A DNA stretch of 64,000 bases, from positions 62,001 through 126,000 of the forward strand of contig CAMBMO010000002.1 in assembly GCA_945868805.1 (NCBI GenBank), given 5' to 3'. This document shows positions 1 through 64,000 of this stretch, one piece after another. Each line of letters opens with the position of its first letter. Position 1 is the first letter of the stretch. The notes beneath the pieces were generated by a model that had not been told where the DNA came from, did not search any database, and saw nothing but the letters and a program-made list of their open reading frames with translations. The stretch comes from Singulisphaera sp. GP187 (GTDB taxonomy: Bacteria > Planctomycetota > Phycisphaerae > Phycisphaerales > SM1A02). The translations under genes and the position numbers were made by a program.

Positions 1-168
1 CGAAGATTCGAGCGCATGAAAGTCGCATGCCAAGAAGTCGCCATCGAGGTCGGCTGCCCTGACGGTCAACTCGACCTGCCAATCGTGTCCATGGAGTGGT
101 TCTCTCTCTCCACGGATTATGATTGCGTGCGCAGCCGAAAACGTCCGCCGCACTTCGAGTTCGAACAT
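1..168 (-). CDS. 6-carboxytetrahydropterin synthase / PTPS family protein, N-terminal part only (runs off the window)
   Basis: This reading frame is open from an ATG at 168 to the window edge and gives 56 residues with no stop. It begins MFELEVRRTFSAAHAI, and further on reads HGHDWQVELTV and then DFHALES. The FSAAH motif and the HGHxW/Y motif carry the histidines that bind zinc in the QueD / 6-pyruvoyl-tetrahydropterin synthase family, and a DF(H/G)xL motif follows them in that family. The usual role is making 6-carboxytetrahydropterin for queuosine-type deazapurines, or a related pterin reaction. Which reaction applies cannot be told from the fragment, because the catalytic Cys region does not allow subgrouping here. 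It is divergent from the phosphohexomutase gene, with 83 bases between the starts. Confidence 0.8.
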   Translation of the reverse strand, partial: MFELEVRRTFSAAHAIIIRGEREPLHGHDWQVELTVRAADLDGDFLACDFHALESS

Positions 169-251
169 ATTTCGAGTATAGCCCGATCCACGCAGAGATC
201 CCACCATTGCCCGGAACGACTAGAGTTCCACCCGTGCAGGATGCTCCACTC

Positions 252-1628
252 ATGCTTTCGGTCTCGGGCGCACGTGGCATCGTCGGGAAGTCGATGACCC
301 CAGAGGTCGCCCGAAAGTTTTCCGAGGCCTTCGCCAGTCACATCCGAGGATCCCTCCTCTCCACTGCTCGACCACGATTGGTCATCGGGCGCGATGGTCG
401 AGGATCCGGAGCCGAACTTGCGGAGGCGGTCGCTGCTGGGGTTTGCGAATCAGGATTTGACGTGATCGACTTGGGGGTCGTCTCAACACCCACGGTCGCA
501 TTGATGATCGGCCACCTCGGCGCGATCGGTGGAATCGTCCTGACCGCCAGCCACAACCCCATCGAGTGGAACGGCCTCAAGACGCTCAACGCCGAGGGAT
601 TGGCTCTCACTTCAACGGAGGCCGATCAGGTGATCGCCAGATTTCGCGGACCCCTTCCCGTCGCAAGCACGCCCAGGGGATCGCGAGCGTTGAGGGACGA
701 AGGCGATCAAGTCCACGTCGACCGGGTGCTCGCAAACATCGATATTCAGTCGATCCGGTCGAGGCGATTCCATGTCGCGCTCGACAGCGTCAATGGTGGT
801 GGAGCGCGATCGGGAAAGATGTTGCTCGAGGCTCTCGGTTGTGAGCTCCTTCACCTCAATGGTGAGTGCACCGGAACATTCGCACATACACCCGAGCCGA
901 TCGAGGCAAACCTCGGCCAATTGGCGAACGCAGTCGGCAATGCGCGATCGATCGCGATTGGATTCGCACAGGATCCCGACGCCGATCGGTTGGCGCTCGT
1001 CGATGAGCGTGGCCGATTCATTGGGGAGGAGTACACGCTCGTTCTCGGCGCAACGCGACTGCTTCAGCGTCACGGTCGTGGCGATCTCGCGACGAATCTC
1101 TCGACATCTCGAATGATCGACGATGTCGTCGCTCAGTTTCCCTCATCGCAGGTCATTCGGACTGCGGTCGGAGAGGCAAACGTGGTTGCGGGGATCCGAG
1201 AGTGTGGAGGAATTGGGGGTGGCGAGGGAAATGGAGGTCTCATTTGGCCCGAGATTTGTTGGGTTCGAGATTCGCTCTCTGCGATGGCACTCGTGCTTGA
1301 GCTCATGGCGCACGATGGGCGACCATTGAGCCAGATTATCGCGGGAATCAGACCCTACGCGATGATCAAGCGCAAACTAGATCTCGTCGGATTGGGAGGG
1401 CAAGGCGCGATGGCCGATGCGTTCAATAAGGTGCGCAAGGAGTTCACTCGGCGCACCGATGTAAAGATGAACGAGACCGACGGCATCCGGATCGACTTCC
1501 CCGAGGGTTGGGTTCACTTGCGCGCGTCGAATACTGAGCCGATCATCCGATTGATTGCAGAGGCGACTGATCGAACTCGGGCGGAGGCCCTTTGCGAAGC
1601 ATGCGCAAGAGCAGCTGGATTCGCCTGA
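252..1628 (+). CDS. glmM: Phosphohexomutase, probably phosphoglucosamine mutase
   Basis: This is an alpha-D-phosphohexomutase of 458 residues from the ATG at 252. That start places MLSVSGARGIVGKS at the N-terminus, as in the family; the upstream extension back to 123 looks non-coding and overlaps the divergent gene. The active-site phosphoserine loop TASHNP, the metal loop DPDADR and the C-terminal phosphate-binding loop RASNTEPIIR are all present. The sugar-binding loop reads GGEGNGG, the form I associate with archaeal-type phosphoglucosamine and phosphoglucomutases rather than the GEQSGH of E. coli GlmM. The likely reaction is glucosamine-6-P to glucosamine-1-P for UDP-GlcNAc, which fits the UAP-type pyrophosphorylase at 4.6 kb. 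A phosphomanno- or phosphoglucomutase role is not excluded. Confidence 0.8.
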   Translation: MLSVSGARGIVGKSMTPEVARKFSEAFASHIRGSLLSTARPRLVIGRDGRGSGAELAEAVAAGVCESGFDVIDLGVVSTPTVALMIGHLGAIGGIVLTASHNPIEWNGLKTLNAEGLALTSTEADQVIARFRGPLPVASTPRGSRALRDEGDQVHVDRVLANIDIQSIRSRRFHVALDSVNGGGARSGKMLLEALGCELLHLNGECTGTFAHTPEPIEANLGQLANAVGNARSIAIGFAQDPDADRLALVDERGRFIGEEYTLVLGATRLLQRHGRGDLATNLSTSRMIDDVVAQFPSSQVIRTAVGEANVVAGIRECGGIGGGEGNGGLIWPEICWVRDSLSAMALVLELMAHDGRPLSQIIAGIRPYAMIKRKLDLVGLGGQGAMADAFNKVRKEFTRRTDVKMNETDGIRIDFPEGWVHLRASNTEPIIRLIAEATDRTRAEALCEACARAAGFA

Positions 1629-1691
1629 CTTCGATCGCTTGACTTCCAAGTCTTGCCAACCGCTGAACGCTTGGATCCGTAGACTGGGACC

Positions 1692-2618
1692 ATGCTCACA
1701 TTCGAGGGTGCGTACACAGCGCTGATTACTCCGTTGACCCGTGATGGACTCGCAGTCGATCTCGCGCGACTCGAGGAACACATTCGTTTTCAATCGAAGG
1801 GCGGTGTTCGCGGAATCGTTCCTTGTGGCACGACGGGCGAGGCACCCACTCTCGAGGAACACGAGCACGTTGCAGTCATCGAATGCGCTGTAAGCGCCGG
1901 CCGACCACTTGGCCTGCAGATCATCGCGGGTGCTGGGAGCAATTCCACTTCGCACGCAATCCACTTGCACCGACTGGCCGCGTCCCTAGGAGCACACGCA
2001 TCGCTCCAAGTGACCCCCTACTACAACAAGCCGTCGCAGGAAGGCATCTACCAGCACTTCATGGCGATTGCCGATAGTGGCGACCTTCCGGTCATGCTCT
2101 ACAACGTTCCAGGAAGAGCCGCAGTGGCGATCTCGCCCGAAACAGTTGAAAGACTCGCAAAGCATCCAAACATCGTCGCGATCAAAGAGGCCACGGGCTC
2201 GATGGATTCCGCAAGTGAGATTCGCAATCGATGCTCTATCGCGATTCTGTCAGGTGACGATTCGCTGACAGCGAGCTTCGCGGCAGTCGGTGCAATCGGG
2301 GTGGTGAGCGTTGTCTCCAACCTCGTTCCAGATCGTGTCGCAGACCTCTGCCGAAACATTCACGAGAACGACCTCGCCGCGATTCGAAGGTCGCATGCGA
2401 GCCTCTTCGGACTCTCGCGTGGATTGCTCTCGCTCGATGTCAACCCAGTCCCGCTGAAGTGTGCGATGGAATTGCTCGGTCGCGACACCGGGACGGTTCG
2501 ACTTCCACTCGTGCGGGCAAGCGACAGCGTTCGAACGACTGTCCAGCGCTTACTGAACGAGGCGAAGATCGAGGCGATCTCGACCCAAACGATGTGCGCG
2601 GACTCTCGTGGCGCCTGA
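1692..2618 (+). CDS. dapA: 4-hydroxy-tetrahydrodipicolinate synthase
   Basis: This 308-residue TIM-barrel lyase condenses pyruvate with aspartate semialdehyde, the first committed step to diaminopimelate and lysine. Visible signatures are the pyruvate-binding GTTGE, the YYNKPSQEG segment with the catalytic tyrosine region, YNVPGR, and KEATGS with the Schiff-base lysine. The length is normal for the family (about 290-310). The start ATG lies 63 bases after the mutase stop, so the two could share a transcript. Its last 11 bases overlap the GTG start of the Nudix gene in another frame, which suggests translational coupling. Related N-acetylneuraminate lyases share the fold, but the motif set favours DapA. 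Confidence 0.9.
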   Translation: MLTFEGAYTALITPLTRDGLAVDLARLEEHIRFQSKGGVRGIVPCGTTGEAPTLEEHEHVAVIECAVSAGRPLGLQIIAGAGSNSTSHAIHLHRLAASLGAHASLQVTPYYNKPSQEGIYQHFMAIADSGDLPVMLYNVPGRAAVAISPETVERLAKHPNIVAIKEATGSMDSASEIRNRCSIAILSGDDSLTASFAAVGAIGVVSVVSNLVPDRVADLCRNIHENDLAAIRRSHASLFGLSRGLLSLDVNPVPLKCAMELLGRDTGTVRLPLVRASDSVRTTVQRLLNEAKIEAISTQTMCADSRGA

Positions 2619-3144
2619 TCTCCCCTACCGCATCGCGGTGCTCGTCTATCTCTACGACGAGCAAGATCGTCTGTTGATGTTGCACCGAACGAAGCATCCA
2701 AACTCGGGGATGTATTCGCCGATCGGTGGCAAGGTCGAGTTCCATCGCGGCGAGTCGCCCCACGAGTGCGCGAGGCGCGAGACCTTGGAAGAGGCGGGTG
2801 TCCAAGTCGGGTATGAAGACATCCGCTTGTTCGGCATCGTCAGCGAACGGGCGTACGAGCAACAGCATCACTGGCTGATTTTTCTCTTCGAATCCGTGAC
2901 GCCGATTGCCGCCGACCGCGTCACGCGGATGGAGTTTGATGAGGGTCGATTGCAGTGGGTGCCACTCGACGAGGTCGCCGGATTAGGCTTGCCCGAGACG
3001 GATCGGCGGGTGATGTGGCCAAACGCCCAAAAACATCGCGGTGGTTTTTTTATGGTGGAGATTGATTGCATGAAGCAACCATTCGAGTTCCGGGTTGTCG
3101 AGAGCGCGCCATGTCCGACTCGTGCGCCTCGTGCGACGCACTAG
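2608..3144 (+). CDS. Nudix hydrolase (MutT-like)
   Basis: This is a 178-residue Nudix protein starting at a GTG inside the end of dapA. The Nudix box is recognisable as GGKVEFHRGE followed by RETLEEAGV. The spacing between the leading glycine and the first conserved glutamate is seven residues instead of the usual five, a two-residue insertion. The REUxEExGU helix with its metal-binding glutamates is intact. The family hydrolyses nucleoside diphosphates linked to another moiety, including oxidised nucleotides, but the substrate cannot be read from sequence. The gene converges on pdxJ with only eight bases between the stops. Confidence 0.85.
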   Translation: MAPDLPYRIAVLVYLYDEQDRLLMLHRTKHPNSGMYSPIGGKVEFHRGESPHECARRETLEEAGVQVGYEDIRLFGIVSERAYEQQHHWLIFLFESVTPIAADRVTRMEFDEGRLQWVPLDEVAGLGLPETDRRVMWPNAQKHRGGFFMVEIDCMKQPFEFRVVESAPCPTRAPRATH

Positions 3145-3152
3145 TGCCGTCT

Positions 3153-3914
3153 TCAGTCCCCGGGCGTCTTATTGGGCAGTGGCTCATCGCCACACAAACT
3201 GCGCATCTCGGTCACGGCAGTTCGCAGTCCGACGAACACCGCACGACTCACGATGGAATGTCCGATGTGCAATTCAAAGAGACCTGAAAGCGCCGCGAGG
3301 AGCGAAGTGTTTTCATAGTTGAGCGCATGTCCGGCATTGAATCGCATTCCTGCTGATCGAATGAGCAATCCGGCTTTCGTGATTCGTGCCAATTCCGCGC
3401 AGACACGACTGCCGTGCTCGCCCTCCTCGTGAAAGAGACGCGAGTAAGGACCCGTATGAACCTCACAGATGCTCACTCCTAGCTTCGAAGCGGACTCGAT
3501 CTGGCGTTCGTCTGCGTCGATGAAGACACTCGTCGCAATGCCCGCCTGCGCGAGTCGATCAACGACTGACCGTAGCGATCCGCCCGACCCGGCAACATCA
3601 AGCCCGCCTTCGGTTGTGATTTCTCGCCGCCCTTCGGGCACTAGCATCGCTGACTGCGGGCGAATGCGGAGCGCGAATGCGACCATCTCCTCGGTCGCCG
3701 CCATTTCGAAATTTAACGGGAGGCCGACCACGCTCCTTAACCGTTCGACATCAGAGTCCTGGATGTGCCTGCGATCTTCGCGCAAATGGACGGTGATGCC
3801 GTCGGCTCCACCGAGTTCGACTTCTCGTGCAGCGAGGATCGGATCGGGTTCCCACGTTCGTCGCGCCTCGCGAATCGTCGCGACGTGGTCAATGTTCACG
3901 CTCAATCTCGGCAT
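3153..3914 (-). CDS. pdxJ: Pyridoxine 5'-phosphate synthase
   Basis: This 253-residue protein matches PdxJ throughout. The N-terminus MPRLSVNIDHVATIREAR is characteristic, followed by the substrate-binding histidine/arginine segment HLREDRRHI, then NFEMA and the C-terminal GHSIVSRAVF. PdxJ joins 1-deoxyxylulose-5-phosphate and 3-amino-2-oxopropyl phosphate to make pyridoxine 5'-phosphate in the DXP-dependent vitamin B6 route. SerC, which also acts in that route, is encoded at 23.65 kb. The start ATG at 3914 is only 17 bases from the divergent PhoU-like start, so the two promoters must overlap the neighbouring coding regions. Confidence 0.95.
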   Translation of the reverse strand: MPRLSVNIDHVATIREARRTWEPDPILAAREVELGGADGITVHLREDRRHIQDSDVERLRSVVGLPLNFEMAATEEMVAFALRIRPQSAMLVPEGRREITTEGGLDVAGSGGSLRSVVDRLAQAGIATSVFIDADERQIESASKLGVSICEVHTGPYSRLFHEEGEHGSRVCAELARITKAGLLIRSAGMRFNAGHALNYENTSLLAALSGLFELHIGHSIVSRAVFVGLRTAVTEMRSLCGDEPLPNKTPGD

Positions 3915-3931
3915 GGAGTTATGCTAGATGC

Positions 3932-4615
3932 GTGGCCAACTTTTCGTCGAAACTGCACGAGCTCCAGACGCTCCTCCACGCTCAGGGTGACCGTGTCTTG
4001 ACGATGGTCACACTCGCGATCGAAGCGTATTTCGACCACGACGAGGCGAAGGCTCGCATGGTCGTCGGGCTTGATGACGAAATCGACACCGTCGATGTCG
4101 CGATCGAGCGTGCATCGATTCCGCTTCTCGCGATGGGGCAAACGGACGAACATGCGATCCGACAGGTCCTGACATTGGTCAAGGTCAACAACGAACTCGA
4201 ACGCATCGCGGACTCAGGCGTGAACATCGCCGAACAGGTGATCGGACATCAGCGACTCTCCGATCCGCTCCCTCCGACATTTCGGGTGATGGCGAACAGC
4301 GTCCTCGGAATGCTGCGGGATTCCAATCGAGCTCTCGCCACTTCCAACGCCGACCTCGCCCGTCAAGTGTTGCTCTTCGACGACACAGTCGACCGATTTC
4401 GAAACGAACTCATCCTTCAGGCGCAGGAGCAAGTCGCGGTAGGTGCGAGTAGTGTCCGATTCGCCTTCCGAGTTGCTGGAGCGACTCGCAATATGGAACG
4501 GATCGCCGATTATTCGACGAACATCTGTGAACAAACGATTTATCTCTTGTCCGGAAAGATCGTTCGCCATCGTCCCGAGGGTTGGTCCGACCCAGAGACA
4601 CCCGACGAGGGATGA
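3932..4615 (+). CDS. PhoU-domain protein
   Basis: From a GTG at 3932 this gives 227 residues made of two PhoU-type three-helix bundles. Each half carries the family signature: NNELERIADSGVNIAEQV in the first and RNMERIADYSTNICEQTIY in the second. These hold the acidic metal-binding residues. PhoU proteins restrain the PhoR/Pst phosphate-sensing complex, but no pst or pho genes are in this window, so a direct phosphate role is family-based inference. A GGAG lies 13 bases before the GTG. The longer frame back to 3827 only shadows pdxJ. The stop overlaps an ATG at 4612 in the next gene's frame. Confidence 0.85.
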   Translation: MANFSSKLHELQTLLHAQGDRVLTMVTLAIEAYFDHDEAKARMVVGLDDEIDTVDVAIERASIPLLAMGQTDEHAIRQVLTLVKVNNELERIADSGVNIAEQVIGHQRLSDPLPPTFRVMANSVLGMLRDSNRALATSNADLARQVLLFDDTVDRFRNELILQAQEQVAVGASSVRFAFRVAGATRNMERIADYSTNICEQTIYLLSGKIVRHRPEGWSDPETPDEG

Positions 4616-4647
4616 TCGGGCGAGCAATCGATTCGCATTCCTGCACG

Positions 4648-6090
4648 ATGAGTCGATACACCATGCCCAGCCTTGAAGAGCGATATCAGAATTCTCGACA
4701 GCGCCTCGTTGCCTTCGGACAAGCGCACCTCTTGACGTTTTGGCAGTCGCTCGACGATCGCCGACGCTCCGAGCTTCTCGAACAGTGCGAGACACTCCCG
4801 CTTGAGATGCTGCGAGGAGAATTCGGCGCCGGAGTTGTGAACCTCGGCCACCACGCCCGTGCGCCACACAAGATTGAACCGGTGACGATTGTGCGTGCGC
4901 AAGAATTGGACGCCGCGAAGTACTTCGCAATTGGCGAAGAGATGATTCGTGCGGGGCGCGTTGCATGCTTCACAGTCGCGGGTGGACAAGGGACGAGGCT
5001 CGGATGGAACGCTCCCAAGGGGACGTTTCCAGCGACACCGGTGCTACACAAGTCGCTCTTCCAGGTCTTCGCGGAGTCGATTCTGGCTGCACGTCGTCGC
5101 TGGGGCGCAAGGATCCCTTGGTATCTGATGACGAGTTCTCTCAACCACGAATCGACGCAAGAATACTTTCGAAAGCACGATTGGTTTCAGCTTGGGGAGG
5201 ACTCGGTTCGATTCTTCGCGCAGGGAACACTACCTTCGCTCTCTGTGGATGGAAAAATCCTGCTCGCGGAGCAGCACGCGATCGCGCTGAATCCGGATGG
5301 ACACGGTGGCGCCGTTCGAGCGCTTCGTGCAAGCGGATCGCTCGCAAAGATGCGAAGCGAGGGAGTCGACACGCTCTCGTACTTCCAAGTGGACAATCCA
5401 CTCGTCAAGGTCGTCGACCCTCTTTTTCTAGGACTCCATGTATCCCATCCCGAAAGCTCGGGTGAAGTATCGAGCAAAGTCGTCGCCAAGCGGGATCCAA
5501 GGGAAAAGGTGGGAGTTTTTTGTCGCCAAGACGATCGAACCTGCGTGCTGGAGTACAGCGACCTGCCAACTCATCTCGCTGAAGCGACTTTTCCGGGCGG
5601 CGGGTTCGTGCACTCTGCTGGATCGATCGCAATTCACACATTTTCGACTGCGTTCCTTGAACGACTCGCCGACGATCCAAACGGACTCCCGCTCCACCGC
5701 GCACTCAAGCGGGTTGCATCAGTCGATCTGACAAGTGGCCAACTTGTCGATCCACCCGCACCCAACGCGATCAAGCTCGAGGCGTTCATTTTCGACGCGG
5801 TACCGGTCGCCACTCGGTCCATGGTGTTCGAAACTCGTCGCGATGAGGAATTCGCGCCGATCAAGAACGCTGATGGAGAGGACTCTCCCACGACGAGCAA
5901 ACTTGCTCAGTCCGAGCGCGCCGCGCGATGGATCGAGTCGTGTGGCATCGAAGTTCCACGCGACGAGGACGATGGCGCGTGCCTCGCAACGCTGGAGCTC
6001 TCCCCGCTGACAGCACTCGATCCGATCGATCTCGCACGCAGATCGGATTTGCCTCGGCACATTGCCATAGGAGCGAGCATCGCGTTCTAG
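4648..6090 (+). CDS. UDP-sugar / UDP-N-acetylglucosamine pyrophosphorylase (eukaryotic UAP1-type)
   Basis: This protein of about 480 residues belongs to the UDPGP nucleotidyltransferase family and is most like eukaryotic UAP1 rather than bacterial GlmU. The nucleotide-binding loop reads VAGGQGTRLG, followed by PKGTFPATP and a conserved FFAQGTLPSL segment, LNPDGHGG and FQVDNPLVKV. It should make a UDP-sugar, most likely UDP-GlcNAc, from UTP and the sugar-1-phosphate, which complements the phosphohexomutase at 0.25 kb. The N-terminal helix resembles UAP1 from about LEERYQNSRQRL, so ATG 4648 or 4663 fits best. An ATG at 4612 that overlaps the phoU stop as ATGA is an alternative. Its stop shares a CTAG with the convergent recJ stop. 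Confidence 0.85.
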   Translation: MSRYTMPSLEERYQNSRQRLVAFGQAHLLTFWQSLDDRRRSELLEQCETLPLEMLRGEFGAGVVNLGHHARAPHKIEPVTIVRAQELDAAKYFAIGEEMIRAGRVACFTVAGGQGTRLGWNAPKGTFPATPVLHKSLFQVFAESILAARRRWGARIPWYLMTSSLNHESTQEYFRKHDWFQLGEDSVRFFAQGTLPSLSVDGKILLAEQHAIALNPDGHGGAVRALRASGSLAKMRSEGVDTLSYFQVDNPLVKVVDPLFLGLHVSHPESSGEVSSKVVAKRDPREKVGVFCRQDDRTCVLEYSDLPTHLAEATFPGGGFVHSAGSIAIHTFSTAFLERLADDPNGLPLHRALKRVASVDLTSGQLVDPPAPNAIKLEAFIFDAVPVATRSMVFETRRDEEFAPIKNADGEDSPTTSKLAQSERAARWIESCGIEVPRDEDDGACLATLELSPLTALDPIDLARRSDLPRHIAIGASIAF

Positions 6091-7853
6091 CGAGAGGTTG
6101 CCGAACGCTCAGCGACATTCATGGTCGCATCGATCACGGTGAAGGCCGGACGAGGGGTCCCTTTCCACCGATCGACCTGCGGGATTGCGACAAGATTCAG
6201 TCGATCCCCTCGCCTGATCCGACTGGCTTGTCCCGCCTGTCGCCACCACGTGCATCTCACCTCCGTTGGACTTGAATCCCCAATCCTTGCGTAGAAACTG
6301 AGGTGATCTGACTTGGCTCCAAATGTGGACGCATCCCGCGAAACGACTGCGTCTCGAATGAAAACGGACGGTGCAGGAAAGGTGCGGCCGAAGGGACCGA
6401 GCCGCTCGAGTGCCTCGAAAGATTCGACCGACAAGTCTTGTGCGAAAAACTCCACATCTGGTCGAATCGATGGCGCTTGGGCGGAGTGCTGATTCTTGGA
6501 GGCATGCGCAGAAAGCGCCTCGCGAAAGGCCGCGAGTCGATCCATGCGAACGGCGACTCCTGCCGCTGCTGCATGGCCTCCGAATCGCTCGAGAAGCGAA
6601 GAGCACGAATGCAATCCATCGAGCACCGAGTACCCCTCAACACTCCGAGCCGATCCATGTGCAAATTCGCCATCGATCTCGAGGAGGATCACTGGCACCC
6701 CAAGTGTTTCAACCAATCTCGAACATGCGATTCCCACCACACCGCGAGGCCAATCCGGAGCTGCGAGAACGCACGCGCCTCGAGCTTCACCTAACCCCTC
6801 GTCGGTGCGCAAGGATGCCGAGTCCACAATGCGTCGTTCGATCTGCTTCCGCACATCGTTCAATTGCCGGAAATCGGCTGACAGTCTGCCCGCGGTCCGC
6901 ATGAGTTCGACGGGGTTGGATCCCGCAACCGCAAGCGAAGGCAGACCGAGCAATGTCACCGCATTGACCGCTCGTCCCAATCGACCGCACGCGTTCACAA
7001 TCGGCGCGATCCCGAATGAGATCCGTTCAGCGTCTACTCGGTCCTTTGACCCAATTCCTGCATCGCGCGCCAACGCGAGCAGTCCAGGCAGAGCGCTGTC
7101 CGCGATCCGCTCCGCACCGAGCCGAGCAATCACACGATTCTCTCCCCGGAGTGGGACGACGTCGGCGATCGTCCCAATCGCCGCCAACGCGAGAGTCTCT
7201 TTCAGCAATTCCCGCAAGATCTCGGGGACTCGGGCGCTTCCACACCACGCGCATGAAAACGCCCAGCCCACCTTCCATGCGACTGCCGCGCCGCAGAGCT
7301 CGCCCGTACCGCCATCGAGTGCTGGATGTGCAATCGCATCGACGTCCGGCAATGCTCCACTCGGAAGCATCGCATGGTGGTCCGTGACGAGGAGTTCCAA
7401 TCCCAAGCGGCGTGCCTCGCGCGCTTCCTCGATCGCCGTCACGCCGCAATCGACCGAGACGATCGTCTGAATTCCCATCGATGCGAGGTGCTGGATTGCA
7501 GGGACCGAGAGTCCATACCCCTCGGTGGCACGTTCGGGGATGTAAACGATTGGTGGATCATCCGGTCGGACGGCACGCATGAGATGAAGAAGGATCGCGG
7601 ACGCACACATTCCATCGGCGTCGTAGTCGCCAAAGATCGCGATCTTTCGCCCGCTTCGGACGGCAGTCGCCAGGCGCTCACCAACCGCAACGGCACCAGG
7701 TAACTCCTTCGGATGAGCGATATCCCCCATCGTGGGCGCGCTAAATTTCGCGAGCGCGTTCTCGGCGATTCCGCGCGCGGATGCAACCCGCTCCATCAGG
7801 CTTCCAGAGCTCCGAGCGCTCGGAAGAATCCATTGTTTCAACCAACCCTTCAT
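6087..7853 (-). CDS. recJ: Single-stranded-DNA-specific exonuclease RecJ
   Basis: This 588-residue protein is a DHH-superfamily nuclease. The motif FGDYDADG supplies metal-binding aspartates, SVDCGVT is the second conserved block, and TDHHAM is the DHH motif. A DHHA1 domain follows with the HGSARS and RFGGHAAAAGV segments, and the C-terminus is an OB-like region. RecJ degrades single-stranded DNA 5' to 3' in recombination and mismatch repair. The length fits the family (about 560-600). It is convergent with the pyrophosphorylase, sharing four bases at the stops, and divergent from adk with 99 bases between them. Confidence 0.93.
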   Translation of the reverse strand: MKGWLKQWILPSARSSGSLMERVASARGIAENALAKFSAPTMGDIAHPKELPGAVAVGERLATAVRSGRKIAIFGDYDADGMCASAILLHLMRAVRPDDPPIVYIPERATEGYGLSVPAIQHLASMGIQTIVSVDCGVTAIEEAREARRLGLELLVTDHHAMLPSGALPDVDAIAHPALDGGTGELCGAAVAWKVGWAFSCAWCGSARVPEILRELLKETLALAAIGTIADVVPLRGENRVIARLGAERIADSALPGLLALARDAGIGSKDRVDAERISFGIAPIVNACGRLGRAVNAVTLLGLPSLAVAGSNPVELMRTAGRLSADFRQLNDVRKQIERRIVDSASLRTDEGLGEARGACVLAAPDWPRGVVGIACSRLVETLGVPVILLEIDGEFAHGSARSVEGYSVLDGLHSCSSLLERFGGHAAAAGVAVRMDRLAAFREALSAHASKNQHSAQAPSIRPDVEFFAQDLSVESFEALERLGPFGRTFPAPSVFIRDAVVSRDASTFGAKSDHLSFYARIGDSSPTEVRCTWWRQAGQASRIRRGDRLNLVAIPQVDRWKGTPRPAFTVIDATMNVAERSATSR

Positions 7854-7952
7854 CGCCCAAGGCTACGGTGCTCGGATGCTCCTCGAACAGTTCGGACCCA
7901 ATTTCAGTTGCTAGCATTCGGTTGAATCACCTCAACTCTTGGAGTTCACACA

Positions 7953-8579
7953 ATGCCCGATCGATACAAGGCCATTCTGCTCTTCGGTGCGCCAGGCGCA
8001 GGAAAGGGCACTCAAGGAAAGATTCTCGGCAAGATTCCGGGCTTTTTTCATCTGGCGTGTGGCGATGTCTTTCGGTCGCTCGATATGACGAGCGACCTTG
8101 GCAAGCAGTTTCTGAGCTATTCATCGCGTGGCGAACTGGTTCCTGATGAACTCACGATCCAAATGTGGCGCGAGAACATGCATGCGCAGACCGTGCTCAG
8201 CCTTTACAAGCCAAAGCAAGACCTGCTGATCTTGGACGGTATTCCCCGCAATGTGAAACAAGCAGAGGCGTTGCACGGGTCGCTCGATGTCCTCAAGGTC
8301 ATTCACCTTCGTTGCAATGACGAAACAGCGATGATGCTCCGAATGCGAAGGAGGGCGCTCAAAGAAAATCGCATGGACGATGCGGACGACAAGGTCATTC
8401 GACATCGATTCGAGGTCTACCACGACGAAACTTTCCCGGTGCTCGATTACTACTCGAAGGAAATCATCGCCGACATCGATGCCATGGGTTCACCCGCGCA
8501 GGTCTTTCAACGTGTGCTCGAAGTCGTCGTGCCCGTACAGGATGCGCACTTCAATCGCCCTGCAGCGGTCGGTGCTTGA
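7953..8579 (+). CDS. adk: Adenylate kinase, short-LID type
   Basis: This 208-residue nucleoside monophosphate kinase has the P-loop GAPGAGKGTQ, the AMP-binding DGIPRN (commonly DGFPR) and the DD motif after an NRM segment. The region between the arginines and DD is short, so it lacks the zinc-ribbon-like LID of many bacterial adenylate kinases and resembles the short AK1 form. It should interconvert ATP plus AMP with two ADP in the cytosol. A GGAG lies about ten bases before the ATG. The last 29 bases overlap the convergent PDZ gene. UMP/CMP kinase is an alternative I consider less likely. Confidence 0.88.
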   Translation: MPDRYKAILLFGAPGAGKGTQGKILGKIPGFFHLACGDVFRSLDMTSDLGKQFLSYSSRGELVPDELTIQMWRENMHAQTVLSLYKPKQDLLILDGIPRNVKQAEALHGSLDVLKVIHLRCNDETAMMLRMRRRALKENRMDDADDKVIRHRFEVYHDETFPVLDYYSKEIIADIDAMGSPAQVFQRVLEVVVPVQDAHFNRPAAVGA

Positions 8580-9606
8580 TCGACTTCTCGTTGTCGCCAC
8601 CTGAAGAACTGCGCGGAGCAGAGCCTTTGCTCGGTTGGGGCGCGTCTGGCAACGCTCGTGACATGACTTTCACTCTCGCTGGTGCAAACCGTGCCTGCGC
8701 CTCCCGGAGCGCGAGCAATCGCCGTTCGAGCACCGTACTGCGAGTCGCGTTTGGAAATTGACCCTCGAATCGGTCGAGATCCGCCGCTGATGTCAATTCG
8801 ATATCGACTTCAAAGCGATCCTCGATGAAACTCCCTTGATCGTCCAGTTTCGGCTTTCCCCTCTCGTCGCGCTGCTGTCGCGACACGGACAATTTTACGG
8901 ATTCACTCGGCGCCTTCGACTGAATAATTTCGACCAAATCGTTCGAAGTCGAGATGGGCCGGTCATCGATTCGCTCGATCCGGTCACCGATTTTCAGCAC
9001 TCTTTCAGCGGGCAATCCCGGGAGCAGGAGTTGAATTTCGACTCCAGGATGAAGAGGGTCGCCACTGGGCTGCATTCGAATACCGAGCGCACCACGTGGA
9101 AGCGCGAGCACTTTGTCACGTGCGACGGTGAGAAGGCGTTCGCGCTGCTCGTCGCTCAGGTCGCCGCGAACGAGAAGCGCAAAGATCTCTTCAGCGGTGA
9201 CAGCGGGTTCAGCAAGCCGAAGGCTCGCTGCTTGCCGACGCGTGAATTCGCGCGAGTCGAGATCTGCAACCGCACGAAGGACATTTGACGAAACTCGCAC
9301 ACCGGCGGTTACCGATGGATCCCACAAGCGCACAACTTCTGGCGCTGGGTCGAGGACTGTGGATGTCAAGACACCGCCTCCACCCCAAAATTGCGGTGGG
9401 TCAACCGCGGGATCAATCTTCACCTTTACGATCGTCGGAGGGTCCGGAACCTTTTCAATTCCGGGCGGGCGCGCACCCTGCCGGTTCGTTGTCGAAAGCG
9501 CCTCATTCTGCGCACTCGCGAGCGGGCAGTACGACGCAATCACGATCAGCAGAGCGCACGACGAACCGGCTGTTCTCAGTTGGAATTCGTCAGGCATGAC
9601 AAACAT
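8551..9606 (-). CDS. Exported PDZ-domain protein of unknown function
   Basis: This protein of about 350 residues starts with a probable signal peptide (hydrophobic CALLIVIASYCPLASA, then AQNEA). ATGs at 9606 and 9597 are both possible starts. Residues from about 185 to 270 look like a PDZ domain: LGIRMQPSGD, then LLPGLPAERVLKIGDRIERI and DRPISTSNDLVEII, the carboxylate-loop and ligand-groove pattern. The C-terminus is low-complexity, rich in Ser, Pro and Lys. No protease domain is visible, so it is more likely an adaptor or envelope protein than a HtrA-type protease. It is the last gene of the tpiA-secG-yicC-kinase run and overlaps the kinase gene end. Confidence 0.7.
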   Translation of the reverse strand: MFVMPDEFQLRTAGSSCALLIVIASYCPLASAQNEALSTTNRQGARPPGIEKVPDPPTIVKVKIDPAVDPPQFWGGGGVLTSTVLDPAPEVVRLWDPSVTAGVRVSSNVLRAVADLDSREFTRRQAASLRLAEPAVTAEEIFALLVRGDLSDEQRERLLTVARDKVLALPRGALGIRMQPSGDPLHPGVEIQLLLPGLPAERVLKIGDRIERIDDRPISTSNDLVEIIQSKAPSESVKLSVSRQQRDERGKPKLDDQGSFIEDRFEVDIELTSAADLDRFEGQFPNATRSTVLERRLLALREAQARFAPARVKVMSRALPDAPQPSKGSAPRSSSGGDNEKSIKHRPLQGD

Positions 9607-10670
9607 AGATTAGTCAGAGTCGACCTCTGCGACCAAATCCACTCCGATTTGTTGGCCAGAAAAGTGAGGATTTCCGCACCGGGTCTCCCATCGAGAGTTC
9701 CGTCGAGCGCGAGTCGCGGAACGATTTCCGCGATCATCGATTCAATCATCAGCGATGGAACCGCTTCGCACTCGATCGGGTGAAGCGGTAGCTGTCCCGC
9801 CTGTGCGTAGCCCGTCAGGAAACTCTCAACGAGTTGGAGATCGAGCTTTGGGTTCCACTCCGGCACGGGATTGCGCCTCGCGGTCAAGCTTGCAAATTGC
9901 AAGGCTCCATTGGCGACATCGAAAATCATCCGATCAAACCGAGTTGCGTCGAAATCCAGCAATGCCACCGGTGTGCCTGCACGGTAGATGACATTCCCAG
10001 GGTGAAAGTCCCCGTGCAAGATCGAGTTTCGTCCGTGCGAGGCGGATAACTCGAGCGCCTTCTCCACGACCATCGATGATGCGCTGTAACGCTCCTTCAA
10101 TCCTTCTTCCAAATTCAGCACACTCCGTCGCGACGCTGCGGGATCCGCCTGGATGATTCGGGCGGTGAGCAGATCCCACGAAAGTGCGACGGTGTGATTC
10201 TGGTGATAGCCCCTTTCATTGGACTGACGAGGAGCGAGATACCAATCTCTCATCGTTCGATGAAGTCGAGCCAGCAGGAGACCACTCTCGCGAGCCTCGC
10301 GAGCCGAGCGACGATAACGATCTCCATCGATGAAGGCGAAAACTTCGTACACCCATCCATTTTCCGCGACCCAAGTCGAGCCAGTGATCGATCGACCTGA
10401 CGACACGACCGGAAAGTTTCGGTTCGCAAGTTCACGCTGAACGGAATGACTCGATCCCACGCGAGCGATGCTCTCCGGATTCCCGATCCTTCGTTTCACT
10501 AAGAATCGTGCGCCCCCTGCTTTCACAACCACAGCCTTCGCAAATCTAGATGACCCTCGGTTGTAGGCGTGGGCTCGAATCAGGGGTTGCAGGTGAAAGA
10601 GATCTGCGACTCGCTGAATCTCGACGGGGGTAAGGAGGGCGCGAGCGCGACCTTCCACCCTATTCGGCAT
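9576..10670 (-). CDS. Aminoglycoside phosphotransferase/homoserine kinase-type (APH fold) kinase
   Basis: This is a 364-residue protein kinase-like fold enzyme. The catalytic loop reads HGDFHPGNVIY and the metal-binding motif LLDFDATRFD, both diagnostic for the APH family (APH, choline kinase, homoserine kinase II, CotS, stress kinases such as SrkA). The N-terminal lobe has VVKAGGARFLVKRR, with the likely ATP-binding lysine. The start ATG at 10670 overlaps the yicC stop by 11 bases. The longer frame upstream is yicC shadow. The substrate cannot be deduced. The operon with yicC and a PDZ protein suggests a housekeeping or stress role rather than antibiotic resistance. Confidence 0.75.
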   Translation of the reverse strand: MPNRVEGRARALLTPVEIQRVADLFHLQPLIRAHAYNRGSSRFAKAVVVKAGGARFLVKRRIGNPESIARVGSSHSVQRELANRNFPVVSSGRSITGSTWVAENGWVYEVFAFIDGDRYRRSAREARESGLLLARLHRTMRDWYLAPRQSNERGYHQNHTVALSWDLLTARIIQADPAASRRSVLNLEEGLKERYSASSMVVEKALELSASHGRNSILHGDFHPGNVIYRAGTPVALLDFDATRFDRMIFDVANGALQFASLTARRNPVPEWNPKLDLQLVESFLTGYAQAGQLPLHPIECEAVPSLMIESMIAEIVPRLALDGTLDGRPGAEILTFLANKSEWIWSQRSTLTNLCLSCLTNSN

Positions 10671-11541
10671 TCTGAGCCTGCTCCTTGATGCGGTCGATCG
10701 CGGTCTTGATCTCGACGATCTTCCGGCTAATCTCGATGTCGGCGCACTTGCTGGAGATCGTGTTCGCCTCACGAAGCAGTTCTTGTGCGACGAAATCCAT
10801 CGTGCGCCCAATCGGCTCGGCGAGATCACGGCTCAGAAGCGATTCGTACTGTTCGAGATGTCCTGCGAGTCGAACAAGTTCTTCCGCAATATCGGATCGT
10901 TCAGCAAAGATCGCAACCTCTCGCAACAGATCCGCTGGCTCGACAGTCTGCCCAATTTCGGCAAGCATTCCATCAACTCGGTCTCGCAGGCGCGACCGGT
11001 AGTTCGCGGCCACAGCGGGAACACGCAACCGAATCGAATCGACACGCGCGCGAATCGCCTCGCCATACTCAACAAGGTGTCCGCGCAAGATTTCACCCTC
11101 GCGCTCTCGCATCGACATCACTTTGTTGCACGCTTCATCGAGCAGGCGCAGCACTGCGGGTCGTAGTTGTTCGAGAAACACTGAACCGCCATCCTCGACC
11201 ACGACCCCTGGAAGGTTTAAGAGCTGACCAACCTCGACGCGCGATGCCTCGAGCCCGAGGGCCTCGCTCAACTGGGTTCGATATTCATTGAGGCGCTTCC
11301 CGTTGATCCGGGCGGAGTTTCGCGAGGCGCCACTCGAGATTCGAAGCGTGACGATGACACTCCCTCGAGCAAGTCGCTTGGCTGCGTGCGCTTCGAGGTC
11401 AGCTTCGAGGACGCTGAAATCCTCGGGGACTCGCATCGTGCATTTGAAGTGACGGTTGTTGACCGATCGGACTTCGACAGCAACAAGAACTCCGTCGAGT
11501 TCGATCTGAGCGATGCCGAACCCGGTCATCGATCGAATCAT
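10660..11541 (-). CDS. yicC: YicC-family endoribonuclease
   Basis: This 293-residue protein begins MIRSMTGFG, the hallmark of the YicC/YloC family, and continues with VEVRSVNNRHFKC and ends in the conserved ISRKIVEIKTAIDRIKEQAQN segment. Family members have been characterised as endoribonucleases that act in RNA turnover. The long N-terminal extension of the open frame overlaps secG and is shadow. The ATG lies seven bases after the secG stop, and the gene end overlaps the kinase start, so it sits mid-operon. Length and both conserved ends are typical. Confidence 0.9.
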   Translation of the reverse strand: MIRSMTGFGIAQIELDGVLVAVEVRSVNNRHFKCTMRVPEDFSVLEADLEAHAAKRLARGSVIVTLRISSGASRNSARINGKRLNEYRTQLSEALGLEASRVEVGQLLNLPGVVVEDGGSVFLEQLRPAVLRLLDEACNKVMSMREREGEILRGHLVEYGEAIRARVDSIRLRVPAVAANYRSRLRDRVDGMLAEIGQTVEPADLLREVAIFAERSDIAEELVRLAGHLEQYESLLSRDLAEPIGRTMDFVAQELLREANTISSKCADIEISRKIVEIKTAIDRIKEQAQNAE

Positions 11542-11548
11542 TGGGAAC

Positions 11549-12079
11549 TCAAGGCTTTCCCGCAGGTGCTTCCGCCGGCGCCGGGGCTGGTGCTGGCACT
11601 GCAGGAGCCACGAGCGGTTGATTCGCAGCTGGCACCGCATCAGGAGCAGGTTGGGCTGGAGCAGGCGCGATGAGTGGTGAATCGCTCGCTTGTGTCGCAG
11701 GAACAGCAGGAACATCGGTCGCAGGCGTCGCGGTCGGAACAAGCCCCGTTGCCGTCGCAGCCAGCGCTGGGTCAGTCGGCACAAGTCCTGGCTCGATCAT
11801 CTCAAGCTCGCTCGGATCATCCAGAAACGCCGCATTCTGTGTGTCCAATACATTCAGGCCGATTGCAACAAGCAGATAGAACCCGAAGGCACCCATGGTG
11901 AGGTAGGTCAGGACATCGCCGGTTCGACCCCCGAATGCCGTGTCGGTACCGCCACCCGACGCACCGCCGAATGCCTGCGCCAAGCCACCACCCTGTGGAC
12001 GTTGCACGAGGATGACGAGAACCAGAGTAACGCTCGACAGGATGAAGAGGACGGTAAGGATTGAGAACCAAACGCTCAT
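11549..12079 (-). CDS. secG: Preprotein translocase subunit SecG with long Pro/Ala-rich tail
   Basis: From the ATG at 12079 this gives 176 residues. The first 75 match SecG: a first membrane helix (ILTVLFILSSVTLVLVIL), the conserved VQRPQGGGLAQAFGG loop, then a second helix (LTYLTMGAFGFYLLVAIGL). SecG is the accessory subunit of the SecYEG channel in the inner membrane. The remaining 100 residues are low-complexity Pro, Ala and Thr, far beyond the usual SecG length (about 75-110). A TTG seven codons earlier is an alternative start. It follows tpiA by 33 bases, a tpiA-secG pairing common in bacteria. Confidence 0.9.
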   Translation of the reverse strand: MSVWFSILTVLFILSSVTLVLVILVQRPQGGGLAQAFGGASGGGTDTAFGGRTGDVLTYLTMGAFGFYLLVAIGLNVLDTQNAAFLDDPSELEMIEPGLVPTDPALAATATGLVPTATPATDVPAVPATQASDSPLIAPAPAQPAPDAVPAANQPLVAPAVPAPAPAPAEAPAGKP

Positions 12080-12112
12080 ATGAATATTCCAGTTAGACAA
12101 TTCCGAGCCGGA

Positions 12113-12892
12113 TCAACCGGCCACAATTCCGATCATTGCCGAAGAACAGATGGACAGAAAGTCGTTCGCCTGCAAAGACGCACCACCAACCAATCCACCG
12201 TCGACTCCTGGCACTGAGAAGAGCGTCTTCGCATGACCAGGCGCGAGCGATCCGCCATACACGATGCGGATCCCAGCGGCGAGTTCTGGATCATAGCGTG
12301 AACCAATAAACCCTCGTATCTCTTGATGAGCCTCCTCCGCGTCATGCGGGGTCGCGACAACTCCGGTTCCAATGGCCCAAACAGGCTCGTACGCGATCAC
12401 GATTTTTGCCAGGGATTCGGGCGAAACTCGTTCGAACGCACTCTTCAGCTGGCGTCCAACCACATGATTGGCTTGCCCTGCTGACCGCTCCGCCTGAGTT
12501 TCGCCAACGCACAGGACTACCGATAATCCGCTCTCGATCGCCATCGCGAACTTATCCGCCACAACCGAATTCGGCTCACAGAGCTTGTGGCGACGTTCCG
12601 AATGCCCGACGAGGACCCACGTCACACCGACATCGGTGAGCATCTCCGCGCTCACTTCGCCGGTCAATGCACCATTCGCTTCGCTCGAAAGATCTTGCGC
12701 GCCGAGCGAGACGACACCCCCGCTCATCGCACGACCGACCGCTTGCAAGTAAGGGAAGGGAGGAAAGAGGACGACATCGACCGCGTCCTGCGACTGGTTC
12801 CAGCGACTGTCGATGGCTTGCGCAAGCGCAACCCCCGTCGCGAGGTCCGTATTCATCTTCCAGTTTCCACCGACGAACGGGCGACGTGACAT
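12113..12892 (-). CDS. tpiA: Triose-phosphate isomerase
   Basis: This 259-residue TIM barrel starts MSRRPFVGGNWKMN, with the substrate lysine in NWKMN. VGHSERR holds the electrophilic histidine, and AYEPVWAIGTG holds the catalytic glutamate. YGGSLAPGHA and VDGGLVGGASL form the phosphate-binding loops. It interconverts dihydroxyacetone phosphate and glyceraldehyde-3-phosphate in glycolysis and gluconeogenesis. The start at 12892 is preferred because the extension to 12982 runs into the divergent alaS start. It heads the minus-strand operon tpiA-secG-yicC-kinase-PDZ. Confidence 0.96.
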   Translation of the reverse strand: MSRRPFVGGNWKMNTDLATGVALAQAIDSRWNQSQDAVDVVLFPPFPYLQAVGRAMSGGVVSLGAQDLSSEANGALTGEVSAEMLTDVGVTWVLVGHSERRHKLCEPNSVVADKFAMAIESGLSVVLCVGETQAERSAGQANHVVGRQLKSAFERVSPESLAKIVIAYEPVWAIGTGVVATPHDAEEAHQEIRGFIGSRYDPELAAGIRIVYGGSLAPGHAKTLFSVPGVDGGLVGGASLQANDFLSICSSAMIGIVAG

Positions 12893-12950
12893 GGTCGCGA
12901 TGGTACGGGCGAACCGAGCGCGAGTCATGGTTGCGTAGACTTCCAACCCC

Positions 12951-15797
12951 ATGCGCGCCGCCGAGATTCGAACTGCGTTCATCGACTACTTCGGTTCAAA
13001 GGCGGGGCACACATTTGCTCCAGGAAGTCCAGTCGTGCCATACGACGATCCCACCCTCCTCTTCACGAACGCTGGGATGAACCAGTTCAAGGACGTGTTT
13101 CTGGGCCGAGGCACTCGTCCCTATACGCGCGCTGTGAATTCGCAGAAGTGCATTCGGGCGGGCGGTAAGCACAACGACCTCGAGGATGTGGGCAAGGATG
13201 TCTATCACCACACCTTTTTCGAAATGCTCGGGAATTGGTCGTTCGGCGACTACTTCAAGGAGGAGTCAATCGCGTGGGGATGGGACTTGCTCACCGGCAC
13301 ATTCGGTTTGGATCCCGATCGGATCTATGCGACCTACTTTGGTGGCGACGAGAAAGCTGGGCTGGCTCCCGACGACGAAGCGCGCGAGATTTGGTACCGA
13401 TTCCTTCCCGCCCGTCGCGTGCTGCCTGGTTCGATGAAGGACAATTTCTGGGAGATGGGTGAGAGCGGTCCATGCGGACCCTGCTCGGAAATCCACTTTG
13501 ATCGAATCGGAGGACGCGATGCCGCACAACTCGTGAACTCTGGTGATCCTGATGTGCTCGAAATTTGGAATCATGTCTTCATTCAATTCAACCGCGAAAC
13601 AGATGGCAGACTGAAGCAACTTCCAGCCCGACATGTCGACACAGGGATGGGGCTCGAACGACTCGTGAGTGTCATTCAGGGAAAGCGATCGAATTACGAC
13701 ACGGATCTCTGGTCGCCCTTGTTCTCCGCCATTCGCGATGTGACTGGCGCGCGACTCTACGGGGGGACTCTGCATGACCCTATCGACATCGCGTACAGAG
13801 TGATCGCTGATCATGTGCGGTGCCTGACGGCGGCCGCTTGCGATGGAGCCGGTCCTGGAAGCGATGGTCGAAACTATGTGCTTCGCCGAATCCTGCGACG
13901 TGCGGCACGGCTCGGTCGACAGACACTCGGGATGGACCGCCCATTCGTGTATGAGATCGTCCCCGCAGTCGTCGAGACGCTCGGTGGCGCCTTTCCAGAG
14001 ATTATCGCGGGTGCGAAGAAAGCGACCGACATCATCCGTGCCGAAGAGGAGCTCTTCGGGCGAACGCTCGGGCGTGGCATCGCCCTCTTCGACGATTCCG
14101 CCGCACGTGCAATGACGGCTTCGCCCGTTCGCATCTGCGCTGAGGATGCATTCCGATTGCACGACACATGGGGATTCCCGATCGACTTGACCCAAGTGAT
14201 GGCGAGCGAACGGGCCATGGAAGTCGATCTTGTCGGGTACGACGCGCTCATGGCACGTGCACGTGAAACAAGTCGCGCGATCGCGAGTGACGCTCCGAAG
14301 CTCGAACTGACTCCCGATGCGATTGCCAAGCTCGCGACCTTGGGAATCCGACCGACGAACGACACCTTTCGAGATGGTGGCAAGCCCATGCGCGCTCATG
14401 TTGCTGCGATCTGGGATGGGAGAGAGTTTCTGTCCTCCGTATCGGCGGGAAAACCGATGGGGATCGTCCTCGACCGCACATGCTTCTACGCTGAATCAGG
14501 CGGACAGGAAGCGGACCTGGGAGACATTCGATCAGGACATCTCGACGGCGGTGGCACAGTGGGCGATGGACATGCACTCGGGTCCCACGGCGTCTTCAGT
14601 GTGCAAGACGTGCAGCGATTCGGCGATTACATCCTTCACATCGGCACCGTTCATTCGGGAATCATCCGCACGGGAGATTCCGCAGAGATCGCGCTCAGAC
14701 ATGATCGTCGAGAGTCGATCCGCGCGAATCACACAACGACTCACTTGCTCAATCTCGCGCTCCGTGCTGTTGTTGGCGAAGAAGTTCAGCAGAAGGGATC
14801 GCTCGTTTCTGCTGATCGCCTTCGATTCGATTACTCGGGATCGTCCGCATTGAACGCCGCCGATGCGATGCGGATCGAAGCAATGGTGAATCGTGCGATC
14901 ACCGGCGATCTCGAAGTGTCCATCGAGACTGTCGATCTCACAGCGGCACGAGGCGTCCAAGGGGTGCGCGCGGTTTTCGGCGAGCGATACCCCGATCCAG
15001 TTCGCGTGGTTTCGATCGGTGCTCCCGTCGCCGAGTTGCTCAAAAACCCCAACGATGCCAAGTGGCAGGAGTTCTCGGTCGAGTTCTGCGGTGGAACGCA
15101 CCTGGCATCGACTGCCTCCGCTCGTTCATTCGTGCTGCTCTCAGAGACTGCGCTCTCGGCTGGAGTCCGAAGGTGCTTTGGATTGACGGGCGAACTGGCG
15201 CGAACCGCAAACGACAATGCCAAGGACCTTCATGGGCGGATCGACGCAGCGACAGTGCTCGCTGGCGACGCATTGATTGCCGAAGTAGCCGAAATCGCGC
15301 GACTCGAGTCAACACTTCCGATTGGGATCGTTGCTCGCGGTCAGTTGCAACCCAAGATCGATGCACTTCGTGATCGAGCGAAGGATGCCCGACGAATTCA
15401 AGAAGGCGCCAACCGCGATGACGCGCTCGTGCAGGTTCGAGCGATCATCGAGACACATTTGCGCGAGAGTGCGAACGCGCCCCTGGTCGCAATCCTTGTC
15501 GGAGCCGATCCTGCTTCGCTCATGGCGGCGATCGATTCTGCGCGCGCTCGGCTCGTTGACACGCCAATCCTGTTGATGAGCGCAGACGAACTCAATGGAA
15601 AAGTTGCTATCGCTGCGACGAGTCCCAAATCGGCGATCGCTCGAGGAATCAAAGCAGGAGATTGGGTGAAGATCGCCGCACAAGCATGCGGAGGCTCTGG
15701 TGGCGGAAAACCAGACACCGCACAGGCGGGCGGCAAGGATCCATCCCGCATGTCCGAAGCCCTCGCCGCAGCGACTGCGTTCGCGCAGCGGGCTTGA
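12951..15797 (+). CDS. alaS: Alanyl-tRNA synthetase
   Basis: This 948-residue enzyme charges tRNA-Ala. The class II catalytic core begins at the N-terminus with FTNAGMNQFKDVFLG, followed by HNDLEDVGKD and HTFFEMLGNWSFGDYF. The editing domain has the zinc-binding NHTTTHLLN and the CGGTH motif. The C-Ala domain ends with CGGSGGGKPDTAQAGGKD, as in typical AlaS. The length is slightly above the common 870-900. The gene is divergent from tpiA with 58 bases between starts, and is followed convergently by an ABC-transporter permease gene. Confidence 0.97.
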   Translation: MRAAEIRTAFIDYFGSKAGHTFAPGSPVVPYDDPTLLFTNAGMNQFKDVFLGRGTRPYTRAVNSQKCIRAGGKHNDLEDVGKDVYHHTFFEMLGNWSFGDYFKEESIAWGWDLLTGTFGLDPDRIYATYFGGDEKAGLAPDDEAREIWYRFLPARRVLPGSMKDNFWEMGESGPCGPCSEIHFDRIGGRDAAQLVNSGDPDVLEIWNHVFIQFNRETDGRLKQLPARHVDTGMGLERLVSVIQGKRSNYDTDLWSPLFSAIRDVTGARLYGGTLHDPIDIAYRVIADHVRCLTAAACDGAGPGSDGRNYVLRRILRRAARLGRQTLGMDRPFVYEIVPAVVETLGGAFPEIIAGAKKATDIIRAEEELFGRTLGRGIALFDDSAARAMTASPVRICAEDAFRLHDTWGFPIDLTQVMASERAMEVDLVGYDALMARARETSRAIASDAPKLELTPDAIAKLATLGIRPTNDTFRDGGKPMRAHVAAIWDGREFLSSVSAGKPMGIVLDRTCFYAESGGQEADLGDIRSGHLDGGGTVGDGHALGSHGVFSVQDVQRFGDYILHIGTVHSGIIRTGDSAEIALRHDRRESIRANHTTTHLLNLALRAVVGEEVQQKGSLVSADRLRFDYSGSSALNAADAMRIEAMVNRAITGDLEVSIETVDLTAARGVQGVRAVFGERYPDPVRVVSIGAPVAELLKNPNDAKWQEFSVEFCGGTHLASTASARSFVLLSETALSAGVRRCFGLTGELARTANDNAKDLHGRIDAATVLAGDALIAEVAEIARLESTLPIGIVARGQLQPKIDALRDRAKDARRIQEGANRDDALVQVRAIIETHLRESANAPLVAILVGADPASLMAAIDSARARLVDTPILLMSADELNGKVAIAATSPKSAIARGIKAGDWVKIAAQACGGSGGGKPDTAQAGGKDPSRMSEALAAATAFAQRA

Positions 15798-15824
15798 CTT
15801 CGAGTGTGATTTCGAGGTCGTTGA

Positions 15825-17126
15825 TCAAGAACCTCTGCGACGAACCGCGACTGCGACGATCGCAATCGACGCGCACACCACGCCGACGATCGCGATCGAA
15901 CCCATGGCGGCAAACTGCTCCGCGATCGACCCGCCACGCCAGAGCGGACCTTCGATCGCCGATATCGCCCATCGGAACGGGCTCGCAACGCTGATCGTCC
16001 GAAGGAGCGGTGGCATGAAAACAAGCGGGATCGATCCGCCCCCCACTATTGCAAGCACGATGACGAGCGCTCGTCCCGCTCCTTCCGCAGCGCCACTCGA
16101 TTCGAAGAGAGCCGCGATCATCATCGCGAGCGCGGTAAAAACGATCGAAACGATCGACATCGCCAACAAGAGTGTCCATGGATCCAGTGGCCGAACTCCG
16201 AACACACTCCATGCCAATGTGAGGAGCAGTGCTTGCATCACAAGTGATGAGACCACGCATCCGAGAGCCTTGCCGACCAGGATTATCTGCATCGAAATCG
16301 GCGCAGCCCGAAGTCTCGTCATCGTGCCTTGGGCACGCTCGCCGACGAAAGTCGTGACGAACGCCATGACACAACCAGCCAATCCCCAGACCACTCCCTG
16401 AGGAAAAGTAACTGCGTAGCTCGACGGCGGTTCGATTTCGCCACTCGTCATCATCTCGGCGCGAATAGAAACTGGTCGGAACTCGAATGCAGCAGTGGCC
16501 CCGCCGATCGCGTTCGATCCCTGCTCTTCTCCCTTTTTCGCCCCGGAGAGTTCTTGGACGCCAGCGAGAATCTTGAGCACCGCTGTTCGCTCCGAGTCGC
16601 TCATTTGGCGATTGCCCTCAATCTGATTCCTCATTTCGCCCATCGGCCTCATCAGTCGATCGCGATCGGAGACAACCAGCATGAGCTGACGGAACCCAAT
16701 CTCCATGAGTTTTCCTTGAAGAAGACCAATCTCTGCGGCACGCGATGGGTCGCCCACACAATCAATTGGCATCGACCCTCCAGAGAAAATGGTTTCAGCG
16801 CGTGCGTCGAAACCCACTGGAAAGATGATCGCCGCCGCGACGCGCTTCTTGCGCACAGCATCGATGGCGCTCTCGCGGTTCGGTGCGGATTCAACGACCA
16901 GCGCGGAATCGCCTCGCAGTGCGGTGGCGAAAGAATTCGCTAGCGGACCCGGTTCCTCCACGACCACGACGACTTCGAACGGGTTCGGCGTCGACATTTT
17001 TCCGAAGACCATCCCGAAGAGGATCGCAATGACGACTGGGAAGAAAACCGTAAAGAACAACGCGCCACGATCGCGCACGAGCAATCGAAGGTCCTTCGTC
17101 GCGATGGCGATCACTTGCTGGATCAT
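15825..17126 (-). CDS. ABC-2 type transporter permease
   Basis: This 433-residue membrane protein has an N-terminal helix (FFTVFFPVVIAILFGMVFG), a long extracytoplasmic domain of about 200 residues, and then five closely spaced membrane helices from about residue 230. That is the layout of the ABC-2 (NatB/YhaP/DrrB-like) exporter permeases. Its ATG overlaps the stop of the upstream ATPase gene by four bases (ATGA), so the two form an exporter. The substrate is unknown; related systems move sodium, antibiotics, lipids or polysaccharides. Its stop lies 28 bases from the alaS stop. Confidence 0.85.
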   Translation of the reverse strand: MIQQVIAIATKDLRLLVRDRGALFFTVFFPVVIAILFGMVFGKMSTPNPFEVVVVVEEPGPLANSFATALRGDSALVVESAPNRESAIDAVRKKRVAAAIIFPVGFDARAETIFSGGSMPIDCVGDPSRAAEIGLLQGKLMEIGFRQLMLVVSDRDRLMRPMGEMRNQIEGNRQMSDSERTAVLKILAGVQELSGAKKGEEQGSNAIGGATAAFEFRPVSIRAEMMTSGEIEPPSSYAVTFPQGVVWGLAGCVMAFVTTFVGERAQGTMTRLRAAPISMQIILVGKALGCVVSSLVMQALLLTLAWSVFGVRPLDPWTLLLAMSIVSIVFTALAMMIAALFESSGAAEGAGRALVIVLAIVGGGSIPLVFMPPLLRTISVASPFRWAISAIEGPLWRGGSIAEQFAAMGSIAIVGVVCASIAIVAVAVRRRGS

Positions 17127-17860
17127 TCGCGCAGACTCCGTCCCGTGAGATTCAGGAGAACATCTTCGAGTCCCCGCGACGCAGCGCCCGCCTTGGATCC
17201 ATGTGCCGCGACAAGTTGTGAGAGCGTTCCGTGGGCGAGTATCACTCCGTGATCCATCACTGCGATCATGTCGCAGACTTTCTCGGCCTCTTCCATGTCA
17301 TGGGTAGTCACGAGCACCGCGCATCCAGCAGTGGCTCGGCTGCGAATGATTTCTCGCACATGCGCTCTCGACTGCGGATCGACGCCCGCTGTAGGTTCGT
17401 CGAGTACGAGCAGGCTCGGAGAGTGAATGAGCGCTACGGCGAGATTGAGCCTTCGTTTCATTCCCCCCGAAAAGGTGCCGACGCGGTCGTGTCCGCGCGC
17501 GGAAAGTCCGACTTCTTCGAGGGCTGTTCGAAGTTGATCCCGTCGAGTGGCCACACCGTACAGACGAGAAAAAAAGAGCAGTGTCTCGGTCGCGGTGAGT
17601 CCGGAGTAGAGCGCGAGTTCTTGCGGAGCAAGGCCGATCTGGCGCCGAGCATGCGGGTTTATCGGGTCGCCAAATCCTGCGAGTTCAACTTCCCCCGAGT
17701 CCGGCCGGAGAAGTCCAGTCGCCATCGCGACCGTCGTCGATTTCCCCGCCCCGTTTGGGCCGAGGAGCCCGACGACCTCTCCCCGACCGACCTGCAACGA
17801 GACGCCATCAACCGCTTGCAGAGTTCCATAGGCGCGCCGCAAAGATCGCAAGCTCAGCAT
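17123..17860 (-). CDS. ABC transporter ATP-binding protein
   Basis: This 245-residue ATPase has all catalytic motifs: Walker A GPNGAGKST, Q-loop in LAPQELALY, signature TFSGGMKRR, Walker B LLVLDEPTAGVD, and the H-loop in VTTHDMEEAE. The form of the signature and the EPTAGVDP sequence are typical of DrrA/NatA-like exporters that pair with ABC-2 permeases. The stop overlaps the permease start, which indicates a two-gene operon. The start is 72 bases from the divergent acs start. Confidence 0.92.
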   Translation of the reverse strand: MLSLRSLRRAYGTLQAVDGVSLQVGRGEVVGLLGPNGAGKSTTVAMATGLLRPDSGEVELAGFGDPINPHARRQIGLAPQELALYSGLTATETLLFFSRLYGVATRRDQLRTALEEVGLSARGHDRVGTFSGGMKRRLNLAVALIHSPSLLVLDEPTAGVDPQSRAHVREIIRSRATAGCAVLVTTHDMEEAEKVCDMIAVMDHGVILAHGTLSQLVAAHGSKAGAASRGLEDVLLNLTGRSLRE

Positions 17861-17932
17861 TGGGGTCGCTCGACGTGATTCTGGTCGAAGATCGGCATAG
17901 GTCGAGATGCTACGAAGTACTCTTTCCTCCCT

Positions 17933-19924
17933 ATGAGCGAGTCAATCACCAGCGTCCTGCAAGAGAACCGTGTCTTTGAGCCGAGCGAACACTTTCGCAG
18001 TGGGATCGGTCCAAACTATGTCCCAGACTTGCAGACCTATCACGCGAGGTTCAAGCGGTCAATCGATGATCCATCCGGCTTTTGGGGCGAAGTTGCCGAT
18101 GGATTCAATTGGTTCAAGAAGTGGACCAGCGTCGTCGAATGGAAGCTCCCAGATGCGCGCTGGTTCGTCGGGGCAACGACAAATGTCTGTGACAATTGCA
18201 TCGATCGTCAGGTTCGGGACGGTCATGGCGATGATGTCGCGATTCTTTGGGAAGGCGAGCCGTCCACGTTGGCAACGACCGACGATGCTGAAGTCCGACG
18301 CTTGACCTATTCGCAGTTGCAGCTCGAAGTATCTCGCACTGCTAATGCGCTCAAGTCGTTGGGAGTACGTCGAGGCGATGTCGTCACGATCTACATGGGA
18401 ATGGTGCCGGAGTTGGCGATCGCGATGCTTGCGTGCGCTCGAATTGGCGCACCTCATTCTGTAATCTTCGGCGGGTTCGCACCGCCGGCGATCGTCGATC
18501 GCGCGCAAGATGCAAAGAGCAAGATCATCGTGACCTGTGATGGTGCGTGGCGACGCGGTCACATTGTTCCACTCAAAGCAAATGTCGACGAAGCCTGCGA
18601 AAAGCTTCCAGATGTCGCGAGCGTCCTGGTTGTCAGTCGAACGAATTGTCCGGTGAACATGCGTGCTGGTCGCGATCACTGGTGGCACGAAATCGTGCCG
18701 ACGCAATCGACAGACTGCCCGTGCGAGGAGATGGATTCCGAGGACTTACTCTTCCTGCTCTACACCAGCGGTTCGACCGGCAAGCCAAAGGGGATTTGTC
18801 ACACGACTGGTGGATACATGGTCTACACGGCCTTCACGGCGAAGATGACATTCAATCTCGTTCCCGATCGTGGCCAGGTTTTCTTCTGCACCGCCGACAT
18901 CGGTTGGATCACCGGGCACTCCTACATCGTTTACGGAATGCTTCCCAATCGGGTACCGACCGTCATGTACGAAGGCGCGCCGAACTTTCCCGCGGAGGAT
19001 CGCATTTGGGCGATGATCGAGCGTCACAAGATCACCCACTTCTATACCGCACCGACCGCCATCCGCGCATTCATGAAGTGGGGCGACGAGCATCCACACA
19101 AGCATGACCTTTCGAGCCTTCTTCTACTTGGGACTGTCGGCGAACCGATCAACCCCGAAGCTTGGATCTGGTATCACGAAAAGATCGGTTCATCTCGATG
19201 CCCGATCGTCGACACGATGTGGCAGACGGAGACCGGCGGTCACATCTTGACGCCACTTCCTGGATGTACGCCGACAGTTCCTGGGTCTTGCACGCTGCCC
19301 TTCTTCGGAGTCGACGCTGCGATCGTCGATGAAAACGGCGCTGAGTTACCGGCGAATCAGGGCGGATTGCTGGTCATCCGACGACCTTGGCCAGGGATGC
19401 TTCGCGGAATCCACGGAGATCGAGCTCGATTCATCGAAACATACTGGTCGAAAGTGAAAGGAATGTATGTCGCCGGCGACGGCGCTCGTCGCGACGAGCG
19501 TGGCTACTTCTGGATCATGGGTCGCATCGACGACGTCATCAATGTCAGCGGACATAGGCTCGGCACAATGGAAATCGAGAGCGCGCTCGTCTCGCACGAA
19601 TCTGTCGTGGAAGCCGCGGTCGTCGGAATTCCTCACGAGATCAAGGGAACTGGAATCGCCGCGTTCGTCACACTCGCGCCCCAGTACAAGGGAGTGGCAG
19701 ACAATGCCTTGCGCAAGCGACTCATGGACCATGTTTCGAAAGAAATTGGCCCCATCGCACGACCGGACATGATTCGCTTCACGGCAAGCCTTCCCAAGAC
19801 TCGATCGGGCAAGATCATGCGACGACTACTCCGCGATATCGCCGCGGGCAAGGAATCAACGCAGGACACGACGACCCTCGAAGATTTTGCAGTGCTCGCG
19901 AAATTGCGGGAAGTCGACGAGTAG
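17933..19924 (+). CDS. acs: Acetyl-CoA synthetase (AMP-forming)
   Basis: This 663-residue adenylate-forming enzyme turns acetate, ATP and CoA into acetyl-CoA. It opens with the ACS N-terminal domain (YHARFKRSIDDPSGFWGEVA), has the ATP loop LLYTSGSTGKPKG, and the segment WQTETGGHILTPLPG that lines the acetate pocket. The C-terminal PKTRSGKIMRRLLRDIA holds the lysine that is commonly acetylated to switch Acs off. The length matches Acs (about 650). No acetyltransferase or deacetylase gene is adjacent. An 11-bp tandem repeat follows within 45 bases of the stop. Confidence 0.95.
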   Translation: MSESITSVLQENRVFEPSEHFRSGIGPNYVPDLQTYHARFKRSIDDPSGFWGEVADGFNWFKKWTSVVEWKLPDARWFVGATTNVCDNCIDRQVRDGHGDDVAILWEGEPSTLATTDDAEVRRLTYSQLQLEVSRTANALKSLGVRRGDVVTIYMGMVPELAIAMLACARIGAPHSVIFGGFAPPAIVDRAQDAKSKIIVTCDGAWRRGHIVPLKANVDEACEKLPDVASVLVVSRTNCPVNMRAGRDHWWHEIVPTQSTDCPCEEMDSEDLLFLLYTSGSTGKPKGICHTTGGYMVYTAFTAKMTFNLVPDRGQVFFCTADIGWITGHSYIVYGMLPNRVPTVMYEGAPNFPAEDRIWAMIERHKITHFYTAPTAIRAFMKWGDEHPHKHDLSSLLLLGTVGEPINPEAWIWYHEKIGSSRCPIVDTMWQTETGGHILTPLPGCTPTVPGSCTLPFFGVDAAIVDENGAELPANQGGLLVIRRPWPGMLRGIHGDRARFIETYWSKVKGMYVAGDGARRDERGYFWIMGRIDDVINVSGHRLGTMEIESALVSHESVVEAAVVGIPHEIKGTGIAAFVTLAPQYKGVADNALRKRLMDHVSKEIGPIARPDMIRFTASLPKTRSGKIMRRLLRDIAAGKESTQDTTTLEDFAVLAKLREVDE

Positions 19925-19965
19925 ATCGCGACCGAGATCGAACCGACAGGAGCGCCGAGTCGAGG

Positions 19966-20064
19966 TCGACCTGGATTCGACCTGGATTCGACCTGGATTC
20001 AACCTGGATTCAACCTGGATTCAACCTGGATTCGACCTGGATTGGATCTGGATTGGATCTGGAT
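19966..20064. repeat. 11-bp tandem repeat, nine units
   Basis: Nine contiguous 11-base units fill this stretch between the convergent acs and HD-GYP genes. The consensus is TCGACCTGGAT. Units 1-3 and 7 match it, units 4-6 read TCAACCTGGAT, and units 8-9 read TGGATCTGGAT. A degenerate tenth unit follows to 20075. Identical variants are adjacent to each other, the pattern expected of slippage or unequal exchange. The 11-base period is not a multiple of three, so it is unlikely to code. No hairpin with a T-run was seen. Confidence 0.95.
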
Positions 20065-20077
20065 TCGACCTATCTGA

Positions 20078-21031
20078 TTACACCGATTCGCAGAGAGTTT
20101 GAACGAAGGTCTTCCGAACCCCGCTGATCCGCGCCCGAATGTCGGCGAGCGAGTCCGTCACCGTCTGTTCCGAGATCTCTAAAACTTCAGAGATATCGCT
20201 ACTCGGCAACCGGTCGATGTAATGCAATTCAAGAACGAGCCTTTCGAAGCTCGTCAAACTTCTCGCGACTAACGCGACGAGCGGTGCTGATTGGTCGAGC
20301 ATTTCGTGCGGTCTCCTTGCACTACTACTGGTACTAGCGGTCGTGCCACTTCTGGCACCATTGCGCTCTCGTTCGCCCCATTGGCGATCCGTCGCCACTA
20401 CGGTTGTCAGACTACCACCATATTGGCACGTGTCCAGCTCAACGGCCTCTTCTTCTTGCGCAAGGACATTGTGGGTCCAAGTCGCAAAGGTGTCGACGAA
20501 TGCGGTGGCGAGATCAGGATCGAATTGGCCACCTGCGCATCGAAGGATCTCGTGCACAGCTTGCCTCGGCGGCCGAGCCCTTGAATAGGGGCGGTTCGTG
20601 CAAATGGCATCGTAAGTATCTGCAATGGCGATGATCCTCGACGCGAGGGGAATGTCTCGTCCGCCGAGGCGAGATGGGTATCCGTGCCCATCCCAGCGCT
20701 CGTGGTGATACCGAACTCCTGCGCGTGCGAACCCGAGCTCGGGAAACGCCGACAAAAGTCGTTCACCCACATCTGGATGTCGACGGATGACACAAAATTC
20801 CTCCTGCGTCAGCCGACCTGGCTTGTTGAGGATTTCATCTGGAATCGCGATCTTTCCGAGATCGTGAATCTTCGCGGTCGTCCGAATGGACTCGACCTGG
20901 CCCTCGTCGAGTCCAACGGCGAACGCGAGTTCCGCCGCGATCGATGCCACCCGAGCACAATGCCCGGACGCATCCACCTGTTTCATTTCAATGAGATCCG
21001 TCAGGAACGCGATTGGCGGCACATCTTGCAT
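20078..21031 (-). CDS. HD-GYP domain protein with C-terminal sigma-70 region-4-like helix-turn-helix
   Basis: This protein of about 317 residues has a complete HD-GYP phosphodiesterase domain: KIHDLGKIAIP (HD motif), a conserved HPDVGERLL, HHERWDGHGYP (HHExxDGxGYP) and ADTYDAI. That set usually means c-di-GMP hydrolysis. After an acidic and Ser/Thr-rich linker, the last 70 residues read like sigma-70 region 4 (RSLTSFERLVLELHY, then DISEVLEISEQTVTDSLA), a DNA-binding helix-turn-helix. No receiver domain or membrane segment is present. ATG 21031 is preferred because AAGGG lies five bases upstream; a GTG at 21070 would add 13 residues. It is divergent from the DUF1015 gene. Confidence 0.85.
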   Translation of the reverse strand: MQDVPPIAFLTDLIEMKQVDASGHCARVASIAAELAFAVGLDEGQVESIRTTAKIHDLGKIAIPDEILNKPGRLTQEEFCVIRRHPDVGERLLSAFPELGFARAGVRYHHERWDGHGYPSRLGGRDIPLASRIIAIADTYDAICTNRPYSRARPPRQAVHEILRCAGGQFDPDLATAFVDTFATWTHNVLAQEEEAVELDTCQYGGSLTTVVATDRQWGERERNGARSGTTASTSSSARRPHEMLDQSAPLVALVARSLTSFERLVLELHYIDRLPSSDISEVLEISEQTVTDSLADIRARISGVRKTFVQTLCESV

Positions 21032-21120
21032 TTCGACCCTTGGATCGACCTCCCGCGACCGCGCCTTCACCTAAGTTTGCAATTTTTCCATCTCCGCTCG
21101 TTACACTCCCCCCCTCTTCA

Positions 21121-22374
21121 ATGCAGATTCACCCTTTTTTGGCGATTCGGACGCCGGCGCACAGGGCCTCTGAAGTCTCATGCCCTCCTTACGACGTCGT
21201 GGACCGCTCTGAGGCCGGCGCGTTGGCGAGGAAGGAAAACAGTTTCATGCGGATCATCCGTCCGGAAGTTGACTTTCCGATTGAACAGGATCCCCATGAA
21301 TCAAAAGTCTATGAGCGCGCGAAGGAAAACCTGAGTCGACTGCTCAACCGAGGAGTGATGAAACGAGAGTCCGCCCCCTGCATGTATGTCTATCGACAAG
21401 CGCGCCAAGGGCGCCGTCAGGCAGGGCTCGTCTGCTGCGTCGATGTCGACGATTACCGACGAGGCAACATCCGACGCCATGAGCTGACCCGTCCCGACAA
21501 GGAGCTCGATCGCATGCAGCACATGATGGAGGTTGGAGCGCATTGCGAACCCGTGCTCCTCGCCGTCCTCGGTCAGGCGGAACTTGTTCGCCAACTGATC
21601 AGAGACATGAACTATCGACCCGCGATGCACTTCACTGCCCGGGATGGGGTCACGCACACGCTCTGGCCCGTCCAAGAAGTGGACCGATACCTTCGGATTT
21701 TTTCCGAAGTCGATCGCATGTACATCGCAGATGGACATCATCGCTGTGCTGCCGCGTCACGGGTGGCTCACGCACTCCAAGATTCTCCGACCAAGACCGA
21801 ATCAGACGAGATCCAGCGATTCCCTGCTGTGATCTACCCCGCAGAGGAACTCGTCATCCTCCCCTATCACCGACTTGCACGATTCGGGAGCGGAAAAACC
21901 GCAAGCGCGGTGGCGCAAATGCTGGCGGCTGTCGGATCGATCGAACACATTCCAGAGACGGAAGATCCCTCCCCCTCGAATCGTGGCGAAATCGGCATCT
22001 TTTTCGACCAAAGGTGGTGGAGATTTCGATTCCCTCCTGTCGAAGGGGCATCGGCATTGGATCGACTCGATGTCGTCCGCCTTTCGAGGACGATCCTCGA
22101 TCCGATTCTTGGAATCGCGGACGAACGCACCGATCCGAATGTGTCATTTCTTGGCGGAAGGACGATTGAAGAGCTGGCGTCCTCTGTCCTGAGCGGTCGA
22201 TTCGACATCGCCTTCGCGATGTATCCGACTTCGATCGAAGAACTCATAGAGGTCGCGCAGGCCAACCTCATCATGCCCCCCAAATCCACCTGGTTCGATC
22301 CGAAGATCCGCAGTGGTCTATTCGTTCATACTTTCACGTCGCAGTACAACCAAGAGTTACCATCCCAACCATGA
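21121..22374 (+). CDS. DUF1015 family protein
   Basis: This 417-residue protein starts MQIHPFLAIRTP, with the DUF1015 signature SCPPYDVVDRSEA close behind, and later ADGHHRCAAASRVA and a C-terminal PPKSTWFDPKIRSGLF. The family is widespread and its biochemical role is not firmly established. It recurs beside serA and serC, as here, where its stop overlaps the serA-like ATG by four bases. That context suggests a role in serine biosynthesis or its control. The ATG at 21121 is chosen because homology begins there; upstream sequence lies over the divergent promoter. Confidence 0.88.
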   Translation: MQIHPFLAIRTPAHRASEVSCPPYDVVDRSEAGALARKENSFMRIIRPEVDFPIEQDPHESKVYERAKENLSRLLNRGVMKRESAPCMYVYRQARQGRRQAGLVCCVDVDDYRRGNIRRHELTRPDKELDRMQHMMEVGAHCEPVLLAVLGQAELVRQLIRDMNYRPAMHFTARDGVTHTLWPVQEVDRYLRIFSEVDRMYIADGHHRCAAASRVAHALQDSPTKTESDEIQRFPAVIYPAEELVILPYHRLARFGSGKTASAVAQMLAAVGSIEHIPETEDPSPSNRGEIGIFFDQRWWRFRFPPVEGASALDRLDVVRLSRTILDPILGIADERTDPNVSFLGGRTIEELASSVLSGRFDIAFAMYPTSIEELIEVAQANLIMPPKSTWFDPKIRSGLFVHTFTSQYNQELPSQP

Positions 22375-23642
22375 CCGATCCGGATCCTAATTCCTACGTC
22401 ACGCCTCTCGCACTGGCTTCGCGGGTCCTCGTTCTCGACCAGTTTGGTCAGCACGGTATAGACGGGTTGCGTTCTGCTGGATGCGACGCAATTTTTAATC
22501 CCCTCCTCACGCACACGACACTCGAACAAGCGGTGCGTGATGTCGAACCCGACATCCTGGTTGCGCAGTCAACTTCGATCACAGAAAGAGTCCTCTGCGC
22601 GAGCGAGAAGCTTGGATTAGTCGTCTGCACTGGCGCGTCAACGGACATTGTTGACATCGATGCGGCGAGTCGGCACGGAATTTTCGTCGCCCATTGTCCA
22701 GGGCGAAGCGCCGCAGCTGTCGCCGAATTGGCATGGGCGTTCATCTTGGGGTGCGATCGGCAAATCGTTGACAGCGTCAACGCGCTCCGTGACGGGAGCT
22801 GGAGCGACGCTCACTTGGCGGATGCCTCTGGGCTCGCTGGAAGGACGCTCGGAATCGTCGGGCTCGGACAAGTCGGTCAGGAAATCGCCAGGCGCGGGGG
22901 CGCATTCGGAATGCATGTGGTCGCATGGAGTCGCCACATCACCGAAGAGCGCTGCGATGCGCTTGGAATCGACTACTGCGCAAACCTTGTCAATCTCGCA
23001 AAACTATCGGATGTGGTCAGCGTCAGCGTCAGTGTCAATGAGGACTCGGAGGGATTGCTCGGCGAGAAGTTCTTCAATGCACTGCGACCAGGCGCGACAG
23101 TCGTTAACACAAGTCTCGGGAGGGTTGTCAATCAGAGCGCGCTCTCGAACGCGGTGCGAACCAAGGGCATCCGAGCAGGTCTCGACCTGCATGAATACTC
23201 GAAGTCGCCCGAGTCGAGGAGCGCACTCGGCGACCTCGTCAAGCAACCTGGCGTCTATGGGACAATGAGATCTGGCGCGGCAACGAGCCAGGCGCGCGAG
23301 GCGGTCGACCACGAAGTCGTCCGAGTCATCCGTCAATGGCTCGACCACGGGACGGTTGGCGGATGCGTCAATCGAACGACGCAGAGCAGTGCGGTCACGC
23401 TGATCCATGTACGCCACCTCAACCGTCCTGGCGCGCTTGCGGGAATCTTCGATGTCATCGGCAAAGCCGGGATCAATGTTGAAGAGATGGAAAATGTGAT
23501 TTGCGCGGGTGGGGATGCCGCAATCGCTCGAATCCATCTCAACCAGACACCGACCGAGCGAAACATCTCGATGATCCGAGGTGCGCCCCACGTCCTCGGA
23601 GTGTCGGTCCAAGCAATCCAGCGCGCCACGCTCGCGACATGA
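22371..23642 (+). CDS. D-3-phosphoglycerate dehydrogenase-like protein with ACT domain; catalytic residues apparently replaced
   Basis: This 423-residue protein has the D-2-hydroxyacid dehydrogenase fold: a Rossmann motif GIVGLGQVGQEIA at about residue 162 and a C-terminal ACT domain from about 340 (HVRHLNRPGALAGIFDVIG), as in SerA. It is coupled to DUF1015 by an ATGA overlap and followed seven bases later by serC, so a role in serine synthesis is expected. Aligned by eye with E. coli SerA, the catalytic Arg240 falls on Leu249 (NTSLGRVV instead of NxSRGxVV), Glu269 on Ser277, and His292 on Arg300 (GTMRSGAAT instead of TPHIGGST). It may be a divergent enzyme or a regulatory pseudo-dehydrogenase. 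Confidence 0.8.
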   Translation: MTDPDPNSYVTPLALASRVLVLDQFGQHGIDGLRSAGCDAIFNPLLTHTTLEQAVRDVEPDILVAQSTSITERVLCASEKLGLVVCTGASTDIVDIDAASRHGIFVAHCPGRSAAAVAELAWAFILGCDRQIVDSVNALRDGSWSDAHLADASGLAGRTLGIVGLGQVGQEIARRGGAFGMHVVAWSRHITEERCDALGIDYCANLVNLAKLSDVVSVSVSVNEDSEGLLGEKFFNALRPGATVVNTSLGRVVNQSALSNAVRTKGIRAGLDLHEYSKSPESRSALGDLVKQPGVYGTMRSGAATSQAREAVDHEVVRVIRQWLDHGTVGGCVNRTTQSSAVTLIHVRHLNRPGALAGIFDVIGKAGINVEEMENVICAGGDAAIARIHLNQTPTERNISMIRGAPHVLGVSVQAIQRATLAT

Positions 23643-23649
23643 AGGAAAT

Positions 23650-24762
23650 ATGAATCACCGGCAACCAAAGCGCATCTGGAATTTCTCCGCCGGTCCGGCC
23701 ACGATGCCGACCGAAGTTCTCGACCAACTCGCCGAAGATCTCATCGATGTCGATTCGACTGGCATCGGCATACTGGAGCACAGCCATCGACAACCGACAT
23801 TTGACCGTGTGCTCGGCGATGCGGTCGAGTCATGCCGCGCTCTCGGCGAGATTCCCAAGGAGTACGAGATACTGTTCGTTCCAGGCGGAGCGACGGTCCA
23901 GTTTTCGCTGATCGCCCTGAATTTGATACCGGACAATGCAACGGCCGACTATCCGGACACCGAAGTTTGGTCCGCAAAGGCGATCGTTGAAGCGCGCGAT
24001 GCGGTACCGAGTGCGACAATCGCAGTCCCGTTCGAAGGGAAGCGATATCGATACGACCATGTTCCTGTGGAGGGCGAAATGACGCCAACTCCAGGCGCAA
24101 CATACCTGCATTACTGTTCAAACAACACAGTCCATGGAACGCGCTTCCACACACCCCCGAAGGCCGCCCCAGGTGTTCCGCTCGTTTGCGACGCCAGTAG
24201 CGAGATCTTCGGTCGACCGATGGATTGGAACAAACACGCGCTCGTGTACGCATCTGCGCAGAAAAACTTTGGAGTCGCGGGAATGTCTCTCGTGATCGCG
24301 CACCGCGATCTGATCCGCAAACCGGTTCGTCGACTTCCCTCGATGTTTTCTTATGCCGTGCATTTAGCCGCAGAGAGCCGCATCAACACTCCACCGACAT
24401 TCGCGATCCACGCAGCGGGATTGATGTTTCGTTGGATGATTGCGCAGGGTGGCGTGCGCGAAATCGAGCGTCGCAACGACGCGAAGGCGGCGCTGATCTA
24501 CAAGGAAATCGACGGCTCGGGTGGGTTCTACCGAGGGCTGAGTCGTATGGAGTGTCGCTCTCCGATCAATGTTTCATTTCGACTCAACACCGAGGAGCTC
24601 GATCAGATGTTCACGAAGGAGGCGACCGAGGCCGAATTTGACGGACTTGCGGGTCATCGAGACGCTGGTGGTATCCGGGCATCGATGTACAACGCGATGT
24701 CGATCTCAGCGAGCCAGGCACTTGCACAGTTCATGCACGACTTCGCGCAGCGACATGGCTGA
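23650..24762 (+). CDS. serC: Phosphoserine aminotransferase
   Basis: This 370-residue class V aminotransferase starts MNHRQPKRIWNFSAGPAT. It shows the PLP-lysine segment YASAQKNFGVAGMSLVI and the C-terminal GHRDAGGIRASMYNAM, both typical of SerC. It transaminates 3-phosphohydroxypyruvate to phosphoserine and, in the B6 pathway, makes 4-phosphohydroxythreonine that feeds the PdxA/PdxJ step; pdxJ is in this window. A strong Shine-Dalgarno (GAAGGA) precedes the ATG, only seven bases after the serA-like stop. It is the last gene of the DUF1015-serA-serC operon. Confidence 0.95.
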   Translation: MNHRQPKRIWNFSAGPATMPTEVLDQLAEDLIDVDSTGIGILEHSHRQPTFDRVLGDAVESCRALGEIPKEYEILFVPGGATVQFSLIALNLIPDNATADYPDTEVWSAKAIVEARDAVPSATIAVPFEGKRYRYDHVPVEGEMTPTPGATYLHYCSNNTVHGTRFHTPPKAAPGVPLVCDASSEIFGRPMDWNKHALVYASAQKNFGVAGMSLVIAHRDLIRKPVRRLPSMFSYAVHLAAESRINTPPTFAIHAAGLMFRWMIAQGGVREIERRNDAKAALIYKEIDGSGGFYRGLSRMECRSPINVSFRLNTEELDQMFTKEATEAEFDGLAGHRDAGGIRASMYNAMSISASQALAQFMHDFAQRHG

Positions 24763-24795
24763 ACAAGCGCCCGGATAAACCAGCTGAGAGTCGGA

Positions 24796-25482
24796 TTATG
24801 GAAGGTTGCGCAATCTGATTCTGCGAAACTCGATGTGCGCTCCCTCGGACTGCAGCCCAATCTTGCCTGGGACGACTTCGCACCCTTCCGCAACATTCTG
24901 CACTTCTCCATTGACGCGCAATTCCAATCGCCCATGGTCGAGGCGGATCGAATATTTGTTCCACTCGCCGAGTGGCTTCTCATTCGTGGGGTTCGCCTTG
25001 GCTGTATGCCGGCCGTCTGTTCGACTCGCATCGGCACGCATCGGAAACTCGCCGATGTTCCAGATGTCCCCTGCACTTCGACTCTCGAGTTGCGCTTCGA
25101 TCGACTTTGGCCAGACTTGATCCGCGCCGACAAGTCGTAGCAATACGCCTGAATTTCCTGGCCCCAACTTCGGATCGAATCTCCACTCCAGCTCCAACTC
25201 GAAGTTCGTGAAATCTTCGGTCGTGCGGATGTACCCCGTCGGCTTTCCTCCGCAGACAAGGACTCCGTCGCGAACCGACCAAACGAGTTTCGGGTCGCCA
25301 GCGACGCCAAGAAACGGCGTCCATCCATCCAAGTCCTTCCCGTTGAAGAGATCTCTCCATTCGGATTTCGCGGGTGCAACGGCCTTGGGATCAACGGCAG
25401 ATGGCGGCGGGGCAACCGCAGGTGTCGACTGGCTCCAATGGAGCGCGATCGAGAATGCCACGACGATCAGGGGAAAACTCAT
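24796..25482 (-). CDS. Exported DUF1080 (3-keto-disaccharide hydrolase family) protein
   Basis: This 228-residue protein begins with a signal peptide or membrane anchor (MSFPLIVVAFSIALHWSQS). It continues with a single DUF1080 beta-jellyroll domain: WRDLFNGKDLDGWTPF, GVLVCGGKPTGYI, and the C-terminal IEFRRIRLRNL. DUF1080 proteins are greatly expanded in Planctomycetota. The family includes glycoside-active 3-keto-disaccharide hydrolases and laminarinase-like folds. The ATG lies four bases after the DUF2934 gene stop, so they are in one operon. The actual substrate is unknown. Confidence 0.8.
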   Translation of the reverse strand: MSFPLIVVAFSIALHWSQSTPAVAPPPSAVDPKAVAPAKSEWRDLFNGKDLDGWTPFLGVAGDPKLVWSVRDGVLVCGGKPTGYIRTTEDFTNFELELEWRFDPKLGPGNSGVLLRLVGADQVWPKSIEAQLESRSAGDIWNIGEFPMRADASRTDGRHTAKANPTNEKPLGEWNKYSIRLDHGRLELRVNGEVQNVAEGCEVVPGKIGLQSEGAHIEFRRIRLRNLP

Positions 25483-25486
25483 GAGT

Positions 25487-25858
25487 TCAAGACTCTTTCT
25501 TGCCGCGAAGTTTTCCCTCGGCTGAAATCCAGTTGTCGAAGTCGCTTCCTCCGGACTGGAGCCAGCGGTGATACGCCGCGATCTGGACCTGTTCGTATGT
25601 CGGACCATTTCTGCCATGCGACCAATTCACCGGAGATGTCTCGACGATCGAGACGCTCTTCGCCGAAACGCTCTTCATCGAACTGCGCTTGGACGAACCG
25701 GCGAGTGTCTTCGCCGCGCGGGTCTTTGGGGTGGTCTTTTTCTTTGCGACGACTTTGACAGGCTTCTTGGATCGCTTCTTCGCGGGTGACTTTGTCGGCA
25801 TAATCTTCTCGCTCGCTTTCAGTTGTTTTCCTTGACGCTTGTTCGAAGGGTTGGACAT
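25487..25858 (-). CDS. Lysine-rich DUF2934 protein
   Basis: This small basic protein has a Lys/Ser/Ala-rich N-terminal half (PTKSPAKKRSKKPVKVVAKK and similar runs), like histone H1-type tails. The C-terminal 35 residues fit DUF2934 (EQVQIAAYHRWLQSGG, then DFDNWISAEGKL). The function of DUF2934 is not known to me; the tail suggests nucleic-acid or envelope-polyanion binding. Possible starts are ATG 25858, or ATG 25801, which begins MPTKSPAKK and has GAGAAG just upstream. It lies between the flavin reductase-like and DUF1080 genes with gaps under ten bases. Confidence 0.75.
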   Translation of the reverse strand: MSNPSNKRQGKQLKASEKIMPTKSPAKKRSKKPVKVVAKKKTTPKTRAAKTLAGSSKRSSMKSVSAKSVSIVETSPVNWSHGRNGPTYEQVQIAAYHRWLQSGGSDFDNWISAEGKLRGKKES

Positions 25859-25867
25859 CGCCACAAG

Positions 25868-26545
25868 TTATCCGTCGATGCCTCGGGATGCGAATGGATT
25901 TTTGCACTCGAGTGCCTTTCGACCCATCGGCAGTTCGAAGCGATTCTCGGTATCGCAGTATCGATTCGCACCCAGACGGCCTATCGCGCGAATCTGAGAA
26001 GGGTCGGGGACTCCCCTCCGATCGAGAATCGAGTCCCCAATGGAAAGGTGGACCACCTGTCCGATCACGATATTGCCACCACCTGCTCTCCCCTCTGCAA
26101 GGCGAATGACCTGAATCGTCCGACACTCAAATGTTGCAGGGCTCTCCATGACAGCTGGCGGAGCAATGATGCGACTTGCGCGTAGGGTCAATCCGCTCAG
26201 CTCGTATTCGCTCTCGCCATAAGGCAAATCCTCGGCGGCGGCGACCGCTCGCTGAACGATCGACTCCACGCAAATGTTGACCGTGAACTCTCCTTGCCCA
26301 CCCTCGGCAATGAGTTTGGCGTTGCGGAGCGAATCTTTCTCCCCACCATCCGAACGATTCGCGGGGCAGAAGAGCAGTGTCATCGGACTCGAACCGCATC
26401 CGTTGAAGAATGAGAACGGCGCAAGATTGACCGACGATCCGTCTGCTGCGCATGTACCGACGATGGCGATCGGCCTCGGCGTGATCAGTCCGATCAGCAT
26501 CCGATAGCGATCCTCAATTGTGTGTGCTTCCGGGTCAAACTCCAT
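25868..26545 (-). CDS. Flavin reductase-like (FMN-binding) domain protein
   Basis: This 225-residue protein fits the DIM6/NTAB flavin reductase-like family. RYRMLIGLITPRPIAIVGT is the typical start of the split-barrel FMN-binding fold, followed by NLAPFSFFNGCGSSPMTLLF and an EFTVNICVE segment. Family members bind FMN and reduce it or act as flavoredoxins. No partner oxygenase is nearby. It is divergent from the SthA-like flavoprotein, with 55 bases between starts. The ATG at 26545 is favoured over a TTG at 26554. It leads a three-gene operon with the DUF2934 and DUF1080 genes. Confidence 0.85.
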   Translation of the reverse strand: MEFDPEAHTIEDRYRMLIGLITPRPIAIVGTCAADGSSVNLAPFSFFNGCGSSPMTLLFCPANRSDGGEKDSLRNAKLIAEGGQGEFTVNICVESIVQRAVAAAEDLPYGESEYELSGLTLRASRIIAPPAVMESPATFECRTIQVIRLAEGRAGGGNIVIGQVVHLSIGDSILDRRGVPDPSQIRAIGRLGANRYCDTENRFELPMGRKALECKNPFASRGIDG

Positions 26546-26600
26546 ATTCGCCAAACGCTAGCCGACTTCGGAGTAGTTGTTCGATACGCTGTCCGCCCTC

Positions 26601-28025
26601 ATGACATCAGCCTATGAATACGACCTCGCCGTGATCGGGAGCGGACCCGCCGGACAGCACGGCGCCATCCAAGCTGCGAAACTTGGCAAGCGCGTGGCGG
26701 TCATCGAAATGCGCAAAGGAATCGGTGGAGTTTCCGTCCATCTCGGAACCCTGCCCTCGAAAACATTTCGCGAAGCCGTCATCAGCCTAAAGCGCGGAAC
26801 CGTGCAGCGGTCGCTCGAAGCCGTCGGAGCGGATCCGATTCGAATGACTATGCCGATGCTGCTCGAACGAGTGAACTCGGTGATTCAGGAAGAACAGCAA
26901 TTGATTCGTTCCAACCTCATTCGCAACGACATCAAGATCTTCAATGGCTTTGCCTCCTTCATCGATCCCAACACGATCGCGGTCGATAGTGCCGAGGGAG
27001 ATCGACAGATCACAACCTCGTTCACTCTGCTCGCATGCGGTACGCGGCCAGTGGTTCCGGTGGGTTGTCCAGACCACTCGAACGAGAGCCAGCCGATCAT
27101 CCTCACCAGCGACAACATCGGGGCGCTCGCGGATATTCCGCGCACGATGATCGTCGTCGGAGGAGGAGTCATCGGAATCGAGTATGCGTCCTACTTCGCT
27201 GAGCTTGGCACGAAGGTCACGCTGATCGAACGAACGGATCGACCGATTTCGTTCATGGACCACGAGACCGTCGACGAGATGATCCACGAGATGCGTACAC
27301 ACGACATGATCTTTCGTTGCAAGGAAAATGTGACCAAGATCGCGGTGATCGATGATGCGCCGAAACGTGTCCTTGTCGAGTTGGAAAGCGGAAAGCGGAT
27401 GACCGCCGATGTCGCGCTCATCTGCGCTGGTCGGCAGGGTTGCACCGAGGGACTTCATCTCGAGTGCGCCGGTATCGAAGCGGATAACCGGGGTCGAATC
27501 AAAGTCGACGAGGCATATCGAACATCGGTTCCGTGCATCTTCGCCGCGGGTGACTTGATTGGTTTTCCAGCGCTTGCGGCGACAAGCGCTGCTCAGGGGC
27601 GCATCGCAGCCTGCCAAATGTTCGACATCCCAGTCACTCCCATGGGCGACGACTATCCATACGGCATCTATGCCATCCCCGAGATGAGCAGTGCGGGGGC
27701 GTCCGAACAGAAACTCACCGAAGCGAGAGTTCCTTACGAGATCGGGGTGGCGCGGTATAGCGAAATCGCGCGAGGCAAGATTGCGGCGACGAGCGATGGG
27801 TTTCTCAAACTCATCTTTCATCGCGAAACGAAAGTGCTCTTGGGAGTTCACATCCTTGGGTCAAATGCGACCGAGCTCGTGCATATCGGGCAGGCCGTCC
27901 TTCGCCTGGGCGGTGGTCTCGAATTCTTCTTGTCGAATGTTTTCAACTACCCAACCTATGCGGAGTGCTACAAGGTCGCCGCGTACAACGCAGCGAACAA
28001 CCTCCGCAATAACACGGTGCAGTGA
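26601..28025 (+). CDS. sthA: Soluble pyridine nucleotide transhydrogenase-like flavoprotein
   Basis: This 474-residue member of the FAD-dependent disulfide reductase superfamily begins MTSAYEYDLAVIGSGPAGQ. It lacks the redox-active CxxxxC of lipoamide dehydrogenase; the region reads GGVSVHLGTLPSKTFREA, as in SthA. The NAD(P)-binding motif VVGGGVIGIEYAS, the FAD motif IFAAGDLIG and the C-terminal dimerisation domain with HILGSNATELVHIG are all present. SthA transfers hydride between NADPH and NAD+. The ATG at 26601 is preferred to a TTG at 26577. The cysteine pattern supports the transhydrogenase assignment over Lpd or Gor. Confidence 0.85.
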   Translation: MTSAYEYDLAVIGSGPAGQHGAIQAAKLGKRVAVIEMRKGIGGVSVHLGTLPSKTFREAVISLKRGTVQRSLEAVGADPIRMTMPMLLERVNSVIQEEQQLIRSNLIRNDIKIFNGFASFIDPNTIAVDSAEGDRQITTSFTLLACGTRPVVPVGCPDHSNESQPIILTSDNIGALADIPRTMIVVGGGVIGIEYASYFAELGTKVTLIERTDRPISFMDHETVDEMIHEMRTHDMIFRCKENVTKIAVIDDAPKRVLVELESGKRMTADVALICAGRQGCTEGLHLECAGIEADNRGRIKVDEAYRTSVPCIFAAGDLIGFPALAATSAAQGRIAACQMFDIPVTPMGDDYPYGIYAIPEMSSAGASEQKLTEARVPYEIGVARYSEIARGKIAATSDGFLKLIFHRETKVLLGVHILGSNATELVHIGQAVLRLGGGLEFFLSNVFNYPTYAECYKVAAYNAANNLRNNTVQ

Positions 28026-28090
28026 CGATTGCGAGCTGACGCGAAGCGCTCAGTGAATTTTCGAGTGGAGACTTCTTGCTGATAGCCCGG

Positions 28091-28942
28091 TCACTCGGCT
28101 ATCTGGGCACGTCCGAGAGGTCGAATCCAGATGTTGCGGAACTGAAGAACATCGCCGTGATCCTGGATCTTGATTTGCCCAGTTTCGGGATGGGCAGAGT
28201 AACTCGCACGACCTCCGTGGGCTGTTGCTCCGAGAATTTCGACATTGTCTTGCACGAGCACGCCATTGAAAAGAACGGTGATCGTTGCAGTCTTTACGAG
28301 ACCCGCTGAGGCATCGAATCTCGGGCCTCGAAAGATCACGTCGTAGACATTCCACTCGCCCTGCGGTCGGCACGCGTTGACAAGTGGCGGATACTGACCG
28401 TAGAGCGAACCCGCCATGCCGTCTGAATAGGTTGGATTGCCTGATGAATTGAGAATCTGCAATTCGTACCGAGAGTGAAAGAAGAGTCCGCTATTGCAAC
28501 CATGCTGACCGGAACACTTCAGACCAGTTGGCACCATCCACTCGATGTGAAACTGGCAGTCTCCGAATGATTGACGAGTCGCAATATCGCCACTTCCTGC
28601 AACGACCGTGGCGACTCCATCTTTGACGGACCAGGCCGCAGGTGAATCGGTCCCCGCAACGGTCCACGCCGAGAGATCCTTGCCACCGAAGAGGACGATT
28701 GCATCGCTCGGAGGAGCATTGACGCAAGCAGTACTCGTCGACACGCTGCTCGTCGAAACGATGCTGGGCTGTGGGCGCGCAGTGTCGTGGATTGCGTACT
28801 TGAAAGTTCTATCTTGGCTGGCCATCCAGCCACCGGTCGCAAGCGCGACGACCACGACGACCACGACGCCCGCGACAACGCCACGGGATCGAGTGAGGAA
28901 TCTCGGACGATCGATGAAGACTCGGGGGGAGGAATCGTGCAT
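28091..28942 (-). CDS. Membrane-anchored DUF1080 protein
   Basis: This 283-residue protein has a single N-terminal membrane helix (GVVAGVVVVVVVALATGGW) after a basic stretch, a Ser/Thr-rich spacer, then a DUF1080 domain starting at AIVLFGGKDLSAWT. Later motifs are EWMVPTG, GLFFHSRYELQIL and GEWNVYDVIFRGP. The last is typical of the DUF1080 subgroup related to glucan-active jellyrolls. It probably faces the periplasm. It shares only the domain with the 24.8 kb copy, and the two differ in anchoring. It follows the SYLF lipoprotein gene by 42 bases, so a shared transcript is possible. Confidence 0.82.
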   Translation of the reverse strand: MHDSSPRVFIDRPRFLTRSRGVVAGVVVVVVVALATGGWMASQDRTFKYAIHDTARPQPSIVSTSSVSTSTACVNAPPSDAIVLFGGKDLSAWTVAGTDSPAAWSVKDGVATVVAGSGDIATRQSFGDCQFHIEWMVPTGLKCSGQHGCNSGLFFHSRYELQILNSSGNPTYSDGMAGSLYGQYPPLVNACRPQGEWNVYDVIFRGPRFDASAGLVKTATITVLFNGVLVQDNVEILGATAHGGRASYSAHPETGQIKIQDHGDVLQFRNIWIRPLGRAQIAE

Positions 28943-28984
28943 AAATGTGCCAGCCTTTCGTGAAGTGTCAGCGGATCCGGTGAT

Positions 28985-29533
28985 TCACTTCGACGTCGTC
29001 AACGGCGTGAAGTTGAACTGTTGTCCACCGACAGCCGCCTCAACCATTGCACCCTTCACATTGTTGATGAAGACCGCGACGCCATCTTTGAATCCCGCGG
29101 ATGCCGCAGCGCCCGCCGTCACCATCACAGCAGAGACTTGCGCGGTCATGGTGAATTGCCCAAGAACGAATCGGTTGTACGACGACTCGTTTTGGAAGAC
29201 GATGAACTCATCAAACGCCTGACCACCGATGGTCGCTCCAATTGTCCCCTGCCCCATTGAGCAGTACCCCATGAGCATTCCACCCTTAAAGACTTCGCCA
29301 TCGCCACCCGCTCCTCCGATAATGAATCCGCCCTTGCCAACCGATGGAAGAACTGCAAAGGCGTAAGCCGAGTCGAAAAACGATCCAAATGTCGAGTCAT
29401 TGGCCTTCGCGAGGTCCAGCGATCGTTTGACGGAACTTGAGAGGCTTTCCTTCTGCCCTTCGGTTCGTGGAGCGCCGGCGCAAGCGCCAAGGATGAATGC
29501 AAGCCCGATCGTCAATGCAACTCTGATACTCAT
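28985..29533 (-). CDS. SYLF (Ysc84-like) domain lipoprotein
   Basis: This 182-residue protein has a lipoprotein signal (LTIGLAFILGACAG, lipobox LGAC with the acceptor cysteine near residue 18). The mature part is a SYLF/Ysc84 domain: YAFAVLPSVGKGGFIIGGAGG, then GYCSMGQGTIGATIGGQ and the C-terminal GMVEA-like KGAMVEAAVGGQ. SYLF domains bind lipids in eukaryotes; the bacterial exported forms are of uncertain function. A good Shine-Dalgarno (AGGAG) precedes the ATG. It is divergent from the MFS gene with 138 bases between starts. Confidence 0.88.
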   Translation of the reverse strand: MSIRVALTIGLAFILGACAGAPRTEGQKESLSSSVKRSLDLAKANDSTFGSFFDSAYAFAVLPSVGKGGFIIGGAGGDGEVFKGGMLMGYCSMGQGTIGATIGGQAFDEFIVFQNESSYNRFVLGQFTMTAQVSAVMVTAGAAASAGFKDGVAVFINNVKGAMVEAAVGGQQFNFTPLTTSK

Positions 29534-29671
29534 TGGGGAATTCTCCTGTTGTTTCTGTCGGTGAGAAGTTCTGAAATCGAATGGAATCTGCGATCCACTC
29601 TATCTTCCAATCGCTCCTCGTGCCGAGTCTGGCAGTTGCCACCCCCGCCACGATGGGGTAGCAAAGTGCGA

Positions 29672-30988
29672 ATGTCGCAATCGGTGAACTCCGAACCGCA
29701 TCTCGCTCAACCGCATGCGGGTCCCGGAGCCGTTCGATCAGCTCGTATCGCGCTTGTCACGCTGACCGCGATCAACCTGCTGAACTATCTCGATCGATAT
29801 CTCGTCGCGGGAATCGTGGCTCCGCTGAAGGAACACTTCGACGCATCAGACTCCGATATCGGCCTCCTCACGAGCGTGTTTCTTCTGGTCTATTTGATCG
29901 CGTCGCCGATCTTTGGAATTCTCGCAAGGCGCTCCAGTCGAACGCTCCTGATCGCGGGTGGCGTCATGGTCTGGAGCCTCGCGACCATCGGGAGTGGGCT
30001 CGCCAACACACTCACCCAACTGTTGATCGCGAGGGGCATCGTCGGGATCGGCGAGGCTGCGTACTCGACAATTGGACCTGCAATCCTTGCCGACCACTAT
30101 CCGCCAACGCGACGTCCGATCGCCCTCAGCATTTTCTACGCAGCGATCCCGATTGGGAGCGCCCTCAGTTACATCGCGTCGGGGATGATTTCTGAGAACT
30201 GGGGATGGCGCGCGGTCTTTCTGGCTGGTGGCGTGCCAGGCATCGCGCTCGCGATCATGTGCATGCGATTGAACGATCCGCCGCATGGACAATACGAGCC
30301 ACGAGGGCAACACGATGGAAGTGTGGCGCACTTGGTCACGGCGAGATCCGCGGCGTCGATTTGGAATTCGATTCGTGCGCTCAGGAAATCGCGCGACTAC
30401 GCATTCGCCACTGCGGGTTACATCGCCTTCACATTCGCGTTCGGCGCTCTCGCTGTCTGGTTTCCCTACTACATGCAAAGCGTTCGCGGGTGGAGCCTCG
30501 GCTCGGCGACGCTGACATTCGGAATCGTGCTCGTTGCCACTGGATTCGTTGGAACGATCGGTGGAGGGTGGATTGCCAGCCGACTGGCAGGAGGATCCAC
30601 GGGCCACCTTCGCCTGTGCGCGATCTGCATGGCGGTTGCATGTCCCGCATCAATTCTTGCGCTGTACTGCACAGCGGACTGGCTCATTCTTGCAGGCCTC
30701 GCGGTTGCGTCGACCTTTTCGTTCGCGACTCAAGGGCCGGTGAACACGGTCATCATCAACGCTGTCGACGCGACACTCCGACCGTTTGCCATTGGCACGA
30801 GCGTCCTCCTCATTCACTTGTTCGGCGATGTGCCGAGCCCGTGGATCATTGGAAAGATTTCGGACTCCCTGCACGCGGCAGAAGGCGACGCTGGGATGAT
30901 TGTCGCACTGGCGCTGATCCCCGTCGCGATGGCTCTCTCGGCGGCGATTTGGTTCTGGGGAAGTCTCAGCCGAGGCGCCGACCGTTGA
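29672..30988 (+). CDS. Major facilitator superfamily transporter (spinster-like)
   Basis: This 438-residue membrane protein has about 12 hydrophobic helices. The first helix contains NLLNYLDRYLVAGIVAPL, a pattern shared with the spinster (Spns) branch of the MFS, and the loop after helix 2 reads GILARRSSRTLL. Spinster relatives move lysolipids, sphingosine-phosphate or sugars; the bacterial substrate is unknown. The ATG at 29672 is chosen because the upstream frame lacks transporter character. Its TGA overlaps a TTG that probably starts the PAP2-glycosyltransferase gene, so the two may handle the same lipid-linked material. Confidence 0.85.
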   Translation: MSQSVNSEPHLAQPHAGPGAVRSARIALVTLTAINLLNYLDRYLVAGIVAPLKEHFDASDSDIGLLTSVFLLVYLIASPIFGILARRSSRTLLIAGGVMVWSLATIGSGLANTLTQLLIARGIVGIGEAAYSTIGPAILADHYPPTRRPIALSIFYAAIPIGSALSYIASGMISENWGWRAVFLAGGVPGIALAIMCMRLNDPPHGQYEPRGQHDGSVAHLVTARSAASIWNSIRALRKSRDYAFATAGYIAFTFAFGALAVWFPYYMQSVRGWSLGSATLTFGIVLVATGFVGTIGGGWIASRLAGGSTGHLRLCAICMAVACPASILALYCTADWLILAGLAVASTFSFATQGPVNTVIINAVDATLRPFAIGTSVLLIHLFGDVPSPWIIGKISDSLHAAEGDAGMIVALALIPVAMALSAAIWFWGSLSRGADR

Positions 30989-33453
30989 CCAATTCATCGA
31001 CTCCCATTCCACAACTTGTTCCACGACTGAGACCATCGATTCCATGGATCCTCGCCGGACTCGTCCTGGTCTTGATCGCTGCGTTCATTGATCGCGAGAT
31101 CGCGCTCTTTGGCGCCACGCTCCCTTGGGAATTCGCAGACGCCGCTCGTGTGTTGACTGAGTTGGGCGAGGCCCAGTGGATCATTCTCCCGGCGGTGCTC
31201 TTGTTCATCTATGGCTGGCGAGCGGGTTGCGAGAATCTCGCGCGCTGGGCGTTTCTCCTTGGCGTCACGGTCGCGGCCTCCGGAGCAATCGCGAATGTGC
31301 TCAAGATTGTGTGCGGTCGCTGGCGCCCCGCCGCGTTCATCGAAGGAACCGAATTCGGATTCGAGTGGTTCGAGATGGGCTCAATTCGAGCAAGCTTTCC
31401 AAGCGGTCATGCAACAACCGCATCGTGTGCCGCACTCATCTTTGCGCTCTGTTTTGCGAAGTGGCGCTGGGCCTTTCTTCTCCTGGGGGTCGCCGTAGCG
31501 TCAACGCGACTCGTGCTCGCGGCGCACTATCTGAGTGATGTCGTCGCTGGATGGATGCTCGGCGCGGCTTGCGTCGCGATCGCGCTTTGGATCTGGTCGC
31601 GCGTCAGTGCTACGACGCTGCCCAAGCCGATGACAATCTCGTTTCCTCGCACGCCAGTCGCCATCGTGTGGACGGCGATACTGGTTGGAACTCTCCTGCG
31701 GGTCCTGATCGGAATCGCGCTACCGCTCGGAATCGATGAGGCGTACGAAGTTGCAACCTGCCAATCCGTCGCCCTCTCTGGATTCGATCATCCACCACTG
31801 GTCTATTGGTTGACTCGACTGGGACTCTGGCTCAACGGTGATGGGGCGATCAACGCCATCTGGATTCGAACTCCTTTCATTGTGTGTTTTGCAATCTCTT
31901 CCTGGCTCTCGTGGCGCCTCGGATCGATTTGCTTTTCCGCTGCCGCAGGTGCGTGGACTGTGGTGCTTCTGAATCTCTCGGCGTTGTTCACCATCGCGCT
32001 CGGTGGATGGGCACTCCCAGACGGCCCGCTCCTCGTATCACTCCTTACAGTCGCTCTCATCCTCGTTCGCGGCGGAGTCGCAGGACCGATCGCGCGCCCG
32101 ATCGATCATCCGTGGAGTCCGTACAAGACATGGATCTTTGCGGGAATCGCACTTGGCATCGCCGCACTTGCCAAGTACCAGGCGATCCTCACTGCGTTTG
32201 GAGTGCTCGTCTTTCTCCTCTCAACGGCGCATGGAAGACGATTGCTCCGCCATCCCGCGCCTTGGCTCGGGGCGCTCGTGGCTCTCTCGTTCACCGCTCC
32301 AATCATGTACTGGAACGCGACAAATGAGTGGGCCTCCTTTCGATTCCAAGGTGGGCGCGCTGCAAGCGCAGGTGGATTTCATCCGTTTCGACTCCTCGAA
32401 CTTCTTGGCGCACAGGCTGGCATCATCCTGCCATGGATCTGGGCTCCACTCGTCTTCGAGTGGCTGAAGGCGGTACGGGTCGGTCGCGCCAATCTTGCGA
32501 CTTGGTTTCTTGTATGCATCGCCGGAGTTCCAGTGCTCTTCTTCCTATCGATTTCGCTCTGGGGACCGAAGGGCTTGCCTCACTGGTCGGCGGTCGGATA
32601 CTTGTTTGCGTTTCCACTCCTCGGTGCCGCGACTGCGCACGAGCTTCTGGCGGGAAAGCGTGCGCTCGTGCGCAACTGGATGGTCTTCTCCGGAGCGATC
32701 CTTCTTCTCATCGTTCCTATTGGCGTCTCCCAGGCACGCAGTGGATGGATGAATCGCATGATTCCGGCGATGTCGCAAATGAAGGATCCCACCCTTGAGG
32801 CACTTCCATGGTCCGCCGTTCGGTCGTACATCCAGTCGCGCATCGCAACTCGGTCGGCGATCAACGCGAATTTCGTCGCCCCACCAGCTCCCAACGCAGT
32901 CTGGTCGATCGGAACTCCAGACGATTGGCCGTGCGATGAAGAGTTCCCGCAAGGACCGCTGTTCGTCGATGCCTTCGCGACACCGACTCAGCCCGTATCG
33001 AAGTGGCGGACAACACTTCCAAAGGTAACCAGACCCGCGAGGGTGCCAGATCCTCTCTTACCGCTCACCGAATTCGAAGTCGACATCCTCGCTCGATGCG
33101 GCGACGAAGGGATTGCCAAGGACGGATTCTTCCTTGCAGGAGTCAATTGGCGCGACACAGGGAAACTCGCGGTTGCGGTCCACGGCTTGAATATCCCAGT
33201 CGCTTGCATCGCTTCGGATCGACGACAGTTTGCGTGGACAACGCCACAAGAGAACCTCCTCGGCCGCGATGCGCTCGTGATTGTGCGGAGCGTGGATGCT
33301 GCCTCCGCCGAGCGCCATTGTGCACGCCACTTTGCCTCCTTCGCGCCGATCGCAGTGCTCCGTCTCACTCGAGGGACGAGCATCGCCGATCAGTTGACCG
33401 TCTTCTGCGGGATCAATTTCGACGATTCGTCGACGCCAGACTATGGACGTTGA
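30985..33453 (+). CDS. Fusion of PAP2 phosphatase and GT-C type glycosyltransferase (ArnT/PMT_2-like)
   Basis: From a TTG overlapping the MFS stop (TTGA), with GAGG nine bases upstream, this gives 822 residues. The first 220 are a PAP2 lipid phosphatase with all three motifs: KIVCGRWRP, FPSGHATT, and STRLVLAAHYLSD. From about residue 235 a GT-C glycosyltransferase follows. It has GIDEAYEVATCQ (the acidic DE motif of dolichyl/undecaprenyl-phosphate-sugar users), DHPPLVYWLTRLG, and about ten membrane helices, ending in a soluble C-terminal domain of about 200 residues. It probably transfers a sugar from a polyprenyl phosphate to an envelope acceptor and processes the lipid carrier. The upstream extension to 30205 is MFS shadow. 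Confidence 0.8.
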   Translation: MTNSSTPIPQLVPRLRPSIPWILAGLVLVLIAAFIDREIALFGATLPWEFADAARVLTELGEAQWIILPAVLLFIYGWRAGCENLARWAFLLGVTVAASGAIANVLKIVCGRWRPAAFIEGTEFGFEWFEMGSIRASFPSGHATTASCAALIFALCFAKWRWAFLLLGVAVASTRLVLAAHYLSDVVAGWMLGAACVAIALWIWSRVSATTLPKPMTISFPRTPVAIVWTAILVGTLLRVLIGIALPLGIDEAYEVATCQSVALSGFDHPPLVYWLTRLGLWLNGDGAINAIWIRTPFIVCFAISSWLSWRLGSICFSAAAGAWTVVLLNLSALFTIALGGWALPDGPLLVSLLTVALILVRGGVAGPIARPIDHPWSPYKTWIFAGIALGIAALAKYQAILTAFGVLVFLLSTAHGRRLLRHPAPWLGALVALSFTAPIMYWNATNEWASFRFQGGRAASAGGFHPFRLLELLGAQAGIILPWIWAPLVFEWLKAVRVGRANLATWFLVCIAGVPVLFFLSISLWGPKGLPHWSAVGYLFAFPLLGAATAHELLAGKRALVRNWMVFSGAILLLIVPIGVSQARSGWMNRMIPAMSQMKDPTLEALPWSAVRSYIQSRIATRSAINANFVAPPAPNAVWSIGTPDDWPCDEEFPQGPLFVDAFATPTQPVSKWRTTLPKVTRPARVPDPLLPLTEFEVDILARCGDEGIAKDGFFLAGVNWRDTGKLAVAVHGLNIPVACIASDRRQFAWTTPQENLLGRDALVIVRSVDAASAERHCARHFASFAPIAVLRLTRGTSIADQLTVFCGINFDDSSTPDYGR

Positions 33454-33463
33454 CTCGCGCTCA

Positions 33464-34864
33464 TCACTGCGTGACGGTCATACCGGGAACATTTTCCCAA
33501 CCGGCTCTGTACCGCGGCCACACGAGCGCATTCGCCGTGTCTGAGTTTGTGAATCGCATCCCAGGCGTGTCGTAAACAAGATCGACGCCAGTGACACGAC
33601 CACCGATGACTCCGAGGAGAACGGCTTCGTTTACGCGTGAAGCGAGGTCGAAATTCGCGATCGTCGTGCCCTTGCCGAGAATCCCGTCGATCCATGCATG
33701 CCAGTGGTTGTACTTCTTGAGTTCTGGCAGTTTCAGTGTCGCGGCGCGTGCGGGAGGGAAAACCTGTGGCTTGCCTTCGCATGGAATAATCAGCGTGCCT
33801 TCGGTACCGACTGCGAGCACGCACCCATCCGCACTGACTGCGGCGAGATCGAAATTCGCTGGAAGGTGCGGCGAAACTGATGGAAGCGGCAATCGGCCGC
33901 CGTCGTACCAAGTCAAGGGCAGCGTTGCCTGCGCATAGTCGCCACCGGTGAAGGTCACCGTGACCGTTTCAGCGTTCGGGTACTCGTCGTCGGTGAGTCC
34001 CTGCGATTCTCCTCGCACGCCTGTTGGAGATCCCATGTTCAAGCCAAGGAACGGCGCATCGTAAAAGTGGCACGCCATATCGCCGAGTGCGCCCGTCCCA
34101 AAATCAAAAAAACCACGCCATCGAAACGGCGCGTAGGTGTCTTGTTTGTATGGTCTCTCTGGTGCGGACCCGAGCCAGTCCTGCCAATTCAAGTACGTGG
34201 GGATCGGATCAGAGCCAGTCGGACGAGGCTGCCCCTGTGGCCACCAACCGCCCGGTCGATTCGTCCAAACATGCAATGCGACCGGCTTGCCGATGACCCC
34301 AGCGCGAAGGAGTTGAACGCCCTCCTGCCGACCGACTGTCGCTTGGCGCTGAATTCCCATCTGCGTCACCACCCCCTTCTCTGCCGCCATCTTTCGCATC
34401 GCACGAGTTTCGGCAATCGTTCGCGTGAGTGGCTTCTGGCAGTAGCACGCCTTGCCTTGATTCATCGCCAACAATGCGATCGGTCCGTGATGATGATCTG
34501 GAGTGCTGACAGTGACCGCATCGACCGAGTCGCCCATCGCCGCGATCGCCTCTCGATAATCTGCATAAGTCCGCGCCTGTGGAAATTTCGTATGCGCCGC
34601 ACCGAGATTATTGGAATCGACATCGCAGAGTCCAACGATTTCGACCATCGGATGAGACGCGACTTGAGACATGTCAGCTTCTCCCATACCACCGACTCCA
34701 AAGCACATCACGCGGACCTTCCCGTTTGGACTCGCCCGCTTGGCCACCTGCTTTTTGCGCGGCATAGTCGCACCGTGAGCGAGCGCGCTGGCAGAGAGCG
34801 CTGCAACCGTCGCCACCGATCCAGCTAAGAAGAGACGTCGATCAATCGAGTTGGGATTTTGCAT
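33464..34864 (-). CDS. Tat-exported Gfo/Idh/MocA family oxidoreductase
   Basis: This 466-residue protein opens with a twin-arginine signal (IDRRLFLAGSVATVAALSAS, cleaved near AHGA). The Rossmann domain follows: VRVMCFGVGGMGEADMS, DVDSNNLGAA, and the EKP-like motif reads CQKPLTRTIAETRAM. In this family the lysine of (E/Q)KP is catalytic. Planctomycetes encode many such exported NAD(P)-dependent sugar oxidoreductases. The substrate is unknown. Starts at 34864 and 34882 are both possible; the shorter gives a normal Tat leader. Its stop is 10 bases from the convergent fusion gene. Confidence 0.88.
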   Translation of the reverse strand: MQNPNSIDRRLFLAGSVATVAALSASALAHGATMPRKKQVAKRASPNGKVRVMCFGVGGMGEADMSQVASHPMVEIVGLCDVDSNNLGAAHTKFPQARTYADYREAIAAMGDSVDAVTVSTPDHHHGPIALLAMNQGKACYCQKPLTRTIAETRAMRKMAAEKGVVTQMGIQRQATVGRQEGVQLLRAGVIGKPVALHVWTNRPGGWWPQGQPRPTGSDPIPTYLNWQDWLGSAPERPYKQDTYAPFRWRGFFDFGTGALGDMACHFYDAPFLGLNMGSPTGVRGESQGLTDDEYPNAETVTVTFTGGDYAQATLPLTWYDGGRLPLPSVSPHLPANFDLAAVSADGCVLAVGTEGTLIIPCEGKPQVFPPARAATLKLPELKKYNHWHAWIDGILGKGTTIANFDLASRVNEAVLLGVIGGRVTGVDLVYDTPGMRFTNSDTANALVWPRYRAGWENVPGMTVTQ

Positions 34865-34895
34865 CGGTGCAGGTTCCCTCATCGGCGCACTCGGG

Positions 34896-36068
34896 TCAAG
34901 CCCCGACGAATCGATTTCGTCTCAGAAAATGAATGGGAAGTGATGTTTCGCCATGCACGACAAGATCCGCCAGTATCTCACCGATGACCGGCGCGAACTT
35001 AAACCCATGCCCGCAGAATCCGCAAGCAATCGAGACGCGATCCGTACCGGGCATTCGATCGATGATGAAGTGCTCGTCTGGGGTATTGGTGTACATACAG
35101 ACCGCCGAATTGGTGACGGCACCTGCAACACCAGGCGCCACGCGGGCGAATGCGACTTCCATGCTCCGCAACTCGTCACCGCGAACGACTCGATCAACCG
35201 AGTTCGGGTGGCACGGATCTCCCGCACCGTGAAAGCCGATCTTAATCCCAGTCGGACTTCCCTGGTCAGCAACCATCGGAATTCCGTACATCGGTGCACC
35301 ACTCTCTCGCTCGATGAAGAATGCTGGCATCGAGCCTGCATCCGAATGTCGCAGCTGATCTGGAGTGATCCATCCGATGACCTGACGAGAATTGACAAGC
35401 GGAACATCGAGCGAACGAGCCAGGTCCGCGGTCCACGCACCAGGGCAGAGGACCAGATTCTTGGCGCACTCGGTCACTCCTCCCGCATCGACCTCGACGC
35501 AATCGCCGTTCTCGCGCCACCCAGATACAATCGTGTTCTCTCGAACGACAGCACCGAGTCGTTCGGATTGCGCGATCATCGCGCAGATCGCGCGTTCGGG
35601 ACGCACGAATCCAGCGTTCGGCTCGAAAAGAAACTCTCCAATCGGTTCGGCGCAGTTCGAGAAAGCTGGAAACCGACTCTCGATTGCTTCACGTGCGATC
35701 GACTCGATCGCGATGCCGTGGGTTTTCGCTGAGTGCTTCACGCCTGCGATGACTTCGCTCCCCACCTTGCCACCGTACAGAACCCCGCATCGGTGGAGAA
35801 GTCGCTGCTCGCTCGTTTGTTCGAGCTCGATCCAATGCGAGTCGGCTCTCCGCAGGAGCGGTACATAGTCGGAGTGTTCGAAGTAGGCGAACCGAAAAAT
35901 GCGCGATCCCCCGTGGGAACTCCCGCGAGCGTGCCCACGCGAGAACCGCTCGATCCCCAGTACGCGCAATCCGCGTCGCTGGAGCTGCCAGATCGCCGCG
36001 GAACCCATTGCGCCAACTCCAACGACGATGACATCCCACTGCGGCGACATGACTTGAGTATCGCACAT
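34896..36068 (-). CDS. FAD-dependent amine oxidase, sarcosine / N-methyltryptophan oxidase-like
   Basis: This 390-residue DAO-family flavoprotein resembles monomeric sarcosine oxidase and SolA. It starts with the FAD motif DVIVVGVGAMGSA, has GIERFSRGHARGSSHGGSR, and near the C-terminus CMYTNTPDEHFIID and CGFCGHGFKFAPVIGE. The cysteine of CMYT matches the one that binds FAD covalently in monomeric sarcosine oxidase. It should oxidise an N-methyl or secondary amine to imine and release hydrogen peroxide. ATG 36050 is an alternative start. It is 31 bases upstream of the Tat oxidoreductase, so the two are probably co-transcribed. Confidence 0.85.
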   Translation of the reverse strand: MCDTQVMSPQWDVIVVGVGAMGSAAIWQLQRRGLRVLGIERFSRGHARGSSHGGSRIFRFAYFEHSDYVPLLRRADSHWIELEQTSEQRLLHRCGVLYGGKVGSEVIAGVKHSAKTHGIAIESIAREAIESRFPAFSNCAEPIGEFLFEPNAGFVRPERAICAMIAQSERLGAVVRENTIVSGWRENGDCVEVDAGGVTECAKNLVLCPGAWTADLARSLDVPLVNSRQVIGWITPDQLRHSDAGSMPAFFIERESGAPMYGIPMVADQGSPTGIKIGFHGAGDPCHPNSVDRVVRGDELRSMEVAFARVAPGVAGAVTNSAVCMYTNTPDEHFIIDRMPGTDRVSIACGFCGHGFKFAPVIGEILADLVVHGETSLPIHFLRRNRFVGA

Positions 36069-36148
36069 GCCAACGGTTCAACCGATCGCAAATACGATTT
36101 GGTCAATAATTCCGACCGTTTGGATCACCTGCACACTGTGCACTCGCA

Positions 36149-36175
36149 CTTTGACCAACTTCATTGCGGTCAAAG
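36149..36175. promoter_or_regulatory. Perfect 8-11-8 inverted repeat upstream of kup (candidate operator)
   Basis: CTTTGACC at 36149-36156 and its exact complement GGTCAAAG at 36168-36175 are separated by 11 bases, so the half-site centres are 19 bases apart, close to two helical turns. It lies in the 181-base divergent region between the amine oxidase and kup, 74 bases before the kup ATG. A weak -10-like TAGAAT at 36189 follows. This geometry suits a dimeric DNA-binding regulator, but no regulator gene is adjacent, so the role is inference. Confidence 0.45.
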
Positions 36176-36249
36176 ACCCTTCTCAGCGTAGAATCACCAA
36201 TTCGTCCCTTGGTTTGATTTGCGAGCTCGAATGAACCACCGACGGCCCG

Positions 36250-38196
36250 ATGTCCAATAGCGCGACAAACAATCTCCTCGAGTCAGAACCCACAAAGTTG
36301 AAGTCCAAGAATCGCATTCTGGCCGGGCTCTCCATCGGCGCGCTGGGAATCGTCTTCGGGGACATCGGAACGAGTCCGCTTTATGCATTTCGGGAAGGCT
36401 TCATCGGTCACGGTCCGGAAAATGTGACAACCGACTCCGTCTTCGGACTCATCAGTGTCTTCTTCTGGACCCTCGTCGTCATCATCGGCGTCAAGTACAC
36501 CTTTTTCATTCTGCGTGCAGACAACCGGGGCGAAGGTGGAATATTCGCGTTGCTGTCGCTCCTGCCAACTTCGAAGGAAGGTTCGGTTTTCAAATTGCCA
36601 ACATTCCTGTTCGTCATGGGAATCGCTGGTGCCGCGCTCCTCTACGCGGACGGGCTCATCACCCCGGCGATTTCGGTTCTCTCCGCACTCGAAGGACTCA
36701 AGGTCCTTATGCCGAAGACCAACGGGCATTCGACCGCGATGTTTGCCGAAGGCTTCATTGTCCTCATCGCACTCGGGGTGCTCTTGGCACTCTTCGTGAT
36801 CCAACGGAAGGGGACTTCATTCATCGGTCGTCTGTTCGGGCCGGTGATGGTGGTGTGGTTCGCCGTACTCGGATTGCTCGGAATTGTGAGCACGTGCCAG
36901 ACGCCTGAAGTTCTTCATGCGCTCAATCCGATGCACATCCCGAGTGTTGTTGGGGCATCGCTCGCCTCGACCGTGACCGTCCTTGGCGCGGCGATGCTCT
37001 GCATAAGCGGCGGAGAGGCTCTCTATGCGGATCTCGGGCATTTCGGCAGGAAACCGATCATGTGGGCTTGGTACGGAATCGCAATGCCGGGACTCGTCTT
37101 GAACTACCTCGGCCAAGGTGCGCTTCTCTTGCGAGATCACGAGGCGCTCGCGAATCCGTTCTACGGACTCGTCCCAACCTGGGGCCTCGTACCCATGGTG
37201 ATCCTGTCGACCGCTGCGGCGATCATTGCGAGCCAAGCGATCATCACAGGGATGTTCTCTCTCACGCACTCAGCAATATTGATGGGATTCTTGCCCCGAC
37301 TTCGGGTCGTTCACACCTCAGACCACGGATCGCAGGTGTATGTCCCGACCATCAATTCGATCGCGCTCGTCCTCGTGGCACTGATCGTGATCACATTCCG
37401 ATCATCCGACAAACTCTCGCACGCCTATGGACTTTCCGTTGCCGGTGGTATGGCGATCGTCACCGTTCTATACGCAATTCTCATGCGTCGGCAACGTCGT
37501 TGGGGCATCATCCGGTTCACAGTTTTTCTGGGGATCTTTCTGACTCTCGACCTCCTGTTCGTCGGGACGAACGCGTTCAAGATCCCCAGTGGCGGATGGC
37601 TCACACTTGTGATCGCCGCCAGCATCGTCTTCCTCATGCTCACATGGGTTCGAGGTCGCAAGTACATGACGGATCGCTACTCGCGACAAACACTCGGCTA
37701 CGACCACCTTCTCAATAGTCTCCAAACGCACCCAGTTCCTCGTGTCGCAGGGACGGCGGTCTTTTTGACTCCGCAATCGACTGGCGTTCCCCCAACGCTC
37801 TTGCATCACCTTAAGCACAACAAGGTCCTGCACGAACAAGTGGTGATCATGTCGGTGCAATCGACATCCGTTCCAGTCGTGGATCCAGAGGATCAAGTGA
37901 CGATCGAGGAACTCCGGGATGGATTCTGGACACTGACCGCTCGCCACGGATTTCTGCAGTCCGCCGATGTTCCGCGGATGCTCCGGATCGCATGCGATCT
38001 TGGCCTTGAGACCACCGAAGGGACAACCACTTTTTATCTTGGAAGGACGATCGTCACTCCGCGCGGGCGATCGCCAATGCCAGGATTTCAGAAGCGCCTC
38101 TTCTGCGCGCTTGCACAAATCAGTTCGAATAATCCCCTCTACTTCTCGATTCCACCCGGTCGTATGGTCGAACTCGGAATTCAAGTGGACATTTAA
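36250..38196 (+). CDS. kup: Kup-family potassium uptake protein
   Basis: This 648-residue transporter has the Kup/HAK signatures: IVFGDIGTSPLYAFRE in helix 1, LRADNRGEGGIFALLSLL after helix 2, and YADGLITPAISVLSALEG. About 12 membrane helices run to residue 460, followed by a cytoplasmic tail of about 180 residues (MVEL near the end). Kup imports K+ with protons at low affinity. The length is typical (about 620-650). It starts 53 bases after the only -10-like element seen, downstream of a perfect inverted repeat, and precedes the Sel1 lipoprotein gene by 62 bases. Confidence 0.93.
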   Translation: MSNSATNNLLESEPTKLKSKNRILAGLSIGALGIVFGDIGTSPLYAFREGFIGHGPENVTTDSVFGLISVFFWTLVVIIGVKYTFFILRADNRGEGGIFALLSLLPTSKEGSVFKLPTFLFVMGIAGAALLYADGLITPAISVLSALEGLKVLMPKTNGHSTAMFAEGFIVLIALGVLLALFVIQRKGTSFIGRLFGPVMVVWFAVLGLLGIVSTCQTPEVLHALNPMHIPSVVGASLASTVTVLGAAMLCISGGEALYADLGHFGRKPIMWAWYGIAMPGLVLNYLGQGALLLRDHEALANPFYGLVPTWGLVPMVILSTAAAIIASQAIITGMFSLTHSAILMGFLPRLRVVHTSDHGSQVYVPTINSIALVLVALIVITFRSSDKLSHAYGLSVAGGMAIVTVLYAILMRRQRRWGIIRFTVFLGIFLTLDLLFVGTNAFKIPSGGWLTLVIAASIVFLMLTWVRGRKYMTDRYSRQTLGYDHLLNSLQTHPVPRVAGTAVFLTPQSTGVPPTLLHHLKHNKVLHEQVVIMSVQSTSVPVVDPEDQVTIEELRDGFWTLTARHGFLQSADVPRMLRIACDLGLETTEGTTTFYLGRTIVTPRGRSPMPGFQKRLFCALAQISSNNPLYFSIPPGRMVELGIQVDI

Positions 38197-38258
38197 GCCA
38201 TCAGGATCTCGTCCGCCGATCGTTGGAACCGCTCGAGAAGATTCGTTACACTCTTCAG

Positions 38259-40166
38259 GTGTTTCACTTAAACATCCGATCATTCGCGCGTTTGTCGATG
38301 ACGACCCTGGTCGTCGCGCTCGTCGGATGTTTGGAACAACCTCAGATCAGCGCAGACGAATCGCTCGCACAGGCAAAGCGCTACGCAACTGGAGATGGCG
38401 TCTCGATCGACATGATCGAAGCGGTCAGGCAATACGAACTCGCTGCGAAGCTAGGCAATCTCGAGGCAGCGCTCGTGCTCGTCGAAATCCACGACGAAGG
38501 GCGCCCTGCCATTCCCAGCAACGCGACGACTAGCGCACGATGGCTCAAAGTCTGTGCTGAACTGGGCGACTGCAATTCTGCGCTTCACTTTGCCCAATTG
38601 ATCGATCAAGGCAAGGTCGCGCTGGCGGATCCAGTCGAGGCAGCGCGCTGGTACCTCGTCGCCGCCAAGCTTGGAAGTTCCGATGGCGCGCTCGAGATTG
38701 GAATCCGCCTCGCCGATGGCGTTGGGGTTCCGAAAGATCAAGCGGCAGCGATTCCATGGCTTGAAACAGCGTCGAAGGCGAACCGTTCTGAGGCATGCAG
38801 ATGGCTCGGGGTGATCCACTCAAGCGGCGAAGGAGTCGCTCTCGATCAGACGACTGCGACCGACTGGTTCCGATTAGCAGCCGAACGTGGAGATTCACGC
38901 AGCCAGTATCACTTTGCGACCAGGCTTCACCAAGGTATCGGCGTCCAAGCGAATCCGGACGAGGCACTTGAATGGTTCCGTCTCTCCGCAGAGCAAGGAC
39001 TCGTCGACGCCCAAATCACCCTCGGCGTGACTCTGCGCGATGGGACGCTCGTGGAGGTCGACTCGGTCGAAGCCGTGAAATGGTTTCAACGTGCGGCCGA
39101 AACGGGATCGGCGATCGCACAACTGCACCTCGCACGCATGTTTGCGCATGGCGATGGAATTGCGCGTAATACGGTCGAAGCAGCCAAGTGGTACAAGCTC
39201 GCGGCGGATCAGGGGTCGGTTGCAGCAAACATCTCGCTTGGAATGTTGCATAGCGCGGGCGACGGTGTTGTAAAAGATGGACAAGCAGCCGCGCGATGCT
39301 TCTTGAACGCCGCGGAGAGGGGCGATGCGGACGCACAGTTGCTCCTCGGAAGAATCCTGCTCTACGGAGAAGGTGTCTCCGCAAATCCGCGTGAAGCCGC
39401 GGCGTGGTTCGATAAGGCGTCCCTCTCCGGACTCGCCGCAGCGCAGTACGAGTTGGGGCGGCTCTATGAGTTTGGAGTGGGAGTTCCCGGCGACAATTCC
39501 GAAGCAAATCGGTTGTACACCCTCTCTGCAAATCAGGAGTATCCGGATGCTTGTTTCTCGCTCGGGTGGCGATACGACACAGGCAATGGATTCCCCGAAA
39601 GCGATCTCGAAGCTGCAAGGTGGTATCAAATTGCAGCCGACCAGGGCGTCCCTCACGCGAAGTTTCAATTGGGTGTGCTATTCGAACGCGGTGATGGAGT
39701 GCCACAAAACGAAGGAATCGCCGCTCGCTATTACCTTGACGCTGCGGAGCAGGGCTTGGACTGGGCGCAGTTTTTCCTCGCGCAGTTGCATCGTCGAGGC
39801 GCGGGCGTTGCGTTCGACCAAACTATCGCGTACGGATGGCTAAACATTTCGGCGAGCGCCGGGAACAACACCGCTGCGCATGAACGAAACCAACTTCGCA
39901 CGAAGCTCACCAAGGACGAAATCTCACGGGCACAGGATCTTTCGCTCAAAATGCTCAAGGTCTCCCCAGAAGTCGCGCTTGCGAATCGGCAGAGATTCTC
40001 GCCACCAGGGCAGCGTCGTGCGGGATCAACCCAGACTGGTTCGATGCAACCGAGCGACCGCACTCGCGATTTGATTGGTGGCAACGAGAACAAACCTCGT
40101 GACGATGGTTCGGGCAATCAGAAGTCCCGAACGCCACGCGTTCCGCGCAGCCCAAGTTCGCGGTAG
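38259..40166 (+). CDS. Sel1-repeat lipoprotein
   Basis: From a GTG at 38259 this is about 635 residues with a lipoprotein signal (MFHLNIRSFARLSMTTLVVA, lipobox LVGC). A TTG at 38223 or the ATG at 38298 are alternative starts. The mature protein is almost entirely Sel1-like repeats, about 36 residues each and roughly 14 copies. They follow the pattern of A-x-W-(F/Y), A-A-x-x-G, A-(Q)-x-x-L-G, G-x-G-V. Such solenoids are protein-interaction scaffolds. The last 60 residues are polar and probably disordered. The partner is unknown; the adjacent Kup may be chance. Confidence 0.85.
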   Translation: MFHLNIRSFARLSMTTLVVALVGCLEQPQISADESLAQAKRYATGDGVSIDMIEAVRQYELAAKLGNLEAALVLVEIHDEGRPAIPSNATTSARWLKVCAELGDCNSALHFAQLIDQGKVALADPVEAARWYLVAAKLGSSDGALEIGIRLADGVGVPKDQAAAIPWLETASKANRSEACRWLGVIHSSGEGVALDQTTATDWFRLAAERGDSRSQYHFATRLHQGIGVQANPDEALEWFRLSAEQGLVDAQITLGVTLRDGTLVEVDSVEAVKWFQRAAETGSAIAQLHLARMFAHGDGIARNTVEAAKWYKLAADQGSVAANISLGMLHSAGDGVVKDGQAAARCFLNAAERGDADAQLLLGRILLYGEGVSANPREAAAWFDKASLSGLAAAQYELGRLYEFGVGVPGDNSEANRLYTLSANQEYPDACFSLGWRYDTGNGFPESDLEAARWYQIAADQGVPHAKFQLGVLFERGDGVPQNEGIAARYYLDAAEQGLDWAQFFLAQLHRRGAGVAFDQTIAYGWLNISASAGNNTAAHERNQLRTKLTKDEISRAQDLSLKMLKVSPEVALANRQRFSPPGQRRAGSTQTGSMQPSDRTRDLIGGNENKPRDDGSGNQKSRTPRVPRSPSSR

Positions 40167-40193
40167 TCGGTTCGACCACCGTTGCACGGCAGA

Positions 40194-40237
40194 GACAAAA
40201 AGTCAGCCGGGCTTCCGAATGATCGAAAGCCCGGCTG
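40194..40237 (-). terminator. Rho-independent terminator of the RRM gene
   Basis: A perfect 11-bp stem pairs 40204-40214 with 40227-40237 (AGCCCGGCT-type arms) around a 12-base loop. Read on the minus strand, it is followed at once by ACTTTTTG, a five-base T-run. It lies 35 bases beyond the RRM stop. On the plus strand no T-run follows, so it would not serve the Sel1 gene equally well. Confidence 0.85.
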
Positions 40238-40271
40238 GGAATTACAAATGAAATCGAGTGACTCGATCGGA

Positions 40272-40679
40272 TCAATAACGATCGCGACCGCCACCACCGC
40301 CACCACCGCCACCGCCGTAGCCGCCGCCGCCGCCACTGCGACCGCCGCCGCCACCACCGTAGCCACCACCACTGCGTCCGCCACCGCCACCGCCGCCGCC
40401 ACCGAATCCACCACGACCGCCGCCGCCGCCGCCAGTGGCAGGTGGACGAGCTTCGTTCACGGTGAGGTTGCGACCATCGAACGGCTTACCGTTGGATTCT
40501 TCAATCGCCTTCTTGGCAGATTCATCATCCGCCATCGTGACGAATGCAAATCCGCGCGATCGACCGGTTTCACGATCAGTTGCGATGAACACTTCTGTGA
40601 CTGCACCAAACTGACCAAAAAACTCAGCCAACGATTCCTGCGTAGCCTTAAACGGGAGATTTCCTACATACAGCTTCAT
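40272..40679 (-). CDS. Glycine-rich RNA-binding protein (RRM domain)
   Basis: This 135-residue protein has one RNA recognition motif at residues 1-78, with RNP2 as LYVGNL and RNP1 as RGFAFVTM. A glycine-rich tail of about 55 residues follows (GGGGG runs broken by R, S and Y). This is the layout of cyanobacterial Rbp proteins and plant glycine-rich RNA-binding proteins, often linked to cold stress or mRNA localisation; the role here is inference. The Shine-Dalgarno AAGGAAGG sits seven bases before the ATG, one of the strongest in the window. It ends in a clear terminator, so it is probably a highly expressed single-gene unit. Confidence 0.92.
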
Positions 40680-40839
40680 AACAATACCTTCCTTCAAGCG
40701 CAAGCTCAGCGAATACCGATACGAAATGAAGCGTAGGACATCGAAGCGCAGGCGCGAACCTTAAGAAACGAGTAACGGACACTCCGTACTCTTGCGACTT
40801 AAGCATACAGTAACGTTTAACTCAATGCGAGCAAATTTT

Positions 40840-42939
40840 ATGTCTGATGCTTCAAACGGATCTCACATTCGGTTTCGAAACTCCATTCTCGCGCGGTTTT
40901 TGCTCGTGGGTATCCTCCCAGCAGGGCTGGTCGTCATTGTCCTGATTGGGCTCGGTAACCGTAATAGCCTCAAGGCTTTCCGATTAGATCACGAGCACGA
41001 CCTGACCGTTACGGGTGCCGAGATAGCAGACGAACTGGGGGAAGAAAATCGTGCCACACTCAGTATTGCGACGTTCATTGCTCGATCGCAGGAAACAGGG
41101 ATGTGGGGCAAGTACCCAGAAACGGTCTCGATTCTTCAAGCATTGATTAGCGCTACCCCAACCGTTATCGGAACTTATGTTGATTATCTTCCGATCGCGG
41201 GAGACCCCGTGGATGTCGACCCAAACCTCCCAGGTTCATTCGATTCCACAGGGCGGTTTACCCCCTATGTCTATAAGGATTGGACAAAGAACAACGAAAT
41301 TAAAGTGAAACCGTCTATCGATGCCGACACGAGTCTTTGGTTTGGCGGGGTCAAACGGGAATTCGAACGAACAGGTTCACGCGCTGCCCGGGTCACTGAG
41401 CCCTATGTCTACGACGGCCAGATGATGATCGAGCACGCTTGCCCGATCATCATCGATGGAAAATTTCGTGGAGTCGGAGGCGCAGATCGATCGCTCAAGA
41501 ACATTGATGCGCACTTGCGGAATGTCTGCGGACTTCTCGGTGTCGACGGATTCTTGATTTCGTCTGGACAGGACACCCCTGGATTCGAAAAGTCACCCGC
41601 CTTCATCGCAGCGACGACCGACGAGGTGCGCTCGAGCGAAAGTGACACGAATGGCCTCTTGCGAACGCAAACTGTGGTTTCGAGCCCCTACTCGGAACTT
41701 TTCACCCGATTTCGCAACTCCAAGAGCGAGGCCATTGAATACGCGATGGATCCGGTCTTGAAGACCCAATGCCTCTATGTGATGGTCCCGATCGCCACTG
41801 GTGATTGGATGCTGGTCCTTCGACAATCTGAGGAGAAGATGCTCGCGCCCGTTTGGGCGCAGGTGTACGAACAGAGCGCCCAAGGAATCGCTGGGCTCGC
41901 CATCATTGCGATTGCGCTCTTCATTCCCGCGGTGCAGATCACACGACGCGTGCGCCGCGCCGGAGCAGCAGCCGATCAGATTGCCTCGGGTGATCTCTCC
42001 GCGTCAATCGCCGTGGAGGACGGTGGCGACGAAACCGCATCACTCCTTCGTGCGCTGAATACGATGGCACACTCGCTTCAGACGATTGTTCGGGGTGTGA
42101 AGCAGGCGACGGTCAACATCAATTCGACCGCGACTCAATTGGCTGCGACAGCTCGCGAACAGGATGGATCCGCACAGTCGCTCGGTGCGAGCACATCGCA
42201 AATCGCGGCGGCAATCAAGGAGATTTCTTCGACAGCGAGTGACCTTTCGAACTTGATGGAGAAGGTGGATCGATCCGCGACAGCGACTGCCGATCTCGCA
42301 CGCGATGGCCGTCATTCGCTCGAAGGAATGACGACAGCGATGCAATCGCTCGACGAAGGAACGCATTCGATCGCAGGTCGACTTTCGACCATCAGCGAGA
42401 AGGCGAGTTCGATCAACGCGATTGTCACAACCATCACGAAAGTCGCTGACCAGACGAATCTTCTCTCGGTGAACGCGGCGATCGAGGCGGAGAAAGCCGG
42501 CGAGCACGGAGTTGGATTCCTCGTCGTTGCTCGAGAGATTCGGCGATTGGCCGATCAGACTGCGTCCGCGACACTCGACATCGAACAGACCGTTCGGCAC
42601 ATGCAAGGCGCGGTCAGTGCTGGAGTCATGGAGATGGATCGCTTCAGCGAGCAAGTTCGTCGAGGCGTCACCGAGACCGCCCGTATCGGCGGACAACTGG
42701 GTGAGATCATCCAACAAGTCGAATCTGGCACGACGGACTTCCGTCAGGTCTCCGAAGGCATGAAGGCACAGACCGAAGGTGCCAAGCAGATCTCCGATGC
42801 CATGGGGCAACTCACCACTGGCGCGCGCGAGGCGGTCACAGCGGCGAAAGAAACATGTCGAGCCGCGGAAGGGCTTCAGGAATCGATCACAGGATTGCGT
42901 GGCGGAGTCGCGGTTTTTCGATTGACCGAATCTCCCTAA
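40840..42939 (+). CDS. Methyl-accepting chemotaxis protein, WspA-like, with large periplasmic sensor
   Basis: This is a receptor of about 699 residues. TM1 is near residues 14-36 (FLLVGILPAGLVVIVLIGLG), a periplasmic region of about 300 residues follows that looks Cache-like, then TM2 near 347-367 and a HAMP domain. The signalling tip reads VADQTNLLSVNAAIEAEKAG, followed by FLVVAREIRRLADQT and ATLDIE. The IEAEKAG and REIRRLADQT variants are characteristic of WspA, not of flagellar MCPs. It has no CheR-docking pentapeptide at the C-terminus. It heads the chemosensory operon. Starts at 40840 (preferred), 40825 or a TTG at 40792 are possible. Confidence 0.92.
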   Translation: MSDASNGSHIRFRNSILARFLLVGILPAGLVVIVLIGLGNRNSLKAFRLDHEHDLTVTGAEIADELGEENRATLSIATFIARSQETGMWGKYPETVSILQALISATPTVIGTYVDYLPIAGDPVDVDPNLPGSFDSTGRFTPYVYKDWTKNNEIKVKPSIDADTSLWFGGVKREFERTGSRAARVTEPYVYDGQMMIEHACPIIIDGKFRGVGGADRSLKNIDAHLRNVCGLLGVDGFLISSGQDTPGFEKSPAFIAATTDEVRSSESDTNGLLRTQTVVSSPYSELFTRFRNSKSEAIEYAMDPVLKTQCLYVMVPIATGDWMLVLRQSEEKMLAPVWAQVYEQSAQGIAGLAIIAIALFIPAVQITRRVRRAGAAADQIASGDLSASIAVEDGGDETASLLRALNTMAHSLQTIVRGVKQATVNINSTATQLAATAREQDGSAQSLGASTSQIAAAIKEISSTASDLSNLMEKVDRSATATADLARDGRHSLEGMTTAMQSLDEGTHSIAGRLSTISEKASSINAIVTTITKVADQTNLLSVNAAIEAEKAGEHGVGFLVVAREIRRLADQTASATLDIEQTVRHMQGAVSAGVMEMDRFSEQVRRGVTETARIGGQLGEIIQQVESGTTDFRQVSEGMKAQTEGAKQISDAMGQLTTGAREAVTAAKETCRAAEGLQESITGLRGGVAVFRLTESP

Positions 42940-42950
42940 CGGAGTCTTGA

Positions 42951-43412
42951 ATGCGCATCGTCGAAGTGTGGCTCGGACAGCAGCGTTGCGCGATACCCGT
43001 TGTCGCGATCGACGAGGTCTTGCCCATCGTTGAAGCGCGCAAGCTCTCGGGAACGCCAGATTGGATCGTCGGAATCGCGCGACTTCGAGGGGCGTTTGTG
43101 CCTCTCGTTGACGCCGCGAGCATCTGCACGGGAAATCCAATCGTTCGCACGATGAACGCCCGTGCGATTTTAATGCGTCCGGGAGCAACCGGAAGTGCAA
43201 TGCGACTCGCGATTTTGGTTGACAGTGTTGGGACACTTCGCTCGGTCGATTTCGAGGCGCCGGGATCGCACCCAGGAATCGTCGGTGCCGGGAGAGGCGC
43301 GCTCACAAGCATCGCAACGGATGTCGATGGCGAGATTTACCTTCTCGACCCGAGCAAGATCGTCGGCGATGAAGACCGCCAACTTTTCCGTGACGCGATG
43401 GGATCGGCGTGA
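42951..43412 (+). CDS. CheW-like coupling protein (WspB position)
   Basis: This 153-residue protein is a single CheW domain: MRIVEVWLGQQRCAIPVVAI at the start, the conserved turn GIARLRGAFVPLVDAAS, and LAILVDSVGTLRSV. CheW links receptors to CheA in the signalling array. It lies 11 bases after the MCP stop and overlaps the cheR start by four bases (GTGA). In Wsp systems two CheW proteins flank CheR, and this one takes the WspB position. Its sequence alone does not separate WspB from other CheW proteins. Confidence 0.88.
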   Translation: MRIVEVWLGQQRCAIPVVAIDEVLPIVEARKLSGTPDWIVGIARLRGAFVPLVDAASICTGNPIVRTMNARAILMRPGATGSAMRLAILVDSVGTLRSVDFEAPGSHPGIVGAGRGALTSIATDVDGEIYLLDPSKIVGDEDRQLFRDAMGSA

Positions 43413-44656
43413 CAGTGTCGGAGTCGAGTCGAGACATCCTCTGGCTCGCTCAGTTTCTCGCCGCGCGAACGAGTCTCGCTCCCGCACTCTTGGATGGTCC
43501 GGCATTTGCGAGCGCGACGCGAGGTCGCATGACGCACCTCCAGATCGCGGATCTCGAAAACTACTGCGCATTGGTTGTGCGAAGCGAGCACGAAATGCAG
43601 TGCCTTGCGGCCGAGGTCGCCGTTCCCGAGACTTGGTTTTTTCGCTATCCGGCGAGTTTCGAGTTCTTGCAGGATCAGCTCGTTGCACGTCGCCGAGAAT
43701 CCTCGCAGCGACTTGTCATTGCGAGTCTCGGTTGTGCGACTGGTGTCGAGCCTTGGTGCATCGCGGCATGCGCGCTCTCGGCAGGATGGCGGAGCGATCA
43801 GGTGAAGGTGCATGCGATCGATCGAAGTCCATTCGCAATCGAGTCGGCGAAGTGTGGTCGAATTCCTGGCGGAAGTTTGCGAAGCCCGCTCCCCGAATGG
43901 TCCGATCCTTGGATTCGAGCAAATGGGTCGACGGTTGTCATTTCACAGGAAGTACTCAATTGCGTCGAGTTCCGACAGCAGGACATCCTGACCACCGTCG
44001 GACTCTTCGCTGAACCAATCGATGTGCTTTTCTGCCGAAATGTGATGATCTATCTTGATGCGTCGGCTCGGATTGCCCTACGCGATCGGATCGTCGGATG
44101 GATCGCCAAAGATGGACTCGTCTTCTTCGGGCATGCGGATGGTCTCGAACGAGGAACCGTTCTCGAATCAGCGGGCGTGCCTTCGGCATTCGCATGGCGG
44201 CGACGGGTCGCTCTCCCCGCAAACTCGACGCCGCTCAACAATTCACGCCAGATCGGACGATCGAGTCCCGACTCTCCCGCGGTCTCTCCGAGGGTCTCTT
44301 CGAGTGCCCCGAGGAAAACGCAACTCCCAATACCTCCAACGGCACATCCCGCAATACCGACCGCACAATCGATCCGATCGCTCATCGTTGCGATGGATTT
44401 CGACTCTGCCAAACGTGCCCTCGACGCGAAACTCGCCGCAGACCCAGCGAACACTGAATTGCTCGAACTGCTCGCTGGAGTCCATTCGGCTCAAGGTGAA
44501 CTTGTGCCGGCGATCCAGGCGTATAGCAGAGTCGTATACCTTGAGCCGAGTCACGGACCAGCCCTGCTCGCGCTCGCCGAATTGTCAGCCGCCTTGGGGC
44601 GGACGGAAGACGCAAGTCGATATCGAGCGCGGATGAAACGACTGGGCGATTCGTGA
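43409..44656 (+). CDS. CheR-type MCP methyltransferase with C-terminal TPR (WspC-like)
   Basis: This 415-residue protein starts at a GTG overlapping the previous stop. The CheR N-terminal helices lead to VPETWFFRYPASFEFL, the SAM-binding loop SLGCATGVEPWCIA, and FCRNVMIYLD. After a Pro/Ser-rich linker at about 275-325, residues 330-415 form two or three tetratricopeptide repeats (DPANTELLELLAGVHSAQGE and following). The CheR-TPR architecture matches WspC. It should methylate glutamates of the adjacent receptor using S-adenosylmethionine, with CheB reversing this. Confidence 0.9.
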   Translation: MTVSESSRDILWLAQFLAARTSLAPALLDGPAFASATRGRMTHLQIADLENYCALVVRSEHEMQCLAAEVAVPETWFFRYPASFEFLQDQLVARRRESSQRLVIASLGCATGVEPWCIAACALSAGWRSDQVKVHAIDRSPFAIESAKCGRIPGGSLRSPLPEWSDPWIRANGSTVVISQEVLNCVEFRQQDILTTVGLFAEPIDVLFCRNVMIYLDASARIALRDRIVGWIAKDGLVFFGHADGLERGTVLESAGVPSAFAWRRRVALPANSTPLNNSRQIGRSSPDSPAVSPRVSSSAPRKTQLPIPPTAHPAIPTAQSIRSLIVAMDFDSAKRALDAKLAADPANTELLELLAGVHSAQGELVPAIQAYSRVVYLEPSHGPALLALAELSAALGRTEDASRYRARMKRLGDS

Positions 44657-44669
44657 ACAGGGCTCAACG

Positions 44670-45251
44670 ATGAACGCGACCGACTCACCAACACCTGCCG
44701 ATCCTCGCTCGCCAATGAAGCGACTCTTGGATCGACCCAACGCCCCGACGACGATCGCCGAAGCGACGAAGGGCAACGCTGAGTCGCGAATACTTCGTCG
44801 CGAACCACAGCACAACCTATTGCTCATGCGCTGCGGGAGCGAGTGGTTTGCAATCCCGGCAGAGTGTGTCGTGCAAGTGTCGAGAGTGACCAAGGTCCAT
44901 GCGCTTCCGCACAAGACGAATCGTTCATTTCGAGGGCTGACTGCGAGTTCCGGTGCGATCGTTCCGGTCATCGATCTGCTGGGGTTGCTTGGCATCCCTC
45001 CCGCCGCTGCATCGGTCGAACGAAAACCACGCATGGTGATCGTCGGTTCGGACATCGAGCCCTGGGGATTCGAAGCAGACGAAGTGCCTGGAGTTTTTGC
45101 CATGCCCCGCGCAGCGGTGAAGCCCCTTCCGCTCACGGTGGAGCAAGCACCAAAGCGCGTCACGAGCGGGCTCTTGTCGACAACGCACGGTCCCGCATCG
45201 TTGATCGATCCGGTTCGACTTGTTGGAGAATTCAAAAATGCAATTGGATGA
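44670..45251 (+). CDS. CheW-like coupling protein (WspD position)
   Basis: This 193-residue protein has a polar N-terminal extension of about 45 residues before the CheW domain (LLLMRCGSEWFAIPAECVVQV, then FRGLTASSGAIVPVIDLLGLLG). The second CheW between CheR and CheA, with an N-terminal extension, is the position and shape of WspD. AGGG sits eight bases before the ATG. It lies 13 bases after the cheR stop and 31 before the cheA start. It should couple the receptor to the kinase, possibly giving a different array contact from the first CheW. Confidence 0.88.
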   Translation: MNATDSPTPADPRSPMKRLLDRPNAPTTIAEATKGNAESRILRREPQHNLLLMRCGSEWFAIPAECVVQVSRVTKVHALPHKTNRSFRGLTASSGAIVPVIDLLGLLGIPPAAASVERKPRMVIVGSDIEPWGFEADEVPGVFAMPRAAVKPLPLTVEQAPKRVTSGLLSTTHGPASLIDPVRLVGEFKNAIG

Positions 45252-45282
45252 CGAACGGCGGTTCTCGAATGGAGCATGATTA

Positions 45283-47559
45283 ATGGACTTGGGTGGTTTC
45301 TCCATGTTCGATCTCTTCCAAACCGAAGCACGGCAGCACTGCGCCAGCCTCGCCGACGGATTGATTGCGCTCGAACAGAACGCGAGCGATCCGAAAATGG
45401 TCGAACCACTGATGCGCGCAGCGCATTCGGTCAAGGGAGCTGCTCGCATCATCAATCTCGACGGTGCGATCGGTCTCGCCCACGCCATGGAAGAGTGCCT
45501 CGTCCGAATCCAACGCGGAGCTGAGATTCCGATTCCATCACGCATCGACGAGTTGCTGCGCGGAAGCGACATTCTTCGCTCGCTGGCGGACAGGTCGGGC
45601 GAAGAGGATGCGCGCGCGTGGCTCGAGAGCGAAAAGGCGTCGATCACCGCTCTCGCTGATGCGCTGAATCAACCGCCAAGAGCAGGCGAACCGGCGAAAG
45701 CCGCACCCACGCCCGTCGCCTCGACTCCATCGATTCCCATCACTGCACCTGAGGGTGTGGCGAAACCCGCTGTCGTCGCGACGCCCAAGACACCCGAAGA
45801 CAAGTCGCCTCCAGCACCAACGACGCACAGTTCGGGAAGTGCGCAAGACGCCGCCGTTCTCGTTTCTTCGTCAAGTCTCGAACGACTCCTTCAACTCTCG
45901 GGAGAGTCGCTCGTCGAGTCACGAAGACTCGAATCGATTCGGCGCACGCTCACCCGTGCGAAATCTGCCCAACGGCAGTTGACGGACGCGCTTGACTCGC
46001 TGGGTCTGAATGGACGAAAGGCCGGAGATGCGATGACTGCAGTCGCATCGAGTCGCGATGCGCTCGAGGATGCGTTGCATCAAGTCGAGGATCATCTTCG
46101 CAGAGGCGAGGAGCTCGCGAGCGCGCTCCATAATGAAGCGGTCTCGAGTCGCATGAGGCCATTCGGTGACGCATGTGGCGGACTCGCACGTTCCGTGCGC
46201 GATGTCGCTCGAACACTCGGCAAAGAAGTTCGACTCGTGCTCTCAGGAGAACAAGTACCCGTCGATCGAGAGATTCTGCGCCAACTGGACGCGCCACTCG
46301 GTCACCTCGTCCGCAACGCGATCGATCACGGAGTCGAACTCCCCGATGATCGTGTCGCGGCGGGAAAGCCTCGTCAAGCAACACTGCGAGTCGAGGCTCG
46401 ACATCATGCCGGAAGTCTCGTTGTCGAGGTGCGCGAGGACGGGCGTGGAATCAATCGGGAGAATCTGCGGGCGCGAATCGTTTCGAAGAAGCTCTCGGAT
46501 CCAGAGATGGTCCAGACTCTTGGCGACGCGGAGCTCTTCGATTTTCTGTTTCTGCCTGGATTCTCGACAGCCGCATCGATCACCGACATCTCGGGACGGG
46601 GCGTCGGGCTCGATGTCGTTCAATCGATGGCGCACTCGGTCGGCGGGTCAATCGAGGTCCGTTCAACATCGAATGGAACATCGTTTGCGATGCGATTGCC
46701 AGTCACTCTGTCGGTCGTACGGGCGGCAGTCATCTCGATCGGTGGAGAAACTTATGCGCTCGCGCTTTCTCGACTCGAGCGGATTGATCGGATCCCGCGG
46801 AGCGATCTCCAGACTGTCGAGGGTCGGCTCACGACGGTCATCCGTGGTGAGACCGTGGGACTGGTCCATGCGCGTGAGATCCTCGATCTCCCCTCGGCGA
46901 CGACAGCGGAGACGACGGACGAGTTGTCAATCGTCAGCGTGCTCGCAGGTGCGCGGACTGTCGGATTTGTTGTCGACTCCTTCCTCGGCGAAGAGGATCT
47001 CGTCGTCCGTCGCCTCGACACCAGATTTGGCGATGTCTCGCATGTCAACGCTGCAAGCATCCGTGAGAATGGCGATCTCCTTCTCATTTTGGACGCCGAC
47101 GATCTCGTGCAATCAGCTCTCCAACTGCTCGAACAGGGCAAGTTGCGCGGACACGGGGTCGAAAACGCCACAGGCAGGCGTGCAAAGCGGAGAGTGCTCG
47201 TCGTCGAAGACTCGATCACCGTGCGCGAGGTTGAACGACAGATGCTCCTTCGCGCCGGGTACATGGTTGACACGGCGATCGACGGTGTCGACGGATGGAA
47301 CGCCGTCCAAAAGGCGACCTACGACCTCATCGTCAGCGATGTCGACATGCCACGAATGAATGGAATCGAACTCGTCCGCAAGCTGCGCGCCGATCGACGA
47401 TACGAAACGATCCCGATTGTCATCGTGAGCTACAAAGATCGCGAAGAGGATCGGCTCGCGGGTCTCGATGCGGGCGCGTCGGCGTACCTGACAAAGGGTT
47501 CATTTCAAGATCAGTCGTTCCTTCAGACCGTCGCGGACCTGATAGGAACTGTCGCCTGA
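45283..47559 (+). CDS. Hybrid CheA histidine kinase with C-terminal receiver (WspE-like)
   Basis: This 758-residue kinase has an N-terminal HPt domain with phospho-accepting His48 (MRAAHSVKGAARI) and a Pro/Ala-rich linker at about 125-185. A dimerisation region follows, then the ATPase with N-box LVRNAIDHGVE, EDGRGIN and SGRGVGLDVV. The CheW-like regulatory domain comes next, and a receiver at about 636-758 with phospho-acceptor Asp686 (VSDVDMPRMNG). No P2 CheY-binding domain is evident. HPt-kinase-CheW-REC is the WspE layout. GGAG lies eight bases before the ATG; Met8 is an alternative start. The stop overlaps cheB by one base (TGATG). Confidence 0.93.
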   Translation: MDLGGFSMFDLFQTEARQHCASLADGLIALEQNASDPKMVEPLMRAAHSVKGAARIINLDGAIGLAHAMEECLVRIQRGAEIPIPSRIDELLRGSDILRSLADRSGEEDARAWLESEKASITALADALNQPPRAGEPAKAAPTPVASTPSIPITAPEGVAKPAVVATPKTPEDKSPPAPTTHSSGSAQDAAVLVSSSSLERLLQLSGESLVESRRLESIRRTLTRAKSAQRQLTDALDSLGLNGRKAGDAMTAVASSRDALEDALHQVEDHLRRGEELASALHNEAVSSRMRPFGDACGGLARSVRDVARTLGKEVRLVLSGEQVPVDREILRQLDAPLGHLVRNAIDHGVELPDDRVAAGKPRQATLRVEARHHAGSLVVEVREDGRGINRENLRARIVSKKLSDPEMVQTLGDAELFDFLFLPGFSTAASITDISGRGVGLDVVQSMAHSVGGSIEVRSTSNGTSFAMRLPVTLSVVRAAVISIGGETYALALSRLERIDRIPRSDLQTVEGRLTTVIRGETVGLVHAREILDLPSATTAETTDELSIVSVLAGARTVGFVVDSFLGEEDLVVRRLDTRFGDVSHVNAASIRENGDLLLILDADDLVQSALQLLEQGKLRGHGVENATGRRAKRRVLVVEDSITVREVERQMLLRAGYMVDTAIDGVDGWNAVQKATYDLIVSDVDMPRMNGIELVRKLRADRRYETIPIVIVSYKDREEDRLAGLDAGASAYLTKGSFQDQSFLQTVADLIGTVA

Positions 47560-48596
47560 TGCGCATCGCAATTGTCAACGACTTGCGCATAGCGCAGGAG
47601 ATTCTCCGCCACGCCGTCGGCTTGATTCCTGGTGCGAGCGTTGCCTGGATCGCGCTCGATGGGCGAGAAGCGCTCACCAAGTGTCGCGCAGATAGGCCAG
47701 ATCTCATTCTGATGGACATGGTGATGCCTGTCATGGATGGTGCGCTCTCGACGCGAGCGATCATGAAAGAATGCCCCTGCCCGATCCTCGTCGTCACGAG
47801 CTCGATCGAGGGCAATCTTTCGCTTGTCTATGAAGCGCTCAGTGCTGGTGCGATCGACGCCGTTCATACGCCGACGATGGGTTCCAACGGAACGATTAAC
47901 GGTGTCGACGCGCTCGCCCGTAAGGCTCGCGTTGCGCTCGCGGCAAATGGAGCAGCGTGGAGTCACAGTCCTACAAGCCCCACTCCGTCGATCGACCGAA
48001 GTGTCGGTCGAGTCGCGGGGATCCATTCGGGAGCCCCGCTTGTGGCGATCGGATCATCGACTGGCGGTCCCCATGCGCTTTCGGTCGTTCTGCGAGACCT
48101 CTCGTCCGCTCCTCCATGTTGCATCGTCATCGTGCAACACATCGACAAGACATACGCCCCTGGTCTCGCACAGTGGTTGAGCGGCGAGATCAAGCGTCCG
48201 GTGACTGTCGCCGTTGAAGGGACTGCCCTCTCGCCAAACATGATTCTGGTCGCATCAACCGAAGATCACCTCGTCGTGCGTGGCGGGGTTCTGCGTTATG
48301 TTGTCGAGCCAGTCCAGCAGATTTTTCGCCCAAGCGTCGATGTCTTCTTCGCGAGCATCCGTCAAGATCGAATCACATCGAGCGTTGCCATTCTCCTCAC
48401 CGGGATGGGACGCGATGGTGCAGAGGGGCTTCGTGCGCTCCGCGACAGTGGGTGGCACACGATCGCGCAGGACGAGTCGACAAGCGTCGTTTGGGGGATG
48501 CCCGGTGCGGCGGTCGCGATGGGTGCCGCCGTCGAAGTTCTTCCGCTCGAACGGATCGGAGTCGCCGCGATCAGCGCACTGCAAGCAGTTCGCTGA
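47559..48596 (+). CDS. cheB: CheB-type protein-glutamate methylesterase (WspF-like)
   Basis: This 345-residue protein has an N-terminal receiver (acceptor aspartate in LILMDMVMPVMDG) and a C-terminal methylesterase domain with the catalytic triad in place: serine in IGSSTGG, histidine in VQHID, aspartate in LTGMGRDGAEG. It removes receptor methyl groups when phosphorylated by CheA, setting adaptation; in Wsp systems loss of WspF locks the array on. It starts at an ATG that shares one base with the cheA stop. The gene symbol reflects the enzyme class; the context is that of wspF. Confidence 0.93.
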   Translation: MRIAIVNDLRIAQEILRHAVGLIPGASVAWIALDGREALTKCRADRPDLILMDMVMPVMDGALSTRAIMKECPCPILVVTSSIEGNLSLVYEALSAGAIDAVHTPTMGSNGTINGVDALARKARVALAANGAAWSHSPTSPTPSIDRSVGRVAGIHSGAPLVAIGSSTGGPHALSVVLRDLSSAPPCCIVIVQHIDKTYAPGLAQWLSGEIKRPVTVAVEGTALSPNMILVASTEDHLVVRGGVLRYVVEPVQQIFRPSVDVFFASIRQDRITSSVAILLTGMGRDGAEGLRALRDSGWHTIAQDESTSVVWGMPGAAVAMGAAVEVLPLERIGVAAISALQAVR

Positions 48597-48639
48597 TCGT
48601 CGTGCGAAGTGCACGATTCCCCGTAAACTCTTGGGCTCG

Positions 48640-49812
48640 ATGAGCGACACCTTTCTTTCAACATCAAGCGAAGCGGCAGGGCGTGTTGTCGTGTTGCTCG
48701 TCGATGACCAGCCGATCATCGGCGAAGCACTCCGTCGAATCTGCGCCGCTCAACCCGATTTCGATTATCACTTCTGTTCCGATCCGCTGAAAGCCGTTGC
48801 GATGGCGACGCAGATCGAACCGACGGTCATCCTGCAGGATCTCGTGATGCCCGGTATCGATGGGCTCGACTTGGTGCTTCACTATCGGCAGAACGCGCCC
48901 ACGAAGCTCATCCCGCTCGTGGTCCTTTCGTCAAAGGAAGAAGCGACGACCAAGGCCGAGGCATTCGCTCGCGGTGCAAACGATTACATGGTGAAGTTGC
49001 CGGACCCGCTCGAAATCATCGCGCGACTTCGATATCACTCTCGTGGATACCGAGCGTTGCTCGAGCGCAATGAGGCGTTTCGATTGCTCAAGAACGAACT
49101 CGATCAGGCGGGTGACTATGTGAAGTCGCTCCTCCCTCCGACGCTCGACTATGCCGATCTCAAGATCCGCGGATCGTTCATTCCCAGTGCCCAACTCGGT
49201 GGCGACTTCTTCGGATGGCGTGAGCTTCCTGGCGACAATGTTGCGATCTTCTTGATCGATGTCTGCGGACACGGAGTCGGTCCCGCACTGCTTTCCGTCA
49301 GTGTCAGCAATGCGCTTCATGCAGGAGGATTCGAGGAGTCCGTTCTGCTCACTCCCGCGAAGGTGATGACACGGCTCAACGCGGCGTTTCCGATGTCGAA
49401 TCATCGCGGCATGTACTTCACAGGTTGGTACGCGGTCCTTCACCGTCCAACCCGAACATTGACTTGGGCGGGCGCTGGCCACCCTCCCGCCCTGGTGATA
49501 CGTCGAAACGGCGACTTCATCGAACTCGACTCACTCGGAACGCCAGTGGGAATCGTTCCAGAGTTCGATTACGAACAGACGTCAATCACGCTCGAAGTTG
49601 GAGACCGCATGTACATCTACAGCGATGGAATTGTCGAGATTCCAAAGCCGGATGGGACGGTCTGGTCCTATTCAGAGTTTCTCGCCTTCGCGCAGACTGA
49701 TTTGATGAAGGTGGCCGATCCGATCGCTCGCATGCTGGAATACACACGCGGGCTGCAAGGATCTGACCAGTACACCGACGATGTTTCGCTCATCGAACTC
49801 GCGCTTCCTTAG
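48640..49812 (+). CDS. Response regulator: WspR-like receiver fused to PP2C/SpoIIE-type phosphatase
   Basis: This 390-residue protein has a receiver at residues 16-135 with acceptor Asp67 (LQDLVMPGIDG) and the lysine in YMVKLPDP. The receiver resembles P. aeruginosa WspR closely as I recall it (VVVLLVDDQPIIGEALRR, HFCSDP, GANDYMVKLPD, RYHSRGYRAL). Instead of GGDEF, residues 165-388 are an RsbU-type PP2C phosphatase. Its metal-binding aspartates are all present: D189 in LGGDFF, D207 in LIDVCGHG, D329 in YSDG and D380/381 in YTDDVS. It should dephosphorylate a Ser/Thr phosphoprotein on signalling from the array. No STAS or anti-sigma partner is nearby. It begins 43 bases after cheB. Confidence 0.93.
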   Translation: MSDTFLSTSSEAAGRVVVLLVDDQPIIGEALRRICAAQPDFDYHFCSDPLKAVAMATQIEPTVILQDLVMPGIDGLDLVLHYRQNAPTKLIPLVVLSSKEEATTKAEAFARGANDYMVKLPDPLEIIARLRYHSRGYRALLERNEAFRLLKNELDQAGDYVKSLLPPTLDYADLKIRGSFIPSAQLGGDFFGWRELPGDNVAIFLIDVCGHGVGPALLSVSVSNALHAGGFEESVLLTPAKVMTRLNAAFPMSNHRGMYFTGWYAVLHRPTRTLTWAGAGHPPALVIRRNGDFIELDSLGTPVGIVPEFDYEQTSITLEVGDRMYIYSDGIVEIPKPDGTVWSYSEFLAFAQTDLMKVADPIARMLEYTRGLQGSDQYTDDVSLIELALP

Positions 49813-49874
49813 TCTTACGCTGGGGTGGAGAACGACGCAGGTGAGTTTCTGCGCACACCGAGGTACCTTGAAGG

Positions 49875-50921
49875 ATGATGGGCCGCCGAATCGATCCAAA
49901 TCAACCCGGCCTATTCGGCGAAGATCCCATCCCACAGCTCGCCAAGCCAGATGACCAGATCGTCTCGCTCGGCGAAGCACTTCCTCGAACGATTCACCTC
50001 GGTACAAGTTCTTGGAGCTTTCCCGGCTGGCGCGGAATCGTGTGGGAAGACGAAACAACCGAGTCTCTGCTCGCCCGCGAGGGATTGCGGGCATATGCAC
50101 GTCACCCGTTGCTGCGAACGGTTGGCGTGGACAAGACCTATTACCGCCCCGCCCCACGAGGGGAATTCGAGCGCCTGCGCGCCCAAGTACCCGCGGACTT
50201 TCGATTTCTGGTGAAGGCACATGATGCAATCACGCGACGTGATGTCGACGCTCGCTCGCCGAATTCTGCAGCACTCTGGCTCGACTGCGCCTATGCGATC
50301 GACCATGTGGTCGAACCAATCAGCGCGGGGCTTGGAGAGAACGCTGGACCAATCCTCTTTCAATTCTCCCATATGAACTTTCGCGGAGTCGCGGCTGCGG
50401 AGTCATTCATCCGCTGTGTCGGAAAATTCATCGGTGGATTGCCGGTCGGACCGCTCTACGCAATCGAAGTGCGCGATCGAATTCTGGTGCGACCTTCGTG
50501 GGCCGCGATGCTTCGAGATTCCGGTGCCACCCATTGTTTCAACGCGCATCCGACGCAACCGACGCCGATCGAGCAATCTCGTGTCATAGACCCCGCGACG
50601 CAGCGTGCTTTGGTTGGCCGCTGGATGCTGGGTTCGAACATGTCGTATGGTGGCGCCATCGATCGATACGAGCCCTTTGACAAGATCGTTGACGCGGATC
50701 CAGCGACTCGTGATCAGTTCGCCCAACTCTGCTTAATCGCGTCCCAAGCGGAAAGGCACGCCTTCGTCATTATCAACAACAAGGCGGAAGGATCCGCGCC
50801 GCGATCTGTCGAGCTCCTCGCACGCACGCTTGTCGAACGAAGTCGCGCAACGAGCTCGTTTCCGATCTCACAGCCATCGCACAATCCATCGATTAACTCA
50901 ACGCCAAAGGAGTCCACATGA
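49875..50921 (+). CDS. DUF72 (YecE-like) family protein
   Basis: This 348-residue protein belongs to the DUF72/YecE family of TIM-barrel proteins. HLGTSSWSFPGW is the family start motif, followed by VDKTYYRPAPRGEFERLRAQ and FRFLVKAHDAIT. The N-terminal PNQPGLFGEDP segment is also common in this family. The biochemical role is not established to my knowledge. It follows the phosphatase regulator by 62 bases, and its stop overlaps the next gene's ATG (ATGA), so it forms a pair with the exported phosphoesterase. Two consecutive ATGs at 49875 and 49878 make the exact start uncertain by one codon. Confidence 0.85.
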   Translation: MMGRRIDPNQPGLFGEDPIPQLAKPDDQIVSLGEALPRTIHLGTSSWSFPGWRGIVWEDETTESLLAREGLRAYARHPLLRTVGVDKTYYRPAPRGEFERLRAQVPADFRFLVKAHDAITRRDVDARSPNSAALWLDCAYAIDHVVEPISAGLGENAGPILFQFSHMNFRGVAAAESFIRCVGKFIGGLPVGPLYAIEVRDRILVRPSWAAMLRDSGATHCFNAHPTQPTPIEQSRVIDPATQRALVGRWMLGSNMSYGGAIDRYEPFDKIVDADPATRDQFAQLCLIASQAERHAFVIINNKAEGSAPRSVELLARTLVERSRATSSFPISQPSHNPSINSTPKEST

Positions 50922-51949
50922 ATCATCTCGATCGCAGGTCGTTTCTCTCGATGAGCGCTCTTCTCGCGACCGTTCCTCGCATCTCGTGGGGCGGGACAGT
51001 TGACCAAGTTGCTCCCGTGAAGTTGGCAACCCCATCCCGACTCGCAGATCATCGTCGGGTCATGCGCGTCGCGCACTTGAGCGACATCCATGTCCAACCC
51101 GAACGTGGCGCGGACGCGGGAATGGCAATGTGCTTCGACCGAGCCCAACGGCTCGATCCGAAGCCCGACCTCATTCTGACTGGTGGCGACGGCGTCATGG
51201 ATGTTTTCGCGGCGAATCAAGCGCGGGCCACCGAGTTGCGGAAAATGTTCACCACCGGACTTACGAGTCACTGCGCTGTTCCAGTCCATCACGCGATTGG
51301 AAATCACGACATCTATGGGTGGAACAAGCGAGAGAGTGGCGCAACTGGCCAGGAACCGGATTGGGGCAAGAAGTACGCCTGCCAGATGTACGGACTTTCG
51401 AATCGCTTCTACTCGTTCGACATGAATGGCTGGCACTTTGTCGTACTCGACAGCGTTCAGCCACTGGGCGAGGGTTATGTCGCATACTGCGACGAGGAGC
51501 AGTCCTCATGGCTCGCGAACGATCTCAAGTCGCGTCCGACGGGCAGTCCGGTCCTCGTGCTATCGCATGTCCCCATCTTGAGCGTGACTTCGCTTGCCAA
51601 TGCACAGGCCCGAAACATCAACGACCGCTCCAAGGACACGACGATCAGCGCGGGGCGCATGCACACCGATGGTGCCGCTCTGCACCGTTTGTTTCAGTCC
51701 AGCGACGTCAAGGTCTGCCTCTCCGGTCACATGCATCTCCTTGATCGCTGCACGACGGATGGAGTCACCTACATATGCGACGGAGCGGTGAGCGGCGCGT
51801 GGTGGAAAGGACCCAACCATGGCGTCCCCGAGGGATTTGGAGTCATCGATCTCTTCGCCGATGGATCCTTCGAACACCAATATGTCACCTATGGCTGGAC
51901 CGCGCGTGCATCGCTCGGCGAGCACCTGAGCGATTTTATTGGTGGATGA
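50918..51949 (+). CDS. Tat-exported metallophosphoesterase (calcineurin-like)
   Basis: This 343-residue protein starts with a twin-arginine signal (LDRRSFLSMSALLATVP). The metallophosphoesterase motifs follow in order: LSDIHVQP (D-x-H), LTGGDGVMD, IGNHDIYGW (GNHD), LSHVPI and LSGHMHLLD. These bind the two metal ions. It probably hydrolyses a phosphodiester or phosphomonoester outside the cytoplasm. The substrate is unknown; family members include purple acid phosphatases and icc-like enzymes. It is translationally coupled to the DUF72 gene by a four-base overlap. Confidence 0.88.
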   Translation: MNHLDRRSFLSMSALLATVPRISWGGTVDQVAPVKLATPSRLADHRRVMRVAHLSDIHVQPERGADAGMAMCFDRAQRLDPKPDLILTGGDGVMDVFAANQARATELRKMFTTGLTSHCAVPVHHAIGNHDIYGWNKRESGATGQEPDWGKKYACQMYGLSNRFYSFDMNGWHFVVLDSVQPLGEGYVAYCDEEQSSWLANDLKSRPTGSPVLVLSHVPILSVTSLANAQARNINDRSKDTTISAGRMHTDGAALHRLFQSSDVKVCLSGHMHLLDRCTTDGVTYICDGAVSGAWWKGPNHGVPEGFGVIDLFADGSFEHQYVTYGWTARASLGEHLSDFIGG

Positions 51950-51978
51950 GCGGCGAGTGGAGCGTCCGAATCTCGTCG

Positions 51979-53043
51979 CTACTTCTCGTCACCGGATTTC
52001 GGAACTGCAGTTGGCTGCGAACGAGCGACAATGAGACTCACCTGATCGCGGATGTCGCGTAGCGGTGCGCTCCCCCGCATCAATTCGCTGCGAACGCCTA
52101 GGAAATCGGGCCGAGCCGCTGCGACCCAAGCTCCGAATTCACCCCGTTCGGCGCGACTGGAAAGTTCGGAGAGCTGCGCCGTCGCGTCCGGCGCCTTCCA
52201 CGCGGCTGCCACTGCAATGAAATACGACTCTCCAGCTCGGAGTTCGATTTGAAGTTCCTCGCCCTTCAAACGCGACAATGGATACTCGTTGGACTTGCTG
52301 ATCATTGCGGCCACCTCGCTCTGCGCTGAGAGATAGAGCGACGCGCCATCTGCGCCCAGACGGATGCGTTCGAGCGGACGGACGAGCCAACGAATCCTCT
52401 CGGTCGCAACGCACTGCGCCGAGGATGCCTCGAGGGTTTGAGCGAATGCCGTCGCCGCTTTGCCGATTCTTGTCGCGATCACCGGATCCCCGACGAGCGA
52501 CAAGAACTGTTCCGCCCGCTGGATCGATTGCCATCCGCATCTCGATGCCTCTCGTTGCATGTCCAACCGAGGTATCAGAGCCACGATCCTCGCGATGTCG
52601 AACATCGCAACAATGCACTGCGCCGCTTCCGACCGCTTGCTGAATCGTTCGAGTCTTCGACTGTCCGCATCAAGAATCGAGATCCAGTCCTTCAGCTTTC
52701 CAATCTCTGGGGCAGACGCGTACCAATCAACCCCCCACTCGCAATCCAACGCGACCGCATTGCAAAGCGCGATCACTTCGGCACGGACAGAATCGAGTTC
52801 GGTAATCGCAGTTTCGCTTGGCATCCACACGCGCGACCGAAAGTACTCGCGCATTGTTTTGGGACACCGCGTGGCGAGATCCTGCGCCACGCTGTCAAGA
52901 CACGGAGGATGTCCGTTGGCCGATTCACCTCCTACGACCGCCTGAGCGGAAACTGCCATCGACGCCGGGACTCGATCATCCCCCAATGGCGCAGGAGCAA
53001 CCCACAGAGTCGCGTGGAGAATCAGGAAGACCGACGTGATCAT
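51979..53043 (-). CDS. Predicted exported protein of unknown function
   Basis: I do not recognise this 354-residue protein. It has a probable signal peptide (MITSVFLILHATLWVAPAPL), several cysteines (about seven in the mature part, some in CPKTM and CEW segments) and a mainly helical Ala/Leu/Arg/Glu-rich body. The end is acidic-basic polar. It lies 77 bases downstream of menC on the same strand, so it could be read through from the men operon, but nothing in it suggests a quinone role. An exported helical or lipid-binding protein is plausible, no more. Confidence 0.6.
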   Translation of the reverse strand: MITSVFLILHATLWVAPAPLGDDRVPASMAVSAQAVVGGESANGHPPCLDSVAQDLATRCPKTMREYFRSRVWMPSETAITELDSVRAEVIALCNAVALDCEWGVDWYASAPEIGKLKDWISILDADSRRLERFSKRSEAAQCIVAMFDIARIVALIPRLDMQREASRCGWQSIQRAEQFLSLVGDPVIATRIGKAATAFAQTLEASSAQCVATERIRWLVRPLERIRLGADGASLYLSAQSEVAAMISKSNEYPLSRLKGEELQIELRAGESYFIAVAAAWKAPDATAQLSELSSRAERGEFGAWVAAARPDFLGVRSELMRGSAPLRDIRDQVSLIVARSQPTAVPKSGDEK

Positions 53044-53120
53044 TCCAGCAAGAATATCGATCGAACCCCTCTTTCCGTAAGTCGTATTGGCGACCCGTCA
53101 GGGGCCTACGACGAAAGAGC

Positions 53121-54179
53121 TCACGGATCGAGAGGTTTTCCAATCCCATCGATTTCGCCCTGCGACGAGTGTGGGAGTTCAAACTGCGTGATCGGCACGA
53201 ACTGCAAGTCGGGCATCTGAAGAGTTGCGCCGATTTGCATGCGACCTTGAACGATGGGTGCAGGAGCAATGACATCCGATGTGAAAAGTCCCGCAGTTCC
53301 CAGCCCGTGATCGCGGTCACCTACGCCGAGCGCACCAGCCATCCGAGCTACGAGCGCGATCGTGTACGAGGTGTCGATCGCAGTCGATAGGACCGTGTCC
53401 AATCCGTAGATTCGACCTCGTGTCACAACTGATTCGACTTCCTCGAGGCCACCCAGGAGCGACGGCTTAACAACCTGCACTTCGACTCCAGGCGCGCCCA
53501 AAACGTCCTCGATCGGACCGCCAAGATGCAAACTCTCGTCGATCGCCATCACCAACCCGACGCGACGCGCCAGTTCGCTTAGGTCCGCATGGTCCTTGAG
53601 CGGTTCTTCGACGTATTCGATCCTGCTCGAGTCGATCCTGCTCAGAAGTCGCTCTGCCACTGCCAACGACATCGTGCGATTTCCGTCCAGTCGAATGCGC
53701 ACCTCAGGATCAACCAGACTCAAGATCGTGTTGATCGTGCGCAAGTCATCGACCGGCTTGCCCCTCCCGATCTTGACCTTAATTGTCTGGAATCCGTCGA
53801 ATTGCCCCGCGTTAAATGCGACTTTCGCCTCACGCGCACCGCCTGAGAAAAACGCGTTGATTCCAATATCCGTCGTCGGGGCGGGATCGGAAAATCCATA
53901 TCTCGGATTCGCCGCCGCTGTCTCGACTGCGCACGAGAGTCCGAATGCCGCACTTCGACACATGGGCATCGACTCGCTCTCGATCGCCTCCTTCAAGCTC
54001 GACAACGCCTGCGCGAGCGTTTCGCGGTGAAATCCCTGGAGTGGCGCAACTTCGCCGAAACCCGTGCGCTTTCCATCACGAATTCGCACCATGACTCCTC
54101 GTCGAGTTTGAAGAGTGCCCGTGCCCACGATGTAGGGCCGCCGAAATGGAATCTCGAAGTATGCGAGGTCGACCTTCAT
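53121..54179 (-). CDS. menC: o-Succinylbenzoate synthase
   Basis: This 352-residue enolase-superfamily enzyme dehydrates SHCHC to o-succinylbenzoate. The catalytic lysine pair region reads TIKVKIGRGK, the metal ligands are in IRLDGN, YVEEPL and MAIDES, and the second-face lysine is in VVKPSLLGG. The muconate lactonising-type start (YFEIPFRRPYIVGTGTLQTR) begins directly after the ATG at 54179. The start overlaps the menA stop by four bases (ATGA). OSBS and dipeptide epimerases can be confused by sequence, but the men operon context settles it. It is the last recognised gene of menF-D-H-B-A-C. Confidence 0.9.
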   Translation of the reverse strand: MKVDLAYFEIPFRRPYIVGTGTLQTRRGVMVRIRDGKRTGFGEVAPLQGFHRETLAQALSSLKEAIESESMPMCRSAAFGLSCAVETAAANPRYGFSDPAPTTDIGINAFFSGGAREAKVAFNAGQFDGFQTIKVKIGRGKPVDDLRTINTILSLVDPEVRIRLDGNRTMSLAVAERLLSRIDSSRIEYVEEPLKDHADLSELARRVGLVMAIDESLHLGGPIEDVLGAPGVEVQVVKPSLLGGLEEVESVVTRGRIYGLDTVLSTAIDTSYTIALVARMAGALGVGDRDHGLGTAGLFTSDVIAPAPIVQGRMQIGATLQMPDLQFVPITQFELPHSSQGEIDGIGKPLDP

Positions 54180-55072
54180 AGCGACCACCCGATCGCAAAG
54201 AACACGCCGTACGCGAGGATGGCGCGACCAGTCGCTGCGAGCTCTCGGTTCAATGCACGTCCATCGGTCCCACCCAGGATGCGTTTCACGGATGGGATCA
54301 GCATGCACCCTGCCAACCCAATCGACGCGCAGTACCAATGACTCGTCCACCATGCCATCGCGACCCCGACAATCATCGCCCCGACAACACACACGGCATA
54401 CTCAGCCCGCGCAAACACCAGACCAAATCGCACCGCGCATGTTCGCTTGCCAGCGAGGCGATCAGTTGATTCGTCGCGGAGGTTGTTCACGCTGATTAGT
54501 GCGCTCGCAAGCAATCCGATTCCCAACCCCGCGATCGCCGGAGTCCAAGTCCAAACGGTTGCCTGAGCCGCGTATGTCCCTGCGACTGCGACTGGTCCGA
54601 AGAAGAGGAGTGCGAAAAGATCGCCCAACCCGAGATACGCGAGCGACCAGCGACTTCCGGTGTACGCAAACGCAAGCGCGATCGAAAGGGATCCGAGTAC
54701 CGCGAATGTCCATCCCGCTCGAAGCGTGAGATAGACAACGCATGGCGCGACGATGATCACGATGACGCCAATCGCTGCGGAGAGCATTGCGTTTGCGCTG
54801 ATCAATCCCGCGGCGACAGCCCGAACTGGGCCGAGCCGATCGCGAGTATCGGCCCCCTGTCGTGCATCGAAATAATCGTTGGCGAAGTTGCAGGCCACCT
54901 GAACTCCGAGAGCACCGAGCAATGCCGCGCACGCTCCGCCAGCGTGCAGTACTCCATCGCCGTTGGCGATCGCTGTTCCCATCGCGACCGGCCCGACGCT
55001 CGCCGACAGGGTCTTCGGCCTCGTCGCCGCGATCCAGTTGTGGAACTGTGAACTTTGAAAATTGGCACTCAT
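54176..55072 (-). CDS. menA: 1,4-dihydroxy-2-naphthoate polyprenyltransferase
   Basis: This 298-residue UbiA-family membrane enzyme attaches the prenyl tail to dihydroxynaphthoate. The start WIAATRPKTLSASVGPVAMG is typical of MenA. The two aspartate-rich motifs that bind Mg-prenyl diphosphate are CNFANDYFDARQGAD and VNNLRDESTD. About nine membrane helices follow the UbiA pattern. The ATG at 55072 is preferred over a TTG at 55087. It lies 18 bases after menB and overlaps menC by four bases. Confidence 0.93.
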   Translation of the reverse strand: MSANFQSSQFHNWIAATRPKTLSASVGPVAMGTAIANGDGVLHAGGACAALLGALGVQVACNFANDYFDARQGADTRDRLGPVRAVAAGLISANAMLSAAIGVIVIIVAPCVVYLTLRAGWTFAVLGSLSIALAFAYTGSRWSLAYLGLGDLFALLFFGPVAVAGTYAAQATVWTWTPAIAGLGIGLLASALISVNNLRDESTDRLAGKRTCAVRFGLVFARAEYAVCVVGAMIVGVAMAWWTSHWYCASIGLAGCMLIPSVKRILGGTDGRALNRELAATGRAILAYGVFFAIGWSL

Positions 55073-55090
55073 CCGTAACTTCACCAACCC

Positions 55091-55924
55091 TCAGGGGTGT
55101 CTTGTGAATTCTCCAAAATCAGGGGGTCGCTTCTCGAGGTATGCATGATGACCTTCCTGTCCCTCCGCGGTCATGTAGTACAGAAGTGTCGCATTCCCCG
55201 CCAGTTCTTGAAGTCCGGCTTGACCATCACAATCCGCGTTGAGCGCAGCCTTGAGACATCGAATCGCCAACGGTGATTTCGAAAGTATCTCGCCTGCCCA
55301 CTTCACCGTCTCCGATTCGAGTTGGGCCAGAGGGACGACGCAATTGACTAGCCCCATCTGCAACGCCGCAACCGCGTCGTATTGACGACAGAGGAACCAG
55401 ATTTCTCGCGCCTTCTTCTGGCCGACGATTCGCGCCATATACGAGGCGCCGAAACCACCATCGAATGAACCGACCTTCGGACCTGTCTGCCCGAAAATTG
55501 CATTGTCCGCGGCGATCGTCAAGTCGCAGACCATGTGCAAGACATGTCCCCCGCCGATGGCGTATCCCGCGACCATCGCGATGACCGGTTTCGGACAGGT
55601 TCGAATGTCCCGCTGAAGGTCGAGCACATTGAGGCTCTGGGTGCCCTGCGCATCCGCGTAGCCCGCTTCGTGACGAACACGCATATCGCCACCTGAGCAG
55701 AACGCGAGCGGACCTTCTCCTGTGAGTATGACGACGCCGACAGTGGCGTCGTATCGCGCAGCGCGAAGCGCACTCCGCATCGACTCGACCGTTTGTGGTC
55801 GAAATGCGTTTCGGACTTCTGGACGGCAGATCGTGATCTTCGCAATTCCGCCGGCGGTCTCGTAACGAATGTCGGGAAAGGTGCCAGCGACTTTCCACTC
55901 AACGCTAGATGCTGTCGTTGTCAT
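55091..55924 (-). CDS. menB: 1,4-dihydroxy-2-naphthoyl-CoA synthase
   Basis: This 277-residue crotonase-fold enzyme closes the second ring, turning o-succinylbenzoyl-CoA into DHNA-CoA. Key segments are [10 protein letters not shown] (oxyanion hole, Met where E. coli has Gln), [20 protein letters not shown] and [16 protein letters not shown], with the glycine of the bicarbonate-dependent type I MenB. The C-terminal half is very close to E. coli MenB as I recall it ([29 protein letters not shown]). Its ATG is the last of four ATGACAA copies made by an 18-bp tandem duplication of the menH/menB junction. No strong Shine-Dalgarno precedes it, so coupling is likely. Confidence 0.96.
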
Positions 55925-55988
55925 AGGGATGTTCTTGTCATAGCGGCTGTTCTTGTCATAGCGGATGTTCTTGTCATAGCGGTGCTCG
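55918..55988. repeat. 18-bp tandem repeat across the menH/menB junction, four units
   Basis: Four consecutive units of 17, 18, 18 and 18 bases occupy 55918-55934, 55935-55952, 55953-55970 and 55971-55988. On the coding (minus) strand each carries ATGACAA. The first copy's TGA is the menH stop and the last copy's ATG is the menB start. The two inner units and unit 1 differ by single bases; unit 4 diverges at its end where it enters menH. It looks like a recent duplication of an ancestral ATGA overlap. Confidence 0.95.
55921..55977 (-). other. 18-codon relay ORF between menH and menB
   Basis: Read on the minus strand, an ATG at 55977 overlaps the menH stop as ATGA and opens the frame [18 protein letters not shown]. 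It closes at a TGA (55923-55921) that overlaps the menB ATG, again as ATGA. The 17-base repeat unit shifts the frame so the peptide does not run into menB. A ribosome finishing menH could restart here and then at menB. Translation is inference; the peptide itself need have no function. Confidence 0.5.
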
Positions 55989-56882
55989 TTCTCGAGATCG
56001 AATGTCTCGAAGCGGGGATCGGTCTTGTTCGAATCTGAATTGATTCACGATGCGCGCGACACGCGGAGGATGCTCGAGGTGAACAGCGTGCCCTGTATCG
56101 AGCACCACCTCGGTGCGAACTCCCATCGCACGTGCGCGATTGGCGACCGCGAGGTATCTCGCGTCCCGCTCACCCACGATCAACAAACACGAGGATGCGA
56201 GCGTCTCGAGTCTCTCCCAATGTGGCGTTGCGCGACCGGGCGAACACGACGAGACAATTGATGACCAGATCGACCCCGCGCCCACAGCTGCGAGTTCGTC
56301 TCGGCGTCGATGCGCAAGAATCGCGAATCCATCTTGTCCATGCAGAGTCGCGAAGAGTCCCTGCCGATACCAGTCGTCAAGAAACGATTCTGCGAATCGT
56401 CGACGCGAATCCGCGTCGGTGATGTCACCGAGCATTGCGAGTCTCTCTGCAAGGCGATCATCAGTTGCTCGGCGCGTGGCGCGCTCCGATGAGTCGTCGA
56501 TTCCTAAGTGCGTGCTCGCGAGAATCAGTCGGGCAGGATGCGCATTGCGCGATCCCACAAACTCGCTCGACAGGAGTGCTATTTCCAATGCGATCCTCCC
56601 CCCGAGGGAGTACCCCAACAGATCGAATCCGCGACTTGTCCGTTTATCCCTCCCGAGGTCTTCGATGATTCGCTTGGCGAGCCCGACAAGCCCAGAGGTG
56701 GCATCAGCGCGACGAGCGACATCGAGTAGGTCAACGACGATGCACTCTCCTCGCACTCCGCCCGACTCGCGATTGCACTCTCGAAGCAGTGGATCCCAAT
56801 CTGCGGGAGATCCGAGAAATCCATGGACAAGGACGAGCGGACGATCGGGCGCGAGGGGCGAGTCGTAGCGATCGGATGTCAT
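55974..56882 (-). CDS. menH: Alpha/beta hydrolase, SHCHC synthase-like
   Basis: This 302-residue hydrolase has [13 protein letters not shown] at the start, the nucleophile elbow [13 protein letters not shown] with the catalytic serine, a late aspartate in VGERDARY and the histidine in [11 protein letters not shown]. MenH removes pyruvate from SEPHCHC to give SHCHC. Position between menD and menB, as in E. coli, supports this. The start overlaps the menD stop by four bases (ATGA), and the end overlaps the repeat-derived relay ORF. The length is about 50 residues above E. coli MenH, with extra sequence in the lid region. Confidence 0.85.
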
Positions 56883-58786
56883 CGCAGAATCTCCGCCGAT
56901 CGCGTCTCAGACTCCCGGACGAATCGATCTAACTCAGCGGCGACCGACGATTGCAATCGTCGATGGAAATCGAAGTTCTCCTGACGGTTCGTCCGAACCT
57001 CGATCATGGTCGAATGATTCGATTCGACAGCACGGCGCAAGGCGTCTTTGATCCCACCCGTCAATTCGCCTCGAGTCTCGGGAACGAGATAAGCGATTCC
57101 AAACATCTCTGCGGCGGCGGCGAAGTTCACACCATGCGGAGCCGTGGTCCAAGGCTCGAGGAGTTTCGGATGATCGGCAAGCGGAAGGAAGTGAAAGATC
57201 CCGCCTCCATCGTTGTTCACCACGATGATGACGACTGGATGCGATCCCGCACCGACCATCGCGAGCGAACCAAGATCATGCAAGAGCGAGAGATCCCCGA
57301 CGAGCGCGACCGTCGGCTTGCCTGTCACGCGCGCGTGACCGACCGCAGTGGCGATCAATCCGTCGATACCGCTCGCACCACGATTCACCGCGACCATGAG
57401 GGAGGACTCGGACGAGGCGGCGTGCATATCGGCATCTCGAATCGGCATGCTGTTGCCAACGAGCAAGATCGAACCTGTCGGGCAGGTGGCGACTGCGATG
57501 CGTGCGGTCGACGGTTCGTCGAGCGCATCGGTCGCATCATCGAGATGGGATTCAAGCACGCTCGCGATTCTCGCGTCGGCGTCCCTCCATGCCTTCGCGT
57601 ACGAGACATCGAATGCGAGACTTTCCTGCGACGCAGTCCGAGTATTTATTCTCGGGCGCTCACTGAGATCGATCGACAATTCCAATTGCGCCGTGTGCTG
57701 GGGATCCGATCGTTCCGGACCATCACGAATGACGAGCTCGCGCGCGCCACTTCTGCGGGCTTGTTCGAGAAACTCCCCAACTCTGCGACTCGAGATCGCC
57801 CCTCCCAATCGGACGATGAAATCTGGCATCAGTGTCTTCGCCACGGCAGCTGACAGCGGGATAAGGTCGGCATGCGCGACCACGTCGATTCCTGCGCCAC
57901 CAAATCGAAGTCCACTGCCAATATCTGCGATCACCGGAGAGCCAAGACGAGTCGCAAGGCAACTCGCGAGAGATCGCATCGCGGGCGAATAAAGCGCACC
58001 GACGCAGAGCACGACGCGACGCGCGCCTCTTGTCGCGTCGGCGATCCGCCCCACGAGCTCGACTGCCATGTGATCCCATGATCGCTGACCGGCATCCGAG
58101 CCTTCGTCGAACAACTCGTCGAATACCCCTCCGACCTCACATCTCCACGGCGCACGACCTTTCATCCAATTCGTTAACTCCGAAGCGACTCCCCGATCCC
58201 AGGCTTCCATTCGAGGAGCGAGAGGCTCGCGAAACATCCAATTCAGATGGACAGGACCGGCCAATCTCGATGGCGAATGCGCCCGCTTCCAAGCCTCATC
58301 TGCTGTCGACAACACCCACCGTGGGTGAATCGAACAGTCCGCGCACGGCACTTCAATCGACCATCTCGAAAATGTCCCAAAAATCCCACGCTGTTCGATG
58401 CACTGATTTGCCCCGCAATCGTGCAGTTCGGGTGGGCGATCCGCAGTCACTAACAACATCGGCGTCCCCGTCTTCGCCGCCTCGATTGCCGCCGGCAGCA
58501 GATTTGCCACCGCGGTTCCCGATGTTGTCACGACCACGGCGGCTCGGCCCGTCGCACGAGCGGCACCGAGGGCCACGAATCCAGCGGCTCGCTCATCGTG
58601 AACGACGATCGATTGAATCCGCGGATTCTGGGAGATCGCGTATGCCAATGGCGCCGATCGCGAACCAGGGCAGACCACTGCGAGCGACAACCCGAGGCGC
58701 GACCACTCTTCAAAGGCTAAGCCGGTCCAGAGCGCGTTGAGGTTGGGAGCCTCGGTCGGATCGAATTGAAAAGTTCGCGTACTCAC
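56879..58786 (-). CDS. menD: SEPHCHC synthase
   Basis: This 635-residue thiamine-diphosphate enzyme joins isochorismate and 2-oxoglutarate with loss of CO2. Typical MenD segments are VVCPGSRSAPLAYA, VHDERAAGFVALG (the ThDP glutamate), TSGTAVANLLPAAIEA and TADRPPELHDCGANQ. The C-terminal cofactor motif ends VVNNDGGGIFHFLP. The length is above E. coli MenD (556), mainly in the central domain. Both ends overlap neighbours by ATGA: menF upstream and menH downstream. Confidence 0.95.
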   Translation of the reverse strand: MSTRTFQFDPTEAPNLNALWTGLAFEEWSRLGLSLAVVCPGSRSAPLAYAISQNPRIQSIVVHDERAAGFVALGAARATGRAAVVVTTSGTAVANLLPAAIEAAKTGTPMLLVTADRPPELHDCGANQCIEQRGIFGTFSRWSIEVPCADCSIHPRWVLSTADEAWKRAHSPSRLAGPVHLNWMFREPLAPRMEAWDRGVASELTNWMKGRAPWRCEVGGVFDELFDEGSDAGQRSWDHMAVELVGRIADATRGARRVVLCVGALYSPAMRSLASCLATRLGSPVIADIGSGLRFGGAGIDVVAHADLIPLSAAVAKTLMPDFIVRLGGAISSRRVGEFLEQARRSGARELVIRDGPERSDPQHTAQLELSIDLSERPRINTRTASQESLAFDVSYAKAWRDADARIASVLESHLDDATDALDEPSTARIAVATCPTGSILLVGNSMPIRDADMHAASSESSLMVAVNRGASGIDGLIATAVGHARVTGKPTVALVGDLSLLHDLGSLAMVGAGSHPVVIIVVNNDGGGIFHFLPLADHPKLLEPWTTAPHGVNFAAAAEMFGIAYLVPETRGELTGGIKDALRRAVESNHSTMIEVRTNRQENFDFHRRLQSSVAAELDRFVRESETRSAEILR

Positions 58787-60267
58787 GAACCTGCTGCCAT
58801 CCGTGGGTGCAGTTGAGGATGGGATTCAAGGTGATGCGGTCCGTGGCGCGTGTCCAACGGATGCGGTTGACGATCACTCGACGATCGAACAATCGCGTCG
58901 AACGACGAAAGTTTTCTCTCCGTCTCGAGCCACTCCGCATCGGCGTCTGAACCGCGCACGATTCCCGCTCCGGCGTATGCGGTCATGTCGGTTCCCACAA
59001 TAACGGCGGTGCGGATCGCGACCGAGAATTCGGAGCGACTCGCGCTCGTCACTCCGACGACCCCGCAATAGAGTCCTCGGCACATCCCTTCATGCCGACG
59101 GATGAACTCGCGCGACTCTTCCACCGGCCATCCGCAGACTGCTGGTGTCGGATGCAATTCGCGAACGATTCGCGCGTCATCGATTCCGGCCTTGAGCAGT
59201 CCGCTCGCCGTCGTCATCAGGTGCTGTACATGGCGCAGTCGCATGACGGTTGGCGAATCATTTCGTTGAAGAACTTCGACCATCGGGGAGAGCACCGCCT
59301 CGATTCGTCGGATGACGATCTCGTGCTCGCGGCGGTTCTTGTCGCTCGCGAGGAGCCGTCCCGCGAGACTGTCGTCCGATGCGGAGTCAGATCCGCGCCC
59401 GCACGTTCCTGCGACAGCTTCACTGTGAATCTGATTTCCAATTCGGCGAAAGAGCCGTTCAGGACTCGCACCGATAAACGCGCATCCGGAGACTTGCTCG
59501 ACCATGAAGTGGAACGCGCTCGGCTCTTCTTCCATGAGCGCAGCAAGGATCGCACAAGGGTTGATCGACTCGAACGCTGAGTACCCTCGAGTCCGAGCGA
59601 GAACGACCTTTTCGATCGAGCCCGACGCGATCGCCCCAAGAGCGGCATCGATCCCATCCGCCCACCTCACAAGATCACCATCTGCCGTCAGGTGCAATCC
59701 CCGTGGTAGCGCGAGATGCTCGACTGGCACCTCGCACTGCTCGAGGGCGTGGAGTACCGCATCTGTGTCGCCTATCAGGTTCACTGCCAACGTTGTCTCG
59801 TGAGTTTTCCTGAGTTCGATCAGCGGAAGCACGATGCGTGACCTATCGAAGCCGGACCACTCGGGTGCATGCCTTCCAAGTGCGTCGCAGTCGAAAAACG
59901 CCGATGAGTGAAAAAGCGGATCGCTCGGATTGTTCGTCTGCGCGCAATCTGCCGCTGAGCGATTCACCCACTCGCACAACTGCGGATCATCCCACGATAT
60001 GAATTCGCAAGCGCAACCGACCCCAGCGCTCGTGAGAGTCCCCTCTCTGTTCCTGAAAAACGAGCGCATGCCTGGTCGCTGCGCAGCGAGCCAGCGAAGC
60101 AAGTCCGTTGGTTCGAGTTCGACTTCGATTCTGCGAAGGACCGACTCCCCTCGCTTGCCAATTCCCCTCGATGCAATATTCGATCGAAGGAGTGCAATAG
60201 CGTCTGCGAGCGATAGACAGCCATCGAGTCGGGTTGAAAGAATGGATCCGCAGAGGCGAGGGGTCAT
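58783..60267 (-). CDS. menF: Isochorismate synthase
   Basis: This 494-residue chorismate-utilising enzyme converts chorismate to isochorismate. The C-terminal catalytic domain shows IEKVVLARTRGY, FIGASPERLF, EAVAGTCGRG, DKNRREHEIVIRRI, LHPTPAVCGWP and the metal-binding AGAGIVRGSDADAEW. The lysine of EKVVLAR fits isochorismate synthase rather than anthranilate synthase. It is the first gene of the men operon. The 134 bases to the divergent RNase D start should hold both promoters, but I could not pick convincing -35/-10 boxes there. Confidence 0.93.
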   Translation of the reverse strand: MTPRLCGSILSTRLDGCLSLADAIALLRSNIASRGIGKRGESVLRRIEVELEPTDLLRWLAAQRPGMRSFFRNREGTLTSAGVGCACEFISWDDPQLCEWVNRSAADCAQTNNPSDPLFHSSAFFDCDALGRHAPEWSGFDRSRIVLPLIELRKTHETTLAVNLIGDTDAVLHALEQCEVPVEHLALPRGLHLTADGDLVRWADGIDAALGAIASGSIEKVVLARTRGYSAFESINPCAILAALMEEEPSAFHFMVEQVSGCAFIGASPERLFRRIGNQIHSEAVAGTCGRGSDSASDDSLAGRLLASDKNRREHEIVIRRIEAVLSPMVEVLQRNDSPTVMRLRHVQHLMTTASGLLKAGIDDARIVRELHPTPAVCGWPVEESREFIRRHEGMCRGLYCGVVGVTSASRSEFSVAIRTAVIVGTDMTAYAGAGIVRGSDADAEWLETERKLSSFDAIVRSSSDRQPHPLDTRHGPHHLESHPQLHPRMAAGS

Positions 60268-60401
60268 GAAGCCTGTCCTTGAGTCGAAGTGGAAGATGAT
60301 AGGGCTGTGGCACGCCGATACACAGACGATGGGGATGATCGATCTACGATGAGTTATAGGACTACCTCGCCCATCTTTTGCCTTGTACGCTGATTGCCCC
60401 G

Positions 60402-61664
60402 ATGAACTTCAGACGCAGAAAACGCTCGATGCACCATGCGGAAGCGCACGCCGACGGTAGCGCGCCCGCTGGAAAGGTGCTCAACCACCCATTCGTTGCG
60501 CAAGGCGATCCCGAGCTCATCGACTCTCCCGATGATCTTGCGGGATTCATGGATCACGTCCGAGAAGAAGGTTGCTTCGCCTACGACACTGAATTCATTG
60601 GAGAAGAGACATTCATCCCGAAGATCTGCCTCTTGCAACTCGCGACTCGATCTCGGATCGCATTGATCGATCCCTTTGCCTTTGACGATCGGGCACTCGA
60701 CGCAGTCTGGGGAGCCGTGTGCGATGCAAGTTTGACGACCATCGTCCATGCAGGAGGTCAAGACATCGAGGCGGCTCAGCGATTTGTTCGACAACCAGCG
60801 CAAAGCCTGATCGACACCCAGATCGCCGCTGGATTTTTAGGGATGCCATGGCCGACGAGTCTCGCGAATGTGGTGCAGTCTGTCACCGACCTGCGACTGA
60901 ACAAAGGCCACACATTTACCGAGTGGGATTCCCGCCCGCTGACGAAATCCCAGCTCGCGTACGCCGCCGATGATGTGCGATATCTGCCTCTGGTCTGGCA
61001 CTTGCAAAAGGAACGCCTCGACGCGCAGGGTCGAACGAGGTGGGCCATTTCCGAGAGTAGCGAGTCGTTGCGCTCAGTGGAATCATTCGAGCCAGAGAGC
61101 CAGGTGCGACGCGCCTCACGCGGACTCGGACTGCGACCACGAGTGATGACGGTGCTCCGAGAGCTCGTCGTCCTTCGATACTCGATTGCGCAAGTGAAGA
61201 ATCTTCCCCCCCGGACGGTCCTCCCCGACAGTCCGATGTTGGAGGTCGCACGCAGAAAGGTCACATCGATCGAGGAAATGTTGGCGATTCGAGGATTCCC
61301 CAGGCAGACTGCGACAGATCATGGCGACGAAATCCTTCGGACGATCGAGATGGCGAGAGAATTGCCGATCGAGCACGATCGCATCTGGGCGAGTGTCGAA
61401 GAGGGTGCCGAGGATCGAACGCGTATCGATGCCCTCTGGTCGATTATCACAATGAGGTCGATCTCTATGGGGATCGCGACCGCTCTCATTCTGACCCGAG
61501 GGCAGCTCTCGCGCTGGTATCTCAGTCGCAATGTGAGCGCCGAACCGCTCTTCGCCGCAAACACCTGGCGTCACGAGGCGATCGGCCACTGGCTCGATGG
61601 TTTTCTTGACGGCCGCGAAACCCTCCGCCTCGGCTGGAAGGATGGAGGACCTGTCGTCCCATGA
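60402..61664 (+). CDS. rnd: Ribonuclease D-like 3'-5' exoribonuclease
   Basis: This protein of about 420 residues has the DEDDy exonuclease domain: FAYDTEFIGEETFIPKICLL (first D and E), HAGGQDIEAAQ, DTQIAAGFLG and YAADDVRYLPLVW (Y and final D). An HRDC domain follows near residues 255-320 (LRELVVLRYSIAQVKNLPPR). RNase D trims tRNA and other stable RNA 3' ends. The last 80 residues are a further helical region. ATG 60402 is chosen; TTG 60378 and ATG 60429 are possible, none with a clear Shine-Dalgarno. Its stop overlaps the CoaBC-like start by four bases. Confidence 0.9.
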   Translation: MNFRRRKRSMHHAEAHADGSAPAGKVLNHPFVAQGDPELIDSPDDLAGFMDHVREEGCFAYDTEFIGEETFIPKICLLQLATRSRIALIDPFAFDDRALDAVWGAVCDASLTTIVHAGGQDIEAAQRFVRQPAQSLIDTQIAAGFLGMPWPTSLANVVQSVTDLRLNKGHTFTEWDSRPLTKSQLAYAADDVRYLPLVWHLQKERLDAQGRTRWAISESSESLRSVESFEPESQVRRASRGLGLRPRVMTVLRELVVLRYSIAQVKNLPPRTVLPDSPMLEVARRKVTSIEEMLAIRGFPRQTATDHGDEILRTIEMARELPIEHDRIWASVEEGAEDRTRIDALWSIITMRSISMGIATALILTRGQLSRWYLSRNVSAEPLFAANTWRHEAIGHWLDGFLDGRETLRLGWKDGGPVVP

Positions 61665-62926
61665 GCCATTGGACACCTCATCCGCCATCGCCGTCAACGC
61701 TGGGTGATCACGCAGTTCCTCGCGACGGTGATCACCTCGCAGGAAAACGCATCGCCCTCCTTGTGACGGGTGGGATCGCCGCCATGAAGGCACCGATGCT
61801 CGCCCGAAGTTTGCGACGCCAAGGCGCGCAAGTGACCGCGTTCGTCTCGGATGAAGGACTTCGATATGTCACCGAAGAAACACTCGCGTGGAGCACGGAT
61901 CGACCCGTCGTCACTCGCTTGACGGCACGAGCCGAGCACTTGTCGGGCGGTGACTCGTTTCACGCCTACCTCGTCGCGCCAGCCACATACAACACCATCA
62001 ACAAGGTGGCGTGCGGAATTGCCGACGGCGTGATCACCTCGACGCTCGCATCAGCACTCGGACGAATGGAGCGCGGAGAGTGCGCCGTCCTGATCTGTCC
62101 CACGATGCACGGATCGATGCACACACGCATTCTGACTGAGAGCCTTGAGAAACTGCAACAGTTCGGCGTGACAGTCGTGCCACCGCGAGACGATTACGGA
62201 AAGCACAACCTTCCCGATGATGAACCAATCGTCGTCAGTGTCTGTCGAGCGATCAGCACTTCACCACTTCGCGGAAAGCGCCTGCTCGTGACCGGCGGAC
62301 CAGTTCCATCATGCCTCGACGCGGTTCGACGAATCAGCAGTCGGTTTACCGGAGCACTGGGTATCGCAATCGCGAAGGAACTGGCGCACTGCGGTGCAGA
62401 TGTCGATCTTGTACTCGGCTCGGGGAGCGTCGATGCGCCACTCTGGCTCAACCCACGTATCGCGAGTTCGGTCGATCAATATGAGCAGATGGTGCTCGGA
62501 TCGCTCGCCACGACGGCGCACCTCGGAGCCGTCTTGAGCGCTGCCGTCGCTGACTTCAAACCCATCGATGTCCGTCCCGGAAAAGTGAAGACATCCGATG
62601 GCGACTGGACGGTGCACCTTCGCCCGACCGACAAGGTCATCGACGCAGTGCACCGGCGATTCCAATCGCTTCACCTCGTCGGATTTAAATTCGAAGAGAC
62701 GTCATCCCATGAGACCCTGATGGAAATCGCACGCGCCCGCGCGTCAGCGCACGGCGCGTGCGTCGCCAATCGTGGCGAAGAGAACGCGCCCGGAAGCGCA
62801 CAGGTCGCTTGGCTCGTCGTCCCAGGACGCGAACCCGTTCGGCTCGAAGGGAAGCCAGCAATCGCCACCGCGATCCGCGTCCATCTCGAACATCTTGAAA
62901 GCATCCATCGCATGGCCCACAACTGA
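61661..62926 (+). CDS. Divergent bifunctional CoaBC-like protein (phosphopantothenoylcysteine synthase/decarboxylase)
   Basis: This 421-residue protein has an N-terminal flavoprotein domain (LLVTGGIAAMKAPMLARSLR). A conserved histidine in AEHLSGG aligns exactly with CoaC's active-site HIE, ahead of YLVAPATYNTINKVACGIAD. The C-terminal part resembles the CoaB synthetase: LLVTGGPVPSCLDAVRRISS, FTGALGIAIAKELA and SAAVADFKP. The usual TAGGT(x)EPID is altered to VTGGPVPSCLD, and the CoaC substrate-clamp region reads CPTMHGSMHTR rather than PAMNxxMW. It probably takes part in CoA synthesis, but the changes leave room for another cofactor-related role. It is coupled to the RNase D gene. Confidence 0.75.
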   Translation: MSHWTPHPPSPSTLGDHAVPRDGDHLAGKRIALLVTGGIAAMKAPMLARSLRRQGAQVTAFVSDEGLRYVTEETLAWSTDRPVVTRLTARAEHLSGGDSFHAYLVAPATYNTINKVACGIADGVITSTLASALGRMERGECAVLICPTMHGSMHTRILTESLEKLQQFGVTVVPPRDDYGKHNLPDDEPIVVSVCRAISTSPLRGKRLLVTGGPVPSCLDAVRRISSRFTGALGIAIAKELAHCGADVDLVLGSGSVDAPLWLNPRIASSVDQYEQMVLGSLATTAHLGAVLSAAVADFKPIDVRPGKVKTSDGDWTVHLRPTDKVIDAVHRRFQSLHLVGFKFEETSSHETLMEIARARASAHGACVANRGEENAPGSAQVAWLVVPGREPVRLEGKPAIATAIRVHLEHLESIHRMAHN

Positions 62927-62996
62927 CGACGAATTCCCGCGCGGCATTCGCGCGCAAGTCGCGCACACGAGGACTGGGCGCGTTTTATAGGATGGA

Positions 62997-63614
62997 ATGA
63001 TGGCGAAACGAATCTGGGTGACAGCTGATACGCACTTCGGACATTTGGAAGCGATCGGACTCTTCGCACGCCCAGTTGCCATCGACGATGTCAACGGCAT
63101 GGACGAGTTGCTCCTCGACCAGATCAACTCTCGCGTCAATCGACGCGATCATCTCTTGCATCTCGGCGACTTCACGGGACCGAGAGTCTGGAAGGGTGCT
63201 GCAGGCGACGAAAGCATTGGATATGCGAATGCGATCCGACAGAGAATCGTGTGCAAAACGATGGACCTCGTCCGTGGCAATCACGACCCCTCTCGAAAGC
63301 GACTGAAGGGGATCGTTGACGAAACTCACGAGCTGTTCTCTTTCAAGGGATGGTCGGGTGGCACTGATCGCGTTGTCTGCTGCCACTATCCCCTGCGCAC
63401 CTGGCAGGGAATCTTCGATGGATCGATGCATCTCTACGGGCACACGCACGGGACATTTGAAACCGTCGGTCGCAGTATCGATGTCGGTGTCGACTGTTGG
63501 GAGTACGGCCCCGTACTGCTCGACGAAGTCTTGGCTCTCATCGCACAACGCATCCCTCCTGCCCGCGAAGAAATTCTCCCCCGACGACAACCGATGCGAG
63601 CATGCACACTGTGA
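62997..63614 (+). CDS. Small cytoplasmic metallophosphoesterase
   Basis: This 205-residue calcineurin-fold phosphoesterase has a compact motif set: VTADTHFGH (D-x-H), LLHLGDF (GD), VRGNHDPSR (GNHD), CCHYPLRTW and YGHTHGTFE (GHxH). It lacks a signal peptide and resembles the COG4186-type phosphoesterases often found near RNA-ligase or toxin genes, though none are here. The substrate is unknown. A Shine-Dalgarno-like AGGATGGA precedes the double ATG. It is unrelated in detail to the Tat-exported phosphoesterase at 50.9 kb. Confidence 0.87.
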   Translation: MMAKRIWVTADTHFGHLEAIGLFARPVAIDDVNGMDELLLDQINSRVNRRDHLLHLGDFTGPRVWKGAAGDESIGYANAIRQRIVCKTMDLVRGNHDPSRKRLKGIVDETHELFSFKGWSGGTDRVVCCHYPLRTWQGIFDGSMHLYGHTHGTFETVGRSIDVGVDCWEYGPVLLDEVLALIAQRIPPAREEILPRRQPMRACTL

Positions 63615-63648
63615 ACTCGTCAACGCGCGCAACCTATACTGCCCCACG

Positions 63649-63942
63649 ATGAAACTTCGACCCACCCCGATTTCTCTTCGGATCGCCACCCTCGGCGTCG
63701 CGACATCGCTCGTGGCCTCGCTCGTCTCTTGCGACTCCGGACAGTCGGTCAATACAGGCGATGGCGTAGGACGATTATCCCATGCATCAAACAACATTTC
63801 GGATGGCGGCGCATGGTCGCTCGACAATACGAATGTTGATGAACGATGGGATCAAGATCCCACGATCATGGAACCCGACTATCCATACGCTGGATCGCAA
63901 CCGGGCTTCGGTACGTCATCGTTTCCCGACGATGGCTCTTGA
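63649..63942 (+). CDS. Small predicted lipoprotein
   Basis: From the ATG at 63649 this gives 97 residues. The N-terminus has basic residues and a hydrophobic run (LRIATLGVATSLVASLVSC) ending in a lipobox LVSC. The mature part of about 65 residues is polar and acidic, rich in Asp, Ser, Gly and aromatic residues (EPDYPYAGSQPGF). I do not recognise the family. The long frame starting at 63316 is shadow of the phosphoesterase gene. The stop codon TGA is also the first triplet of an 8-bp tandem repeat. Confidence 0.65.
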   Translation: MKLRPTPISLRIATLGVATSLVASLVSCDSGQSVNTGDGVGRLSHASNNISDGGAWSLDNTNVDERWDQDPTIMEPDYPYAGSQPGFGTSSFPDDGS

Positions 63943-63979
63943 TTCTTTGATTCTTTGATTCCCTGATTACGTGATTACT
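63940..63979. repeat. 8-bp tandem repeat TGATTNNN, five units
   Basis: Units are TGATTCTT, TGATTCTT, TGATTCCC, TGATTACG and TGATTACT, followed by degenerate TGATACGG and TGAGCGGG within the next 19 bases. The first unit supplies the lipoprotein stop codon, and the 8-base period would put TGA into all three frames. No gene is visible from here to the window end (63943-64000). Confidence 0.8.
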
Positions 63980-64000
63980 TCGTGATACGGTGAGCGGGCG

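Follow-up and report, generated by a model that had tools for sequence, protein, structure and literature searches.

The window, a stretch of 64,000 nucleotides of contig CAMBMO010000002.1, carries at positions 40,840 to 49,812 a seven-gene operon that is a Wsp-clade chemosensory array of the alternative-function (ACF) class and that ends in a response regulator in which a WspR-type receiver and stalk are fused to a SpoIIE/PP2C phosphatase domain. The array probably controls this phosphatase through phosphorylation of the receiver, with stalk-driven activation of the PP2C and partner switching through a STAS-domain protein as the putative substrate. A first-pass annotation had read the operon as a Wsp-like array outside the pseudomonads that has been rewired to control protein phosphorylation; the Wsp kinship and the PP2C output of that interpretation are retained here, while the rewiring as worded, the implied surface sensing and the novelty of an occurrence outside the pseudomonads are not.

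Operon layout and Wsp kinship

All genes are on the forward strand in the order MCP-CheW-CheR-CheW-CheA-CheB-RR, and adjoining genes overlap or are at most 43 bases apart; the Wsp order and the gene positions in the first-pass annotation were confirmed. The WspA-like chemoreceptor (40840..42939, 699 aa) has a periplasmic domain that models as dCache-type, followed by HAMP (residues 366-414) and a signalling domain (MCPsignal, 507-658) with an IEAEKAG tip. It is followed by a WspB-like CheW (42951..43412; Pfam CheW, 65.9 bits), a WspC-like CheR (43409..44656; Pfam CheR, 107.5 bits, and the CheR tree) with a C-terminal TPR (TPR_19 at 330-376), a WspD-like CheW (44670..45251; Pfam CheW, 69.5 bits), a WspE-like CheA-REC hybrid with Hpt, HATPase, CheW and receiver domains (45283..47559; Pfam, and the Wsp clade in the CheA trees), a WspF-like CheB with receiver and methylesterase (47559..48596; Pfam CheB_methylest, 178.8 bits, and the CheB tree) and the output regulator (48640..49812, 390 aa; SpoIIE, 136 bits, a match to PDB 3bre and an AlphaFold2 model). 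The TPR tail of CheR and the terminal receiver of CheA, both proposed earlier from sequence, were recovered by Pfam, and the operon combines CheR-TPR with a multidomain response regulator, the features by which passages of PMC3447774 define the ACF class. The full Wsp gene order was also found in 38 of the 67 related loci (cited by L numbers) that have a WspR-type regulator, the others often being cut by contig ends.

Trees of CheA (87 rows, support 99), CheB (75 rows, 95), MCP (59 rows, 99) and CheR (71 rows, 99.9) separated Wsp-type proteins from the flagellar-like rows and from other ACF/Tad-type rows, and the joined-protein tree placed the operon with Wsp systems, apart from flagellar-like rows. 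The grouping with flagellar systems that the first-pass annotation had named as its refutation was thus not obtained. These trees had an outgroup of 5 to 7 flagellar-like rows and no Pseudomonas rows; in the 87-row CheA tree the named outgroup was not one side of a branch, and L149 (a Deferribacter cluster) grouped with the Bacillus row. A second CheA tree was built after 27 of 98 rows (long, odd or near-duplicate) were dropped, and the joined tree after removal of 26 of 98 rows and then of 8 more with fewer than three of the four proteins. The tip variants that had been called specific to WspA are so. Tips were readable in 69 of 72 Wsp-scoring MCPs and in 13 of 17 others; IEAEKAG, which is diagnostic of Wsp-type MCPs, occurred in 68 of the former and in none of the latter, and REIRRLADQT in 31 and none. 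A genome-wide search returned three CheW domains, all inside the operon, which is the sole chemosensory CheW/CheA cluster of the genome, and FlhA, the sole flagellar marker used, was found in 0 of 15 genomes searched, its own included.

The sensor of the receptor models as dCache. MCP-like_PDC_1 was slightly below the Pfam cut-off, and the AlphaFold2 model of residues 1-370 (pLDDT 81) had 3lib and 7prq as its best PDB matches. Fold matches included the amine or quaternary-amine binding receptors 7prq, 6d8v and 6fu4, at 17-19% identity, which is too weak for a ligand to be named. In contrast, the receptors of the three GGDEF/WspH Wsp clusters sampled, those of Azoarcus, B. cenocepacia and Mesorhizobium as a set (L142, L143, L144), carry 4HB_MCP_1, a four-helix bundle, and the surface sensing implied by the Wsp assignment is not supported. 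No sensory family was found in the receptor of a fourth GGDEF system (L032), so 4HB_MCP may not define Wsp.

The output regulator and its proposed action

Regulator residues 13-156 matched WspR (PDB 3bre) at E 5e-54, the receiver matched PleD at 2e-13, and 88 of 142 aligned residues of the receiver and stalk were identical to P. aeruginosa WspR. In the AlphaFold2 model (pLDDT 90.6) the stalk, encoded by codons 123-163 (49006..49128, forward strand), is a single predicted helix by DSSP that runs from receiver to phosphatase, so that the PP2C is predicted to be preceded by a helical linker as in RsbU/SpoIIE phosphatases. By VIA-align, residues 15-164 of the model (receiver and stalk) were superposed on WspR over 150 residues at 2.0 A, and residues 143-390 aligned to SiaA-PP2C, the top model match among PP2C domains solved alone; the PP2C half also matched the RsbU part of Rv1364c. 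Receiver residues Asp67 and Lys119 and the metal-binding PP2C residues Asp189, Asp207, Asp329 and Asp380/381 were invariant in 26 of 26 aligned regulators, picked from those found. The phosphatase output proposed in the first-pass annotation is thus a SpoIIE-type PP2C that, to judge from its metal-binding aspartates, is apparently active.

Linker length was 36 or 29, a difference of one heptad, in all 45 PP2C regulators measured (of 50); that of the operon regulator was 29 and that of other groups 36. The one-heptad step is, however, a single event in one clade. The measure took in 45 PP2C, 7 GGDEF, 5 cyclase and 0 kinase regulators, and left out 14 regulators without the anchor motif, 10 without an effector anchor and 5 of the 50 PP2C regulators without the second anchor.

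In the mechanism proposed, CheA would be controlled by a ligand that binds the dCache-type receptor and perhaps also a second MCP encoded elsewhere, and phosphate would pass from CheA to Asp67 of the regulator. Phosphorylation would order the helical stalk into a crossing dimer, and this would switch on both phosphatase domains as RsbT does those of RsbU; passages of PMC12143880 describe linker-driven dimerisation as the switch of such PP2C phosphatases. The PP2C would then dephosphorylate a STAS-domain protein that an RsbW-type kinase keeps phosphorylated, and the dephosphorylated protein would free a sigma factor or an enzyme. Adaptation of the receptor would fall to CheR-TPR and CheB, and the CheA receiver would serve as a modulator or phosphate sink. 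Of 79 loci, many of them on short contigs, 3 had a STAS or RsbW gene within the operon or next to it: a STAS gene 79 bases 3' of the regulator in L064, an RsbW-type gene 13 bases 3' of it in L023 and a STAS gene between CheB and the regulator in L031. Because none adjoins the present operon and only these three loci have one, the PP2C substrate is a guess. STAS-RsbW neighbour genes are present in the same genome on contigs C10 and C13, and since an MlaE gene adjoins one of the two pairs, that pair may serve lipid transport; the genome also encodes four other SpoIIE proteins, which could use the same targets as the operon PP2C.

A second WspR-type receiver in the genome is on a GAF-HD protein (G000:C12; HD-GYP by eye), which could be a parallel output that lowers c-di-GMP; its phosphorylation by the operon CheA is suggested by receiver kinship only. 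It is rather unlikely, if still worth weighing, that the main output is c-di-GMP after all, through this regulator together with a STAS protein whose target is a diguanylate cyclase, as passages of PMC9239204 describe for SiaABCD of P. aeruginosa. Besides the WspR-type GAF-HD regulator itself, such an output would agree with GAF-HD genes within the operon at L018, L019, L052 and L058 (where the receiver is weak and not WspR-type), with the SiaA-PP2C match and with the presence of one REC-GGDEF protein, so that the genome does not lack c-di-GMP synthesis. However, no gene linkage of this PP2C to a cyclase was seen in the genome, and the REC-GGDEF has its own Hpt neighbour and a receiver whose best PDB match is PleD. 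This protein, on contig C3, was the only GGDEF found genome-wide, and the window has none, as had been stated. Its receiver scored 67.0 on the WspR-receiver model, for which, among the best 60 matches listed, further WspR-type receivers scored at least 124.7 and others at most 68.7 (the 76 members of the model had a median of 229 and a minimum of 1.4, counting weak extra domains); a WspR elsewhere in the genome was thus ruled out. The operon has PP2C and not GGDEF as its output, as first annotated, but through the GAF-HD regulator c-di-GMP may still be involved.

Outputs among related loci and the order of change

Related loci numbered 80, of which 67 had a WspR-type receiver, with PP2C as the output in 45, GGDEF in 14 and nucleotidyl cyclase or histidine kinase in others; relatives were sought with the CheA of the window, so these counts, including that of PP2C as the commonest output (45/67), favour lineages near it. 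The operon is not a one-off rewiring. By record labels the Wsp core and receiver with other outputs were found in planctomycetes, desulfobacteria, chlamydiae, verrucomicrobia-like bacteria and cyanobacteria. At L044 and L059 no CheB or WspR-type regulator was found, although 10 kb follow CheA.

The 34 PP2C domains tested formed a clade only when two cyanobacterial PP2Cs, both without a WspR-type receiver, were included (36 rows, 99/99.8); by themselves they were not one branch in the best tree, yet this grouping was not rejected (p 0.40). Left out of the tree were truncated copies, near-duplicates and, by score, the PP2C of L049, a domain of a different kind that reached 53.5 bits on the Wsp-PP2C model vs 318-372 for the others. 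Since PP2C outputs span several phyla and the 34 tested domains fall in this one clade, a recent change in the present lineage is out; an ancient change, from PP2C to GGDEF or the reverse, is possible.

GGDEF/WspH systems formed one clade in the CheA (99/92), joined (98/94) and receiver (98/92) trees. Rooting on the GGDEF branch passed the AU tests (p 0.372 for CheA, 0.403 for joined proteins and 0.371 for the receiver), as did rooting on planctomycetes in two of them (p 0.397 and 0.171), so that either order fits. The first receiver tree was rooted among GGDEF rows; a tree with those rows as a clade was better by 7.5 log-likelihood units and was the best once the long-branched L204 was left out. 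Apparent rejection of the GGDEF clade by single CheB, MCP and CheR trees (p 4e-5, 3e-10 and 1e-4) arose without L037 and L079, two members of the clade in which contig ends truncate the output; with both included, p was 0.81 for CheB, 0.68 for CheR (0.77 with L066) and 0.028 for MCP (0.275 with L066 added).

One-way rewiring, in which PP2C took the place of an ancestral diguanylate cyclase output of the WspR type, is unlikely. Exchange of outputs does occur, as in cyanobacteria, where the receivers of one PP2C (L049, of the other kind) and two cyclase regulators cluster as a single clade (100/99), and in Burkholderia, which has WspH instead of WspR (PMC8552884; REC-HATPase in L143), and the root on the GGDEF branch survived in every tree tested. 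Against such a replacement are the spread of PP2C over several phyla in a single clade of tested domains, the position of GGDEF/WspH systems as one clade among many PP2C lineages and the lower likelihood of the GGDEF-first receiver tree. It is conceivable, although we would not yet call it likely, that Wsp is an old cross-phylum chassis and not a proteobacterial biofilm invention, with one receiver-plus-stalk module bearing exchangeable PP2C, GGDEF, nucleotidyl cyclase, histidine kinase and HD-GYP effectors, with PP2C ancestral or co-ancestral and the pseudomonad-type diguanylate cyclase derived, and with one array here driving two regulators at once.

The PP2C half is very unlikely to be an adapter and not an enzyme, as in RssB: P. 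aeruginosa RssB was the best full-length fold match (Z 28.6), but with an rmsd of 14 A over both domains, the aspartates are all kept, and the receiver is of the WspR type (E 3e-55, vs 3e-9 for that of RssB). An ordinary flagellar-class chemotaxis cluster, although made of the same protein families, can practically be dismissed, being contradicted by the CheA, CheB, CheR, MCP and joined trees, the tip motif, the failure to find FlhA in 15 genomes and the lack, by Pfam, of a receiver-only gene among the seven.

Comparison with known systems

That Wsp occurs beyond the pseudomonads was already in print. It was reported from beta- and gammaproteobacteria only, with WspR or WspH as the only outputs, in the survey PMC8552884, and by gene annotation it has been recorded in planctomycetes: WspE-WspRF in freshwater members (passages of PMC6461901, which also report flagella in one family with these genes, where FlhA here was found in 0 of 15 genomes) and wspR in an Antarctic Phycisphaerales MAG (passages of PMC9119077). 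These annotated genes possibly belong to the same systems as the present operon; in the passages concerned they are read as surface or biofilm control and a phosphatase output is not mentioned. The present results extend the same Wsp core and receiver, with other outputs, to phyla beyond those of the survey, and they caution that a planctomycete gene annotated as "WspR" should not be taken to indicate c-di-GMP synthesis or surface sensing. In open-access literature, covered mostly as titles, abstract starts and passages and thus weak evidence of absence, no description of a WspR-type receiver fused to PP2C was found. A 2025 proposal, in passages of PMC12143880, holds that dimeric helical linkers allow PP2C phosphatases, histidine kinases and diguanylate cyclases to exchange sensor domains with one another. 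A single receiver-plus-stalk family that bears all those effectors, on a fixed linker with a one-heptad change, is a natural experiment on this proposal and makes it directly testable.

With the Wsp (WspR) systems of Pseudomonas and betaproteobacteria the operon shares gene order, CheR-TPR, CheA-REC, receptor tip, receiver and stalk; the output there is GGDEF and here PP2C. WspH/WspHRR of Burkholderia cenocepacia likewise couples a Wsp array to a different effector, a HATPase domain on a WspR-type receiver (L143), but wspH lies 5' of its cluster and has a kinase-type output domain, unlike the present operon. ACF clusters with CheR-TPR have multidomain regulators as here, and their outputs in passages of PMC3447774 include protein phosphatase and mononucleotidyl cyclase, which those passages, unlike the present data, do not tie to one WspR-type receiver. 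The partner-switching phosphatases RsbU, RsbP, SiaA and RssB likewise have a SpoIIE-type PP2C behind a helical linker, whereas the operon regulator takes its input from a chemosensory array through a WspR-type receiver.

The operon and its kinship with Wsp

The source genome (2.50 Mb in 47 contigs, completeness estimate 95.8%) carries on contig C2, of which the window is part, seven genes at 40840-49812 encoding in order an MCP, CheW, CheR-TPR, CheW, CheA with a C-terminal receiver, CheB and a response regulator with a SpoIIE/PP2C effector. All seven are on the same strand, and neighbours overlap or are separated by at most 43 bases. The genes and domains were thus found as the first-pass annotation had claimed, in Wsp order and with a phosphatase output. 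A genome-wide search located three CheW domains, and the operon accounts for all of them with its two CheW genes and its CheA; it is therefore the sole chemosensory cluster of the assembly. FlhA was found in none of 15 genomes (the source and 14 related); the same search was positive in 4 of 14 control genomes. The closest CheA relatives (L004-L012, 66-81% identity) are all on MAG contigs; 7 of the 9 bear planctomycete labels, with two of the seven given as Phycisphaerales from deep Lake Baikal.

Divergent from the MCP lies a gene for a small protein with a glycine-rich tail (40272-40703, minus strand), by reading an RNA-binding protein; a similar one is found upstream of the operon in the related locus L205 (12195-12683). 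Further upstream, on the plus strand, are a Sel1-like repeat protein (38223-40166) and a potassium-transporter-like membrane protein (36250-38196), both named by reading, and L205 has a similar pair upstream.

The operon core is Wsp. In searches of the PDB with the regulator, WspR of P. aeruginosa (E 5e-54) and of P. syringae (3e-51) ranked first for the receiver, and the receiver family that followed scored 2e-13; the receiver alone gave 3e-55 for WspR and 1e-14 for the next match, and its alignment to P. aeruginosa WspR shows identity at 88 of 142 residues. In an AlphaFold2 model of the regulator (pLDDT 90.6), residues 15-164 (receiver and stalk) superpose on WspR at 2.0 A, and the predicted C-terminal half matches SiaA-PP2C (240 residues, 2.7 A), the RsbU part of Rv1364c and SpoIIE. 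A sequence model built from 76 WspR-type receivers separated further proteins by a clear gap, WspR-type ones scoring at least 124.7 bits and the rest at most 68.7 among the matches listed.

The trees agree with this kinship, and the operon proteins stand apart from flagellar-like (F-class) rows. A quick CheA tree (98 rows) separated 87 of Wsp type from flagellar-like and other ACF/Tad-type rows (support 99); a careful CheA tree (71 rows) split 64 Wsp-type rows from seven flagellar-like ones (100/100), and a joined CheA+CheB+CheR+MCP tree split 58 from six. The same division was recovered with CheB (75 rows, 95), MCP (59 rows, 99) and CheR (71 rows, 99.9). Wsp members in these trees came from Azoarcus, Cupriavidus, Variovorax, B. 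cenocepacia, Mesorhizobium, Novosphingobium and gammaproteobacterial MAGs, Pseudomonas rows being absent. The receptor tip IEAEKAG was present in 68 of 69 Wsp-scoring MCPs with a readable tip versus 0 of 13 others.

Outputs and their history

Outputs were surveyed in 80 loci found by search with the window's CheA, so the counts favour its kin. A WspR-type receiver was visible in 67; of the remaining 13 loci, 11 have a contig end no more than 1.4 kb from CheA. The outputs of the 67 were PP2C (42), PP2C plus a second long regulator (3), GGDEF (14, called by the GGDEF/GGEEF motif, with Pfam concordant on L032 and L038), a long regulator alone (6) and cut short (2). By Pfam, seven of the nine long regulators carry a class III nucleotidyl cyclase (L035, L048, L053, L062, L065, L067, L082) and two a histidine kinase (L022, L068); the clusters L048, L065 and L067 each have two WspR-type regulators, one nucleotidyl cyclase and one PP2C. 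By MAG record labels, which can err, lineages with PP2C systems include Planctomycetota, Thermodesulfobacteriota, Chlamydiota, Verrucomicrobiota, Kiritimatiellota, Lentisphaerota, Riflebacteria, Cyanobacteriota and one gammaproteobacterial MAG. Contig L057, labelled Bacteroidia, is probably mis-binned: its CheA is near-identical to planctomycete ones and is planctomycete by tree place. Among 392 genomes sampled from the window's phylum, 21 gave a full-length match below 1e-100, 6 of them in the window's own family (10 genomes in the sample, source included). In four loci (L025, L047, L071, L072) the gene for the PP2C regulator is found 5' of the MCP rather than after CheB, the relocation also seen for Burkholderia wspH. 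In the Wsp-type clusters L044 and L059, the 10 kb downstream of CheA yielded neither a CheB nor a WspR-type regulator.

In a tree that also included 27 further SpoIIE proteins of related genomes, the 34 PP2C domains examined and two cyanobacterial PP2Cs lacking a WspR-type receiver formed one clade (99/99.8), which argues that receiver and phosphatase were fused long ago and have since moved together in most of these phyla. The nearest comparison protein, L170, is also a receiver-PP2C but has an ordinary receiver. Effector exchange on WspR-type receivers also occurs. The cyanobacterial regulator L049 (8999-10312, plus strand) has a distinct PP2C that scores 53.5 bits on the Wsp-PP2C model (318-372 for others), and its receiver groups with the receivers of two cyclase regulators (100/99). 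B. cenocepacia, with a REC-HATPase regulator, falls within the GGDEF clade. In cyanobacteria (L049, L181, L182) the Wsp regulator has an unrelated-looking PP2C, and Wsp-kind PP2Cs are carried by other proteins, which have no WspR-type receiver.

GGDEF/WspH systems group as a single clade in the CheA (99/92), joined (98/94) and receiver (98/92) trees; the single CheB and CheR trees are compatible with it, and the MCP tree contradicts it only when L066 is left out. A root on the GGDEF branch was not rejected in three trees (p 0.37, 0.40, 0.37). Because the trees accommodate either order, PP2C first or GGDEF first, they do not establish the earlier claim that the array "has been rewired" to control protein phosphorylation. 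On phylogenetic evidence, that story gives way to a broader one, of an apparently old receiver-PP2C fusion plus several exchanges.

A phylum search located the genome's second WspR-type receiver on C12 (19507-21132; L201:3008-4636, plus strand), in a 542-aa REC-GAF-HD protein (Pfam HD_5) with an HD-GYP motif seen by eye. Against the PDB, its receiver alone matched WspR best (E 6e-33, next 2e-9). Of 17 related genomes tested, 5 have close versions with at least 59% identity over most of the length or both ends (G002, G003, G005, G007, G009), the GAF part being apparently absent from the shorter version in G002, G003 and G009. Of seven such receivers, six fall among the planctomycete PP2C receivers of a 24-row group (99/93); L204, the remaining one, sits on a very long branch, and a single clade of all seven fits equally well (p 0.57). 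The GAF-HD regulator likely arose by local duplication with a new effector. As the operon holds the genome's sole CheA, it is reasonable to propose that this kinase would serve both WspR-type regulators. In four loci (L018, L019, L052, L058) a GAF-HD gene whose weak receiver is not of the WspR type lies near the operon start, ahead of the CheR gene; in three of the four it immediately precedes CheW. The single GGDEF protein of the genome is a PleD-like REC-GGDEF on C3 (L124:2389-3714, minus strand), with an Hpt-domain gene 9 bases upstream.

Proposed regulator mechanism and receptor input

Receiver residues Asp67 and Lys119 and PP2C residues Asp189, Asp207, Asp329 and Asp380/381 were invariant in 26 of 26 aligned regulators; given the roles of these residues in their families, both halves should be active. 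The halves are connected by a single predicted helix (residues 123-163). Linker lengths from receiver end to phosphatase, measured in 45 of 50 PP2C regulators, were 36 residues in 31 and 29 in 14, with no other value; the 14 are the window's own clade (L005, L007-L016, L024, L057 and the window), and the difference is one heptad. To their own anchors, linkers were 37 residues in all 7 GGDEF regulators measured and 55 in all 5 cyclases measured. Such fixed lengths are what a coiled-coil stalk with a signal-carrying register would need.

RsbU is described as switched on when a flexible helical linker orders into a crossing dimer, and the authors of that work propose that such linkers allow effectors to swap sensor domains (PMC12143880). 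By analogy, phosphorylation of the receiver would order the stalk into a crossing dimer and switch on the PP2C, which may then act on a STAS protein as its likely substrate. STAS was matched at 10 places in the source genome, which also has two clear RsbW-like kinases that each adjoin a STAS gene (one pair on C10, one on C13), and STAS or RsbW-type genes lie in or beside the operon in three relatives (L064, L023, L031). The C13 pair adjoins MlaE, which makes the C10 pair the better candidate.

The periplasmic part of the receptor models as a dCache domain (pLDDT 81), the model matching PDB 3lib (TM 0.83 by target) and PctD 7prq. Of five other PP2C receptors scanned, L023 and L069 have Cache_3-Cache_2 and L014 a PDC match, and no sensory-domain match was found for L012 and L025; of four GGDEF/WspH receptors, three have 4HB_MCP and L032 has no known sensory family. 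Surface contact should not be assumed as the input of the window array. A second MCP (dCache_1-like with the match below cut-off, HAMP, MCPsignal), beside a Peripla_BP_5 gene on C30 (L138:2749-6086, minus strand), may feed the same array, the genome having a single CheA. In L139 and L140 a similar MCP/Peripla_BP_5-like pair is divergent from its neighbour, a protein of 459-462 aa that has a GGDEF match.

Comparison with published systems

A search of the open-access literature found no printed account of one receiver family with exchangeable effectors, of PP2C as a main output form of Wsp-type systems, or of one genome pairing PP2C and GAF-HD WspR-type regulators. The separate pieces are already on record. 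CheR-TPR clusters were tabulated in 2012 with phosphatase, cyclase, kinase and GGDEF outputs (PMC3447774); a 2019 report gives WspE-WspRF annotations in freshwater planctomycetes and flagella in one such family (PMC6461901), and a 2022 report a wspR annotation in an Antarctic Phycisphaerales MAG (PMC9119077). WspHRR is presented as a Burkholderia system (PMC4324302), and a 2021 survey describes Wsp as confined to beta- and gammaproteobacteria, the output being WspR or WspH (PMC8552884).
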